Of a stretch of DNA of 64,000 bases, positions 1 to 64,000 are shown piece by piece. Location of the stretch: contig CM055897.1 of the NCBI GenBank assembly GCA_029582155.1, forward strand, positions 91,959,829 to 92,023,828, in the 5' to 3' direction. The notes under the pieces are model-generated. The model made no database searches. It saw only the letters and a list, made by a program, of their open reading frames with translations, and was not told the origin of the DNA. Position 1 is the first letter of the stretch, and each line of letters starts with the position of its first letter. A program made the position numbers and the translations under genes. This stretch comes from Panopea generosa (taxonomy: Eukaryota > Mollusca > Bivalvia > Adapedonta > Hiatellidae).

Positions 1-99
1 ATTCATTGTTATATACCCACATGCATAGCCCTATGAAATATTGTTTAACCAATATTGAATCTTTAGTGTCATTTATATGTCATGATATACAATTGTATC

Positions 100-200
100 A
101 GCGGTGAGAGATGAATGAAATGCAATGTCGCATATATCAATCATTACAGATGATAGTCAGACGTACTACCGACTGAGCTTACCAGACCCAGTTTGTTTAA
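100..200 (-). mobile_element. tRNA-derived SINE fragment
   Basis: Sequence such as 'gagatgaatgaaatgcaatg', then 'atagtcag..gta..accgactgagctta', is the degraded equivalent of the head and neck of the full SINE at 18102-18386. It is truncated and lacks a clear tail. Confidence 0.5.
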
Positions 201-305
201 CAAACTACAGCATGCATGTAGTTTGATTTTTTTTTATATAAATGCAAACTACATGTATTCACCTTAACAATACATGAGGAATATTATAAAAACTTCCATA
301 CGAAC

Positions 306-463
306 CTGTTGTGGCAGTTTAGTTTTCAGCTGATGCAACTGTAGAACTGGCATGACTGCAGGTCGTCCATGAGCACACTGGAAGGGTAGATCACAGCATG
401 ACAGATCACTGATCAAGGCCTCGCACTCATCCAGAGTCAGGGGGTCACCAAACTTTATGGCTC
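306..463 (-). CDS. MLH3: MLH3 exon 15 (last exon seen)
   Basis: The exon reads GAIKFGDPLTLDECEALISD then LSCCDLPFQCAHGRPAVMPV. It matches human [21 protein letters not shown] and the CQLPFQCAHGRPSMLPL signature, so the C-terminal Cys-X-His-Gly-Arg-Pro motif is intact. After LKTKLPQQ a GTTCGT donor of weak consensus is possible, leaving in phase 0. Human MLH3 runs about 40 residues further, so one more exon probably lies outside the window. Otherwise the frame stops at 264-266. Confidence 0.9.
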
Positions 464-805
464 CTGAGTAAAACATGTTGTAAAATATATACTTATAATT
501 AAAACAATTAAGAAGTTTCACTATGATGATCAAATTAGCTCAATAAGCAGTTTTTGAAATTTTATTTTAGTTTGAAAATTTACCTTTAAACCATTAAGCA
601 TCTTTTAATATACTGTTTTTATATAATTTCTGAATTTTAATGGAACAAAGCATCTCTAGGTTACACTAACACTTGTACATGTATGTAAGGGGTGTTCAAG
701 CTGTCAGTAAACTTTGTCATAAAATTTTCAATGTTACAAGCACACATTTTTGAAATTTGGTTTAATACTTTAAAGACCCTATCATTCTGCATTTAACCAT
801 GATCA

Positions 806-876
<71 letters not shown>

Positions 877-3800
877 CAAATTTCATTGACACATATAGAT
901 GAGTATGACACAAACAAAAGGGGACTGGGATGATATTGAATTGTCGATTGTTTATATTCAAATAGCACCAATGATCTACACATATGCGGGCATCAGTAAC
1001 ATGATCCGTGGTTAGGACATACATCCTCTGCTTGAGTTCAGTCTCTCACTGCTGAGGTAAGGCGCTGTAACAACCACCTATCTCTCAGTGCTGAGGTAAG
1101 GTGCTGTTGTATAACAACCACTTATCTCTCAGTGCTGAGGTAAGGTGCTGTTGTATAACAACCACCTATCTCTCAGTGCTGAGGTAAGGCGCTGTTGTAT
1201 AACAACCACCTATCACTCAGTGCTGAGGTAAGGCGCTGTTGTCTTACAACCACCTATCTCTCAGTGCTGAGGTAAGGCGCTGTTGTATAACAACCACCTA
1301 TCTCTCACTGCTGAGGTAAGGTGCTGTTGTATAACAACCACCTATTTCTCACTGCTAAGGCACTGTTGTATAACAACCACCTATCCCTCAGTGCTGAGGT
1401 AAGGCACTGTTGTATAACAACCAACTATCTCTCAGTGCTGAGGTAATGCGCTGTTGTATAACAACCAACTATCTCTCAGTGCTGAGGTAAGGCGCTGTTG
1501 TATAACAACCACCTATCTCTCACTGCTGAGGTAAGGCACTGTTGTATAACAACCACCTATCTCTCAGTGCTGAGGTAAGGCACTGTTGTATAACAACCAC
1601 CTATCTCTCAGTGCTAAGGTAAGGCGCTGTTGTATAACAACCACCTATCTCTCAGTGCTGAGGTAAGGCGCTGTTGTATAACAACCACCTATCTCTCAGT
1701 GCTGAGGTAAGGTGCTGTTGTATAACAACCACCTATCTCTCAGTGCTGAGGTAAGGTGCTGTTGTATAACAACCACCTATCTCTCAGTGCTGAGGTAAGA
1801 CGCTGTTGTATAACAACCACCTATTTCTCAGTGCTGAGGTAAGGCACTGTTGTATAACAACCACCTATCTCTCACTGCTGAGGTTGTGGGTTCGATCTCA
1901 GCTAGAACCAATAAAACTGGATATGCTATATATATAACCTGCCATGTGTTGTAATGACACTACAGTAAACCCCATAATCATTACCACCCGCCCCAGCGCG
2001 CATATGTCAAGTTAAGAAATTCTATTTCTATATTAGGCCATAATAAATTAATTGCTGGATAATCATCCAAATTTTTCTTAAAAACTGGGAGTGCATAAAG
2101 GTTTTATTTTTTTTTATTTTTTTTTTTTTATGAAAATAAGAAGTGTCGGGGCGGCATGAAAATTAGGGGGAGGGCAGGGATGATAATCTAGCAATTAATT
2201 TATTATAGCCTTATATTACATTGGTATGTTTTAAAGATACCCATATGGCAATAAGTGCCCAGAGAGTAAGTATATCGATGCATAGCATATTGGAAAGATT
2301 TTTGTGAATTCTAAAATTTAAAAAATAAAGTAGATATATACCAGCCATCAAGACTAAAACAAAAATAAATTTACCAAAGGTCCTCAGGACACAACAACGT
2401 AAACATTAAACAAATGGAACTAGAGTTGTAAAATTTTCTTAACTTTGTCAATTTTCCATTATATAAGCTGATTTACTATAATAACCTGCCAATTTATAAA
2501 CAATGGAACAGTATATACATAATTACATGAGAACATACCATGACAAGCCAGAGAACACAAAATTTTGTGAATAGTATGGGGTAAGCGTCCTGTTGTGCCA
2601 TTGGTTGCCACAAGCAACTGTAAAGAGAAAAGTACTACATTAATGGACTGATACATGGACTAACTGATTTTTAAAGTGTGTTTATACATCATAATAATGA
2701 GAAGGACTGTGATTGGTTGAGCGATTCAAGGGGCTGGCTCACCACTGAGGTTAATTAAAGTGAATGGATAATCAAGCACCAAAATCACATCAGATGGCAG
2801 TTTAAGAGAGGTTGTTGATGTAGCATTGTGTCATGATAATAAGACATCATTACCTTGACACATCAGGCGAGATGACAGTGGTCATTGTAACATTGTTTCC
2901 AACGGAGCTATTGAGTAGTAGAGAATATGTAAGGTGTCACAAATGTAGTGTTCCAATATTTGAGATAATTTTGCAAAAATAGAACCTTTCATATATACAT
3001 GTGGTCAAAATGGCTCCATTAAAAGTCCAACAAAAGCAAAAGCAATTACCAAAATTTCCAATTGAACCAATGAAATTTCAGGTGAAATGGTTTGACAGTC
3101 TAATTTCAGGTGAAATGGTCAAACAGACTAATTTCAGGTGAAATGGTCAGACAAGTCTAGTTTCAGGTGAAATGGTCAGACAGTTTAATTTCAGGTGCAA
3201 TGGTCAGACAGTCTATTTCAAGTGAAACATACCCGATCAATGCCAGTAATCATGTTATTATCTTGTCGCAGATGGACATTTTTAGTATGAAAATAAATTT
3301 AACTGGTTTGATATAGTTTGATAAATGAATAAAATAAGAATACATATACATTGTAATACATATTTTGATGCTAATTTATTGACTACAGCCGGATTATTTA
3401 TCAACAGCATGCAAGAAAACAATTCATATTTGCATGATATGTCATATTAACCAAGACATTGAGAAATCTGATGTTTTTCCTGAAACTGCACAATAGCAGA
3501 AAAACACAGCGTATACTTCAACAATCAAAGCATTATTTAATAGTTTGAAATATAAGTGGGGTGGTAGTGCAGTGGATAAAGAGTTGGGGTTCATGCTAGA
3601 GATCAACAACACTCAGTACTGGTTCTACTCAGGTAAGAAACTCTACAGCAATTCATATAAGTTACTTGACACTTCAGCTAAGATAAATCAGTATAAACTT
3701 AATTATAACACTTCATACGTGTACAGTTATTTTACCTGGCACCAGGTCAAATTTTTCTAAATTTTTAAACACTGAATGCCTTTCATAGACAAAAACATAT

Positions 3801-6800
3801 TACTATTCATTCATTTTAAAATTCATAAATCTCACCACAACATGATCCTTAATCAGCGTCTGAAATTAAAATAAAATTATGAAAATCATTTACATGTATG
3901 TATCTCAATGTGATTGGTATACGTGTTGATTAAATCACTCCAACAATATTTTCAACGTTTGTTTGCTGCAGGTATCTCAATGGCATACTGTATAACCTTG
4001 TAAATAAGCACATACTTGAATATAAACGTACGCCAAAACTAAGTGCATAGGACCTTACCCTCATTCTCTATGTGATAATAACCTCATTTCAAATTCTTCC
4101 TTTAATTTTGTCTTATAATTAGGCACATACATTTTTATATCAATGATATATAACCCCTTTGTTTGAAATCTTATATTAATTTTAATCATTCATCTAAAAC
4201 TGGAATCATTATTACTTTACAAGGTCATTATTCGTAATTGTCAGTCGCTACAACTGTTACCATTGAGATCCATCTGAGCAGACTATACACTGTTAGTTTT
4301 TATAATAAAACTGCGATATGTCAGTAATCCAATTCAGCAATTTCATTATAATAAGTTATTTGTACATCCCTGATGTTATCTGATCAATCAGTCATTATTA
4401 GAGTTTAGCGACCTCCCAGTGTGAAACTCCAAACACAGCATTTGTTTACATGCAGGCTGATAGCTACTGTTTGATGACTATTCATTGACTGTCACATGTT
4501 TACCTTATGTGCATAAAACCAGTCAGTGGATGAAAAAAACACATAGTGGATAAACCCGTGAAAATGATTTTGGAAGAACCCGAATTTTAACACTTTCACC
4601 AAATAAATTTTTTTTCACCCTTTTATTTTTTTATAGAGTATAAGAGTATAAGGTTACATGATCATTTTATTATGCATAGTACTGCATATTTTATGTTTCA
4701 ATCTTTTAAATTATTCATTAACTATGTGTTTTCTTTGGTTGTAACATCCAAAGAACAAGTACGCATGGGGCTTATGTTTAAGCATATATCAAATAGAGGC
4801 GCATAGCTTAGGGTTTATGTATAAGTCCTTATCGAAAGTAGGTGCATAAAAGTGTCCCTAAAATGAACTTAAACACATATGCTTAATTACTAGATTTTAC
4901 AGCATGCACGTGTATATACTAGATCAGTCATTCCAACAATATCTCCCAACAGAATTTGTCTACTATCTGGTATCTTGCTTTTAAGCTAGATTTAATCTTA
5001 TTCTGTATTCTGTCCGATTAGCATGCAGATTCTCATGTAAATTCTACTTTGCATATTGAGCATATTAACTTGTTGAATTAACAGTTCATTTCATCTAGAC
5101 CCTTGAATATTTTATTGCCAGATGAACAGTTTGATAGTATTTATATGAATATACATCCACCCTTAAAATATTTTAAACCTTAACAAATAGTCATCTATAT
5201 GGATGCACACAAATCTATTATATAAAATAAACCTCCCCAGCTATGTATCTTTCATACAACTATGCAATCTGGTCTATGAAGAAAATGGCCATTATTTGTG
5301 TGACCAGAATCTTTTGCCACGTTTGTTTCATAATGATAGTCTTAGTGCAAACATTGGCAATCAAGAATACCGGTACATAAAACTATTCCACTATTTTTTC
5401 TCCCAAATATTTGACACAAGATTTGCTGCAGTTGACTTATTTATACAAAACAAGGTAGCAATTACAAGTACTATCAACTTCTGTACCTCAACTGTATTCC
5501 AGTATATTGTTTCCTTCTTCTTCCTCGTCTCATCGTTCACAACTAGGCAAGCTGGGACAGACTTTATCAGCACAACATCACGACTCTGTGCGTCCTTGTG
5601 GAACTTTATACCTTCAACATATAAAGTGTCAAATAAACTTATATTTAGGATTAAAAAGCATGTTATGTATCTAAATTTCTAGTGTACATATTTATAATAA
5701 AATTGCAAGTACTGCACGACGTCTTAAACCCAAGAGTATCTCTCAATGAATAAACCCCTTTGTTATACATTTACAACCTAAAATTCCACAAGACTCAAGT
5801 GATTTCTTTATTTCTTACATCTCATCCCATCTAAATGCTTCTGTCAAATGTTTTGTTTTGAAAATCAATAGAAACTAATGTAATTATTTAAACATCTTCA
5901 AATTTACATTTACAAACTGAAGTAGGTTCAATTTTGGTTAGTTTAGCATGAATCCATCCAGAACATGATATAAGACTTAAAGTAAACAATAACTTAGATG
6001 TATTTCTCTGTGTATATAGTACCTATAACTTGGATCTATATATCTGTGTACATCAGTACCTATAACTTGGATCTATATATCTGTGTACATCAGTACCTTT
6101 AACTTGGATCTTTATATCTGTGTACATCAGTACCTATAAACTGGATGTATATCTCTATGTACATTAGTACCTATAACATGGATGTATTTCTCTATGTACA
6201 TTAGTACCTATAACTTTGATGTATTTCTGTGTGTACGTTAGTACTCATAACTTAGATCTATATCTCTGTGTACATTAGTACCTATCAATTGGATAACATG
6301 GATGTGTTTCTCTGTGTACATATTACCTATAACATGGATATATATCTCTGTGTACATCAGTACCTATAACGTGGCCCTATATCTCTGTGTACATTAGTAC
6401 CTATAACTTTGGTGTATTTCTGTGTGTACATTAGTTCTTTTAACTTGGATCTATATCTCTGTGTACATTAGTACCTATAAATTGGATAACTTATATGTAT
6501 TTCTCTGTGTACATAGTACCTGTATCTCTATGTACATTAGTTCCTATAACATGGATCTATATTTCTGGTTACATTAGTACCTTTCACTTGGACGTTTATC
6601 TCTGTGTTCGTTAGTACCTATAACATGGATCTATATCTCTGTGTACATCAAAACCTGTATCTCTGTGTACATTAGTACCTATAACTTGGATGTATTTCTC
6701 TGTGTACATAGTACCTATAACATAGATCTATATCTCCGTGTATATAGTACCTGTATCTCTGTGTACATTAGTACCTATAACACAGATCTATATCTCTGTG

Positions 6801-9800
6801 TACATTAGTACCTGTATCTCTGTGTACATAAGTACCTATAACATTGATCTTTATCTCTGTATGCATTAGTACCTATAACATGGATCTATATCTGTGTACA
6901 TTAGGACCTGTATCTCTGTGTACATAGTAGTGATAGTACCTATAACATGGATCTATATCTCCGTGTACAATAGAACCTATAACATGGATCTACATCTCTG
7001 CATACATTTGTACCTATAATTTTGGTGTATTTCTCTGTGTGTACAATAGTACCTATAACATGGATCTATATCTCTGCATATATTAGTACCTATAACTTTG
7101 GTGTATTTCTGTGTGTGAGCAATAGTACCTATAACATGGATCTATATCTCTGTGTACATAAGTACCTATATCTCTGTGTACATTAGTATGTTCAACATGG
7201 ATCTATATCTCTGTATACATAAGTACCTATATCTCTGTGTACATTAGTACATATAACTTGGATCTATATCTGTGTACATTAGTACCTATACATTGGATGT
7301 ATTTCTCTGTGTACATTTGTACCTATAAATTGGATGCATTTCTCTGTGTACATAGTACCTATAACGTAGATCTATATCTCCGTGTATATAGTACCTGAAT
7401 CTCTGTGTACATTAGTACCTATAACACGGATCTGTATCTCTGTGTACATTAGTACCTGTATCTCTGTGTACATAAGTACCCATAACATTGATCTTTATCT
7501 CTGTATGCATTAGTACCTATAACATAGATCTATATCTCTGTGTAAATTAGTACCTGTATCTCTGTGTACATAGTACCTATAACATGGATCAATATCTCCG
7601 TGTACAATAGTACCTATAACACATTAGTACCTATAATTTTGGTGTATTTCTCTGTGTGTACAATAGTACCTATAACATGGATCTATATCTCTGCATACAT
7701 TAGTACCTATAACTTTGGTGTATTTCTGTGTGTGAGCAATAGTACCTATAACATGGATCTATATCTCTGTGTACATTAGTACCTATAAATTGGATAACTT
7801 GAATGTATTTATCTGTGTACATAGTACCTATAACATGGAACTATATCTCTGTGTACATAAGTACCTATATCTCTGTGTACATTAGTATGTTCAACATGGA
7901 TCTATATCTCTGTATATATAAGTACCTATATCTCTGTGTACATTAGTATGTTCAACATGGATCTATATCTCTGTAAACATTAGTACATATAACTTGGATC
8001 TATATCTGTGTACATTAGTACCTATAAATTGGATGTATTTCTCTGTGTACATTAGTACCTATAAATTGGATGTATTTCTCTGTGTACATTAGTACCTATA
8101 ACATCGATGTATTTATGTGTGTACGTAAGTACCTATAACTTGGATGTATTTCTCATTGTACATTAGTACCTATAACTTGGATCTATATCTTTGTGTACAT
8201 TAGTACCTATAAATTAGAAGTATATCTCTGTGTACATAAGTACTTATACATTGGATCTATATCTCTGTGTACATTAGTACCTATAAATTGGATGTATATA
8301 TCTGTGTACATTAGAACCTTTAACATGGATGTATTTCTCTGTGTACAATAGTACCTATAACTTGGATATATTTCTCTATATACATTTGTACCTATAACTT
8401 GGATCTATATATCTCTGTGTACATTAGTACCTTTAAATTGGATGTATTTTCTGTGTACATTAGTACCTATAACTTGGATGTATATCTCTGTGTGCATTAG
8501 TAGCTATAAATTGGGATGTATATCTCTGTGTACATTAGTACCTATAAATTGGATGTATATCTTTGTGTATATTTATACCTATAACTTGGATGTATTTCTC
8601 TGTGTACATTAGTACCTATAACTTGGATCTATATCTCTGTGTACATGAGAACCTATAACTTGGATGTATTTCTGTGTGTTCATTCGTACCTATTACTTGG
8701 ATGTATTTCTCTGTGTACATTAGTACCTATAACTTGGATGTACTTCTCAGTGTACATTAGTTCCTTTATCTCTGTGTACATTAGTACATATATCTCTGTT
8801 AACATTAGTACCTTTATCTCTGTGTACATTAGTATCTATAACTTGAATCTATATCTCTGTGTACATTAGTACCTATAACTTGGATGTATCTTTGTGTACA
8901 TTAGTACCTATATATATGTGAACATTAGTACATATATATATATCTGTGTACATTAGTACCTATAACATGGATGTATTTCTCTGTGAACAATAGTACCTAT
9001 AACTTGGATGTATTTCTCTTTATACATGTGTACCTATAACTTGGATCTATATCTCTGTGTACATTACTACCTATAAATTGGATGTATTTTGCCGTGTACA
9101 TTAGTACCTATAACTTGGATGTATTTCGCTGTGTACATTAGTACCTATAACTTGGATGTATATCTCTGTGTGCATTAGTAGCTATAAATTGGGATGTATA
9201 TCTCTGTGTACGTTAGTACCTATAAATTGGATGTATATCTCTGTGTAAATTTTTACCTATAACTTGGATGTATTTCTCGGTGTACATTAGTACCTATAAC
9301 TTGGATCTATATCTCTGTGTACATTAGAACCTATAACTTGGATGTATTTCCGTGTGTTCATTCGTACCTATTACTTGGATGTATTTCACTGTGTACGTTA
9401 GTACCTATAAATTGGATGTATATCTCTGTGTAAATTTTTACCTATAACTTGGATGTATTTCTCGGTGTACATTAGTACCTATAACTTGGATCTATATCTC
9501 TCTGTACATTAGAACCTATAACTTGGATGTATTTCCGTGTGTTCATTCGTACCTATTACTTGGATGTATTTCTCTGTGTACATTAGTACCTATAACTTGG
9601 ATGTATTTCTCGGTGTACATTAGTACCTTTATCTCTGTGTACATTAGTACATATATCTCTGTGTACATTAGTACCTATATCTCTGTGTACATTAGTATCT
9701 ATAACTTGAATCTATATCTCTGTGTACATTAGTACCTATAACTTGGATGTATCTTTGTGTACATTAGTACCTTTATATATGTGTACATTAGTACATATAT

Positions 9801-12800
9801 ATATCTGTGTACATTAGTACCTATAACTTGGATGTATTTTTATGTACATTAGTACCTATTCTGCTGAACTCCTGTGTGTATGCCACCATCACTCTCACTT
9901 CATCCTCTGTAAGTGTCAACAGCCTGGGTGGGTCAACAACAAACTTACACAGCCTTCCTCCATCTACATCATTGTCCACATAGGCCCCTGAAACAAATCA
10001 ACTAGCAGTCAGGGAAACATTCTTACGTAACAACAAATTAAGATCTCCCTGACAAATTGGTCTAATGCACTGTCTTGAGATCACATACCTCTGACCACTG
10101 AGGTCGTGGGTTTGAGCCCATGTCGGTCTAAACAATTTGACTGCTTCTTGCACAAGTATGTTTTTACTTCTCAGATTAATTCCGAGGTCTTCTTCCATCA
10201 ATAAAACTATATTTCAAAATAAGTATATAACTTTTTGATGCATTAAAAATCACATTTAATAAACCTCACTCAATTGTTTTTAAAAGCACTAACTTTGCCT
10301 CTACTGTGATTCCATACATGTGTAGTGTTAAACTACATAGTTGGGTTTTCTGTAAACAGTTTTTAATAAAACAGTTTAAATCATAAGCCTTAAACAGACA
10401 CATTTTACATGTATGTACAAATGTAACTAGTGTTTTGTATCACATTGATTATAGTGTGTAGATTATACATGTACACTACTATATTAATGTAAAGTGTAGA
10501 TTATACATGTACACTACTATATCCATGTAAAGTGTAGATTATACATATACTTTACTATATCAATGTAAAGTGTATATATCCATGTAAAGTGTAAATTATA
10601 CATGTACACTACTATATCCATGTAAAGTGTTGATTATACATGTACACTTCTATATCCATGTAAAGTGTAGATTATACATGTACACTATTATATCCATGTA
10701 AAGTGTAGACTATACATGTACACTATTATATCCATGTAAAGTGTAGATTATACATGTACACTACTATATCCATGTAAAGAGTAGATTATACATGTACACT
10801 ACTATATCCATGTAAAGTGTAGATTATACATGTACACTATTATATTCATGTAAAGTGTAGATTATACATGAACACTACTATATCCATGTAAAGATTACCT
10901 TCTGTAAGCATTTCCAACCGTATCCTCTCATGTGCAGCATGTTGGTCTATGACAGCCAGTAAGTCTGCATCTGGGAAGTAAATAAATGTCATCTACCAGA
11001 CATACATGTAAATTAATGTGTTAGTATGAGTTAAGCTTCACAAGATCATTATCATCCAGTAATAAGTCAATGTAGTTAATGAACCATGACAACAAAAGAT
11101 ATAAGTCTACTGTCTAAATATTTTCCATGTTTTCAAGTCCCAATGTTTTACTATGCAGGTTAACTCCAAGGAGCTAACTTATGTCTCAATCAAGATTTAC
11201 CTCCCTTGTAAATATTTACCTGTAGTGGGTTAGCTCCAAGGAGCCAACTAATGTCCCATTCAAGATTTACCTCCCTTGTAAATGTTAACCTGTAGAAGGT
11301 TAACTCCATGGAGCCAATTTATGTTCCATTCAAGATTTACCTCCCTGAAAATTTGAACCTGTGGAAGGTTAACTTCAAGGAGCAACTAATATCCCATTCA
11401 AGACTTACCTCCCTTGTAAATGTTAACCTGCAGCGGGTTAACTCCAAGGAACTAACTTATGTCTCAATCAAGATTTACCTCCGTTGTAAATATTTACCTG
11501 TAGCGTGCTAACTCCTATGGCCAACTAATGTCCCATTCAAGATTTACCTCCCTTGTAAATGTTAACCTGTAGTGGGTTAACTCCAAGGAGCCAATTTATG
11601 TCCCATTCAAGGTTTACCTCCCTTGTAAATGTTGACCAGTAGAAGGTTAACTTTAAGGAGCAACTAATGTCCCATTCAAGATTTAACCTCCCTTGTAAAT
11701 GCTAACCTGTAGCGGATTAACTCCAAGGAGCCAACTAATGTCCCATTTAAGGTTTACCTCCCTTGTAAATGTTATCCTGTGGAAGGTTAACTTCAAGGAG
11801 CCAAATAATGTTCTATTCAAGATTTACCTCCCTTGTAAATGTTAACCTGTAGCTGGTTAACTCCAAGGAGCAACAAATGTCCCATTCAAGATTTACCTCC
11901 CTTGTAAATGTTAACCTATAGCGGATTAACTCCAATGAGCCGACTAATGTCCCATTCAAGATTTACCTCCCTTGTAAATGTTAACCTATAGCGGATTAAC
12001 TCCAAGGAGCCAACTAATGTCCCAGTCAAGATTTACCTCCCTTGTTAATGTAAACCTGTAGCGGATTAGCTCCAGGGAGCCAATTTATGTCCCATTCAAC
12101 ATTTACCTCCCTGAAAATGTTAACCTGTGGAAGGTTAACTTCAAGGAGCAACTGATGTCTTATTCAAGATTTACCTCCCTTGTAAATGTTAATCTCCAAG
12201 GAGCCAACTTAGTCTCAGTCAGTCAGTCAAGATTTACTATGCTGGTTAAAAAAGGGATCATTTCAGTTCAATCTGCCTGGTACTTAAATATAAATATAAC
12301 TAATGTATACACAATATTGTAAAGTTATCTTATAATAACTGAGACATCAATTCAAAATCATCACTTAAATGTTAGCCACTTTGTGATATATTGTATAGTT
12401 ACAGAATTTTCAAGAATGGCATTTAAAATAACAAATGTTACATACCTCCATTAGCTATGTGTTTATCTTTACTGATGAGACATGCAATAAACTTGTTATC
12501 AAGCTGCCCAACAACCTGCAAAAATATATCAAACTTAATACTAGTACATTCTTTTGTGGATGAATGTCCAATTTGCAGCACATTTATTTTAGTGAGTGGG
12601 TATATTTGATTTTCGTGTATAACTTCATAATTAATAACCAATACATGCATTAACATTCTCAACATACCATGCCAAGTTTACATACAAATTTAAGAAAAAA
12701 AAAGAATTGGAATTGCCCTTCTCATCTAATTATCTGCAATACTTTTACAAGTAATCTGTATACCGACAGAAATAAATAACTTCCAAATAACATTTCAATC

Positions 12801-15800
12801 ACTTGATAGCAAACCGATATTTGTACTCCTAAAATCCAATTACAGAAATCAAAATATCTTTGGTTAAAGAGACACATTGATCATGAATAGATAAAATTTA
12901 TCATTACATGAATTCAACCTTGACCTTTGATCAAGATGGATATGTGCTCAGTTCACAGGGGGCTTTTATAACCCAATGATCAATGAAACTTGCACTTTCA
13001 ATGACACAACTTTGCATAGCATTGCATAAAAAAACATCACATCATGTATTTAACTTTCATGAGAATGAATCAGGTCTCACTACACAGTTGAATTTTGTTC
13101 TTTGTTCTATGTAAAGTAAGGTCTAGGATTTCCTTTGTAAAAAAAGAATTCCACATAGAAATTTTTTGTATTTTTTTTTTCATAGCAGGAATGTAAACCC
13201 ACATAAAAATGCAGGATAACTGGTAGGTTGACCAAGTTTTTTTTTAAAGAGGGTGCAGTGACACCTTGAGATTTTTTGAAAAAAGAAGTCCTCAAATGCT
13301 CATAAATATACATATATATATATGTTTATGTTGAAATCCTATAAAAGTAACTTTTTTGACACCAGTGATGTCTTATTGCAGTATATGTTATACTGACTTT
13401 TGCTCTACTCATCTGCAGCAAGAAATCACAACTACTATGAACCGTTTTGAAAATATTTCAAAACCAAATTAAATAGGCCTTGTTTTGAAGCGTAAGAATC
13501 ATGTAACCATAAGAAAAAAGGGGCGTATCTGTGTAGTGAGACGTTCTGGTAAGTGGTACAACTCACTTAGGTAATGTATTCATCAAGTAAACTATATAAG
13601 AGAAGGATACTTATCAACAAGAGTTTACTTTGGTGCTCTCACCTTAACTGTGTTGAGCATGTCTTTAGTGAATGTACATGTGTGTACTGTCTTGAATGCC
13701 TTTATGGTACTCCTAGATGGCAGTCTGCTGGCTTCAGCACTTGCTACATCCTGTTATAGAGTTCAATAACAAGTAAATCTTGTTAATTAAATGCATATTT
13801 TAACACAATTATCTTACAGCATATCCGAATATTGCACACCAGAGTAGGGTTCTGTTCCAACCATATAGTAAATAGTTCTTATCTTATAGTCACCAACAGA
13901 GCACATATAAAATATCAACAGTACTTGTTTTCCTGCAATGAAAACACAAGAAAACATTTACTTCAAACAGACCGTTCAGATGATTTACCCCTATTTAAGG
14001 TTATCGTAGCTTCATGTGAAAATATTAACTTTTACTCAAAACAAGATAGTATAAAATTACACACTGTTTTGTATCATTTGATACAAAGTATGCTTAAATC
14101 AATACATAGTATAAGTCAGTACAAATAGTATAATGTTTAAGTCTTCATTTCTGTACACTTTTATTAATCTTGCACATAAAACTCATGTAATGTGTTGCGC
14201 ATGTTACTCAGCTAACTTGCCGTCATCAACAGTATGCGGTATCTTTCTACTTGAAGGTTAGATTAGAACCATAGGAAATACATTCAGTTCAACAGATACG
14301 TGTATATACAGAATATGGCACTGAAGTTTATAAGAAAGAAAAAGCTTAAAAAGCACAGTCACTTGTTTCTCTCCACTTTGATCAAGACAGCAATCCTGGC
14401 TGTCACCTGGGAAGTGAGATTGTGGATGGTCATGAAACAACAGTAGTTGGTGCTGGTACTATGACAAGACTACATAAACATTATCAGCTATATTATGGAG
14501 CATTACTTATACAAGCCAAATAACTAGAGTAAAAAAATGTAACTAAACATACCACCGTAATTTACACTGTATTATACAGACATGTATAAATGACTTACTG
14601 TATTCACATTCTCAAAAACAGGGTTGTCCCATGCAGCAAACATGTCTTCAACACTCTGTAGGTCTTATAAAAGGAAGAGTGTTATAATTAGACAACATAT
14701 TTTCTTTAAGTCTCCTTATTATTAAAGTCTGTTACATTTAAGACGACCGCAGCGTGGTCTAGTGGTAGAGCATCTGCCTCGCATGCAGAAGGTTGTGGGT
14801 TCGATCCCCGGCCTGTTCATACCAAAGACTTTAAAAATGGTAATAGAAGCTAGAAGCTTCCTCGCTTGAAGCTCAGCATTAAGAGGAGAGTTCTAGGTCT
14901 GGTCGGCCCAGTGTCAGTATAATGTGACTGGATGGAGTATCATACCATGTGTCTGCTGCATGATACTCCAGTGTGACAGCGCTCAGAATACTGTCTCAAG
15001 TAGACACCATCGTGAAAAATTGTTGACACCATACAACAACGTTACATTTAAGGAATTAATTTTATTTGTTAAACTTTTACAAGATATATGTCACGGGGAA
15101 AACCCATATCACCCACAAGTAGAAAATGGAGAAAAGTCAAGCCTACCTTGTATTCAAACATTTATGTAATTGTTACAGCTGAAGTGGGAATAGAGTCATG
15201 TATTTGTTATAGTTGGAATGGGAACCAGATTCATGTAATTGTTACAGCTGGAATGGGAACCAGGTTCATCTTATTGTTACAGCTAGAATGGGAACTAGGT
15301 TCATGTAATTGTTACAGCTGAAATGGGAACCAGATTCATGTTATTGTTACAGCTGGAATGGGAACCAGATTCATGTAATTGTTACAGCTGGAATGGGAAC
15401 CAGGTTCATGTAACTGTTACAGCTGAAATGGGACCCAGGTTCATCAGGACCACTCCTAATATATTGGTAACATTGTCTTTAATATAAAATATGTCAGAAG
15501 CTAAAAATGAGCAACGCCATGAATAACGAATGTGTATATAGGTTCCAAAAGGTGTAAGGTCACAGGATAGAAATATGTTCATAACCTTTATTTCTTAAAG
15601 GCTCATTAAACTTCCAAAATGGTCGTTTTTAGTTTTAATTTAAGTCAGTTTTACTATTCAAGATGACAGAATAATGTTTATTTGATCACTGAGAGACTTT
15701 GCAAATGAAAAAATAAATATAAAGCACATTATTAGTACATAATTAAGAACGGGTTTTGTTTACAAATCAATGTTCGTCTCTTTTCGATAAACTGTAGGGG

Positions 15801-18800
15801 ATGCGATTAAAAATCAAATAATCGCTTGCGGTTAGATAGTTTTTAAGAATATCCCCTTTATTCCCCTCAATGTATTAATGAACTGGAACCCACAAGCATA
15901 TTTAATGCACGTAAGCGATGAAATGTCCATATAAAATTAAAAGTAAAATTACTTTTTTAATAACTGTACTAAACAAATCACTCTTGGTAGACTCTCAATA
16001 TTGACTGCAATAAAGTGAATTGTGACGTTATAACGTGTGCGATAGTATTTATAACAAGTATATGCAAGGGAGGATCCTGAGAAAGAGTTACTAGACCAAA
16101 CAAGTATTCCATACTCATTGTTTTTCATTGCGTATAAATAAAATAATGCGTATTACGTTCGATACAGTTTTATTGCAGACATCAATATATTTTAAAAAAA
16201 AAAAAGAAAACCCAATAACAATACACAATATTAGTGAAACCATAACTTTTCTAATCTTGTTAATGAACCTCTTATCTTATGGTCTTTATCCACACACGTC
16301 CACTGCAGTATTCATTTGTTACTTCCGAACACTGGCAGAGGGACAGTTGGAAAGCAACCGTGTCATTATGGAATTACAAAAATGTAAACAAAAGTTAAAA
16401 GTTTGGTCTGCTTGTCTAAGAAATACACATTTTGATCGAAGTTATTTATTTTCTCCCTTTCTTAATAACAGTCACTAAGGGGTCTACAGGAATTGTTTTA
16501 GCAATACTATAAACACATTTATTTACAATCATTTTTGTTATTATCAAAAATAGTGCATTTTGGAAGTTTAATGAGGCTGTAATTTTTTATCAAGAATTTC
16601 CCATCAGCAAATATTTTGTTTTTTGTTGCTTTTGGCAGTGGTGGTGGTGGTGGTGGTGGGAGGGGGATGGGTGGAAGAAGCTTCAAAAAACAATTTTATT
16701 AAGCAATGACACATACCTCACTTTCAACTAGCAATATTTAGTTGAGCAACATTAATATGCTCCTTACAGTGATTAAATATGCATAATCGGGCTGAAGTAT
16801 ATACCTACATTAATGACATTGCCATCTGGTATTATATATATGTAAATAAAGTTTAGTTTTTTCCATGAACATCATCAAGTTATTATTATTATAACAATCT
16901 TATCACTAACCAGGTGTTTGAGTGTTTTGTGTTTTCAAGCAGTCATGACCACCTCTCCATTTGACCTGTATGTCTGTATCATCATCATTATAGTGGTCAG
17001 CCATCAGTCCATGCACAGCAGAACTTGGACCTGGTGTGGTACTTGAACACACCTGGGAGGCTCCTGTATCACAATGTGATGTGTTTGTACGTGTTCTGGA
17101 CCTGCAGCTACCAGGAACTGTCTTGAACTCAGTCATATACTTTTCTGTAAATGTTCATGAATACATGTATATTAATAAAATGTATTCCCAAACATATGCT
17201 AAACAGATACATTTTCTCTTCCATATATTTATGAATAGAATTATACAAAACAGCTTTCTACCTTAAAAGGTCTTTTTATCTTTTGTTTGCATGATTCCAT
17301 AAGCAATATGTGTACAGAACATTTTTATATAGATTATCAATTAATGATTAAATCACAAACATGTATTCCATTCTGTGATAGTTTTCTGGTATTTTACCAT
17401 TTAATCTTATACAACTGCTTAACCATTTTCAAATATTTTTAAACACCACAGAATGATGTCATATGTTGTTTTTATTTGCTATTTGCACATCTTATCTTAG
17501 TTTCTAAAACCATTAATTGTTGGACAGAATATCCTGTAATAGTCTAAGGGAGGTAAATGTTATCAACTTAATTGTTCAGTACCTCATAAATATTCTCCCC
17601 TGCAGTATACATAATTTTATAATCATAATTTTAATATCTACAAATACGGTATTTCTGTAAATTGTTTTATATGGAATTTGATATTTGAATATGGGAACGA
17701 CAATCATTTTGATGATATGAGGATGATAATTATGATGATGGTAATGATGATGGGGATGATAATAATGATGGTTATGATGATGGTAATGATGATGGGGATG
17801 ATGATGGATATGATGATGGTAATGATGATGGGGATGTTGATGGTTATGATGATGGTAATGATGATGAGGATGATGATGATAATGATGAAGCATAAACACT
17901 GTGGTATTATCATAATGATGGTAGTGTAAAACTTTACTAATATAAAAGAATTCATGGTTCTAACAAAAAAGTCTTAAATTGTAATGTTTTTATTCTTTTT
18001 TATTTGTAATACATGGCAGGTTATGTATGGCATATCCTGTTTTATTGGTGAAGGAAGACCTTAGAGTAAAACTGAGTAGAACAACTGTCCTTCTGCAAGT
18101 ATGATTGATTGATTGAATATTTAGCATCATTTTTATGCCATCGAGGGCTAACAGACCATCAGTTAACCTAACCACTGTTTTCTGGGATCCTGGCAAGTTA
18201 ACCAGAACTGTATCACACCCCATCTCTGCAAGTAACGGATAACTTTCCCACTTGAAACGAGAGACGAATGACAATGAGATGCAATGTCATATATCAATCA
18301 TCAAGGAGACTGTTGCCGGGCGGGGATTCAAACTCACAACCACTGGATTGATAGTCAGATGCGTAACCAACTAAGCTATTCGGGCCCTGCAAGTAACTGG
18401 CACACTTGCTCAAAATAAAATTTTGGATCGAGCCAGATTTGAACCCTCAACCTCAGCAGTAAGAGGTAAGATGTCATTATATGAAAGTACCTTAATCACT
18501 TAGCCACCAAGGACCCAAAACAGTTGAGGAATATATATGTGTAACATAAATCTTCTAGATAAGGACAATGTTAGTTTATACAAACAACTCTCTCTCTCCA
18601 TTATTGTACCTTGTTTGTTAATGGCAGCAATCCTCTGTGATAATCTCAATCAAAAAATATGCAGAAATAAATACAGACAAAAAATAATAAAATGCTATTT
18701 AAAAGCAAAAGTATAGGATGACAGTGATGTAATAGTGGTGCTTTATAAACCGCAGAATTATATTTAGAACTGATATATACCTGGCAGCACTTGATGACCT

Positions 18801-21800
18801 GCAGCAGTGGTTGATATGAGTGAAGCTTCGGGCATCTTTATCTGGACCGACACTGTATAAATAAATAATCAATATCATGTCAAGACCTCCTTTAAAAATA
18901 TATTTTGGAATAAATTGACAGCTTTCATGTTAATGAAAATTTTCTTCAACAAACTAATTCTATTACCAAAGACTCGTTTACTTTTTACAAAGTTTTATTA
19001 TGGAAAGAAGATAGTTCCCAGAAGGTTTCCATAAAACTGAAGTCTTTGTTTTTGATAGTTTAGTAGCATAGTTTGTGACAAAGTCTCTTTTCACCTTTTC
19101 AAGCAAACGCTAAATTTAAATAAACAAGCTTCATCATTTAAATTCCGGGATTGCACGTTGCAAGACTACTAACAGTTTAATGCCATCACCAACATTGACT
19201 TTTATCCATTTTGTAGTATTTCATAAATGGTTAAAAGTTATCAACAAAATTGCAAATTTGTGTTGATTATTTAAATGTATTTGTGTGTTAGACAGGTTGA
19301 CAAACTTATCTACACCCAGTAAAGTAAAAGTACATGTACAAGACTGTTACCGTCACTTGTATCACTTGTACTGCAACCCTTCCATTCTGATACAGGAACT
19401 GTTGTACCAAGACGGCTGTGTACAAACATCTTTTCTCCTATAATAAAAAAATCTAATATTGTGCCTTGAATTACAACAAAGTCTGCAGGTATTCAGGTAC
19501 AGTTTTATAAACATGCATGCTCCCTGGAAAATTATTGTAAATCAAAGAAAAATCACTCAACTCTTGCATTTATTCTGCAGTTCACAAAATTTTAATGTGA
19601 GCAAAGTTCATCATTTTTCATGATTTCAAAACACATTTATGTTTCTCATTAGAATCTTCTTTTAATGTTTTACTGCAAACATTTTAACTTAAAATTTAAA
19701 ATATTTGTAAGAACCATTGCTCAAAATGATGAGCATTGCATTCTTAGATGAGAAGTGCTTTTAACAATTTGACAAAGACGAAATGAAATAGATCAATCAG
19801 AAACAATACGACTCTAAAGACTTGTAAATGTAAAGTGAATTAATGTTTGAAATCTAAACAGTTACTTTGTGCCAGACATCTCTGATAGTATTGTATATAC
19901 CATCTGTTCAGTACTATAATTAGGATGTCTGCATGTATTGATATCATAAGTAGTGTTATCCTGAGGACATAAAGTATGATACCCAACCTGGTTACATTAT
20001 ACTGACACCTGGTCAACCAGTCCTACAACTATTTCTAAATGTTGAGCGCCAAGCAATGAAGTTTCTAGTATCATTTTTAAAGCCTGTGAGGGGATTGCAC
20101 CAACAACCTCATGTAAGGTTTGTAATAATATCCCTAACCACCACTAACGGTCCATCTTGTCACTGAAACCACTAAAATATAGTGTTTGTACTTCATGGTT
20201 TCATAAAGTTTGTATTATACATTATCTTATGACAAACAAAAATGTTTTCAAACCTGTTATTGGATCAGTCATCTGTATCCAGTGGTTGTCATGGTTACTA
20301 TACATCCCCTCTTTGTTTGACTTGACTTCATTTTTGCTGTCTTAATTACAACACAAATATATCTTCAAGATAAATGAAATACATCAAAGACTGTTTCATT
20401 TAGACATTTCATTTCAATTTGACAGTGTATCTTTATCTTTAAGGGAACGTTTGCTTTTATAATAAAATATCAATAATATACAAATTAAATTGACCCAACA
20501 AATCATTACAAGTTTATTTCCAACACCAGGTATTTATATAATACTGTATCTGTACCAGTGAAATTAATCTATTTTGATCTTATATTGCCATACATAATTG
20601 TTTAACAATAATTGTCTCTTATGGTTTGCTATGAACTACATGTAAAAATAGATAAGCGTTATTTTAGTATTAACTTATGTGTTACCTCGTTTGCTGGTTT
20701 CTTCTGTATGTGAAGTCTGTATTTTCTTTGAATATATGTTATTTTCTGTATTAACTGTATATTTCATGTGATCAGCATGTTCAAATGCAGGTGCCTGACT
20801 ACATTTAGTTACATCAGACATCACTTCTGTATCATATTTAACACTAGTAGAAACATCCACAGAAGCTTTGCTTTCCTGTACAACAACTTTGTTCAGTTCA
20901 ACTGGACCTGTTTCTCCAGTTTCAACATTACTACTTATATTACATAAAGTATCATCGTTAATGTCAGATTCTTCAAACTCTTTACCCTTGTTGCAAGTAT
21001 TAGATGGGTCCTTTTCTTCCATAACATCAACTTCAAAAGAACTCCAACATTCTGAGTTACTCTTATTTACATTTATATCATCATCAGTTGTGTAGCACGA
21101 ACTCCATGATGAGCAACCAGAATAGCTAATGTTCTCAAATTTATAACCAATGTTTGCTTTCTTCAGAATTCTTTGATCATCAACTGAACAACTACCTTCC
21201 TCAGACTCATTGCTCTCTGTTTCAGTCTGTGTTGGTGTAAATATATCAGAAAATGTCACTCTACTGGTTGGAGTCTGGTTTTCTAAATTTGACGATACAC
21301 TTTGAATTGATGCTTGTGTTTGGGGTTTCAGTAACTGAGTAATTGAAGGACTTTCTATGTCAGCAGTCATACAGTTTTCACTTGAGAGTATATTACAAAC
21401 CCTTTTTTTGGTATTTTGGTTTAAGTCTTCATGGATTTGATAAACATCCTGTGATGGCCCATTTCTCTGAGATGGTTCTACAGTATCAAGACTGAACTGT
21501 GTGTCATCTACACATTCAGCATGTTCATGAAGACAATTTAACTCTAATTGGTTATTCCTAATTTCATGTTTGTTTACTTCAATATCTTCAGAATTACAAA
21601 ATGACTCATTCTCCTTCATCTCAACATTTGGTGATAATCCATCTGGTTCAGTCAAAACAAAATTAGGTTCTTCTTCATATATATGATCTAATCTTGGTGA
21701 AAATCCTTCGGATGTTGGTGTTCTGTTGCCAAATATATTCAAGTCATGTTCATCAGTATCTTGTTTCAATTCCTGAGATAATGCCATTTCTGTCATTCCA

Positions 21801-24800
21801 TCACTGAGACCTGATTGACTTTGTGCCATAACAGGACTAAAGCCTTGTGTACAATATTCCATTGGCTCATACTGCTTGTTTTCATTAGTTTCCATTTCAT
21901 TTACAACTCGGTCTGTCTCTCCTTGTTCGTTTCCTGACATGACAGTCATATCAAATGGCACTGCTGTCAATATTTCTTCATTGATTTCATTGCTAAAGTT
22001 ATAAATATCAGGTAAGTTTTTGAATAACTGACTTCCACTGATGTTTTCTTCAGTAAATGTTTCTTGATATGGTATGTCTTGTATTTCATCAATATCTAAA
22101 TGTTTCCACTGAAAATGTTCTTTTGCCTTTATGCTTGGAACTTCTAGGGTATCACTGATCATTTCATTTTTGTCAATATTAGGTGAACTGCAGATCCTGG
22201 AAATATCATTTTCACAACTACCCACTGCACTGCAAACAGAGCAAGGTTCCAAAGAAAGCTTTAAATGTTTCTCATGATTTCTGGCGTTTTTATCATGGTC
22301 TTTCAATTCCTCATAATTATCAGTTCCCAAGATGTCTTTAGCAAGACCTTCGATATCATTGACAAACCTGTTATAGTGGTTTTCAAACTTTAATGGTACT
22401 GATACGTATGGGTCACTTTCATGGTTAGTATCATTATCTAAGTCATGTGCCTTGTGCTGCATGAAGTAACATACAGGTATATTTTCATTGTCTTCAGGAT
22501 CAACAGTTACAGTTGCAGCTTTCTGTTTCACAAGTTTAGATAGTTTTGATGCTGTTGTTGCTTTACAAAAATCAATTTCAACATTTGGTCTCTTTCTTGC
22601 CAATCTTAAACTTGGAGCACAAAATTCACTTGCATCATTTTTGTCTAACAAATCTATTGGCTGATCACTACCTGAATTTTGTACTTGTTTTGGGTATTCC
22701 TGGACAAAGCTATGCATTTGAGTTCTATTCCTTACAGTATTGCCATGTGATGTATTCACTGTACAATCTTCTGAAGAATTAATCTCTTGTCCACCAAGCG
22801 ATGGCCTCAGCTTGCCTATTTCTTTCAAATGTTCAGTTACACCTGGACGTTTTCTAAATCTCTGCAAAGAACTAAATGAGTTCTTGTCTGATATCACTGT
22901 AGAGCCTGATATGATTTGTGACATCTTCTTCAAACTCTCATCAATATTTACTGAATTTGTTTTAACAGTTTCAAATTTGCCAATTATTTTTTTGTATTCT
23001 GATAAACTGGATTTGGGTCGAGGTTTTGGGACCAATTCTTTCTGGGGTTGTCCCAGTATTTCATTTATACTTTTGGCTGCATCATTCAGCAATTTTGGGT
23101 TAGATAATATTTCATTTTTTGTACACATTTGAAATTTGTTGTCTCCCATTTCATTCATCAAAGTTTTGGATTCTGAAATATTAGTGTTTTGAAGATTACA
23201 TCTCTCTGTTATTTTCACATCATCATCTTTAGTCTCTTTAAACTCTCCTTTTGCCTCTACATTATCTGCACTTGAGAGCTTCAGTGATGTGGTATCTGTG
23301 ATGTATGATTCTGTGGTGTCAGTTTCTGTTTCATGATCAATCAGATCACAATCTGCATCAGATTCAGAAACAAGACATTTAGCACCATTATCTGATTTCC
23401 ATGTATCTAAAGACACGGTCTTGGGTGTTTTGAAGTCATCAGCTACTTTTAATTGTTTGGCAATTCGTTTTGCTCTTTTGGAAAACATGGTGTCTCTGAG
23501 ATCAGATGGTGATATAGCACATTTCTCTTGGGTCTTTTTAAAGTTGGATGAATCAGTTGATAAAACTTTAGCACTATCTTGTTCACATGACGGGATCACA
23601 GGACTTGCTATCAAGTTCTCTTTTCTCAAGAAATTATTGATGAGGTCTGTTGTGCACTGTAGCAGTGTTTCCCAATCTTTAAATTCAACTAATGTTTTTG
23701 CTGGATCAAAGGTCACATCATACTCAGTTAATGGACATATCACATTCAGGATATAGACTGGATATCTGTCTGTATTCTTTGTTGGACTGGTAGTAACTAG
23801 TGATCTGGTCATCATTTCAGGAGTGCTTCCAGACTGTCCATACTTCCTCTTAAAGATTGTAGATTTAAGAAGACACTGATTAATAAGTTTGTGGATTTTG
23901 GTTTTCAGAACTAAGCGCCCATTTATATATACAAACTGAAGATCTTTCTTCAAATGACCTTCCCTTCCGATATGACCTTCAACTGAAAAGTGACCTTTCG
24001 AACCTTTGACCTCTATCAATGACTTGGCTCTAGAAGAGCCAAACAGATGCGTAAAGGTTATCAGGCTGCTGGTACATTTGTGTGTCTGCAACACAATGAC
24101 ACCGGTGGCATCATTTCTCAGACTGATAGATACACCTGGTTTGACAAGTGCTAAACCTTCTACCCGCTGTCTTATCCTTTCAAGTTCAAGATTCTCATTC
24201 GTAGATTTTTTTCTCACTGGAAACTTTTTAAAGAGATCATGAACTGTGACAGTTGTACCAATACTAGGACGAGGCTGAGATGATTCAGTAACTTTATGAG
24301 CATTTCCATTTTGGAATATTTTACAATAAGTTGTACTGGACTGTTTTGTGCGCGAACTAATCTCTAATATACTACATGAATCTCTGATACTGGCAAGTGC
24401 TTCTCCCCGGTAGCCAAAGTAGCACAGGTTGTCTAGGTCAGACACATTGTGACATTTACTGGTGGCATATCTGGAACAAAAACATGCAAGGTATTATTTA
24501 AATGTGTACACTGAACTATTTATTTTAACATTATTGTGACTGCAAAACAAGTTCTTATAGCTTATGCATACCATAACTGATGTATTAACCTGTTAAATCA
24601 GTACTTAACAGATGAGTGTGAGTATATGAAGTTCCTTGCTCAAGGACAAGACACATGGGTCTTGCAGAGATCTACCATTAGAACAAACACTAGGTTAATG
24701 ATCTCTTTATGTTTAGGCAACTACATTTTAGCCTTATCCACTACTTTTCTGAACCTGGACAGTAGTGAAGTAGATAGAGTGATGGCCATTTACACTATAG

Positions 24801-25568
24801 GTTGTATGTTTGATCCCAAGCTCAACCAAAGCCTCTAAAGATTAACACTTAGTACTGGTTCTACCTAGGAAGTGGGAGGTTCTACCTAGGAAGTGGTAGG
24901 TTCAACCTAGGAAGTGGGAGGTTCTTCCTAGGAAGTGGGAGTGTTTCGTGTAAGCTCTGAGCTTACTTCACAATCAAACTAAAATAAATTAGTATAAACT
25001 AAGTCTTTTCTGATGTTTAGGAACTTGAACTTATATGAGTTTTGGTCCATAACATGTGTTCAGCAATAGAGCCAAAAACTCTAATATAGTCAGAAAAGGA
25101 TTAACTGCGGACATATACATTTATATACTGTTTCTTAGAAGTACAATTACATAATGTTGATAGTTAAGTACCAACAACAATACAGAAAACATAATAAGAT
25201 CAAACACTGTTTGTTAGGTGCTAAACTGATAAAAAAAAATCAGCAAAACCGTTGAATTTAATCAAGTATCATAATTTGTTCAAATTTCCTTTTGTTAAAA
25301 ATATTGCTCAATTACACCTAAAACAAATAAATACAAATAGTAAATATATATACCTATCTCCTAACAACTTTAACTCTTCTACAGCAATTCCAGATCCATT
25401 GTCCACAACCTGAATTTTGAAACAATCTAGATCCACTCTTACCGCCACACAAGTTGCCCCAGCATCCAGAGAATTCAACAGCATCTCCTCAACACACTGA
25501 GTGACACTTGTAATGGCCACACCTGATCGCAGATGTGACCGAACATCTGTCGGCAGTTGCCGAATCAT
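306..25568 (-). CDS. MLH3: MLH3, DNA mismatch repair / meiotic MutL endonuclease (gene-level model)
   Basis: MLH3 pairs with MLH1 to form MutL-gamma, a nuclear endonuclease for mismatch repair and meiotic crossover resolution. Model, in transcript order: 25354-25568, 20686-24470, 20254-20340, 19351-19437, 18781-18852, (18610-18644, doubtful), 16911-17144, 14599-14663, 13643-13750, 12446-12515, 10899-10970, 9856-9987, about 5472-5611, 2539-2617, 306-463. All have GT-AG borders and, except at the doubtful exon, the phases join. The N-terminal GHKL ATPase (DNGSGI, GYRGEALAS) and C-terminal nuclease motifs (DQHAAHERIRLE, ACHGAIKF, CAHGRP) are present. Length is about 1780 codons against 1453 in human; the extra lies in the central disordered exon. 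The 3' end is uncertain: either another exon lies below position 264, or read-through past 306 gives a 13-residue tail with a stop at 264-266. Confidence 0.95.
810..875. repeat. (AT)n microsatellite
   Basis: About 33 uninterrupted TA dinucleotides lie in the region downstream of MLH3 exon 14. ORFs of alternating Tyr-Ile across it are artefacts. Confidence 0.98.
1035..1930. repeat. 44-bp minisatellite inside a tRNA-derived SINE head
   Basis: About 19 copies of a 44-bp unit contain 'ctcagtgctgaggtaaggcg' and the palindrome 'gttgtataacaac'. The last unit runs straight into 'ctgaggttgtgggttcgatc', a pol III B-box, and then a SINE-like tail (agctagaaccaataaaactgg). The array therefore seems to be an expansion of the middle of a SINE tRNA head. 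It lies in the last MLH3 intron. Confidence 0.9.
2029..2217. mobile_element. short inverted-repeat (MITE-like) element
   Basis: Left arm 2029-2068 (tattaggccataataaatta to aatcatcc) is matched in reverse complement by 2177-2217, about 40 bp with a few mismatches. The ~110-bp centre has long T runs. No flanking duplication was fixed with certainty. Confidence 0.6.
2539..2617 (-). CDS. MLH3: MLH3 exon 14
   Basis: This 79-nt exon reads LLVATNGTTGRLPHTIHKIL then CSLACH. It matches human [20 protein letters not shown] followed by ASQACHG, including the Cys-His of the Zn-associated ACHG motif. The acceptor is CTCTTTACAG and the donor CATG|GTATGTTC. It splits the Gly codon with exon 15. Confidence 0.93.
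3078..3225. repeat. 28-bp tandem repeat
   Basis: About five copies of a unit containing 'atttcaggtgaaatggtcag', itself centred on the palindrome ATTTCA-GG-TGAAAT. Located in the intron between MLH3 exons 13 and 14. Confidence 0.85.
3555..3700 (+). mobile_element. tRNA-derived SINE ('gtactggttctac' family), degraded
   Basis: An A-box-like 'ggtagtgcagtggataaag' is followed by the family body 'cactcagtactggttctac' and the tail 'ataaatcagtataaact'. The same body and tail occur at 24771-25000 (+), 43565-43745 (-) and 62838-63012 (-). Confidence 0.6.
3780..5471. other. intronic stretch of MLH3, nothing recognised
   Basis: AT-rich sequence between exons 13 and 14. I saw no gene, clear repeat family or RNA gene in it. 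Confidence 0.5.
5472..5611 (-). CDS. MLH3: MLH3 exon 13
   Basis: The exon reads GIKFHKDAQSRDVVLIKSVP then ACLVVNDETRKKK and VEVQKLI. It aligns with human [23 protein letters not shown] and the REANELRRG to EEFI segment. The acceptor is GTTGAAG|GTATAAAG, which completes the split Gly codon from exon 12. The donor is probably ATA|GTACTTG, giving 140 nt and phase 0 for exon 14; GTAATT at 5460-5465 is an alternative. The plus-strand ORF at 5203-5682 is a shadow of this exon. Confidence 0.85.
5975..9855. repeat. 37-bp minisatellite, ~3.9 kb, containing splice-donor-like units
   Basis: Roughly 100 units of 37 bp (containing 'tgtacattagtacctataac', then TTGGATGTATTTCTCTG), mixed with short ~21-24-bp variant units. 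Read on the minus strand, many units contain ATAG|GTACTAATGTACA, identical to the true donor of MLH3 exon 12, which the array directly abuts. Divergence is patchy, with longer blocks duplicated, for example near 7330-7560 and 9220-9600. It fills most of the intron between exons 12 and 13. Confidence 0.97.
9856..9987 (-). CDS. MLH3: MLH3 exon 12, with donor continuous with a minisatellite
   Basis: This 132-nt exon reads AYVDNDVDGGRLCKFVVDPP, then LLTLTEDEVRVMVAYTQEFSRI, aligning with human [23 protein letters not shown]. The acceptor is TGTTTCAG. The donor context ATAG|GTACTAATGTACA is identical to the sequence repeated through the following 3.9 kb of intron. The exon leaves in phase 1 and joins exon 13 (G|GT ATA AAG). 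Skipping this exon alone would keep the frame (132 = 44 codons). Confidence 0.93.
10020..10210 (+). mobile_element. tRNA-derived SINE ('cttcctccatcaataaa' tail)
   Basis: A-box-like 'ttggtctaatgcac', B-box-like 'ggtcgtgggtttgagccca', then a body ending 'gaggtcttcttccatcaata'. The same tail type occurs at 39535-39745 (-), about 39480-39540 (+) and 49835-50035 (+). Confidence 0.7.
10435..10891. repeat. 38-bp minisatellite
   Basis: About 12 units of 38 bp containing 'gtgtagattatacatgtaca', ending within seven bases of the donor of MLH3 exon 11. Each unit has a GTGTA...TACAC inverted core. Confidence 0.95.
10899..10970 (-). CDS. MLH3: MLH3 exon 11: endonuclease metal-binding motif
   Basis: This 72-nt exon reads DADLLAVIDQHAAHERIRLE then MLTEG. 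It carries the complete MutL endonuclease motif DQHA(X)2E(X)4E with all acidic residues and the His in place, so the protein should be a competent nuclease as MutL-gamma requires. The acceptor is TACTTCCCAG and the donor GAAG|GTAATC. The 38-bp minisatellite begins only about seven bases past the donor. Confidence 0.95.
11150..12235. repeat. ~70-bp minisatellite
   Basis: About 15 units containing 'ccattcaagatttacctccc' and 'gttaacctgtagcgg'. Units differ by small indels. It lies between MLH3 exons 10 and 11. Each unit's minus strand carries GGGAG|GTAAAT, which resembles a splice donor. Confidence 0.95.
12446..14663 (-). CDS. MLH3: MLH3 exons 8-10 (14599-14663, 13643-13750, 12446-12515)
   Basis: These three exons enter the conserved C-terminal dimerisation/nuclease domain. 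Exon 8 reads DLQSVEDMFAAWDNPVF, matching human SLQSLFSEWDNPVF. Exon 9 reads DVASAEASRL to FTKDMLNTVK, matching DVSSGQAESL to FTKGMIHSMQ. Exon 10 reads VVGQLDNKFIACLISKDKH, matching VLQQVDNKFIACLMST. Phases join (1 to 0, 0 to 0, 0 to 1). Donors are ACA|GTAAGT, AAG|GTGAGA and G|GTATGT. Spacing between exons is short and no large array interrupts this part. Confidence 0.93.
14743..15040 (+). mobile_element. full-length tRNA-derived SINE with 12-bp target-site duplication
   Basis: The head has a consensus A-box (tggtctagtggtagagc) and B-box (ggttcgatccc). The body contains 'gtcagtataatgtgactgga' and 'ctgctgcatgatactccagt'. It is bounded by perfect 12-bp direct repeats gttacatttaag at 14731-14742 and 15041-15052. 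The near-consensus promoter and perfect duplication suggest a recent insertion. It sits in the intron between MLH3 exons 7 and 8. Confidence 0.9.
15160..15440. repeat. 35-bp tandem repeat
   Basis: About eight copies of a unit containing 'aattgttacagctggaatgg' and 'gaaccagattcatg', starting just after the SINE. Confidence 0.9.
15598..16579. mobile_element. non-autonomous TA-flanked DNA transposon (MITE, ~0.98 kb)
   Basis: Terminal inverted repeats of about 25 bp (cctcattaaacttccaaaat as shared core) face inward at 15598-15622 and 16555-16579. They are bounded by TA on both sides (15596-15597, 16580-16581). This fits the Tc1/mariner target preference. The internal ORF at 16128-16478 resembles no transposase I know, so it is a non-autonomous copy. 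Confidence 0.75.
16911..17144 (-). CDS. MLH3: MLH3 exon 7 (linker)
   Basis: This is a 234-nt exon opening after TTTACAG with EKYMTEFKTVPGSC and ending in NTQTPG at a G|GTTAGTG donor. It continues the low-conservation linker before the C-terminal domain and is rich in Ser, Thr and Asp. It enters and leaves in phase 1. Assignment rests on frame, splice signals and its place between firmly identified exons rather than on strong similarity. Confidence 0.75.
17576..17900. repeat. GAT-rich imperfect tandem repeat
   Basis: From about 17710 to 17885, units such as 'atgatgatggtaatgatgat', 'ggggatgatg' and 'ggttatgatg' repeat. The His/Met/Ile-rich ORFs on both strands are by-products. Confidence 0.9.
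18102..18386 (-). mobile_element. tRNA-derived SINE with 9-bp target-site duplication
   Basis: On the minus strand the head reads 'cgaatagcttagttggttac' and then 'gtgagtttgaatccccgc' (B-box). The body ends in 'gaatattcaatc' type sequence. Direct repeats ctgcaagta flank it at 18093-18101 and 18387-18395. A truncated relative lies at 100-200. Confidence 0.8.
18424..18520 (-). mobile_element. tRNA-like SINE head fragment
   Basis: Minus strand 'tccttggtggctaagtgatt' (A-box) and 'ggttgagggttcaaatctgg' (B-box) lie about 60 bp apart with no good cloverleaf. It is likely a SINE head rather than a tRNA gene. Confidence 0.5.
18610..18644 (-). CDS. MLH3: possible MLH3 exon 6 (doubtful; phase conflict)
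   Basis: A 35-nt stretch between GATTGAG and a GTACAA donor reads LSQRIAAINKQ and joins in phase to the next exon (EKYMTEFKTV). The exon upstream (18781-18852) ends in phase 1, but this one needs phase 2. Joining them directly therefore breaks the frame. Either a tiny exon between the two is missing from my model, the border is wrong, or one base differs in this assembly. The downstream exon at 16911 has the same incoming phase as exon 5 delivers, so skipping this exon also gives an open frame. Confidence 0.35.
18781..20340 (-). CDS. MLH3: MLH3 exons 3-5 (20254-20340, 19351-19437, 18781-18852)
   Basis: These are three small exons of 87, 87 and 72 nt, all phase 1 to phase 1, so each could be skipped without a frameshift. 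The peptide spanning exons 3 and 4, HWIQMTDPITG then EKMFVHSRLGTTVP, aligns with the human segment around [21 protein letters not shown]. Exon 5 encodes a poorly conserved linker (VSVQIKMPEASLISTTAAG). Acceptors are TAATTAAG, TTATTATAG and TTATACAG; donors are G|GTTTGA, G|GTAACA and G|GTATAT. The intron between exons 3 and 4 holds a minus-strand SINE near 19.9-20.15 kb. Confidence 0.8.
19890..20150 (-). mobile_element. diverged SINE related to the one at 14743
   Basis: Minus strand contains 'gttgttggtgcaatcccctc', then 'gtgtcagtataatgtaacca', the same body as the 14.7-kb SINE with many substitutions. It is older and located in the intron between MLH3 exons 3 and 4. Confidence 0.7.
20686..24470 (-). 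CDS. MLH3: MLH3 exon 2: rest of the ATPase / transducer domain plus long disordered linker
   Basis: This 3.8-kb exon begins with YATSKCHNVSDL and motif III GYRGEALAS (about residue 91). It continues through the transducer domain, with the family signatures FVYINGRLVLKTKIHKLI and YDVTFDPAKTLVEFKDWETL. The remaining ~900 residues are a Ser/Glu/Asp/Asn-rich, probably disordered linker, a hallmark of MLH3; a single giant exon is also typical of the gene in vertebrates. The acceptor is TTTGTTCCAG and the donor G|GTAACAC at 20681-20685. The frame is open throughout, which argues for an intact gene. Plus-strand ORFs here are shadows. Confidence 0.95.
24771..25000 (+). mobile_element. SINE ('gtactggttctac' family) with internal expansion
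   Basis: Head B-box-like 'ggttgtatgtttgatcccaa', body 'ttagtactggttctacctag', tail 'aaataaattagtataaacta'. Inside the body a ~25-bp unit (aggttctacctaggaagtgg) is repeated four times between about 24856 and 24945. Located in MLH3 intron 1. Confidence 0.75.
25354..25568 (-). CDS. MLH3: MLH3 exon 1: start codon and ATPase motifs I and II
   Basis: The ATG lies at 25566-25568 and opens MIRQLPTDVRSHLRSG, which aligns with the start of vertebrate MLH3. The GHKL ATP-binding motif I is seen as EEMLLNSLDAGA (Glu, Asn and Asp near residues 28, 32 and 35), and motif II as DNGSGI from residue 56. The exon ends in LLGDR and is split within the Arg codon (AG, then A from exon 2) at a GTATAT donor. The start is chosen by homology and because no in-frame extension is needed. 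A tandem array begins about 50 bp upstream, so the 5' UTR and promoter are not recognisable here. Confidence 0.95.
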
Positions 25569-25614
25569 TACTAAGTCGTACAGATCTGGTTGGTTGTAGA
25601 ATGTTTATCTTAGA

Positions 25615-26290
25615 TTGGTTCATACTGTAATTATAGTTAGAGATCAAAGTAAGTTATAGATCAAGGTTGGTTAAATATCAAAGTTATTTATATACCAAAA
25701 TTAGTTATAGATCAAAGTAAGTTATGCACCAAAGTTAGCTAAAGATTAAAGTAAACAGTATATCAAAGTTAGTGATAGATCAAAGTTAATTAAAGATTAA
25801 TGTAATTTATAAATCAAAGTAAGTTATATATCAAAGTTAGTTTTAGATCAAAATAAGTTATAGATCAAGAATAATTATTGACCAAAATTTGTTATACATC
25901 AAAGTTAGCTGTAGATCAAATTTAGTTATAGACCAAAGTTAGTTGTAGACCAAAGTTAGGTACAGACCAAAGTTAGTTATAGACCAAAGTTAGTTTTAGA
26001 TCAAAGTTAGTTATAGACCAAAATTTGTTATACATCAAATTTAGCTGTAGATCAAATTTAGTTATAGACCAAATTTAGTTATTGACCAAAGTTAGGTATA
26101 GACCAAATAGTTATAGACCAAAGTTAGGTTTAGATCAAAGTGAGTTATAGACCAAAGTTAGTTATTAATAAAAGGTACTTATAGACCAATATTTGTTATA
26201 TATCAAAGTTAGTTATAGACCAACATTTGTTATATATCAAAGTTAACTGTAGTTCTATCTAATTTAGTTTAGACCAAAGTTACATATAGG
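25615..26290. repeat. ~20-22-bp tandem array upstream of the MLH3 start
   Basis: About 30 degenerate copies of a unit like 'agttatagaccaaagtt' begin about 50 bp upstream of the MLH3 ATG, where the 5' UTR or promoter would be expected. Confidence 0.9.
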
Positions 26291-26299
26291 TATGATGAC

Positions 26300-27461
26300 A
26301 AACTTATTTTTTCTTTGTTGAAAATTAAACTTACGATAATATTATAATGGAAAATTTGTTTCCAAAAAAAATTGCAATAACATCAACTAGTTTAATTATC
26401 ACCTAAAAAATAGAAACGTGCCTTTCAATATGAACAGTATGGGGCATCCATGTTCCTGTGCCTGTAGCCTTGTTGTAGCAATGCCATTTTGACCAGTGTG
26501 TTTCAATTAGTGAGGTGAACACTATTACCGACTGCACTAACTTGGCCTGACCCTGAAAAAGGTAGTTTGAAGCTTGAATTTAGCTGATTAAATAATAACC
26601 ATTTTTCATAAATATAGTAACATGTATTTTTTTTATTTTATCTTTATTAAAAAGGGTAATCCGTATCAAAGATTAATTTGTAAGATTTAAAGCAAATTTT
26701 AAAAACAAGACCACAAAAAAGTTATTTAAACATTTTTGTAAGCTGAGTGGCCCAGTGGTCATTAAATGATTATTCAGGCTTCTCCAGTGTGACTAAAATG
26801 ATCAAAGAGCTACGTTGTATGTCCATTTTTTCCTTAAATTACTTCCAGCAATCAATTTCTGATTATTATAGGAAGCTTTGTTTCTATGGAGGTTTTCGGG
26901 CATTTACATCATCACTGATTAACATAAAGTTCAATGAGATCTTTTACATGCACTGGGTAGGACTGCACATGGGCCAACTGCTTTAAATTCCCCTTCAAAA
27001 GATTACATGCTTATACAGTATTGTGCCTGAATATGGCACAGAGTGAATGCATTTCAAAAAAAAAGGAAGAAAGCCTGCCGGCAATCAAACCAGAAACCAC
27101 TATATCTTGGAGCAAGCATGCTAACAACTAGATAACCACAATATTCAAACAAAGTTGTTGAGATGCATGCTTGTGTCTGTTTTTCAAAATTATCCATAGC
27201 CTATTAGCCATTCCAATGCCAGACAAGGTCGAAAGAATTAAAAGAAACTTGAGAATATGCCATTCAAACCTTTAAACAAATGCATACTGTAACTGAATGC
27301 TATAAATATTCCTTTGGTCACCGCACAGTAAAATGCCCTATTAAACGATGTCGTGTTGATGCAAGACTTTATTAAGTTTACACTAGCTGTTGTTACCACC
27401 ATGAACAACATGTCGTAAGTCTTAAAATGTTGTTTTTAAGCAGATTTTACCTATATTTCTA
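26300..27461. other. intergenic, mostly featureless, SINE-head fragments
   Basis: AT-rich. A minus-strand tRNA-like SINE head (tggttatctagttgttagca, then a B-box-like gtttgattgccgg) lies at about 27070-27145. An A-box-like 'gagtggcccagtggtc' lies near 26743. No gene recognised. Confidence 0.5.
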
Positions 27462-27927
27462 AAGGGATTATATTGGCAAGTAACACAAACACGCTGTTAA
27501 TCCAGACTTTTCCTGTATGCAGTGTCCACAAAATAATGCTTATGTACTGACATATAACCTTATTTACTTGAAAGTTATCAAATTAACAGTAATTGAATAT
27601 TGGCCAAAACTTTAATACGTCACGCAATAAAGTATTGCGCAATGTTTACATTAAACTCCGTAAACTTCCCAAACAAAGCCTCGAAAATGAGATCGGGAAC
27701 AAGTCTTCACACTGTTATCCAATGATTGATCGGAAACCGAAGATCGTTGAAAATGGTAATCGCAAACAAAAACAAAATCGTGGCTTCAGAAATACGATGT
27801 TTGTAATAAAGAGTTTACGCATTTAGACACTTTAGACGCGTATATCTCTAAGTTATAAGTGTATCTTCATGCTGGGCGTGTGTATTTAGGACAGGGAATT
27901 GACGGTAATATGCCAATATAATCCCTT
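27462..27927. mobile_element. TA-flanked MITE, 466 bp
   Basis: Perfect 17-bp terminal inverted repeats (aagggattatattggca) at 27462-27478 and 27911-27927, each bordered by TA. The internal plus-strand ORF at 27593-27826 has no recognised domain. This fits a Tc1/mariner-type non-autonomous element. Confidence 0.8.
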
Positions 27928-28300
27928 TAATGTTCTTCACCTTTTCCTACTTTCACTTTTAATTTTTTCTACTTACAGACACAGGCGCGAAACTGCTCAA
28001 AATCACCCGTGAGGTCGTGTATCAGAAAAAAGAGATAAGTATAAAACAAAGTAGTCCACGTTTTGTTTCTACATACATATAAGTATTCATTTGCGTCTAG
28101 TTTTATATAAAAATGTCCAGTTTATTAAGTTTTGCAATATTGCATTTCCGGTTAAGATTGGTTCTCTGAATGTCAGCGTTACTGAAACGCTTTCAGTTCT
28201 TTACTTATCCAATTATATGGCTATTAGTCAACCGCTTCTTCACATTGATTAACTCCCTTTTAAATAGAGTACCAGCTTGTTGCCAAGGCATGTAAACAAC

Positions 28301-28359
28301 ATGGCTGCCCGCATAACTCATCGCTCGAAACAACAACAACACAGCATTTTAATGGTCAA
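28301..28359 (+). other. candidate first coding exon (speculative)
   Basis: An ATG in good context (aacATGG) opens MAARITHRSKQQQHSILMV and meets a strong GTGAGT donor at 28360. A strong pyrimidine-rich acceptor (ttttttccattcag) lies at 28962-28975, but splicing to it in phase stops after 15 residues. No homology recognised. The region is locally richer in CpG than its surroundings. Confidence 0.2.
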
Positions 28360-28539
28360 GTGAGTATTTTAATAATTATGGATATTCTAAATAATAAATA
28401 TATTCATTCAGTTTCCTAGACATTAAGTTTCAAACCAATGTAACTTCCTCATTAGATTATTTTAACAAATATGTCTATGCTAATAAGATTTGTTGAGTTG
28501 GTAATTTCAGAAAACATTACTTTTTATCAGCGATCTAGC

Positions 28540-28890
28540 ACTTGTATACCTATTACCGCGAATACCCGTATAATAACAATCTTGGAAAACATGCTCAAAG
28601 CTGCAACTTCTGTTAGCATCGGCATTTGTTTGTATTTCGTATCGGCAACTGTTTATTACTCAGCATACTTAAGTAACCTTATTATCCCTTGTATACCTAA
28701 CACTGCGATATACATATTACTGTGAATGCCCGTTTAATAACAATCTTGGAAGACATGCGCAAAGCTCAAAAAAAAATTCAGCTCGCGGTATTAGGTATGA
28801 CCAGTATAATGTTTATTATTGACGCCATTCTTTACATGGTTGAAAAAATTTAGACTCCCGGTATTAGGTATGACCAGTATAATAAGACCA
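28540..28890. repeat. dispersed direct and inverted short repeats
   Basis: 'gtataataacaatcttgg' (28567) recurs as 'gtttaataacaatcttgg' (28731). 'cggtattaggtatgaccagt' occurs twice (about 28786 and 28858) and is inverted relative to 'gtatacctattaccgcg' near 28544. This is probably one or two degraded fold-back elements. Confidence 0.5.
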
Positions 28891-29984
28891 TATGGTAAAA
28901 TAACTGGAAATGGTTTTGGTTAAACATGTTATCAATATGGATGGTTGCATGTTTATCTCTATTTTTTCCATTCAGTCAACCCAGAAACCAAGGTTTAAAC
29001 TACCAATTAAGAGTTTGAATCCCCATCTGGCCAGAATCTGTGATAACTGCGTATTACGTATCATTGTCATTCGACTTGATCATCTTCAAAATAAGTTATC
29101 AGTTTTTATGTTGACACACTTGACTATTACACAACAGGTGATTGTAGGTCAAGAAAATATATTGAAAGGATAGACAGTAAAAAGACGATATTCAAAAGTG
29201 TGTCCAGATACGTTTTCAACCTCTCCTGACCTCTCTGGGTATAGCGGTCATGGCCGGCACAGCAATGGGAATCACTTGGGACTACTTGTTGCTTGCAGAG
29301 CTGGGTGTGCTTGAGTAATGCTTAACATTCCATGATCCGAGAAAAGAGTGGTTATGATAAATGCTTGTCTGTTAATCCTCAATAGCAGAAAAACTACAAT
29401 AAATCAGGGCTTTCATTAAGTTTTGAAGTAGGAGGGTAAAAGGAAAAAGTAGAGATGGTTCTAAGGGTCCTCTGCAAAAATCAGAAATAACTCAACTGAA
29501 AATGGCCAGTTGTTCAAGTAAGAATGGCTGGGAGAAAACCTGGCTCCTGGCTACTATAATGACAGCCCTGATAAATATTCCAATATATATTCACATTGTT
29601 GACAGGAAGGTTAAAATAAGAACAGATGAGAGGGTAAAAGAATGAACATGCAGGTCAGTAACAGAACAGGTTTCTAAGGAGACATATTCAACTCGGCTAA
29701 CAATGAGCTGAACTCTGGAAGGCTTCCCCATTGCAGTAAATGCAAGAACATTCCAGTGGACAATGGTTCTTGGAGCAAAAGAAATCTGATAATAATTGGT
29801 ATTGGTTTGAATTTGATGATATGACAAGGCATGTGACAATATTTAAGGTCTTGTATTGCATGTCATATAATTTTCTGGTGGTATTGTGGGCTGTCATCCC
29901 AAGAAAATGGGTGATGCTGTAAAGCATGACAAACCTCTGATCAACTGAATTTTCTTCCAAAGTCTCCAATGTACATAGGGAGTT

Positions 29985-30215
29985 TAGTATAACTGAGGCA
30001 CTAAAATTGCAAGCAAAGACCTGTTTAGCTCATCAATCAGCTTAAATTGCCACTGCACAGCCTCTAATTTGTTAATTTGTGTGTTGATATGGGGAGACCA
30101 AACAGGAGAGCAATAATCCAGTTGTGACCTGACCAATGTCTTATATGCACATTGATTTGTTTTTTGTAAATGTACTTTCATGTTTCTTTTGAGGAATCCT
30201 AATGTTTAATTTGCC
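29985..30215 (-). mobile_element. LINE reverse transcriptase C-terminal fragment (CR1/Jockey-like)
   Basis: The minus strand reads TLGFLKRNMKVHLQKTNQ, then AYKTLVRSQLDYCSPVWSPH and INKLEAVQ. This is the conserved stretch just after the reverse transcriptase domain in CR1/Jockey/I-type LINEs. Only this piece is present, and the frame ends soon after, so it is a dead fragment. Confidence 0.8.
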
Positions 30216-30731
30216 TTTTAGTGATGTTGTCGATATGGGTATTCCATGATGGATCTTCTGACATGAATGACCTGGCATTTTGATGCATTTGAAGCGCAGG
30301 TCACACTTTCTCTCCCACTTTTACAGCAGCTCTAGGTCCATGGGCGGATCCAGGATTTCAGTTTAGAGGGGGCAGACTTATGGGGTGCAACACAAATTCT
30401 GAATGGACACACATGTTTTTAAGCAGAAATGTAGTGGATTTTAGTAAATTATGGGAGTTCAGAGATGGGCGTGCACCATTGTTATTTTTAAAGAGTAGAT
30501 TTGCTATTGAGGTCATACTTGAGTTGAGCAGCTTGGGTATCAGATTTGACACAGAACATGTTTTATTGTAAAATCGTCAATCAGGGTGTCAAAATTGTTA
30601 TACAATAAGTCTCTTTCGTTTATGTATTCATTTAGTTTCTGTAGTAACTAGTTAAACATGAATGTGAATGTTGCCATATGCTTACTAAAAATGATTATTA
30701 TTATATATAAGTTTTTTTTTGAAAATATTTA

Positions 30732-30926
<195 letters not shown>

Positions 30927-31362
30927 AATGATGACTAAGCCCAACAGACGTCAGGTATTGATCAAATAACATTTTAAGCTGGTTTTGAAATCAGCGGCTT
31001 TAAAAACAGAAATTTGTGCATTTCATTGATTGTACATTAAATCATCTCATTGAATAGTTTAGTGATAAAGCACGAATAAATATTTATAAATATAGTCGTT
31101 AGAATTTAAAGTCGCCCTGTACGTGCTATCGACTAGGGAAGGGGTAATTTTACAGCTAATAAATTGACAGGATATTTCACATCACAACTTGTGGCACCAT
31201 AAGGATGTGAAATACCAAAATTTGGATAAGTTTAGACTAATTATCATAATCTCTCTTTTTTTTTGGTTTTGAATATTTAAATATAAGATCATATATGCTC
31301 ATGATTATAGACTCATCTGGATGTGTGTCTGCTTGATTCTAACTTTGTGGTGCAGTCTTGAG

Positions 31363-31413
<51 letters not shown>

Positions 31414-31420
31414 ACACACA
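31363..31420. repeat. compound poly(C)-(CA)n tract
   Basis: About 37 C followed by about 10 CA. The same compound occurs at 32107-32144, 56282-56319 and 61052-61090, and in reverse complement at 31686-31722. Confidence 0.95.
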
Positions 31421-31685
31421 GAGTTGCAATAGTAATAGTACACTCATTATAACAAATACTTCTATTCATTTATTGATGCAGACAATGCTTTAAACAATCA
31501 CGCAATTTAATGTCTTAATGACTTATCTCTATATAATTCCTTGCTTGATGCAATGAATTGAAGAAAGACACATTGAACAATTCCTTCTATATAACAACTC
31601 GATCGTAAGTTTGCGAATATAGAATTACATTTTATACTGATGATACTTGCATACATGGGAATGGGAGCGTTTCAATATTGGGGGA

Positions 31686-32165
31686 GTGTGTTTGTGTGTG
31701 TGTGTGGGGGGGGGGGGGGGGGCAACCTGAGAATAGAGTGTATAGGATGTATGAGAGTTTGTTTGTTTGTTTTTTGCATATGCCATATGGGCCCATTTAT
31801 TATTTTGCGTATGCCATATAGGCGAAATATTTTTTGGCATATGCCATATCAGGTTATTAATTTTTTCCATATGCTATTCGTAAATTGAATTAAAATTATA
31901 ATACTTTTTTTCTATTTTGAGTCTTTTGATCTATTTTGATTTATTTGAATCATCATGATGACCTTTTATGCATTTTGAGCATTTTCCTACTAAAAAATTT
32001 ATAGACTTGCAATCTTAAACTTTATTTTTCTCCATATAGAAAAAAGTATTTTTTGCATATGCCATTTGAGTTCTTTAATATTTTGCATATGCCATATGGG
32101 TACCCGCCCCCTTCCCCCCCCCCCCCCCCCCCCACACACACACCCACCTCCCACATCCTGAACAA
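31686..32165. repeat. segment bounded by inverted poly(C)/(CA) arms with 'gcatatgccatat' repeats
   Basis: A (GT)n-G tract at 31686-31722 and a C-(CA)n tract at 32107-32144 form an inverted pair about 385 bp apart. Between them the near-palindrome 'gcatatgccatat' recurs, for example near 31778, 31807, 31838, 32056 and 32085. No gene seen. Confidence 0.6.
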
Positions 32166-32661
32166 AACCTCCCCTGGCACCCGGCTCCTACGCCTATGGC
32201 ATATATGTATATATATTCTATTTATTAAAGTGATAGATACGAAACATTTTATATTTACAACATTAGCAAAAATTTTAATAAATGTTAAGAAAAACCAAGC
32301 CTAATCAGGCTTATCAGTCACCATTTATCAAAATTACAATTACTTCAATACAAATATAAAGAAACTTGTTAAAATGACATAATTTAAAAAAAAAAATAAT
32401 GGCTATATATGATATAAAAAGTAAATGACATATAAAACAAAGTCGCCCACGCCGTGTCCGTTGATAGGAGATATTTTACAGAAAAATAACGATTGTAATT
32501 GAGCAGCAACACGTGCAAAAATCATCGACTGAATAGCGTATTTTAATAACTAAAATGTTGTAAGAAATTAGTTATTATTTTTAACCAACAGTGTCTAACT
32601 TTATAATGGAAACAGCAGCATTCTGATTTTTAATGTTAGATTCAACATATAAACAGTGTTC

Positions 32662-32977
32662 TTAACTTCTAAAAGAATGAAGTATCACTTTCTTCCTATG
32701 CATAGATTTGCTCTTATATGAATGTGCCCACGGCGCTGATGCATTTGAAGGATTCACTGAAACAAAAAACACGTAAACAATTAAAAACATTCACCCCAGT
32801 GTATAATATAAATAAGACGTGATGAAGTGATAACCATAGCCGTCTCTGTTCCTTCATTAGTTTGCAGTAATCACCTGTCACAATCGCATCCATCTTGCAC
32901 GTCAGTGGTGAATTATTTAGTAGCTCGTATTGATCGCTCGTCCGCAGTGGACGTAAACAGGTCACCGCATTTCCCAT
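32662..32977 (-). CDS. candidate small two-exon protein with N-terminal acylation signal
   Basis: Exon 1 (32875-32977) reads MGNAVTCLRPLRTSDQYELL then NNSPLTCKMDAIVT. It ends at a CAG|GTGATT donor. Exon 2 (32662-32756) follows a good acceptor (TTTTTTGTTTCAG), joins in phase 1, and reads NPSNASAPWAHSYKSKSMHR then KKVILHSFRS and a stop, giving 65 residues. The start MGNxxxC is the usual N-myristoylation plus palmitoylation pattern, so membrane anchoring would be expected if real. I recognise no family. It may also be the 5' end of a longer gene (a GTGATA donor lies within exon 2), or chance. No promoter was identified. Confidence 0.35.
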
Positions 32978-33369
32978 TGCTGGTTCCGCAGTATTGAATA
33001 TGATTAACCGTCAATAATTATTATTTCGAATACATGGATCGTAGAACATATGAAACAATGAAGGATGACATGAGCTGTCGTTTTTATTCTACCACACCAC
33101 ACACAAGGCCACACGCCCATGAGAGGAGGAAATACTGCATGGTGGTATCCTGTAGCAGGGTAGTTTTACTGAAGCAAGATCGTAATGTCATTAGTACGAT
33201 TTGTGTGATGACGAAGCGCTCATATCAATATGAAATTTACATCATTAATACAGCCTTCATATTGATAAAGTGATTATTCAGGAATTAGACTCCAATGCCT
33301 TTGCCGATATTTGTATATAAATTACTATTGCATCGTGAGGGAAGTAACACTATTATATTAAAACGCACA

Positions 33370-36300
33370 ATTAAGGTAGAAACAGCACAAATGGTTTGTC
33401 TTCATTTTTACCGTTGTTTTGATGAGGAAGTGACTGCAATAGTTTTATCGTAGTTTTTTTATTCATATTTTATTTAGGAAGCGATACCAATAGTTTCAAC
33501 TTAAGTTTACAGTATTTTTATCAAGAAAGAAACACCAACAGTTTTGATTTAATTTTTACAATTTTGTAAAGGAGACAACACCAGTAATTTTATCGTTAAA
33601 AAACTGCATTTTGTGTCATATCAAGGAAGTAACATTAAGCAACCAGCACCAATAGTTTTGCCTTTATTTTTACGACTGCTTTATCAAGAAAGCAACCAGC
33701 ACCAATAGTTTTGCCTTCAATTTTACGACTGCTTTATCAAGAAAGCAACCAGACCAATAGTTTTGCCTTCAATTTTTACGACTGCTTTACTCAGAAAGCA
33801 ACCAGCACCAATAGTCTTGCCTTCAACTTTAGGTCTGCTTTGTTAAGGAGGTACCACTAATAGTTCAGTTTTCAATTTTACGACTGCTTTCTCAAGAAAG
33901 CAACCAGCACCAATAGTTTTGCCTTCATTTTTACGACTGCTTTACCAAGAAAGCAACCAGCACCAATAGTTTTCCTTTCAATTTTACGACTGCTTTGTAA
34001 AGGAAGTACCACCAATAGTTCACCAATAGCCCAGTCTTCAGTTTTACGACTTCTTTAGCAAGAAAGCAACCAGCACCAATATTTTTTTCCTCCATTTACG
34101 CGACTGCTTTACCAAGAAAGCAACCAGCACCAATAGTTTTGCCTTTAATTTTACGACTGCTTTATCAAGAAAGCAACCAGCACCAATAGTTATGCGTTCA
34201 ATTTTACGACTGCTTTACCAAGCAAGCCACCAGCACCAATAGTTTTGCGTTCAATTTTACGACTGCTTTACCAAGAAAGCAACTAGCACCAATAGTTTTG
34301 CGTTCAATTTTACGACTGCTTTATCAAGGAAGCCACCAGCACCAATAGCTATGCTTTCAATTTTACGACTGATTTATCAAGGAAGCCACCAGCACCAATA
34401 GTTATGCCTTTAATTTTACGACTGCTTTATCAAGAAAGCAACCAGCACCAATAGTTTTACGTTCAATTTTACGACTGCTTTATCAAGGAAGCAACTAGCA
34501 CCAATAGTTTTGCGTTCAATTTTACGACTGCTTTACCAAGAAAGCCACCAGCACCAATAGTTTTGCCTTCAATTTTACGACTGCTTTACCAAGGAAGCCA
34601 CCAGCACCAATAGTTTTGCCTTCAATTTTACGACTGCTTTATCAAGGAAGCCACAAGCACCAATAGTTTTGCCTTCAATTTTACGACTGCTTTATCAAGG
34701 AAGCCACCAGCACCAATAGTTTTGCCTTCAATTTTACGACTGCTTTACCAAGAAAGCCACCAGCACCAATAGTTTTGCCTTCAATTTTACGACTGCTTTA
34801 CCAAGGAAGCCACCAGCACCAATAGTTTTGGGTTCAATTTTACGTCTGCTTTACCAAGGAAGCCACCAGCACCAATAGTTTTGCCTTCAATTTACGACTG
34901 CTTTACCAAGGAAGCCACCAGCACCAATAGTTTTGCCTTCAATTTTACGACTGCTTTATCAAGGAAGCCACAAGCACCAATAGTTTTGCCTTCAATTTTA
35001 CGACTGCTTTATCAAGGAAGCCACCAGCACCAATAGTTTTGCCTTCAATTTTACGACTGCTTTACCAAGAAAGCCACCAGCACCAATAGTTTTGCCTTCA
35101 ATTTTACGACTGCTTTACCAAGGAAGCCACCAGCACCAATAGTTTTGGGTTCAATTTTACGTCTGCTTTACCAAGGAAGCCACCAGCACCAATAGTTTTG
35201 CCTTCAATTTACGACTGCTTTACCAAGGAAGCCACCAGCACCAATAGTTTTGCCTTCAATTTTACGACTGCTTAACCAAGGAAGCCACCAACACCAAATG
35301 TTTTGCCTTCAATTTTACGACTGCTTTACCAAGGAAGCCACCAGCACCAATAGTTTTGCCTTCAATTTTACGACTGCTTTATCAAGGAAGCCACCAGCAC
35401 CAATAGTTTTGCCTTCAATTTTACGACTGCTTTACAAAGGAAGCCACCAGCACCAATAGTTTTGCCTTCAATTTTACGACTGCTTTATCAAGGAAGCCAC
35501 CAGCACCAATAGTTTTGCCTTCAATTTTACGAGTGCTTTATCAAGGAAGCCACCAGCACCAATAGTTTTGCCTTCAATTTTACGACTGCTTTATCAAGGA
35601 AGCCACCAGCACCAATAGTTTTGCCTTCAATTTTACGACTGCTTTATCAAGGAAGCCACCAGCACCAATAGTTTTGCCTTCATTTTTTACGACTGCTTTA
35701 TCAAGGAAGCCACCAGCACCAATAGTTTTGCCTTCAATTTTACGACTGCTTTACCAAGGAAGCCACCAGCACCAATAGTTTTGCCTTCAATTTTACGACT
35801 GCTTTATCAAGGAAGCCACCAGCACCAATAGTTTTGCCTTCAATTTAACGACTGCTTTACAAAGGAAGCCACCAGCACCAATAGTTTTGCCTTCAATTTT
35901 ACGACTGCTTTATCAAGGAAGCCACCAACACCAATAGTTTTGCCTTCAATTTTACGACTGCTTTATCAAGGAAGCTAGCAGCACCAATAGTTTTGCCTTC
36001 AATTTTACGACTGCTTTATCAAGGAAGCCACCAGCACCAATAGTTTTGCCTTCATTTTTTACGACTGCTTTATCAAGGAAGCCATCAGCACCAATATTTT
36101 TGCCTTCAATTTTACGACTGCTTTATCAAGGAAGCCACCAGACCAATAGTTTTGCCTTCAATTTTACGACTGCTTTATCAAGCAAGCCACCAGCACCAAT
36201 AGTTATGCCTTCAATTTTACGACTGCTTTATCAAGGAAGCCACCAGCACCAATAGTTTTGCCTTCAATTTTACGACTGCTTTATCAAGGAAGCCACCAGC

Positions 36301-36710
36301 ACCAATAGTTTTGCCTTCAATTTTACGACTGCTTTATCAAGGAAGCCACCAGCACCAATAGTTTTGCCTTCATTTTTACGACTGCTTTATCAAGGAAGCC
36401 ACCAGCACCAATAGTTTTGCCTTCAATTTTACGACTGCTTTATCAAGGAAGCCACCAGCACAAATAGTTATGCCTTCAATTTTACGACTGCTTTATCAAG
36501 GAAGCCACCAGCACCAATAGTTTTGCCTTCAATTTTACGACTGCTTTATCAAGGAAGCCACCAGCACCAATAGTTATGCCTTAAATTTTACGACTGCTTT
36601 ATCAAGGAAGCCACCAGCACCACTAGTTTTGCCTTCAATTTTACGACTGCTTTATCAAGGAAGCCACCAGCACCAATAGTTATGCCTCCTTTTATCAAGT
36701 AATCAATACC
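33370..36710. repeat. 53-bp satellite, homogeneous core
   Basis: From about 33640 to 36690, some 57 copies of a 53-bp monomer (containing 'ccaccagcaccaatagtttt' and 'ttcaattttacgactgc') are nearly identical. Units before 33640 are degraded versions. Longer blocks are duplicated inside: a six-monomer block marked by 'ttttgggttcaattttacgt' recurs with a 317-bp offset (34830 and 35147). ORFs across it are periodic artefacts. Confidence 0.97.
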
Positions 36711-36744
36711 AATAGTTTTACTTTCATTTTCACTATTTTTTTTA

Positions 36745-37480
36745 TTAAGGAATCGACACCAAAAGTTTTGTCTATATATTTACTTATATTTAATGAAGGG
36801 AGCGACATCAGTAGTGTTGTCTTAATATTCACCAATATTCAATGAAGGGAGCGACATCAATTATAGTAATGTTTTAATATTTACTAATATTCAATGAAGG
36901 GAGTGACATCAATTGTAGTTGTGTTTTAATATTTACTAATATTCAATGAAGGGAGCGACATCAATGATAGTAATGTTTTAATATTTACTAATATTCAATG
37001 AAGGGAGCGACATCAATTGTAGTTGTGTTTTAATATTTACTAATATCCAATGAAGGGAGCGACATCAATTGTAGTTATGTTTTGATATTTACTAATATTC
37101 AATGATGGGAGCGACATCAATAGTAGCTGTGTTTTAATATTCACTAATATTCAATTAAGGGAGCGACATCAGTAGTGTTGTCTTAATATTCACCAATATT
37201 CAATGAAGGGAGCGACATCAACTGTAGTTGTGTTTTAATATTCACTAATATTCAATGAAGGGAGCGACATCAATTGTAGTTGTGTTTTAATATTTACTCA
37301 TATCCAATGAAGGGAGCGACATCAATTGTAGTTATGTTTTGATATTTACTAATATTCAATGATGGGAGCGACATCAATAGTAGCTGTGTTTTAATATTTA
37401 CTAATATTCAATGAAGGGAGCAACATAAATTATAGCTGTGTTTTAATATTCACTTATATTCAATGAAGGGAGGGACACAT
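36745..37480. repeat. 52-bp satellite block, diverged relative of the 53-bp monomer
   Basis: About 13 copies of a unit containing 'caatgaagggagcgacatca' and 'gtagttgtgttttaatattt'. It has the same period and layout as the 53-bp monomer but a different sequence. Two-unit and longer blocks recur. Confidence 0.9.
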
Positions 37481-39130
37481 ATTTTTTTCTTTGTTTACGA
37501 TTGTTACTTTAAGGATGCTACACCAATAGTTGTGCCTTCAATTTTACTAATATATTTTATTAAGTAACAAACATCAATAGTTTCTTCATTTTTACTATTG
37601 TGTAATTAAGGAAACTACGTCAATAGTTTGGTCTTATTTTTTTTATGATTACTTTATCAAATAACCATCACCAACAATTCTGTCTTCATCTTTATTATTA
37701 AGTTAATAAGGACGAGACACCAATTGTTTCTTCATGTTTACTATTGCCTAATTAAGGAAACTACGTCAATAGTTTTTACTTATTTTTTTCGATGGTTTCA
37801 TCAAGTAAATAAGCTAACAGTTTTACCTTCATTTTTTTATTACTATATCAAATAATCATCACCAACAGTTCTGCCTTCATCTTTATTATTAAGTTAATAA
37901 GGACAAGACACCAATTGTTTCTTCATGTTTACTATTGCCTAATTAAGGAAACTACGTCAATAGTTTTGACTTATTTTTTTCGATGGTTTCGTCAAGTAAA
38001 CAAGCCAACAGTTTTACCTTCATTTTTTTATTTCTTTATCAAATAATCATCACCAACAGTTCTGCCTTCATCTTTATTATTATGTTTATAAGGACGAGAC
38101 ACCAATAGTTTCTTCATGTTTACTATTGGCTTATTAAGGAAACTACGTCGGTAGTTTTGACCTTTTTTTGATGGTTTCGTCAAGTAAACAACGCCAACAT
38201 TTTTACCTTCATTCTTTTATTACTTTATCAAATAAGCATTACAAATAGTGTTTGTTTCATCTTTTTTATTATGTTTATAAGGACGAGATACCAATAGTTT
38301 CTTCATGTTTACTATTGACTTATTAAGAAAACAACGTCAATAGTTTTGACTTATTTTTTTCGATGGTTTCGTCAAGTAAACAACGCCAACAGTTTTACCT
38401 TCATTTTTTTATTACTTTATCAAATAACCATCACCAACAGTTCTGCTTTCATCTTTATTATTAAGTTAATAAGGACGAGACACCAATAGTTTCTTCATGT
38501 TTACTATTGCCTAATTAAGAAAACAACGTCAATAGTTTTGACTTATTTTTTTCGATGGTTTCGTCAAGTAAACAACGCCAACAGTTTTACCTTCATTTTT
38601 TTATTACTTTATCAAATACTCATCACCAACAGTTCTGCTTTCATCTTTATTATTAAGTTAATAAGGACGAGACACCAATAGTTTCTTCATGTTTACTATT
38701 GGCTTATTAAGAAAACTACGCCAATAGTTTTGAATTATTCTTTTCGATGGTTTCGTTAAGTAAACAACGCCAACAGTTTTACCTTCATTTTTTTATTACT
38801 TTATCAAATAATCATCACCAATAGCGTTGCCTTCATCTTTTTTATTATGTTTATAAGGAATAGTTTCTTCATGTTTACTTTTGCCTTATTAAGGAAACTA
38901 CACCAACCGCTTTGCGTTTGTCTTCCGATTGTTTAGTCAACGACGAGAAACAAACAGATTTGCCTTCATTTTAACTATTGTGTGATTGAGGACGCCACCC
39001 AAAGTTTTGCAGATATGTTTACTATTGTTTCGGTAATGCATATAAATAACGATACCAATCATGTTACCTTCATGCTTACTTTTGTCGATTAAGGAAGCAA
39101 GGCGAACAGATTTGTCTTTTGATAACTAAT
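37481..39130. repeat. 192-bp higher-order repeat of four diverged monomers
   Basis: The marker 'gatggttt' recurs at about 37791, 37982, 38170, 38362, 38554 and 38746, that is every 188-192 bp. Each period contains four ~46-53-bp monomers of the form 'caccaayagtttt.ccttcat', recognisably related to the 53-bp core but distinct from each other. After 38900 the monomers become degenerate. Confidence 0.9.
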
Positions 39131-39289
39131 GATTCGTCAGTGAACTATTATGAATAAATTTGCCTTATATTATGGGGATTTTGTGCAAATATATTTTTTC
39201 CTTTATATAGAATTGACTTTACTAATAAAAAGTGACACAAACACGTTTTGTACAGTGTATGCAACTTGTACTTTATCTTCTATAATGCC

Positions 39290-39540
39290 AGGCTGGTTAT
39301 ACACGTAGTTTCACTTACTGTTGAAGTTGTAGGCTCGAGCCAAGCCCAGATTGGTCTAAAGTTTTCTATCATAAAAGTTTGTCATTAACATGGACAGTGA
39401 TTATACTTATACTGGTATAAAAGGAATTTATATACATATACTCGTATATTGTACTCGAGTATTGTACTCGTATATTGTACCTTAACGACGTAACCTATAG
39501 TCTATCTTATAGGCTACCTCCGTCAATAAAGCAAGGGAAT
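39290..39540 (+). mobile_element. degraded SINE
   Basis: B-box-like 'gttgtaggctcgagccaagc' and a tail 'ggctacctccgtcaataaag', interrupted by short repeats (tactcgtatattgtac) near 39440-39480. Confidence 0.45.
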
Positions 39541-39745
39541 CGGTGTTAACACCAGTTTTAACACGTTAAACTTCCACGGAGGAACACCTCGGAATTCATC
39601 AAGAGTAGGAAAACCGTCCTATCGAAAATAACATTTCGCATAAAGTCTTTTGACCGGGCATGACTCAAATCTTTGACCTCAGGGGTAATATATATATGTG
39701 ATCTCGAGACATCGACTGAGACCACTCGGCCATGGCAAACCGATT
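39541..39745 (-). mobile_element. tRNA-derived SINE with consensus A-box
   Basis: Minus strand 'gccatggccgagtggtctca' contains the A-box TGGCCGAGTGG. It continues to a B-box-like 'aggtcaaagatttgagtca' and a tail 'gaattccgaggtgttcctcc'. The spacing is too long and the stems too poor for a tRNA gene. Confidence 0.6.
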
Positions 39746-39879
39746 TCACCAATAAAACCGGATGCGATAGTGTAGCATCATATAAAGTTCATTCTCATGT
39801 AATACAAAGTAAATTGCTCATTTCAATAAACGACGTCGATTTTTTCGTTTACAAAACAGTAATGTGTGTTCTTTTTTAA

Positions 39880-40807
39880 ACAAAAAATTCCCACGTATGC
39901 GCGGGTATTGAGTCCACCTATTGTCGACATTGATAAGTTGATATAGGCCATTTCGCATAAGATTAAATTTATCCACCATGGTATACCTCTAATCTTCAGG
40001 TAATCAAACATCGACTATTTTTTTTAATTCTCAATTCGAATTGATCATTCATGGATAATCTAGATTATTCATTCATGCTTATACGTGTACACATGCATTT
40101 GAAATCATGTTTATAAATATGACCAGCTGACAGTGTAAAGATCGTATTTCAAGTTAGTCATATCGTATTATCTTCTATGTGGATAGTATTATCAATATTG
40201 AAAACCCACATTGCTGGATTATAAACAACTTACTTTACTTTGAGGAACATTCTGGATCTAATGGAAATATATGAAATTGTTTTAGGTAGATTTTTAATAT
40301 AATACATTTATTAGAATTTATATGTTGATTTTATACTAATTAAAGAAAGTTTTCCACAATGATAATTATTTTTAATATCGACATCAATTTTAGAGGCTCG
40401 GTCGTTACTGTAATCTGTAAACACACGACATTTGTATGATCGGAATACTTCGAAAACCACTTATAGCGTATCACATGACTATTTCAGTTAAATGTTGACT
40501 TTGTAGTAGTGGTATGTAAACATATATATCTAAATAAATTATTACTTACCAGATCTCAGGGGAAAATACAGTATTGATTCCTCTCTGGATTTATACGTCT
40601 GTCATAGAAACGAAGGTGATTCGTTTAGAGTTGTGGATATCTCAGAACGTGGATCGTATATTATATCCAGCTTATATCCAGTATATCATCTAGTATTTAG
40701 CAAAGATAATTTAGTGTAGGAAACAATAGTTTTCAAACTGGAATTCTGATTTTTCACAACTTGTAATATTTCAGAAATAGCTTTGGAAGCAGCTCGACTA
40801 TTACCAG
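39880..40807. other. upstream region of ZC2HC1C
   Basis: AT-rich, with no recognisable core promoter element. The last bases before the ATG (ctattaccag) could be a splice acceptor, in which case a non-coding first exon lies upstream, but I cannot place it. Confidence 0.4.
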
Positions 40808-42049
40808 ATGAGTAACCTCGCATTTGACAGCAAAACAGCCTCGTACGGAGGATTATCGAGAATACCACGCCCATTTGTGCACCCCAGTCAACCCGAACAG
40901 TTTAACAACTATCGACGTGACGCAGGCTATCTACGCGACGCAGGCTATCAACGTGACGAAGGCTATCAACGTGACGCAGGTTATCGACAAAGCATTATGC
41001 AGAACGGTAACCAGCAAAGAAAGCCATCAAGGCTGGACAAGATGCAAACAAATTATCAAAATAAATTGTTAAAAGAAAAAGAGGAGAGGATAATTCACAT
41101 GTACGAAGAGAACCAGCAGCGAGCACTGCAGAGAGTCAACCAGAAAAAAGGCATGGTAAGAGACTTTTTCAACGAGAGAAGGGCACTTAGTTCAGGTAGT
41201 GAAAAAGGAGTGAATAACAATTCCCCTTCAATGGAGCACATGTACAAACAGAAAAAGAATGAGTATCAGCAGAGTCAGGCATCCTTTGGATACAAAGGAC
41301 AGCATTATACTAGTCAAGGGCTTGCCGAGAAAATTGAAAAACAAAGTTTACAAAATGGACAGCATCAGCCAACCAGTAAAACAAACAGTGGTCTGTATCA
41401 GCAATCAAATAGACAAAATGGTGGACAATATCAAACCTCAAATAGATACGGACAGCACATGCAACCAGGTAAAAACAGTGCTGGACGTGACAGATCAAAT
41501 CTTCTAGCGCCTATACAAAAACCTGGTACGCATCCAAACAATCCGTTTCCGAGTAAAGCACAAATTGTTCGACCGAGAACATACAAAGACTCTTTACAGA
41601 ACAAGGAAAATTATTCTAATGGCGGGCCGATTCCCAGAAGTGCTCCAACGGGCAATTTTGCAATAGACTTTGATGCTCTTAGTGACGACACACCGCCGCC
41701 TAATCCAAAACAGTTACTAGCTTTACAACAGAAACGAAAGTTGTTGCAAAGTCAGAGAAGTAACAAAAGTACCGTGTCAAACCAAAGTAAGTTAAGCGAT
41801 TTTCAGAAATGGCAAATAGATCAGGACAAGAACAGAGAAAACCGTCTTCAGAAACACCGCACTGCCAATGGCCGTCCTTCTGCAGAAGATGAAGGTTATG
41901 CGGACGAAGACGATATGGATACGGAAGAGAGTGAGGTAGGATTGCAGGACGATATGAAAAGAAAGCAGCAAGAGCTTTTGGAACAGATAGAGGCACAGCA
42001 GAGAGAATTGAATAATCTGAGGAAAGAGAGGGCTAGAGAAGAGATAGAG
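40808..42049 (+). CDS. ZC2HC1C: ZC2HC1C exon with hexapeptide repeat
   Basis: The start MSNLAFDSKTASYGGLSRIP is the first Met of a long open frame. Residues about 38-58 are four near-copies of RDAGYQ (an 18-nt unit at about 40915-40985), specific to this protein as far as I know. The exon ends GAGATAGAG|GTAAGT. If the donor is not used, the frame adds about ten hydrophobic residues (SLFGLIILSV) and stops at 42085. Confidence 0.9.
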
Positions 42050-45000
42050 GTAAGTTTGTTTGGTTTAATTATACTTAGTGTTTAAACTTGTCAATGAAAA
42101 TTCATCCTCGGCATATGGACATTAGATATTTTGTTTTTGTATGTAATATGTGCTTTAACATTCAAATATGTTTTATAAGTTTTAACTGGAGATGCGATAA
42201 ATATGCCTGTGTAATGCTATACTGGCTCGATATATCCTGTAAGAGTTGTATATATATATATATATTTATTTGTACTTTAATTCAAAAATCTTCCTCGGGG
42301 AAGTTATCATATTACACAAGTTCAATTTATTTCGCTCAATATTTACCTTGCCGAAAATTAAATATTGAGTGAATAAATATGAACTTGTATATTTATTTGT
42401 TTTACTTGGGATCAAAATGATATAAAACATGACTGGTTACATTTTGAAATCTCATCGTTAGCAATATCAAAACACACTCAGTTTTGAATTCCTTGCCGAA
42501 GTGGTAAAAACCACATGTGTATCACATGTAATCAAATTAACCTTAAAATGTTTGTATTTTGGGTCCTACTGTCTGCTTTTATGCTTATTTGACGAATTAT
42601 ATGAATTATCCAGTGAATCGTCATTGGTAATTGAAATAATATAAATTTAAAAAATGGTATTTTCACTGACTTTGATCATAAATTCAAATAAGCGCTGTTG
42701 GTTTCAGTAATATGACATAATATTGCCGATTGTGACCATTCCATTTAAGTGCTCACCCGGGGCCTTGCCGCTTGTGGCCATACCATGTCAGTGCTCACTC
42801 GGGGCCTTGCCGCTTGTGTCCATACCATTTCAGTGCTCACTAGGGGCCTTGCCGCTTGTGACCATACCATTCCAGTGCTCACTCGGTGAAAGTCACTTGA
42901 ATCAACAGTTGTTTTCTGTATAGTTATAAACTTGTTTTAGTTTATGCATAACGAACTGGATATATGTTTCTCTTTATCAAAAGCGACAAGACGAAATGGT
43001 GATATATTTGATTATTGATGTTTCTTTTTTTCTTTTTCTCTATTTGCATGTATACTTTGACAACTTACTAAATATATTCTAAATTTTCCACTATCTCATA
43101 CGTGTCAACTTATAATCTATCAATATCGATTTTAGCGTACACAGAGAAAGTTAATGCGAAATAAGTAACTGTAAAGAATGGGGAATATAATCAAGACGTG
43201 AAATGAGCGTGAAAAACGTATAAATCAGTTATGCATAATCCAGCAAAATTTATGTTAAATATGGATATGCATGTGAATATATATATAATACTGTTGTTGC
43301 TCGATTTAATATATTTATTTCATGTAAACTATCAGAAATGTCAAGCTTATAAACAGTATTCCAGAAATGTTTATAAAACAAAACTCGTTATAAAATGGAT
43401 AAACCGTTTTAATGATCTAACTTGTTGTCAGCCCTTTTCTTCTTTACAAACTAGGTATTTTGGATATACTTTGAAATTTTGGACTTTTTCTATAATGTCG
43501 TATTTATCCGTTTGGGCCATTTGCAAGTTTTTTATTTGAATTGATTGTATGTAACCACACAGTTCGTTTATACTAATATAGTTTAGCTCTGTTGCGAAGA
43601 AAACTCAAAGCTTATATGAGTCCACTTCCTTGGTAGAACCAGTACTGAGTGTTGTTTTTTGGAGAAGCATTGTGTCGGACTGGGGATCGAACCCGCAATC
43701 TCTGGCGCAAGCGGTTAGCACTATACAATACGCTACCTGCCCGCTTTATGACTGTCAAATTACATTTAATAATTAAATATTAATTTTGATTGTGGGTTAT
43801 GGAAACCATTATGAAAGATATACTAATTTTACATATAATTTCTAATATCCTTTTTTTTTCTTTCCCATAGTTGTTTTTTATTGTGTTATCTAATTGTTAC
43901 ATTGTTAACTACCTGGTGCAGGAGCACGTTTTGTATTTTAAACGAGGATCGTTCCTAAAGTTCATATATTTCAGAACTTTTTTCACAGTTAAAATTAAAC
44001 TGGTCATGATGCTTTTTTATGTAATAAAACATACTATTTTGTCAAATTATATGGAACTTGACAGATTTATACTATAAGTTGACGTTTGGCAGTTCAACTA
44101 TACTCTAAGTTGACGTTTGGCAATTCAACTATACTATAAACAGTGTCAGCTTATTCATGGCGATATAAATGTTCTGACCGAAGATATATGTATATTTCAA
44201 TAAAACATTTGAAAATTAAACTAAAATATTTAACGTGACGAAATATATTTAACAATAGCAATTAATGAAATTTATGAACTTTTGAAACAACCTTCTTGAA
44301 AAGTACATTTTTTTCGACACACTGTTTATTGAAGAATATAAGCCTAAATGTTTTCAACACGTGTTTTATTTGATTCATATTGTTTTGTTTCTAAGATAAT
44401 ACTCAATTAATAGAAATGCATTATAACTTATAGCAGTTTTACATCTGTTTTGGGGAAAACTGCATCATTTTATATCTACGATGCGTTTTTAATATTGTTA
44501 ATACACAAGTTGGTTTGTAATATTTGTATCTAAGATTCGTGCCTAATATTGTTACCAATTTAATGATTGTATTTAGAATAATTTAAACTTGGTGGCAGTT
44601 TTACTGCTATTATGAGGAAAACCGTTATTAATATATTATTCCTTCATCTGGAGCTTAGTCAATAGCAATAACTAAGTATGTATTTTAATACTCACCATAA
44701 TCAATAACAGTGATAGTTCTCCTCAAGAAATATGATACTTTAAATATGCATTTAAATTTAATCGCTTGACAATTTAAGCCCTGTGCAATTAGTCATACAC
44801 TCCTATGTTTTACAATAATTTGTTTTTATTACTGTTTGTCTATAGGAAGCTAAAGAAATGGAGCGAAGGAAGAAACACGAAGAAGATAGAAAACGGAAAA
44901 TACAAGAAGAAGAGAGGCGTAGACGGAAAATAGAAGAGGAAGAACGAGTTAAACAAGAGTGGGAGGAAGAGAAAGCTAGAAAGGTCAACGAGGAAAAACA

Positions 45001-48000
45001 GAGAATGAGAAGAAAATCAGAAAAATCTCAGTATGAATACGAAGATTCTGATGATGATATGACCGATGGTTACTATGGAAAGAAACCTTCACCACCTCCT
45101 AAACCACGACCACAAAAATCCACTACTAGGACAAAGACGGTTCCTCCAAAGACAAAAGCACCTACTCGTCAACCATCGCCTAAGCTAGGCGAACATACAG
45201 CCATATACCAACAAGCAGATCACATGGAAGGGGCGTATGAAGACACTGGAAGATTAGTCCCTTGCTATAACTGTGGGCGGAAGTTTGCTGAAGACAGACT
45301 GGAGAAACACGAGAAATTCTGCAAAAATGCGACAAAGAAGAGGAAGGTAATGGACCCGTCTAAGCTGCGAACGAGAGGAACAGAGATGGAACAATACTCC
45401 AATCATAGACAACCTACACCAAAGGTTAGTACTTCCCTCAAGCTTTTTTACAGATCGGAATGTTCTTAAATGTTTTATAAATGCCATGTGTGTATAGTAA
45501 GGTTATTTGATTTGGAATATAATGATATTTGAATGCACATTAAATATGTGTCAAGTGTTCCAAAGAAAACATCAACAGCAGTTGGTTATTTTGTTTCTAT
45601 TGATTCGAACTAAATGGAAAACAAGTTTATTTGACAATGTTTAAATCAAAAATCAAATATCGAAAAATTAAACATAACACAAAATAACATTATGCAAATA
45701 TCCCCATTGCCTTATATATGTAATGATAAGACTATGATATAACATTTCAGCTTTTTGTTGAAATAAATAGTATTCCAATTTGAACTTTACGTTGCTGGTG
45801 TAAATTGTTTGCCTTTACTTGGTCATATGATCTAGAAATTTCGAGAGAGTGTGTCGGGGCCCATACTGTTTGGTTCATAGATAAGGTTCCTCACCGGTAA
45901 GTGGACCATATTTTGTCATTATCCACTTCATCCAAATATGCTTAGTTCTTGTTATACAAAGGACAATACTGATGTAAATTTGTTTATCTTATCATAATCA
46001 TATTTTCTGTTTAATTTATAGAAGCAACAAAGGGAAAAGGTGATCATCTATTATTATTCTTTTATTTTCAATACCAGTAGCCTATCTCAGCAACGAGTTT
46101 TTGTTATTTTATTTCCATTCACCATATCACACTATTCAGTAGTTTTCAGTAAACCTTGTAAAAGTTGTAACGCCATTTTTTGGTAGATAAATATTTTTTC
46201 TGTTTTCTGTTTGATGGGAAATAGTCACTGAGTTATATTTTGTTTTTAAATGACACAAAATGCATTCACAAACTCGAAGAGCATAATAATCGAAATTTTG
46301 ACCAATATATTAAATGTTTAATTATCTGCCTCAGTTATCTGTCGGGTGTTCATTGCCAGTGCGCCTGTGTGTTCTCTTAATTCTTCTTCCAACGTGTCAT
46401 TAGTGATGTCCATTCTGGGATATATTTTACTATAAAGTGTACACAGTCAAACTTTAAACCTCAACGGATTGTAGATATAAGTGTTGTTATCAAACGAAAC
46501 ATACAAATTGTTTTGGCCAGTAATACATTGTTTAATCTCGACTGAAGACCTCTTTATTTTAATAACAGCACTCATCTTAATGTCCATAAGTCCGTAATTG
46601 TATTAACCTGAATGCCGTTCCGTATTCTAGAAGTAGCAGATTTTTATAACAGAGCTTGCGTTTCATATTGATACGAAGGAAAATGATGATTTTCAATGGA
46701 CGTGTGTATTTTACATTTATAACTATTATATAATCAGAAAGCTTTCTTTTTGTTTCAGAGTTTTGTAATTAAACTGGTCCCCATTATTTTATATGAGTTC
46801 TGCATTCTCGGATTACTAGTATTTTGGTATCAACTGGGAACCAATTGTTGTGTCACGAAATGGTAGTAAATGCTAACTTCATGTTAACGGTCTTAAGATA
46901 TTGTTTAGAAAACTTAACTGAATTTGTTTACATAGTACAAATCAGTGAATCATTAAACGATATAGAACTTAAACGATTAATCACTTGTCTGAGTTTAAAA
47001 TAAACATGTATTTAGACGTTGCATTTATCCCTGAAAACACGTCTACATTTTACTCCGCTGGTTCCTTGTTGATATCCAGATATTTACCCGAATGCAGTTT
47101 AATCGGATATCAGTTTAAAATCAAACTTGCTTTTTTACAATCGTGCAACACTTTTATATTCCATTGGAATCCTTCGTTATACTTGTAGTTCATTCCTCGA
47201 CTCAATTTGGACGTAAGTCGTGCTCGGTAGTTTGAGTGACCATTGGCATGGCTTAGTGCTTAACTCAGCCTTTGTATATGTGATGTTGAACAACGTAAGG
47301 TTTACAACGCAGAATGTGTGCTAAGTTTACAACACAGATGTGTGCAGACTTGCATGTGCGGTCTGTGCTTTGTCCGATTGTTGTTTTCAGTGTATTGTAT
47401 TTTGTTTTTAACTTGAAACCAAAATGTGGATGGTTGTTCTTATGAAGAGTTAAATAAAAATAGCTGTATGGCTTAGTGCTTAACTCAGCCTTTGTAAATG
47501 TGATGTTGAACAACGTTAGGTTTACAACGCAGAATGTGTGCTAAGTTTACAACACAGAATGTGTTAAATAAAAATAGCTGTATGTTACTTACCATGAACC
47601 AACCGGCTGTAAGGGACATATTTGGATTGAAACTATCTCTGTCGTTGCCATTGTCTTCTTTGTTGGGTTTTTAATATGTGTGTGACACGAGTGTTGTAAA
47701 GTGTCGGGTCTGTTTTAATATATATGTAGAAATGTGTGATTATGTTATTTGACTAACTTATTTACTATTGCTTTATACAGTTTAGAATAAAGGTCAGACA
47801 CATAGGATCTTACGTATAGTGTCCTGTACCTGCCAGTATCGGGCTTTGACTGGTCATTTTCTTTTTGTTCAATTTGACTGAAATATGATTTCGGATATTT
47901 CTATTGTTTTATTGTATATTTATTTTATATTTTCTCAGACACAAACACAGATGTGCACAATTATTTTTTGGGATATTTACATTATTATGTTTTAATTTAT

Positions 48001-49084
48001 CTTTGTTCATCATCACATCAATCACCACAGCATTTTTTTTTAAATAAACTTGTCAAAATCATCAAATCTTGAGCAACGATTGATAAATATGACTTTGCTT
48101 ACTGGTATAGTAGGGGTCACATATATGAACTAAATGAGTGCAGTATCTACATTTGACTTTATTGTGAAACCGTATATATTATTCTTTAAGTTAATTAAAA
48201 CACACTAAAAACTAGAATTATTGATTGTAATCAGAGACATAGATAGAGATAAATATCTGCAGGTATTTGACTATATGTTGGCGGTACAGTTCGCGTTTTC
48301 GAAGTCTATCAAATTAAGTCACTGTTATAATATACAGTAGTTCCACTAGCTGGAATGCTATGTCGGCTGCTATTTCATCACAACATTTCTTATGTATTAA
48401 TTAGATATTAATGAACATTACACACACAGAGGTAGAGATGTAAAGATATTTTAATACAGCTTTTTTGCAATTTCGTAACTTTAACATGTTTTTTTCCCCT
48501 TCAATATGGCGTCGTTATGCCTATAACTACTATTTAATTCAAAAGGTATGTCCTATTACACAGCACAGTAAAAACGCATACATTGTCTGGCATTGCTTAT
48601 GGTTGCACAATGTAATTGTGCATTATTAATTTAGTTCAGTAGTTGTAATTTTATGCAGACAATTTCCTTTTAGCCCCAAAACGCATGTTTCGCATAACCT
48701 TCTTTTTTTTTATTTCAGTAGTGGATATTTTCTGACTTTTTAAACGTTTATTAGTATCTGTTTTATTTCTCTGCTGTATAAATATTTATATACAAACAAT
48801 AATTAAGAATCTCTGTTACTTTTCAGACGACCAAGAAAAACAACTGGCGGGCTAAGCACGAGAGTTTCATGAATGCAATAAAGTATGCGAAGAAGGTAAA
48901 GGAGATTGAGGACCAAGGAGGGAATATTGCAGATTTGCCGCCACCACCCGTATCAGAGAACCCTGACTACGTTCAATGTCCACATTGTACAAGAAAGTTC
49001 AACCCACAAACTGCCGAGCGACATATTCCACATTGTAAAAACACAAAGTCAAGACCTGCACCGCCTCCTCGGGGCCGCAGATAG
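40808..49084 (+). CDS. ZC2HC1C: ZC2HC1C-like protein with two C2HC zinc fingers and a coiled coil
   Basis: Exons: 40808-42049, 44846-45424, probable microexon 46022-46039, 48827-49084; all are phase 0 and the protein is 698 residues with the microexon. Zinc ligands are Cys554, Cys557, His569, Cys573 (CYNCGRKFAEDRLEKHEKFC) and Cys664, Cys667, His679, Cys683 (CPHCTRKFNPQTAERHIPHC). The linker has the family signatures RGTEMEQY and NNWRAKHESF, closest to vertebrate ZC2HC1C (GTELEQY, SNWRQKHESF) rather than ZC2HC1A. A highly charged coiled coil runs from about residue 375 to 475. The N-terminus is Gln/Asn-rich and disordered. The molecular function of this family is poorly known. Confidence 0.92.
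42725..42890. repeat. 42-bp tandem repeat, four copies
   Basis: The unit contains 'gtgctcactcggggccttgc' and 'cgcttgtgaccataccatt'. It is strikingly GC-rich for this window. Confidence 0.9.
43565..43745 (-). mobile_element. SINE ('gtactggttctac' family)
   Basis: On the minus strand: B-box-like 'attgcgggttcgatccccag', then 'actcagtactggttctacca', then a tail ending 'ctatattagtataaac'. Well preserved. Confidence 0.75.
46022..46039 (+). CDS. ZC2HC1C: probable 18-nt microexon of ZC2HC1C
   Basis: The 18 bases between 'tttaatttatag' and 'gtgatcat' encode KQQREK in the phase of both neighbours. They would insert six basic residues between RQPTPK and TTKKNNW, a lysine-rich spot of the linker. The flanks fit an AG acceptor and GT donor, but such short exons also occur by chance. 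Confidence 0.45.
47245..47590. repeat. two-copy direct duplication with ~218-bp offset
   Basis: The ~100-bp segment beginning 'tggcttagtgcttaactcag' is repeated with only a few differences. The copy carries 'gttagg' for 'gtaagg' and an extra base in 'acacagaatgtg'. The near identity suggests a recent duplication. Confidence 0.85.
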
Positions 49085-49834
49085 ACCATGTTAACCTTGT
49101 CCCCACGTTCACATTGTTTAGCTGTTATATATACTGAACGGGAAAGCTAACTCGCCATCTGACTTTTTAAGTTCGTGCTGCACGTGCAAAATAAGCATAT
49201 CGTGCCAAACAGATGTGCACGAGAAATTGTATAGAATCTCGCAACAGGGCTATGTAAAATCAATGCAAAATTGTATTTTATGTAGTATACAAATTATAAT
49301 AACGCTACTTAATATTTTGACGAAGGGATTGGAAATACAAACGTGGCAGGTTAGCTTTTCCGTTCAGTATAAATTTAAAATGAATAATAGCTGGACATTT
49401 AAAAAGGAATACTTTTACTGCAATACACAGTTTGATACATATAAGTGTCACATGATATGTGAATTGTTCACGTTATAGATAACCAGACGAATGAACGTTG
49501 ATAATGACATGTTTGCTTTACTTAGTGGTATCTGATCTAATAATTCATAAATGAGATTGCATACACTTATTTGCACACATGACCATTTTAAGGTTATGTG
49601 CTTTAAGGTAGTTATTATACATATATTTCAGTGCTGTTTATTTTGCATTTATATAAGCATACATAAAATATATTTTTAAAAGCACTTACATTGTGTTTCT
49701 TGCCAATAGAAAGAATTTATAATATAGCATTCCATTTTAAATGTCTATTAACTATTTTATGAAAATCTTGAATCACAACACGGTTATGGTTTTACTGGTT
49801 TAACATATAAGTTTTTCTTTAGTGTATGGGGTGT

Positions 49835-50035
49835 TTTTTGTGGTCTAGTGGTTTAATAAGTTGTCTAATGATCCCTAACACCTCACCGCTATGGGTTTGA
49901 ACCAGGCTTGATCCATACACTTTATGAAAGAAACTGTACTAGTGACTTGGTGAAGGACGGTTCTAATCAGATTCGTTCTTGGGTCTTCCTCCATCAACAA
50001 AGTCAGACGTTACTTATAATCGGTAATGTGTCAAA
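49835..50035 (+). mobile_element. tRNA-derived SINE
   Basis: A-box 'tggtctagtggtttaataag', B-box-like 'gctatgggtttgaaccagg', a body with 'agtgacttggtgaaggacgg' and the tail 'gggtcttcctccatcaacaa'. Related body fragments with 'gttgcttgtggaaggacgg' lie near 56860 and 61870 (plus-strand sense). Confidence 0.7.
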
Positions 50036-51791
50036 TGGCATTACTCCTCGTTTAATACTTTAGTGTATTACAACCAACATTGGGTTCCAATGGTGAAACC
50101 ACCATTGGTATTCCGTACAATCATTCATTGACTGTTTTAGCAGTGCATGTTCTTTTTCATTAAGTGGTTTAACATAATGTCACGGACAAAGGGCTTCAAA
50201 CTAGGCTTTTCGAATAAGATATTATTAATCAGGTGAAATGTGTTTTTGTTTCTCTTTTTGTTTTTTTTTTCATATGTTTTTTTAGCATCCAGTTTGGTGC
50301 AGTTCTAATTTCCATTGTTTTTGCTTTTTAGCGTCGCAAGTACTTAACCAAGAATACGTAGAGTAGCGAAGTGTTCACTGTTCATACGTTGTAAATTTGT
50401 GCCAAAGCTTCGATGCTTATCAGAATTACTTCTTTTTAAATGCTTTGTTTCCAGGATTTAGTTTCATCTACATAAACTCAGCTTAGTAAATACTTTAAAA
50501 CTTAAATCATTCATAAATGCATACTGATTAAGATAAAACATGATTTAACTTAACTAAATAGTAAAACAACTTTACGGTTTTTGCATATCTACTCAGTTAA
50601 GGAAATGATGGTAGTACCCAACCCAGGAAGAGAATTGTAAAATATTTTTGTGAACCATGTTTTTGTAATTGTATATATTTTTTTTATTAGATTAATTGTG
50701 ATTTTTGACATGTTCTGGAAACGTACTGCTGTACCAAAATGTTTATTTCTGCATCTTAGAATTGTAATTACATCAGTTTGAATGTAAGTTAATATTTTGT
50801 GTTAAGATTCAAAATTGATGAAGTTAGATCAGTACTTAGTATTTAAAACTTATCCATATAACCTATTAAGCGTAGGCTTGTCGTTTTTTATTTGATAATC
50901 TTAAATTTAGTGTAATGTGTTCACGGACAATGTCTTCTTAAGCAAATTCAGCGAACATCAATGACCAAACGAGATGATTTAATACATGTATAGATATAGT
51001 TATTGTTATATATGCATACATAATTGACGATTTTTTGCGTCCATTTACAATCTAAAATGTGTTCAGCATCATTCGCTCTATCACCATATTACAACACAGC
51101 CATTGAAATGTTTATTCTTTCCCCGCTTCCATTGTTCACAGTTTATATCCTGTATTAATATGTTGTTGCTTGCGCATTTGTTTTAATGTTTGTTATCCGA
51201 ATTTGTATGTTTTACGTGTGTCTGTTAAGTCTAAAGACTCGGAGACCACGAAAAGTACATGAAAAGGTGTGATTCTTTTTTAAAGATATTTGTTGTTTTA
51301 TACTCTATATGAAATTGCGTTTGTATTCACATACTATTTGTATTTTTATGTATATGCCGTTTTGTGAAGTCCTCCTTACATAAAGCTAGGAGTCTATTGT
51401 TTATGCATACACTATAAAAACGGCTTTCTCTTTTTAAAGAAAGTTTTAGATTATAATATAATGCATTGTATTTTAAGATAATTGTTAAGACATACACGTT
51501 GGGTTAAAACAACAACATTTCGACTAATATAACAATCTTTCATTCTTCATCTCGAACAGACGAAACAGTAAATCTGAGTTCATAGAACCTGAAAGGAGTA
51601 CATTCTTTAACTGCAAGCAATACCGGGCTAGCCAACGTTTGTAAAAACAACAATAACGTTTACTGACATAAGCAAACAAATGTGCTTGTTTTAATAATCG
51701 ATCACGGGATTGCAACGAAGTTGTTCGGTTTACGTAATATGCGTTCAGTAACTTATGAAAGCTACCGGCTGTTACATGTGCACCCTTAATG

Positions 51792-51876
51792 AACGTAGCT
51801 GCAGTGGTCAGGACACAGTAATTTTGTCAGTGTGTGTAAGCGAAGGGTCCCGGGTTCGAGTCCGGGACTGGCTGCA
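51792..51876 (+). tRNA. tRNA-like sequence (gene or pseudogene unclear)
   Basis: The 3' half has a strong T arm (cccgggttcgagtccggg) with a perfect B-box GGTTCGAGTCC. Ends gtagctg and tggctgc could pair as an acceptor stem with several G-U pairs. The D and anticodon arms are poor, and no anticodon can be assigned safely. It may be a tRNA pseudogene or a SINE head. Confidence 0.35.
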
Positions 51877-52499
51877 AATATTCCTCGTCCTATTACATTT
51901 TAATTTAAACTCTCTGTAAATGTATGCAATTTTCGGTTCTTAGAACACTATGTTGATTTCTGTTATGCAATGTTAACTGGCACAGTAAACAAGTAGTGTT
52001 TTAAAACGCCGTCAAAACATACCACTTTTTAACGTGGCGAATTAATCTCTGTTAGCATAAACTGATCAGTAGTTCTATTTCTACTTTGACGAATTAGTAT
52101 CCAACACGATATGGGTTTGGTTGCCTATATTATGATATAATTGGGATTAGATTGTGCTGTTTAATGTCGATGTATCAAAGAGGCGTTTGTGAGTTTTTTA
52201 GACGATAGAGGATGGGCTTTAAAAATAGGGTTACTACGAAATACTGTCTGAACTTTGCTCACATAGCACACTTTATTCCAAAGTTTTGTTTTGGAAATGA
52301 TGAGTGTAATGTTCATACAATCACATCGAGATTCAATTTGGTTGATACCCTCACATCAGTTTTACTTTGTTAATATGCACTTGCAAGTTTATTTGTTAGC
52401 GAAATATGCACCATATTTAGATGCTTTGGTAGAACACTTTTGTATGTTAAATTGTTACAAATGCACGGGTTTAAAATTACCAACCATTTTACGACTGAG

Positions 52500-52615
52500 A
52501 AAAAGCCGTAGGTGAAAGATATATTTCAGACTAGCTGAGGAAACGCCGTAGGTGATATATTTCAGACTAGCTGAGGAAACGCCGTAGGTGATATATTTCA
52601 GGCTAGCTAAGTTAT
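52500..52615. repeat. ~36-bp tandem repeat, three copies
   Basis: The unit contains 'gccgtaggtgatatatttca' and 'gactagctgaggaaa'. Confidence 0.9.
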
Positions 52616-53710
52616 GCAGTTAAGGATGAATAGGTGAAGGTAACTTTGAACTATTCATTAGCCCTCCGTATCGTTCTAAACGGAAACTTATTGTTATAAT
52701 AGATTGTGAATGTTGCAAAGCGGATAATTCCGTCCGTCCATTAAAATACCATTGTGATAGTAATTAAAGATTTTAAAATAAACTTTTATTTGATGTTTGT
52801 TATTATTCCTAACCATTTTATTAGATTGTTGTCGTAGGAATAACACATAATTGTGCTTAAATTGGCACGTAGGACGTATCACCGTTTGATGAATAACAAT
52901 GTACAGTTATTTTTTCCCAACCGTTGACTACACAATTAAATATTGAGGGAACTATCCTGATAGAGTTAAAAAAAGTCTTACTGTGTTCAATATAGAGCGA
53001 TATCCCAAGTATACCAACACGTTCACCAAACAAACTTTAGTTGTGTATGTTTAATATAGAACGACGTGCTCAACAGTGTCATTCTGTTTAGTGCATTTTC
53101 TGTATTTTAAGTCTGCAATATGTATAACTGCCAATTTCTCTTAACGCCTCACACCACTATTACAATACCCATATCGCTCCATTCTAATGGGATTATCCAG
53201 AATACAGAGAAAAGCATACTCTACATGTTTCAAAGCTCATATTTTTTAAAACAGAAAAAAGGGTTCCTTGATACCTTTAAATTTGTATTAATATGTAAAC
53301 AGTCTGACCACGATGTTATTCGGCCAATCAAGTCAAGTTGAACAGAATTGGCTATACATCTCATATCAGTATCGAAGTTTCTGTAGTTACTTTCTGTAAT
53401 ACTGGCGGCTATTACATTAGGATAATAGGAAATTATTAAAGTATTAAAAAGAGACTTGACTAAATTATTTTTTTCCTCTCGGTTTATTATCATTATATTG
53501 GAGGTTGGTAATTATAATATTCAGTTTTTTAATATCATAACATAGTAAATCGCGATTATACATGTTAAAGGTACCCTTGTCGAATATACCTGGTATAACT
53601 TTTTGTTCAGTCTATTTGCGTATGTTATATATGAACATGTATTACCATGTATTGTTCGTTCTCTGTAAGTAATAGAGTGTGTTTTAAATCAATCATCAAT
53701 CAATATTTTG

Positions 53711-56284
53711 CTAGAAACCTGCCTCAAACGCGGCTTTTACTATGCTTGGTTTGGATGCATCTTCGCTTGTCGTGAAATCAACAAATGACTCAACTACTGC
53801 GTGCAAAGGGATAACGTTGTTAACTGGGTTATAGGATTTGAAAAAGGCAGTATCCAAGGCTACATCCCCGTGACCATAGGCTTTAGAAGCTATCAGAAAT
53901 TCTTCCTCTGACATTAATTTGTTCTTGTCGGTATCGATGACGTCAAAGATTTTGTCAAAACATTGAGCCATCTTCGCATTAAATTTCTCCTTGTCAGCTT
54001 TAAACTCATCGTTTAAAGATTCGACAAATTCTGATTCTGAAATGTCGCCACTTTTTCCTCGGAAAATGTAATCCTGCCACCATTGTTCCATGTCATCGAT
54101 AACCTGTTTTCGTTTTTCGGCATCCAAATGGTGTAATTGAGAAAACTTTTTCCTGAAAAAAAAATTTTGTTCATTTGACAATATATTCTATAGTGCATTT
54201 GGCTATTTATAGATATCAATACAAAACTTTTGTATGATGGTGAACATTTATTCATGATTAGTAAACAGACACGCCATAAAATTAATTATTACATAAAACA
54301 CTCGTTGTGAAATGTATACTAGAGCTCTATGGGTTTTTTGTTGGGTGACACGAAATATTTAATAACGGATTTCTATAACATAAGCATCACTATTTTAGTG
54401 AATTTGTTTAAGCATATGCGTAGGAGTTCGAGTTGGGGAGTTGACCAATGTCCAGATTGCACCCAAACACACACAGTTCTTAAAAATAAACTTTGATTTA
54501 AGAAAATTACAAAAATACAAAACTAAGATGTATTCGTCTCAAATCGTTTGACCTATTCAACCAACAAAGTGGCGAACCGTAGTTTAGAATTGGCGAAACA
54601 ATAGCTTCAAATAAATATTATAAGGTAAATTAATATAAATTTGCGAATATGTATTAATAATACATTCTTGCCATTAATTCATGATGTTTTTCCGTGTATG
54701 TATTTGTGTATATTGATGTACAAACGTGTTGTTAAGCAACCAGCTTAAATTTAAAAAAAATGATATTTTAATCTTCCTTTTCTGACTTGATTAAATGCGT
54801 CAACGTATCACGGGCGCACTTCTTTCAGTGTTTATATCAGTACAAGTTGTATTATTTATACAAGTATCCCCCATTGCAGTTTCATGAGCATGGTGTTTAA
54901 TATTGTAACAGGAACTTAAAACAGGGAATTCTGCCTGATTATATATGTTCTCTGTTTCTAGAAACAGTAGGAGTATATACACCTTACAAATTACGAAATA
55001 TGTTGTTTTTAACACAAGAACACATTTTTTTTTCAAATTCGTTTATTCCGTCATGTCTATCTATCTGGAATACACTTCCCGAGTATAATCGTAACTCAGA
55101 GACTTTATCTGTTTTTAAAACACATATAACAAACACCTTAAGTTTGATACTTTTTTAAATTCTATAACATTTCATGCAAGGTGCGACGGATGTGGTAATG
55201 AAAAAGAAGATGCTGAGCCCTACTTTATGCATTGTCCTATATATATACTGATGAACGACTTCGTCTCTATTGTTCTACCCGCCGTTTTCATCCCTTAAGA
55301 ACACGAGTGCTTTTATTTAGAAAGAGTATCTCGGCATCAGATATCAATTTTATGCAGCCTTTCAATGCACCGGAACGATATTACGACAGCATTTAAAGCA
55401 ACACATCCACGTTTGAACTTTTAAAAAAAAAATAATTGAGTTATGAGCACATTTCCCATACAAACATACGATCAATTAGCTGTATATGAGCATATAAACA
55501 CAATCTGGAACAAAATGATGCCCAAATTATAATACGTGACTAACACTTTATAAAACAAGCGTGTAACTCACCCGAGTCAAAAAAAATTGTCAAAATGACT
55601 TTCAAGGCAGGTAAAGTACACTACGCACTAAAACGTGAAGTTTTTTAATACGACTCGCATAATTCAATTTGAAGCCAAGTTGGAATCCTCGGCAATTTAA
55701 AAATAATTTATAAAGCGTTTGTCACGCTTTATAATTTGGACATCTTTTTTTATAATTCTAAAGCGTTCTGGATAGTGTTTGTTAGCACATATACAGCTCA
55801 CTGACCATATATTTATGTATGGGAAATGTGCTCACAACTCAATTGAAAAACTTTTTTAAAAAGTTTAAACGTGGATGTGTTGCTTTAAAAACAGGTTATG
55901 TATTTTCTCTCTTTTTCTTACCTCCTACATTAATCTTTTTTTTTCTTTTTATTTATATCTTAATTTATTTAATTGTTCGTTTACATCCTATTGAATGTTA
56001 TAATTGTCATCTTGATTCTAATGTTATTTGTATATTGAAAGGGGAGGACTGTAACTACTATTTCTAGGGCTTGTGGCCCAACCCGGTTGCTATGTGGATT
56101 ATGCAATAAAATATGTTTTAAACCTTATATTTTAACAAAAAATGATAATGTCCGCAACAGTCCAGTTGGAAAATAAATAGAAGTAGCCGAAACAACGAGT
56201 TAACTATTATAAAAAATCATTTAATACTTTACAAAAAGTGTAAAACAAGATTGAATTTGTAGAAAAATTGCTTAAGAAATACCC

Positions 56285-56315
<31 letters not shown>

Positions 56316-56506
56316 ACAATGACAAATGCAATATATATTTTATTATTTCTTTGCATCTATATGAGATAAAAGCACAAAAATGTAACACGTTATTTAATGT
56401 ATTACTTCGATTCCTCTGCATCATTTCTGCAGATTTTGCCGTCGTGGGTTACATCCAGGGATTTGTACCATAGCTTCCACTTCGACACCAAAAATTCGTT
56501 GGCCAT
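53711..56506 (-). CDS. sarcoplasmic calcium-binding protein, copy A
   Basis: Coding exons are 56406-56506 and 53711-54152, giving 180 residues, the usual size of invertebrate sarcoplasmic calcium-binding proteins (cytosolic EF-hand Ca2+ buffers). It starts MANEFLVSKWKLWYKSLD. EF-hand I is at residues 18-29 (DVTHDGKICRND, with His and Cys at unusual places) and EF-hand III at 107-118 (DTDKNKLMSEEE, canonical). Hands II (near FRGKSGDISESE) and IV (near YNPVNNVIPL) look degenerate. The paired-Trp stretch MEQWWQDYIF is family-typical. The junction falls within a Lys codon at AA|GTAAT and TTTTTCAG|G. A non-coding first exon probably ends at 57334. It is the tandem paralogue of the gene at 60030-61488. 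Confidence 0.93.
55030..55390 (+). mobile_element. LINE ORF2 C-terminal fragment
   Basis: Plus-strand frames give SIWNTLPEYNRNSETLSVFK, then RCDGCGNEKEDAEPYFMHCP. This is the post-reverse-transcriptase region and Cys/His knuckle of a non-LTR retrotransposon. The pieces lie in different frames, so the copy is dead. Confidence 0.7.
55388..55895. repeat. long imperfect inverted repeat (arms ~160 bp)
   Basis: 'gcaacacatccacgttt' to 'gagcacatttcccatacaaa' on the left reappears in reverse complement as 'gtatgggaaatgtgctcaca' to 'aaacgtggatgtgttgcttt' on the right, roughly 80 percent alike by eye. A right-hand tail continues to an AATAAA near 56106. It looks like two LINE 3' ends lying tail to tail. 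Confidence 0.75.
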
Positions 56507-57333
56507 TTTTACTGCAATGTAAATGATATCATTTTAATGCTTGTGAGTTTGGAAGAGCCAGATATGTGGTTGCTAGATCATTGCAAATAAGAAAGCCTTT
56601 AACATATTTTTCAAGCAATGTAAAGTACATCACAGTATGCATGGTCATAATATCCTTTCTGGGGCTTAGTGCACAGCTAGTCAAAGTAAATTTAAATGAA
56701 TGTCAGACAAACCTTGTATAAATCTATTTGATACAAGGCTTTCTATGTATAAGTATTTCTTTAAATTAATGTTAAAATGATAAGTTGAAAACAAACACTT
56801 GCATAATGACAATATACCGTATTATTAACTTAGGTGTTATAATGTTTGATGACACGTGGAAACGTGCCAGTTGCTTGTGGAAGGACGGTTCCACTTAGAT
56901 TCAGGTTTATGAACCTGCAATTTTCGTAAATGATCTGCAATGTGTTGGAAATGGCTCAAAATCTCATTGAAAAGATTCCGCGAATTTAAATATCTCAAAT
57001 ACATAGCTTTATCACAAAATGAGGCCATGAAATAATATAGCTATTATTGTAAGTTCAAAACTAGACAAATATCAGCATGGTCAACCACAGACAATTTATT
57101 GATATGTGTCAAATAATTAAAATAAAGGAGAGTATTACATCTATGCAAAAAATTAATATAATGTAAGGGTAGTTGTTTATTAGTTACTCAGAGAGAATTA
57201 TCATGTCAAGTCAAGTCATCCAAAATAAAGCTGCATGATTTTAAGTGCGTAGAATTACATAATACTATGACAGAACTATGAACCAAAATGTATTCGTAGA
57301 GGTTACATTGATATGAAAATATAAACTTTTTAC

Positions 57334-57430
57334 CTTAACGTGAAACGCGTCTTCAAAATATCCTTCACTTCTATATACAGATCTTCCTGTGCACATGGAC
57401 AACAATGAGGATACTCACACTTGTCTGGTG
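57334..57430 (-). other. probable non-coding first exon, calcium-binding gene copy A
   Basis: Minus-strand sequence ending CGTTAAG|GTAAAAAG is clearly similar to 63091-63190 upstream of copy B (shared gaagatct..atata..gaag and the donor). Conservation between the paralogues against diverged flanks suggests a 5' UTR exon. The upstream limit is a guess. Confidence 0.5.
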
Positions 57431-57434
57431 CTCT

Positions 57435-60029
57435 ATAAAGAACAAGTTATCTAAACTGTGGCAAATCATGTGGCAGGTTTAACTGACACCAATACATATG
57501 ATTATTCTGATAAGCATGTGAACGTCTCTTTTAAATCGTTATCTTTTTATGTTTGAACACATGAACTCTTTATCATGTAGGGCAAGGTTTCAGACATCCT
57601 GTAACCAGTATTTATAAAAAAATACCGATGATAGCGCAATATAAAAATATAATAGCCGCCCAAACATAATAATCAAAAATTAATTATAAGTGTCTCCTAA
57701 GTAATGGGTGAAGCATACTATTAAATTATTCAGAGATACCAGAAAACAATATAACATATATTATCTGCCATGATTTATTATGTTTCAAAATTTATAATAA
57801 AGTAACACAGCAAATGTAAATAAAAAGATGAAGACTAAAATAAAATCGCCACAATTAACCATTATTGAATATAGACATGTTATAATACACAGTAGTAGAC
57901 TACATAATAAAGAAACAGAATATCAACTGCTTGTAGCAGTCACCAACGAAAACTATGTGGTACGTGTAGTAGTTTTGTATAGTAAGAATGTATAATAAGC
58001 TGATTTTTTTACACATTAACTATATGAAGACTAATATGTGGATGTTCGCCCTATAAGTGTTGGCAAAGGAATCTGCGAGGGTTCTGCGATTTGTTACTGT
58101 CACTGTTTCCCCAGTACTTGTTCGTTACATGTTTAGCATTAAGAGTGTCACTTGCAAGTCGGCCATTGTATATAAACCATACCGTTTTTACATCGTATGA
58201 AATAGTGTGTATAAACAGAATAAGATAAACACATGGGACAGTTTAGTTAGGCAGTCACACAGACTTTGAGAAGTACGTGTCAGAAGGATATGACTTAGGC
58301 AATTTATCAAGTATGGTGATTTTAGCTTGTTATAGTGGGAGGCCGACAAAATGGCTCAGTTAGAAAAGTTATATTTTGAATTTAGAACTGTGACAAAAGA
58401 AATGAGTGTAATATTATTGATATAGTGTTTGAGTATTTGATAATGCTACACAACGCACTATTTATGAATATTGCGCAAACGGGCCCAAGCCAGAGGTTTA
58501 ATTGCTCATTATATTGATTTTTAAATATGAAATGATCATCTAAATGACTGCTATACTACATGGAGTCATTCTTCTATATTTAATACATTTAAAATTACAA
58601 AGTTGCGCAGAAGAGCTGAATTATACAAAAAAAAATCAATATGTAAGTCTTGAAAACGGACGTATCTCTCTTAATGTTTTACATTAAAAAAATGTAAAAT
58701 TATGTACAAAATAGCTATTTTTACAAATAAATGTCTTAATTAGGTAAAATGCGAAAATAGAATTTAAAAGAAGTGTCACTAATGAAAATAGCAACTAGTG
58801 TTTATTGACATATATTATTACAACTTGTTTTTAAATTATTATGAAAATATTTTTATGTCATATGGTATACTTTGTAATGTGATGTACCTGCTTAACGAGA
58901 GTTTCAATGAAAATTAGATGTGTCAAATAAGTCAACTTCTTTAAATAAAGAATTTGCTTACTTACAAATGCTTATATATGAACTGTTCATTACTGTACAG
59001 GGCCATCTCATTGGAATGCAATTGTGATAGCAAGTTAAAGATTGTAAAATAAACTTGTATTTGGTGTTTTCATTCGTAACCATTTCATTAGATTTTAACC
59101 CTGGGAAAAACAAACGCTTGCGTAAACAGGACATATCATCATTTGAGACATTATTTATTCTAACCGTATACTTCACAGTACAATATTGAGGGGATTATTC
59201 TGAAATAAACAGAGAACGCCATTTTTTTTAAATAAACACATTTATATCACAAATATACAAAATAATTAACCAAACAAAGTTTATTTGTATTTATTTTTAA
59301 TCAGATCGACGTTTGATCAACTTTGAATACAAATTAAAAAAATCGATCAACATTCAGTTTAGTATATATTCTCTTTTTTCTCTTTCTTTCAGTATCCTGC
59401 AATTTAATTTATACTGCAGCATGTATATGTGTCAGCTATATTTCAACAGTTGCATCCGTCATTTGTAGGTTAGGAATATCCAGGGCGATTATAGTGTAGT
59501 CAGTCATATACGGTGTTAGTACAGTATAAATAAAGTTCCATATAATATTAACGACTTTCGATATAACAAAGACATGTACCTTATTTATCCATTTTAATGT
59601 TATAGTATCTATATCATTAGAGACAAACATTGTGTTTTGCTTTGTTCTTAACAAATATTACATGGAAGATAACAGAAAATTTAAAACATAAACAAATAAC
59701 ATAAATATTTACTTTTCTCTCCTTTTATTACCACGATATTTGATACTGAGATTATGTACAGTTTTAAAATATTTCATATCTAAATATTGAATAGTAAATG
59801 GCGGATGTAAAGTTTTCAATCGCTTCTGCATTGCTGCTGTTTTTTACCGATGGTATTTAAATATGATTAACTATATATGGTATGTTGATATAGAAGTTCA
59901 ATCCATTTGCGTATGTAAATATGTATCATCATGGGTTGTTTATTCTCTGTAATACAGGTAATAAGATATGTTTAAACTAAATCATCGCGCAGACCGCTTA
60001 AGGATTAGTTTAATGCTAAATACATCTTG
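57435..60029. other. intergenic between the two calcium-binding genes
   Basis: AT-rich. 58960-59190 is the counterpart of 52700-52930, and 59880-59960 of 53600-53680, so the distal part belongs to the duplicated unit. No gene recognised. Confidence 0.6.
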
Positions 60030-61488
60030 CTAGACAACTTCTTCAAACGCGGCTTTTATTATGCAAGGTTTAGATTTATCTTCGCTTGTTGTGAAATCAA
60101 CCCAAGATTCAACTATTGCTTGCAATGGAATAACGTTGTTGTCTGGGTTATAGACCTTGAAAAGACCAGTAGCCCAGGCTTCATCCCCGTGACCATAGGC
60201 TTTGAAAGCAATCAGAAATTCTTCCTTTGATATTAATTTGTTCTTGCTGGTATCGACGACGTCAAATATTTTGCCAAAACATTCAGTCATCTCCGCATTA
60301 AACTTCTCCTTGTCAGCTTTAAACTCCTTGTTTAAAGCTTCGACAAATTCTGATTCGGAAAGATCGCCACTTTTCCCTCGGAAAATGTAATCCTGCCACC
60401 ATTGCTCCATGTTTTCGAGTACCTGTTTCCGTTTATCGGCGTCAAAATTGTGTGATTCGGAAAACATTTTTCTGGAAAAAAAATGTTCTTATATGTTTTT
60501 ATTTTTAATAAGCAATTTGAAAATATATTTCTTTTGGCCATTTATTAAGATCGACATAAAATAAAATATGGCAATAGTGAACGTGTTTTCATAATTGATG
60601 AATAAACAAACATTTCATTAAAAGAGTTATTGTTTAAGAAATTATCGTTGCAATCGTTTTATCAAGTTATTATAGCTGAAGCTGTTTTAAATAAATTTTA
60701 AAGATAATAACTAAACCCTTTCTCCACGCCTGTTAACCTCCAAAGCCATCGAATAAATGTAATGCAATAAAATGTTCAGTAGGATTTCTGGTGATGCCCC
60801 GGTCGCAAGAAATATTCCCAACAAAGGTGAGTCGTATTCATATTTTCCGTATTGTTCTTGTGTTTGAGAAAGAAAATAAAGGTGAAGACGACTCAACTTT
60901 GTGACCGTACCATCACCTGGAAACCCTATCGAACACATTTTATTGCAGCACGTGTATGTGATGGTTTGGGAGATTATCAGGCGTGTTTTCTAAATAGTAC
61001 CAAAATATTAGTTAATTTACTGAATGTGCACCTTAAAATAATAGGCGTATGCCCCCCCCCCCCCCCCCCCCCCCCCACACACACACACAACCCCTTAATG
61101 TGCATGCTTTGTGGAGCATCATATAATTTTACTGAGGAGATCCCCTTTCCCACACCACACTAAATGGCAAAAATATTGGAGAAAATTAAATACACATAAT
61201 GCATAATTTGGTATTTAAGATTTAAAAATTATCCAGGGAGGTCCATTTATGCCCTCTTGAGAGAGAGGAAACATCCCCTCTAGCATTCTCACCACGTCGT
61301 GTGTAGTGCATGAGGTACTAGATATTAAACACGGTTTACACACATGCATTCGCACACACGCACGCACAAACACACACACATCATTACTTCGATTCATCTG
61401 CATCCTCTTGGGAGAGTGTGCCGTCACGGTTCACATCAAGGGCTTTGTACCATAGCTTCCACTTCGACAACAAAAATTCGTTTGCCAT
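60030..61488 (-). CDS. sarcoplasmic calcium-binding protein, copy B
   Basis: Coding exons are 61388-61488 and 60030-60471, exactly the lengths of copy A (101 and 442 nt), giving 180 residues. It starts MANEFLLSKWKLWYKALD. EF-hand I at 18-29 (DVNRDGTLSQED) is closer to consensus than in copy A. EF-hand III is DTSKNKLISKEE. Hands II and IV are degenerate as in copy A. The exon junction again falls within a Lys codon (AA|GTAATG, TTTTCCAG|A). Much of the coding sequence is identical between copies, while the introns have diverged in length, so selection has kept both. A non-coding first exon probably ends at 63091. Confidence 0.93.
61052..61090. repeat. compound poly(C)-(CA)n tract
   Basis: About 25 C then CA repeats, in the intron of copy B; a like tract lies in the copy A intron at 56282-56319 but at a different relative position. 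Confidence 0.95.
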
Positions 61489-63090
61489 TTTAACTGCAAT
61501 GTTAATGCTTTTTAATAATCAAACATTCACAATAACGTTCATGTTAATATGATGTAAAGATTATCAAACACCTGTGGTAATATTTGTACTTCGAGGACTT
61601 GGTACAACAAAAGTGTCACTCAATATAGCCATAGAAGTTAGATAGGCAGTTTTGCACTATACCCTCGATTTATTCAGTTTGTTTGCAAAGATTATCAGAC
61701 AAACATTGTATGAATGCATTCGGTACAGTGATTTCTATATCACAACATTTCTTGAAATTCAGCAAATGTTCATTATATCAGGATTTTTTTTTTCAATTTA
61801 TTTTAATTGAGTGAACTCACTAATGACAATACATGTGTTACTACGGTCTAATAATTGTTTATACCACACGGTTGCAAGTTACTTGTGTAAGAATGGTGGT
61901 TCTACTTATATTCTTGTTCGTCCATCAGTCTTAAATAATGTGCAATGTGTCGACAATGTTCGTTGAATATTATTTAAAACTTGTGAATTAAATGTCTCGC
62001 CTGTATCGAGGTATCCCAACGTGAGACTATTTAAAAATCTAGATATCATTCTAGCTACCTTGCGTGGTAAAGACTTGACAAATAACATCACGATATCATT
62101 TTTACTATGTTAATGAAGGAGATTACTGTACAGGAAAAGCTGATATTGTATCAGGGTCGCTGTTTATTTATTATGTGGAGAGGATCATCATGTCAAGATC
62201 ATCCAAAATAAAATTGCATGTTTAAGTAGTTCTACCTACTAGTATTACACAACTTTAAACCAAATTTGGTGGCTGCAATATTTTTTTAAAGATTATTTTC
62301 TTATATTTTAAAATAGAATATGACATTGTAATGTGCGTGTGTTGGTTTGCACATTGTTTTGTCCTTGAATTTTATAAAAAAAATCTCTTTGGTTATCGGA
62401 TAGTACTTTCATTGTATTTTTGATTGGATTTTAATCAAATCTAGATATAATGTTCCGAGCCAACAAACCTTGGACAAATTAGAAAACAAGTTTGTTTTTT
62501 ATTGTTATGGGTAGTATCAGTATACAAATGTATATAGCAAATAGCATTCTTTTAGCACCAACAATTTTAATGAGAAAGTGTACCAGTTACTTGTGGGAGA
62601 TAATAGCTCTTCTCATAAAGTCCATTAATAAAAATGGATTCTTGTTATCAAATCTACTTACTTCAATAGAATTACACCATTTCACAACTTTCAATAAGGT
62701 TCAGTAATCAGAAGCAAAATAAAAAACAGAACATTTAAGATCAACAACCATAACAATAAAATCTAACAAAATATTGTAAAACTATCAAACAGAAATTGAT
62801 GAAAAAATAGATGCACCTAAGAGCACTAAACTCCACTAAGTTTATACTAATTTAGTTTAGCTCGAAAGCTCTGAGCTTTTATGAATAGCTATGGGGTCCA
62901 TTTCCTGTGTAGAGGCAGTACTGAGCGCTGTTTTTAAGATACTTTCATATCGAGCCTTGGAAAGAACCGCGACCTCCTGCATAGGCCGTCAACACTTTGT
63001 TCACCCGGCGAAGTAGTCAAAAAGTAAGCAAATATGCAAATGTAATCTATCGTCCTATGCATTGTTAATTGATAATAATATAAATTTTAC
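61489..63090. other. 5' intron of calcium-binding gene copy B
   Basis: Parts match the copy A 5' intron, for example 'gttacttgtgtaagaatggt' near 61875 with 'gttgcttgtggaaggacggt' near 56872, and 'atcatgtcaagatcatccaa' near 62188 with 57201. A minus-strand SINE of the 'gtactggttctac' family lies at 62838-63012. No gene recognised. Confidence 0.6.
62838..63012 (-). mobile_element. degraded SINE ('gtactggttctac' family)
   Basis: Minus strand has 'gcgctcagtactgcctctac', 'aaaagctcagagctttcgag' and the tail 'actaaattagtataaactta'. The head is worn. Confidence 0.6.
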
Positions 63091-63190
63091 CTTAATGCAG
63101 AAACACGGCTTCAAACCTCCTTAGCTTCGTATATCCAGATCCTTCCGTGTGCAGAAATAATAATGAGAATGCATACAATTGTTCGGTGTC
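63091..63190 (-). other. probable non-coding first exon, calcium-binding gene copy B
   Basis: Similar to 57334-57430. It ends CATTAAG|GTAAAATT. A TATA-like TTATATAAAT on the minus strand lies at about 63210-63219, some 25-30 bases upstream of the likely start. Confidence 0.5.
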
Positions 63191-63208
63191 CTCTAAACTA
63201 CCGGCAAA

Positions 63209-63220
63209 ATTTATATAAAA
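63209..63220 (-). promoter_or_regulatory. TATA-box candidate for calcium-binding gene copy B
   Basis: TTATATAAAT on the minus strand, placed sensibly for the proposed first exon. The genome is AT-rich, so chance occurrence is likely enough to keep confidence low. Confidence 0.3.
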
Positions 63221-63469
63221 AACACAAAAACATTTTAAAATGATAAGGCTGGTTTTACTGTCAACAAAACATTTAATCGCCTGATACCCTTGCGGCAGCA
63301 GTTTTATCGTAATCGAATATAGTAAAAGCCACGTTCATATTTCGCAACGTTAGTATATAGTTTCAGATCCTGCGACCATAAAATTATGTATAGACATATA
63401 TCCTTTTTAAAAAATAAAACTCTTGCTCGATGAAAGTGCGACATTAGAATAAAATTGCTGCGCAAATAT

Positions 63470-64000
63470 GAATATACGAAATGGATATAGTTACTGCACA
63501 AATATACCGATATACACGATCATAGTATTTAAATGCAGCACAAAATATGAATATACAAAAATTTTCTACACAAATATACTTAATTACAACGAACACAGAA
63601 TATAATTGCTACACAAATATACTTAATTACAACGAACATATACCAAAATTGTTGCACAAATATACTTAATTACAACGAACATATATTATAGTTATTGCAC
63701 AAATATACTTAATTACAACGAACATAGATTTTAATTGCTGCACAAATATACTTAATTACAACGAACATAGATTATAATTGCTGCATAAATTTACCAAATT
63801 TCACGATCATAAAATCTAAATGCTGCACAAATATACTTAATCACATCAAACATAAATTGTAATTGCTGCACAAATATACTTAATTACAACGAACATAATT
63901 GCTGCACAGATATACCTAATTACAACGAACATAGATCATAATTGCAGACCAATTATACTTAATTCCAACGAACATAGAATATAATTTCTACACAAATATA
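63470..64000. repeat. ~43-bp minisatellite running off the window
   Basis: About 12 units containing 'acttaattacaacgaacata' and 'aattgctgcacaaatat'. The first units are degenerate and later ones regular. The array continues past the end. Confidence 0.93.

Follow-up and report, generated by a model that had tools for sequence, protein, structure and literature searches.

The window, a 64,000-nucleotide stretch of the Panopea generosa genome, holds exons of MLH3, a gene known elsewhere for meiosis, and a minisatellite that starts at the end of one of them. The features are as follows, with a slash at each splice site.

5487..5611, minus strand: next MLH3 exon (GIKFHKDAQSRD...), acceptor TTGAAG/GTATAAAG
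~5985..9859, minus strand: minisatellite with a 37-bp unit, GTACTAATGTACACAGAGATATACATCCAAGTTATAG, and 24-bp variants; 107 recognised units, 82 with AG/GT
9821..9823, minus strand: in-frame TAG closing the exon extension, immediately before decoy donor 2 (+1 at 9820)
9843..9859, minus strand: 17-mer of the true donor, intron +1 at 9855, context TAG/GTACTAAT
9856..9987, minus strand: MLH3 coding exon (exon 12 in the numbering of an earlier note on this DNA), 132 nt, ending AGA ATA G; junction ATAG/GTACTAATGTACA
10456..10893, minus strand: separate 38-bp array in the preceding MLH3 intron, from +6, reaching up to the donor and leaving it uncopied
10899..10970, minus strand: preceding MLH3 exon, which encodes DQHAAHERI; 5' end placed by eye; donor AAG/GTAATCTT, +1 at 10898

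The earlier note had placed the donor of the 132-nt exon at ATAG/GTACTAATGTACA on the minus strand. The reading frame was continuous with a splice at 9855, a Pfam MutL_C match (PF08676, 8.2e-11) supported that splice, and a weak alignment to a PDB MLH3 entry (E 0.022) crossed the junction, all in agreement with this placement. The best PDB matches were named MLH3 and are presumably yeast proteins. The gene was identified as MLH3 by its MutL C-terminal domain, the DQHA...E motif, which we take to be the endonuclease motif of that domain, and this weak MLH3-like match.

TRF called 96 copies of the 37-bp unit at 5989-9628 (72% matches), and its rows of shorter period extended the array to 9859. 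Homology to the array started at exon position -4 (ATAG) and included the exon-donor junction, so the true donor at 9855 is the first array unit, as had been proposed, and the GT of unit 1 is this exon's canonical donor, as expected of a donor-spanning VNTR of the ABCA7 type. Aligned to the consensus, unit 1 (35 bp) had 3 mismatches and 2 single-base gaps. A wrap-around alignment that extended into the exon as far as 9893 was treated as overshoot; the separate alignment sets started at -4. With AG set aside, the four exonic bases shared at MLH3 are so few that they could match by chance.

The 17-mer at the true donor, ATAGGTACTAATGTACA, occurred 32 times in the window, true donor included and always on the minus strand, and 0 times in 100 shuffles. 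Across the whole 1.47-Gb genome, its exact matches all fell inside the MLH3 array (32/32), as did all 55 matches of a two-unit query among the best-scoring candidates, with very common words skipped. We reject a dispersed satellite or transposon-borne repeat, since these exact and best-candidate matches came from a single locus. Internal blocks of the array have themselves been segmentally duplicated (for example, 428 nt, 95.8%, lag 863).

The GT at the donor phase was kept in 91 of the 107 units and AG/GT in 82, the units having been chosen by similarity to a core that contains the donor GT. The donor has indeed been multiplied, roughly ninetyfold (82–91 units) rather than the hundredfold first suggested, and the decoys number nearer 82–91 than 'over a hundred'. 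Its string does recur along the array as described, with exact copies making up only 32 against 107 units (~30%). Predicted pairing to U1, whose 5' end was taken from the P. generosa genome itself, was at least as strong as at the true donor (-5.5 kcal/mol or better) in 87 of 279 array GTs, 19 of them pairing more strongly, compared with 1 of 381 GTs on the opposite strand. Scored in this way, the array offers many sites at the level of the true donor, but not a hundred or more. Thirty mononucleotide shuffles averaged 12.5 such sites (maximum 19), and their density was 22 per kb in the array versus 2.2–4.5 in four other MLH3 intron stretches. Later units on the same strand repeat a donor of equal predicted pairing strength, as at ABCA7; the true donor was the weakest of the five MLH3 donors scored.

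Every MLH3 decoy lies beyond the in-frame stop, and any later donor adds the TAG, so later units do not provide translatable isoforms of the IFI6 type and their use may give a truncated product. A stop also stood ahead of decoy 2 in six of seven donor arrays (MLH3 and six others, below), the exception being L036, with decoy 2 at +41 and a stop ending at +45. We do not claim this as selection, because extensions of such length often contain a stop. Outside three two-state positions, conservation was ~0.94 in the donor core and ~0.92 in the rest of the unit. Thus, we found no conservation difference indicating selection on the decoys, in a test that is weak because the units were picked by a donor-containing core. 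Both the preceding stop and this similar conservation fit near-neutral decoys. AATAAA and ATTAAA were absent from the MLH3 array, and the whole intron held one AATAAA. Recursive splicing at AG/GT is not favoured, as the unit's TCCAAGTTATAG was by eye without a pyrimidine tract.

A common origin of the 37-bp array and the neighbouring 38-bp array was unsupported under a dinucleotide null in both orientations (p = 0.19); against base shuffles, p was ~0.01 in the forward and 0.035 in the reverse orientation. Eight arrays lie in MLH3 introns, two of them at most 6 nt from donors (P = 0.0002 under random placement, a post hoc value with approximate exon bounds).

We sampled 120 further exons of the same genome (80 exon matches from myosin genes and 40 from kinesin genes, 240 junctions). 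Arrays spanned 10 of the 240 junctions (~4%, roughly 1 in 25), and at all 10 the units copied the splice site and some exon sequence. Six were donors (L036, L054, L078, L108, L126 and L142), whose units hold 21–53 nt of exon plus the donor, for example at L108 (..LLQPDKRQYK, 48 bp x 3.9), L078 (FVQLQFS, 29 bp) and L036 (SLVDEESKFPK, 41 bp x 5.2). The other four were acceptors (L041, L053, L084 and L086), with 4–31 nt of exon per unit as judged by reading; L084 shared only ~4 exonic nt on the same reading. Arrays beginning 34–62 nt past the match end (L135, L056 and L069) or ending at the pyrimidine tract (L050 and L113) were not counted as junction-spanning. Arrays covered 6.8% of flanking bases and 23 bp in total of the trimmed match interiors. 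Their edges were modestly concentrated at junctions: the 70-nt bin at the junction, one fourth of the span, held 12 of 28, and the next three bins together held 16 (binomial p 0.029, Poisson p 0.009; bins chosen afterwards, the outermost shortened in kinesin loci); two of the 12 belonged to arrays merely abutting acceptors. Random array placement combined with tolerance may explain most of this pile-up.

A minisatellite of the human gene IFI6/G1P3 (6-16) was reportedly described by Turri in 1995. In the excerpts of the literature that we used, two downstream repeat units of that gene serve as donors (PMC4526556). In both genes the minisatellite offers one exon several splice donors, candidate ones at MLH3; the later units of IFI6 are used and make isoforms, whereas at MLH3 any later unit adds a stop. 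According to the excerpted account of the human ABCA7 intron 18 VNTR, a 25-bp array runs from the intron start, its first GT is the canonical donor, and splicing at the donor one unit further on yields an out-of-frame transcript (PMC5954066). The MLH3 array likewise starts at the intron, with its first-unit GT as canonical donor. It differs in having 107 recognised units, against 23.7 in the human reference, and the ABCA7 region is described as C-rich; length variation and splicing were measured at ABCA7, whereas the MLH3 array is known from the sequence of one assembly. These two human genes are precedents for a donor-copying minisatellite; with ABCA7 in print and further cases in the same genome, the MLH3 array is not unique.

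Two further reports, again as excerpted, bear on altered intron structure. Human segmental duplications contain variable internal tandem repeats at exon-intron boundaries, with 27 intron modifications after manual check (PMC2812944). Those minisatellites also alter intron structure at boundaries, but in recent human paralogues and through new introns or cryptic sites, whereas at MLH3 an existing donor was copied beside a fixed exon. Tandem genomic duplication can also multiply splice signals to create an intron (PMC4974935); there a new intron arises, while at MLH3 an existing one was lengthened. A literature search for recurrence of splice-site-copying arrays across the junctions of one genome found none.

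The MLH3 minisatellite probably began as a tandem duplication that crossed the exon-donor junction, or had its limit there, and was then enlarged; the exon-proximal donor would be the working one and the rest near-neutral decoys. Slippage or unequal exchange would have enlarged it after that first duplication. The exon-adjacent copy would have stayed in place as the working donor because coding sequence fixes its position, and it would most likely be selected because it defines the exon; the ~90 downstream copies would be spliced out with the intron. Six donors with 21–53 nt of exon in their units indicate that growth out of the donor region does occur in this genome. Growth is therefore the better of the two options first raised. 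The other, overwriting, in which an intron-born array spread by conversion or expansion until it met the coding constraint of the exon and a compatible unit replaced the donor flank, we consider unlikely. The exon homology limited to ATAG, the ~4 exonic nt at L084, the neighbouring array that reaches +6 without copying its donor and the closeness of two MLH3 intron arrays to donors all agree with it, but those six donors make junction-crossing birth a demonstrated route here. A model in which tandem duplications are seeded preferentially at exon-intron junctions, for instance through transcription-linked breaks or short repeats near splice sites, is quite improbable. The excess of array edges at junctions would suit this, but that excess is modest, includes the arrays abutting acceptors, is also expected where arrays halt at coding sequence, and comes from one genome, two gene families and MLH3.

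A role for the decoys, through variable donor use with nonsense-mediated decay tuning MLH3 or through U1 snRNP held along the intron, seems very improbable. The strong predicted pairing of many decoys beside a comparatively weak true donor would favour it, as would the retention of one repeat unit in some ABCA7 transcripts (PMC5954066, as excerpted). Against it stand the nearly equal conservation of the donor core and the rest of units picked by that core, the occurrence of similar arrays in unrelated genes, and the near-absence of polyadenylation signals, which leaves U1 little to guard against in the way of early polyadenylation.

Beyond a junction-crossing origin at MLH3, we lean slightly towards the view that junction-crossing tandem duplication is common in this genome. 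Several percent of donors and acceptors, thousands genome-wide, would then lie at the edges of arrays copying the splice site and exon, and the spliceosome would reliably choose the copy closest to the exon, which is the first of the row at donors and the last at acceptors.

Work on how the spliceosome chooses among near-identical sites usually relies on engineered duplications. These arrays would provide natural test cases in several genes, in which equal copies lie downstream of a donor or copies lie upstream of an acceptor. The acceptor arrays could discriminate between models: first-transcribed-first-used predicts an upstream acceptor, and exon definition the exon-proximal one. Arrays at junctions also matter for annotation, as short reads map poorly there. 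They bear on intron growth and, in MLH3, on how many decoy splice sites a gene that serves meiosis elsewhere can tolerate.

From their sequence, the minus-strand exons flanking the array read as MLH3. Three exons joined matched Pfam MutL_C (8.2 × 10−11), and there was a weak PDB match to chains named MLH3 (E 0.022) that spanned the junction EFSRI/GIKFHK (slashes mark splice junctions); scanned separately, the two junction-flanking exons matched no Pfam family. The exon whose donor adjoins the array, presumably exon 12 as the earlier note numbered it, is preceded by an MLH3 exon containing DQHAAHERIRLE.

Features around the junction
9856–9987, minus strand: MLH3 exon, intron +1 at 9855
5611, minus strand: start of the following MLH3 exon, acceptor side of the array intron
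10456–10893: second array, 38-bp unit, in the intron before exon 9856–9987, beginning at +6 of that intron's donor, which is not copied

The 37-bp array was placed by TRF at 5989–9628, with 24-bp and other rows extending to 9859. Matching a core that begins with the donor GT (at most 5 mismatches in 16) gave 107 units, spaced by 37 bp in 64/106 cases and by 24 bp in 16/106; GT stood at donor phase in 91 and AG/GT in 82. The earlier note had proposed that the array multiplied the MLH3 donor about a hundredfold. The donor string does recur in the array, at lower numbers: 32 exact 17-mer copies, and AG/GT in 82 of the 107 units. ATAGGTACTAATGTACA occurred 32 times in the window, on the minus strand every time (0 in 100 shuffles), and all 32 occurrences in the 1.47-Gb genome lay within the MLH3 array, as did all 55 matches to a two-unit query in a genome search that passes over very common words and scores the best candidates only. 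Multi-unit blocks were 95–98% identical to one another, which shows later segmental duplication within the array. Across 64 full units, mean identity was ~0.94 in the donor core (AG/GTA) and ~0.92 elsewhere (three two-state positions omitted from the latter mean), so decoys (later copies of the donor) showed no sign of being either maintained or purged, in what is a weak test because of how the units were picked.

U1 genes in the Panopea generosa genome start with ATACTTACCTG: 11 of 12 loci had this sequence where the match begins, and the remaining locus lay on a strand outside the scan. U1 snRNA matches were clustered on contig C2 at ~1.137–1.177 Mb, spaced by ~2 kb. With this 5′ end, pairing energies for five MLH3 donors ranged from −5.5 to −6.6 kcal/mol, the true donor, TAG/GTACTAAT, pairing most weakly at −5.5 kcal/mol (two further visible donors, and those of some exons that were not located, were outside this set). 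At least equal pairing was found for 87 of 279 array GTs, 19 of them stronger, and for 1 of 381 on the opposite strand. The resulting density, 22.5 per kb, compares with 2.2–4.5 per kb across four stretches of other MLH3 intron sequence. Thirty mononucleotide shuffles gave a mean of 12.5 and a maximum of 19. The closest decoy, at +35 from the true donor, is an exact 17-mer copy.

Tandem arrays made up ~20% of the window (12.5–13.6 kb by threshold) versus 4.8–6.2% in 30 myosin loci. Antisense to MLH3, the plus-strand unit of a 44-bp array (1042–1884) has GAGGTAAGG, by look a strong-donor-like consensus. An 18-bp repeat at 40909–40985, with RDAGYQ-type repeats in a long plus-strand open frame (40781–42082), is probably a coding minisatellite. 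Two similar minus-strand open frames of ~155 aa each (53714–54187 and 60033–60488) are probable duplicates, which we take to resemble EF-hand calcium-binding proteins.

Array-unit homology reaches exon position −4, and beyond these four bases no further exon sequence was seen in the MLH3 unit. Four shared bases are little evidence of origin; thus, from MLH3 alone, birth at the donor and overwriting of it are not distinguishable. Relatedness of the 38-bp and 37-bp arrays was not significant (p = 0.19). Arrays at most 6 nt from a donor numbered 2/8 in MLH3 introns (P = 0.0002 under random placement, a post hoc value with approximate exon bounds).

To determine whether the MLH3 case is a freak, we turned to two conserved gene families of this genome and surveyed their exons. 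Of 81 myosin head matches, 80 were examined (30 + 20 + 20 + 10 loci), leaving out C2:64839594–64839911, whose neighbour was scored in locus L091; of 126 kinesin matches, 40 were examined (the first 41 rows minus row 5, equal in score to row 4), in loci extending only 220 nt outward. Some neighbouring loci of the survey overlapped. Match ends served as a proxy for exon ends except where sequence was read, with both misses and overruns. Arrays spanned 10 of 240 junctions (4.2%, 95% interval 2.0–7.5%, a rate based on two gene families) and covered 6.8% of flanking bases. None of the 120 matches wholly contained an array, and trimmed match interiors held 23 bp of array in total. Arrays are excluded by coding sequence and hardly by splice junctions, despite a sample picked for conservation and so biased toward array-free interiors. 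Array edges were in slight excess near junctions (12/28 edges within one quarter of the span; binomial p = 0.029, Poisson p = 0.009), in bins chosen afterwards and with 2 of 12 junction edges merely abutting acceptors.

Donors were spanned in 6/120 cases, by units comprising exon sequence plus donor.

Donor arrays (exon reach derived from array edges and donor positions)
L036, myosin: SLVDEESKFPK/GTAAGTGC, 41 bp, 31 nt into exon
L054, myosin: TLKAEQ/GTAAGC, 34 bp, 28 nt
L078, myosin: FVQLQFS, CAAG/GTAAAG, 29 bp, 23 nt
L108, myosin: LLQPDKRQYK, AACA/GTGAGT, 48 bp, 33 nt
L126, kinesin: DLLDLK, AAAAGG/GTTAGT, 43 bp, 21 nt
L142, kinesin: VNISPADYNMDETVISL, CAC/GTGAGT, 108 bp, 53 nt, exon part diverged in copies

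In five of the six, at least one decoy equalled the true donor in U1 pairing; in L142 none did, the best being 0.2 kcal/mol weaker. Acceptors were spanned in 4/120 cases, all myosin, excluding L050 and L113, where arrays stop at the pyrimidine tract. These copy the acceptor and first exon bases, a mirror image of the MLH3 donor array.

Acceptor arrays (exon lengths read by eye)
L041: TTTCAG/ATGAATTCC, ~9 exon nt
L053: CTGCAG/GTTTGCTAT, ~9 exon nt
L084: TTTCAG/GTGA, ~4 exon nt, 39 bp, 11 copies
L086: TTTTAG/GTATAGTCTTGGTGACCAT, ~31 exon nt, 47 bp

For junction arrays, the best supported account starts from a tandem duplication that has one of its ends inside the exon or at the exon's end. The duplicated segment would then grow by slippage or unequal exchange, and coding constraint would fix the exon-touching copy as the functional one, the remaining copies becoming decoys. 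ABCA7 intron 18 follows the same plan as the MLH3 array, the first GT of a 25-bp VNTR being the exon 18 donor, with use of the donor one unit downstream observed (PMC5954066). Two downstream repeat units serve as donors in IFI6 (PMC4526556). In human segmental duplications, exon-intron boundaries that carry tandem repeats have been described (PMC2812944). Among the listings and abstract openings searched, which included few subscription journals, neither splice-junction-copying arrays at such a rate in one genome nor an acceptor-side counterpart was reported.

The exon at 9856–9987 ends in codon phase 1. Read-through into the array gives GTNVHKNTSKL and then an in-frame TAG whose last base immediately precedes decoy 2, so that every decoy would produce a premature stop upstream of the C-terminal exons. 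Such transcripts would be degraded or would yield a truncated protein. Because the gene has kept the array, decoy use is probably low.
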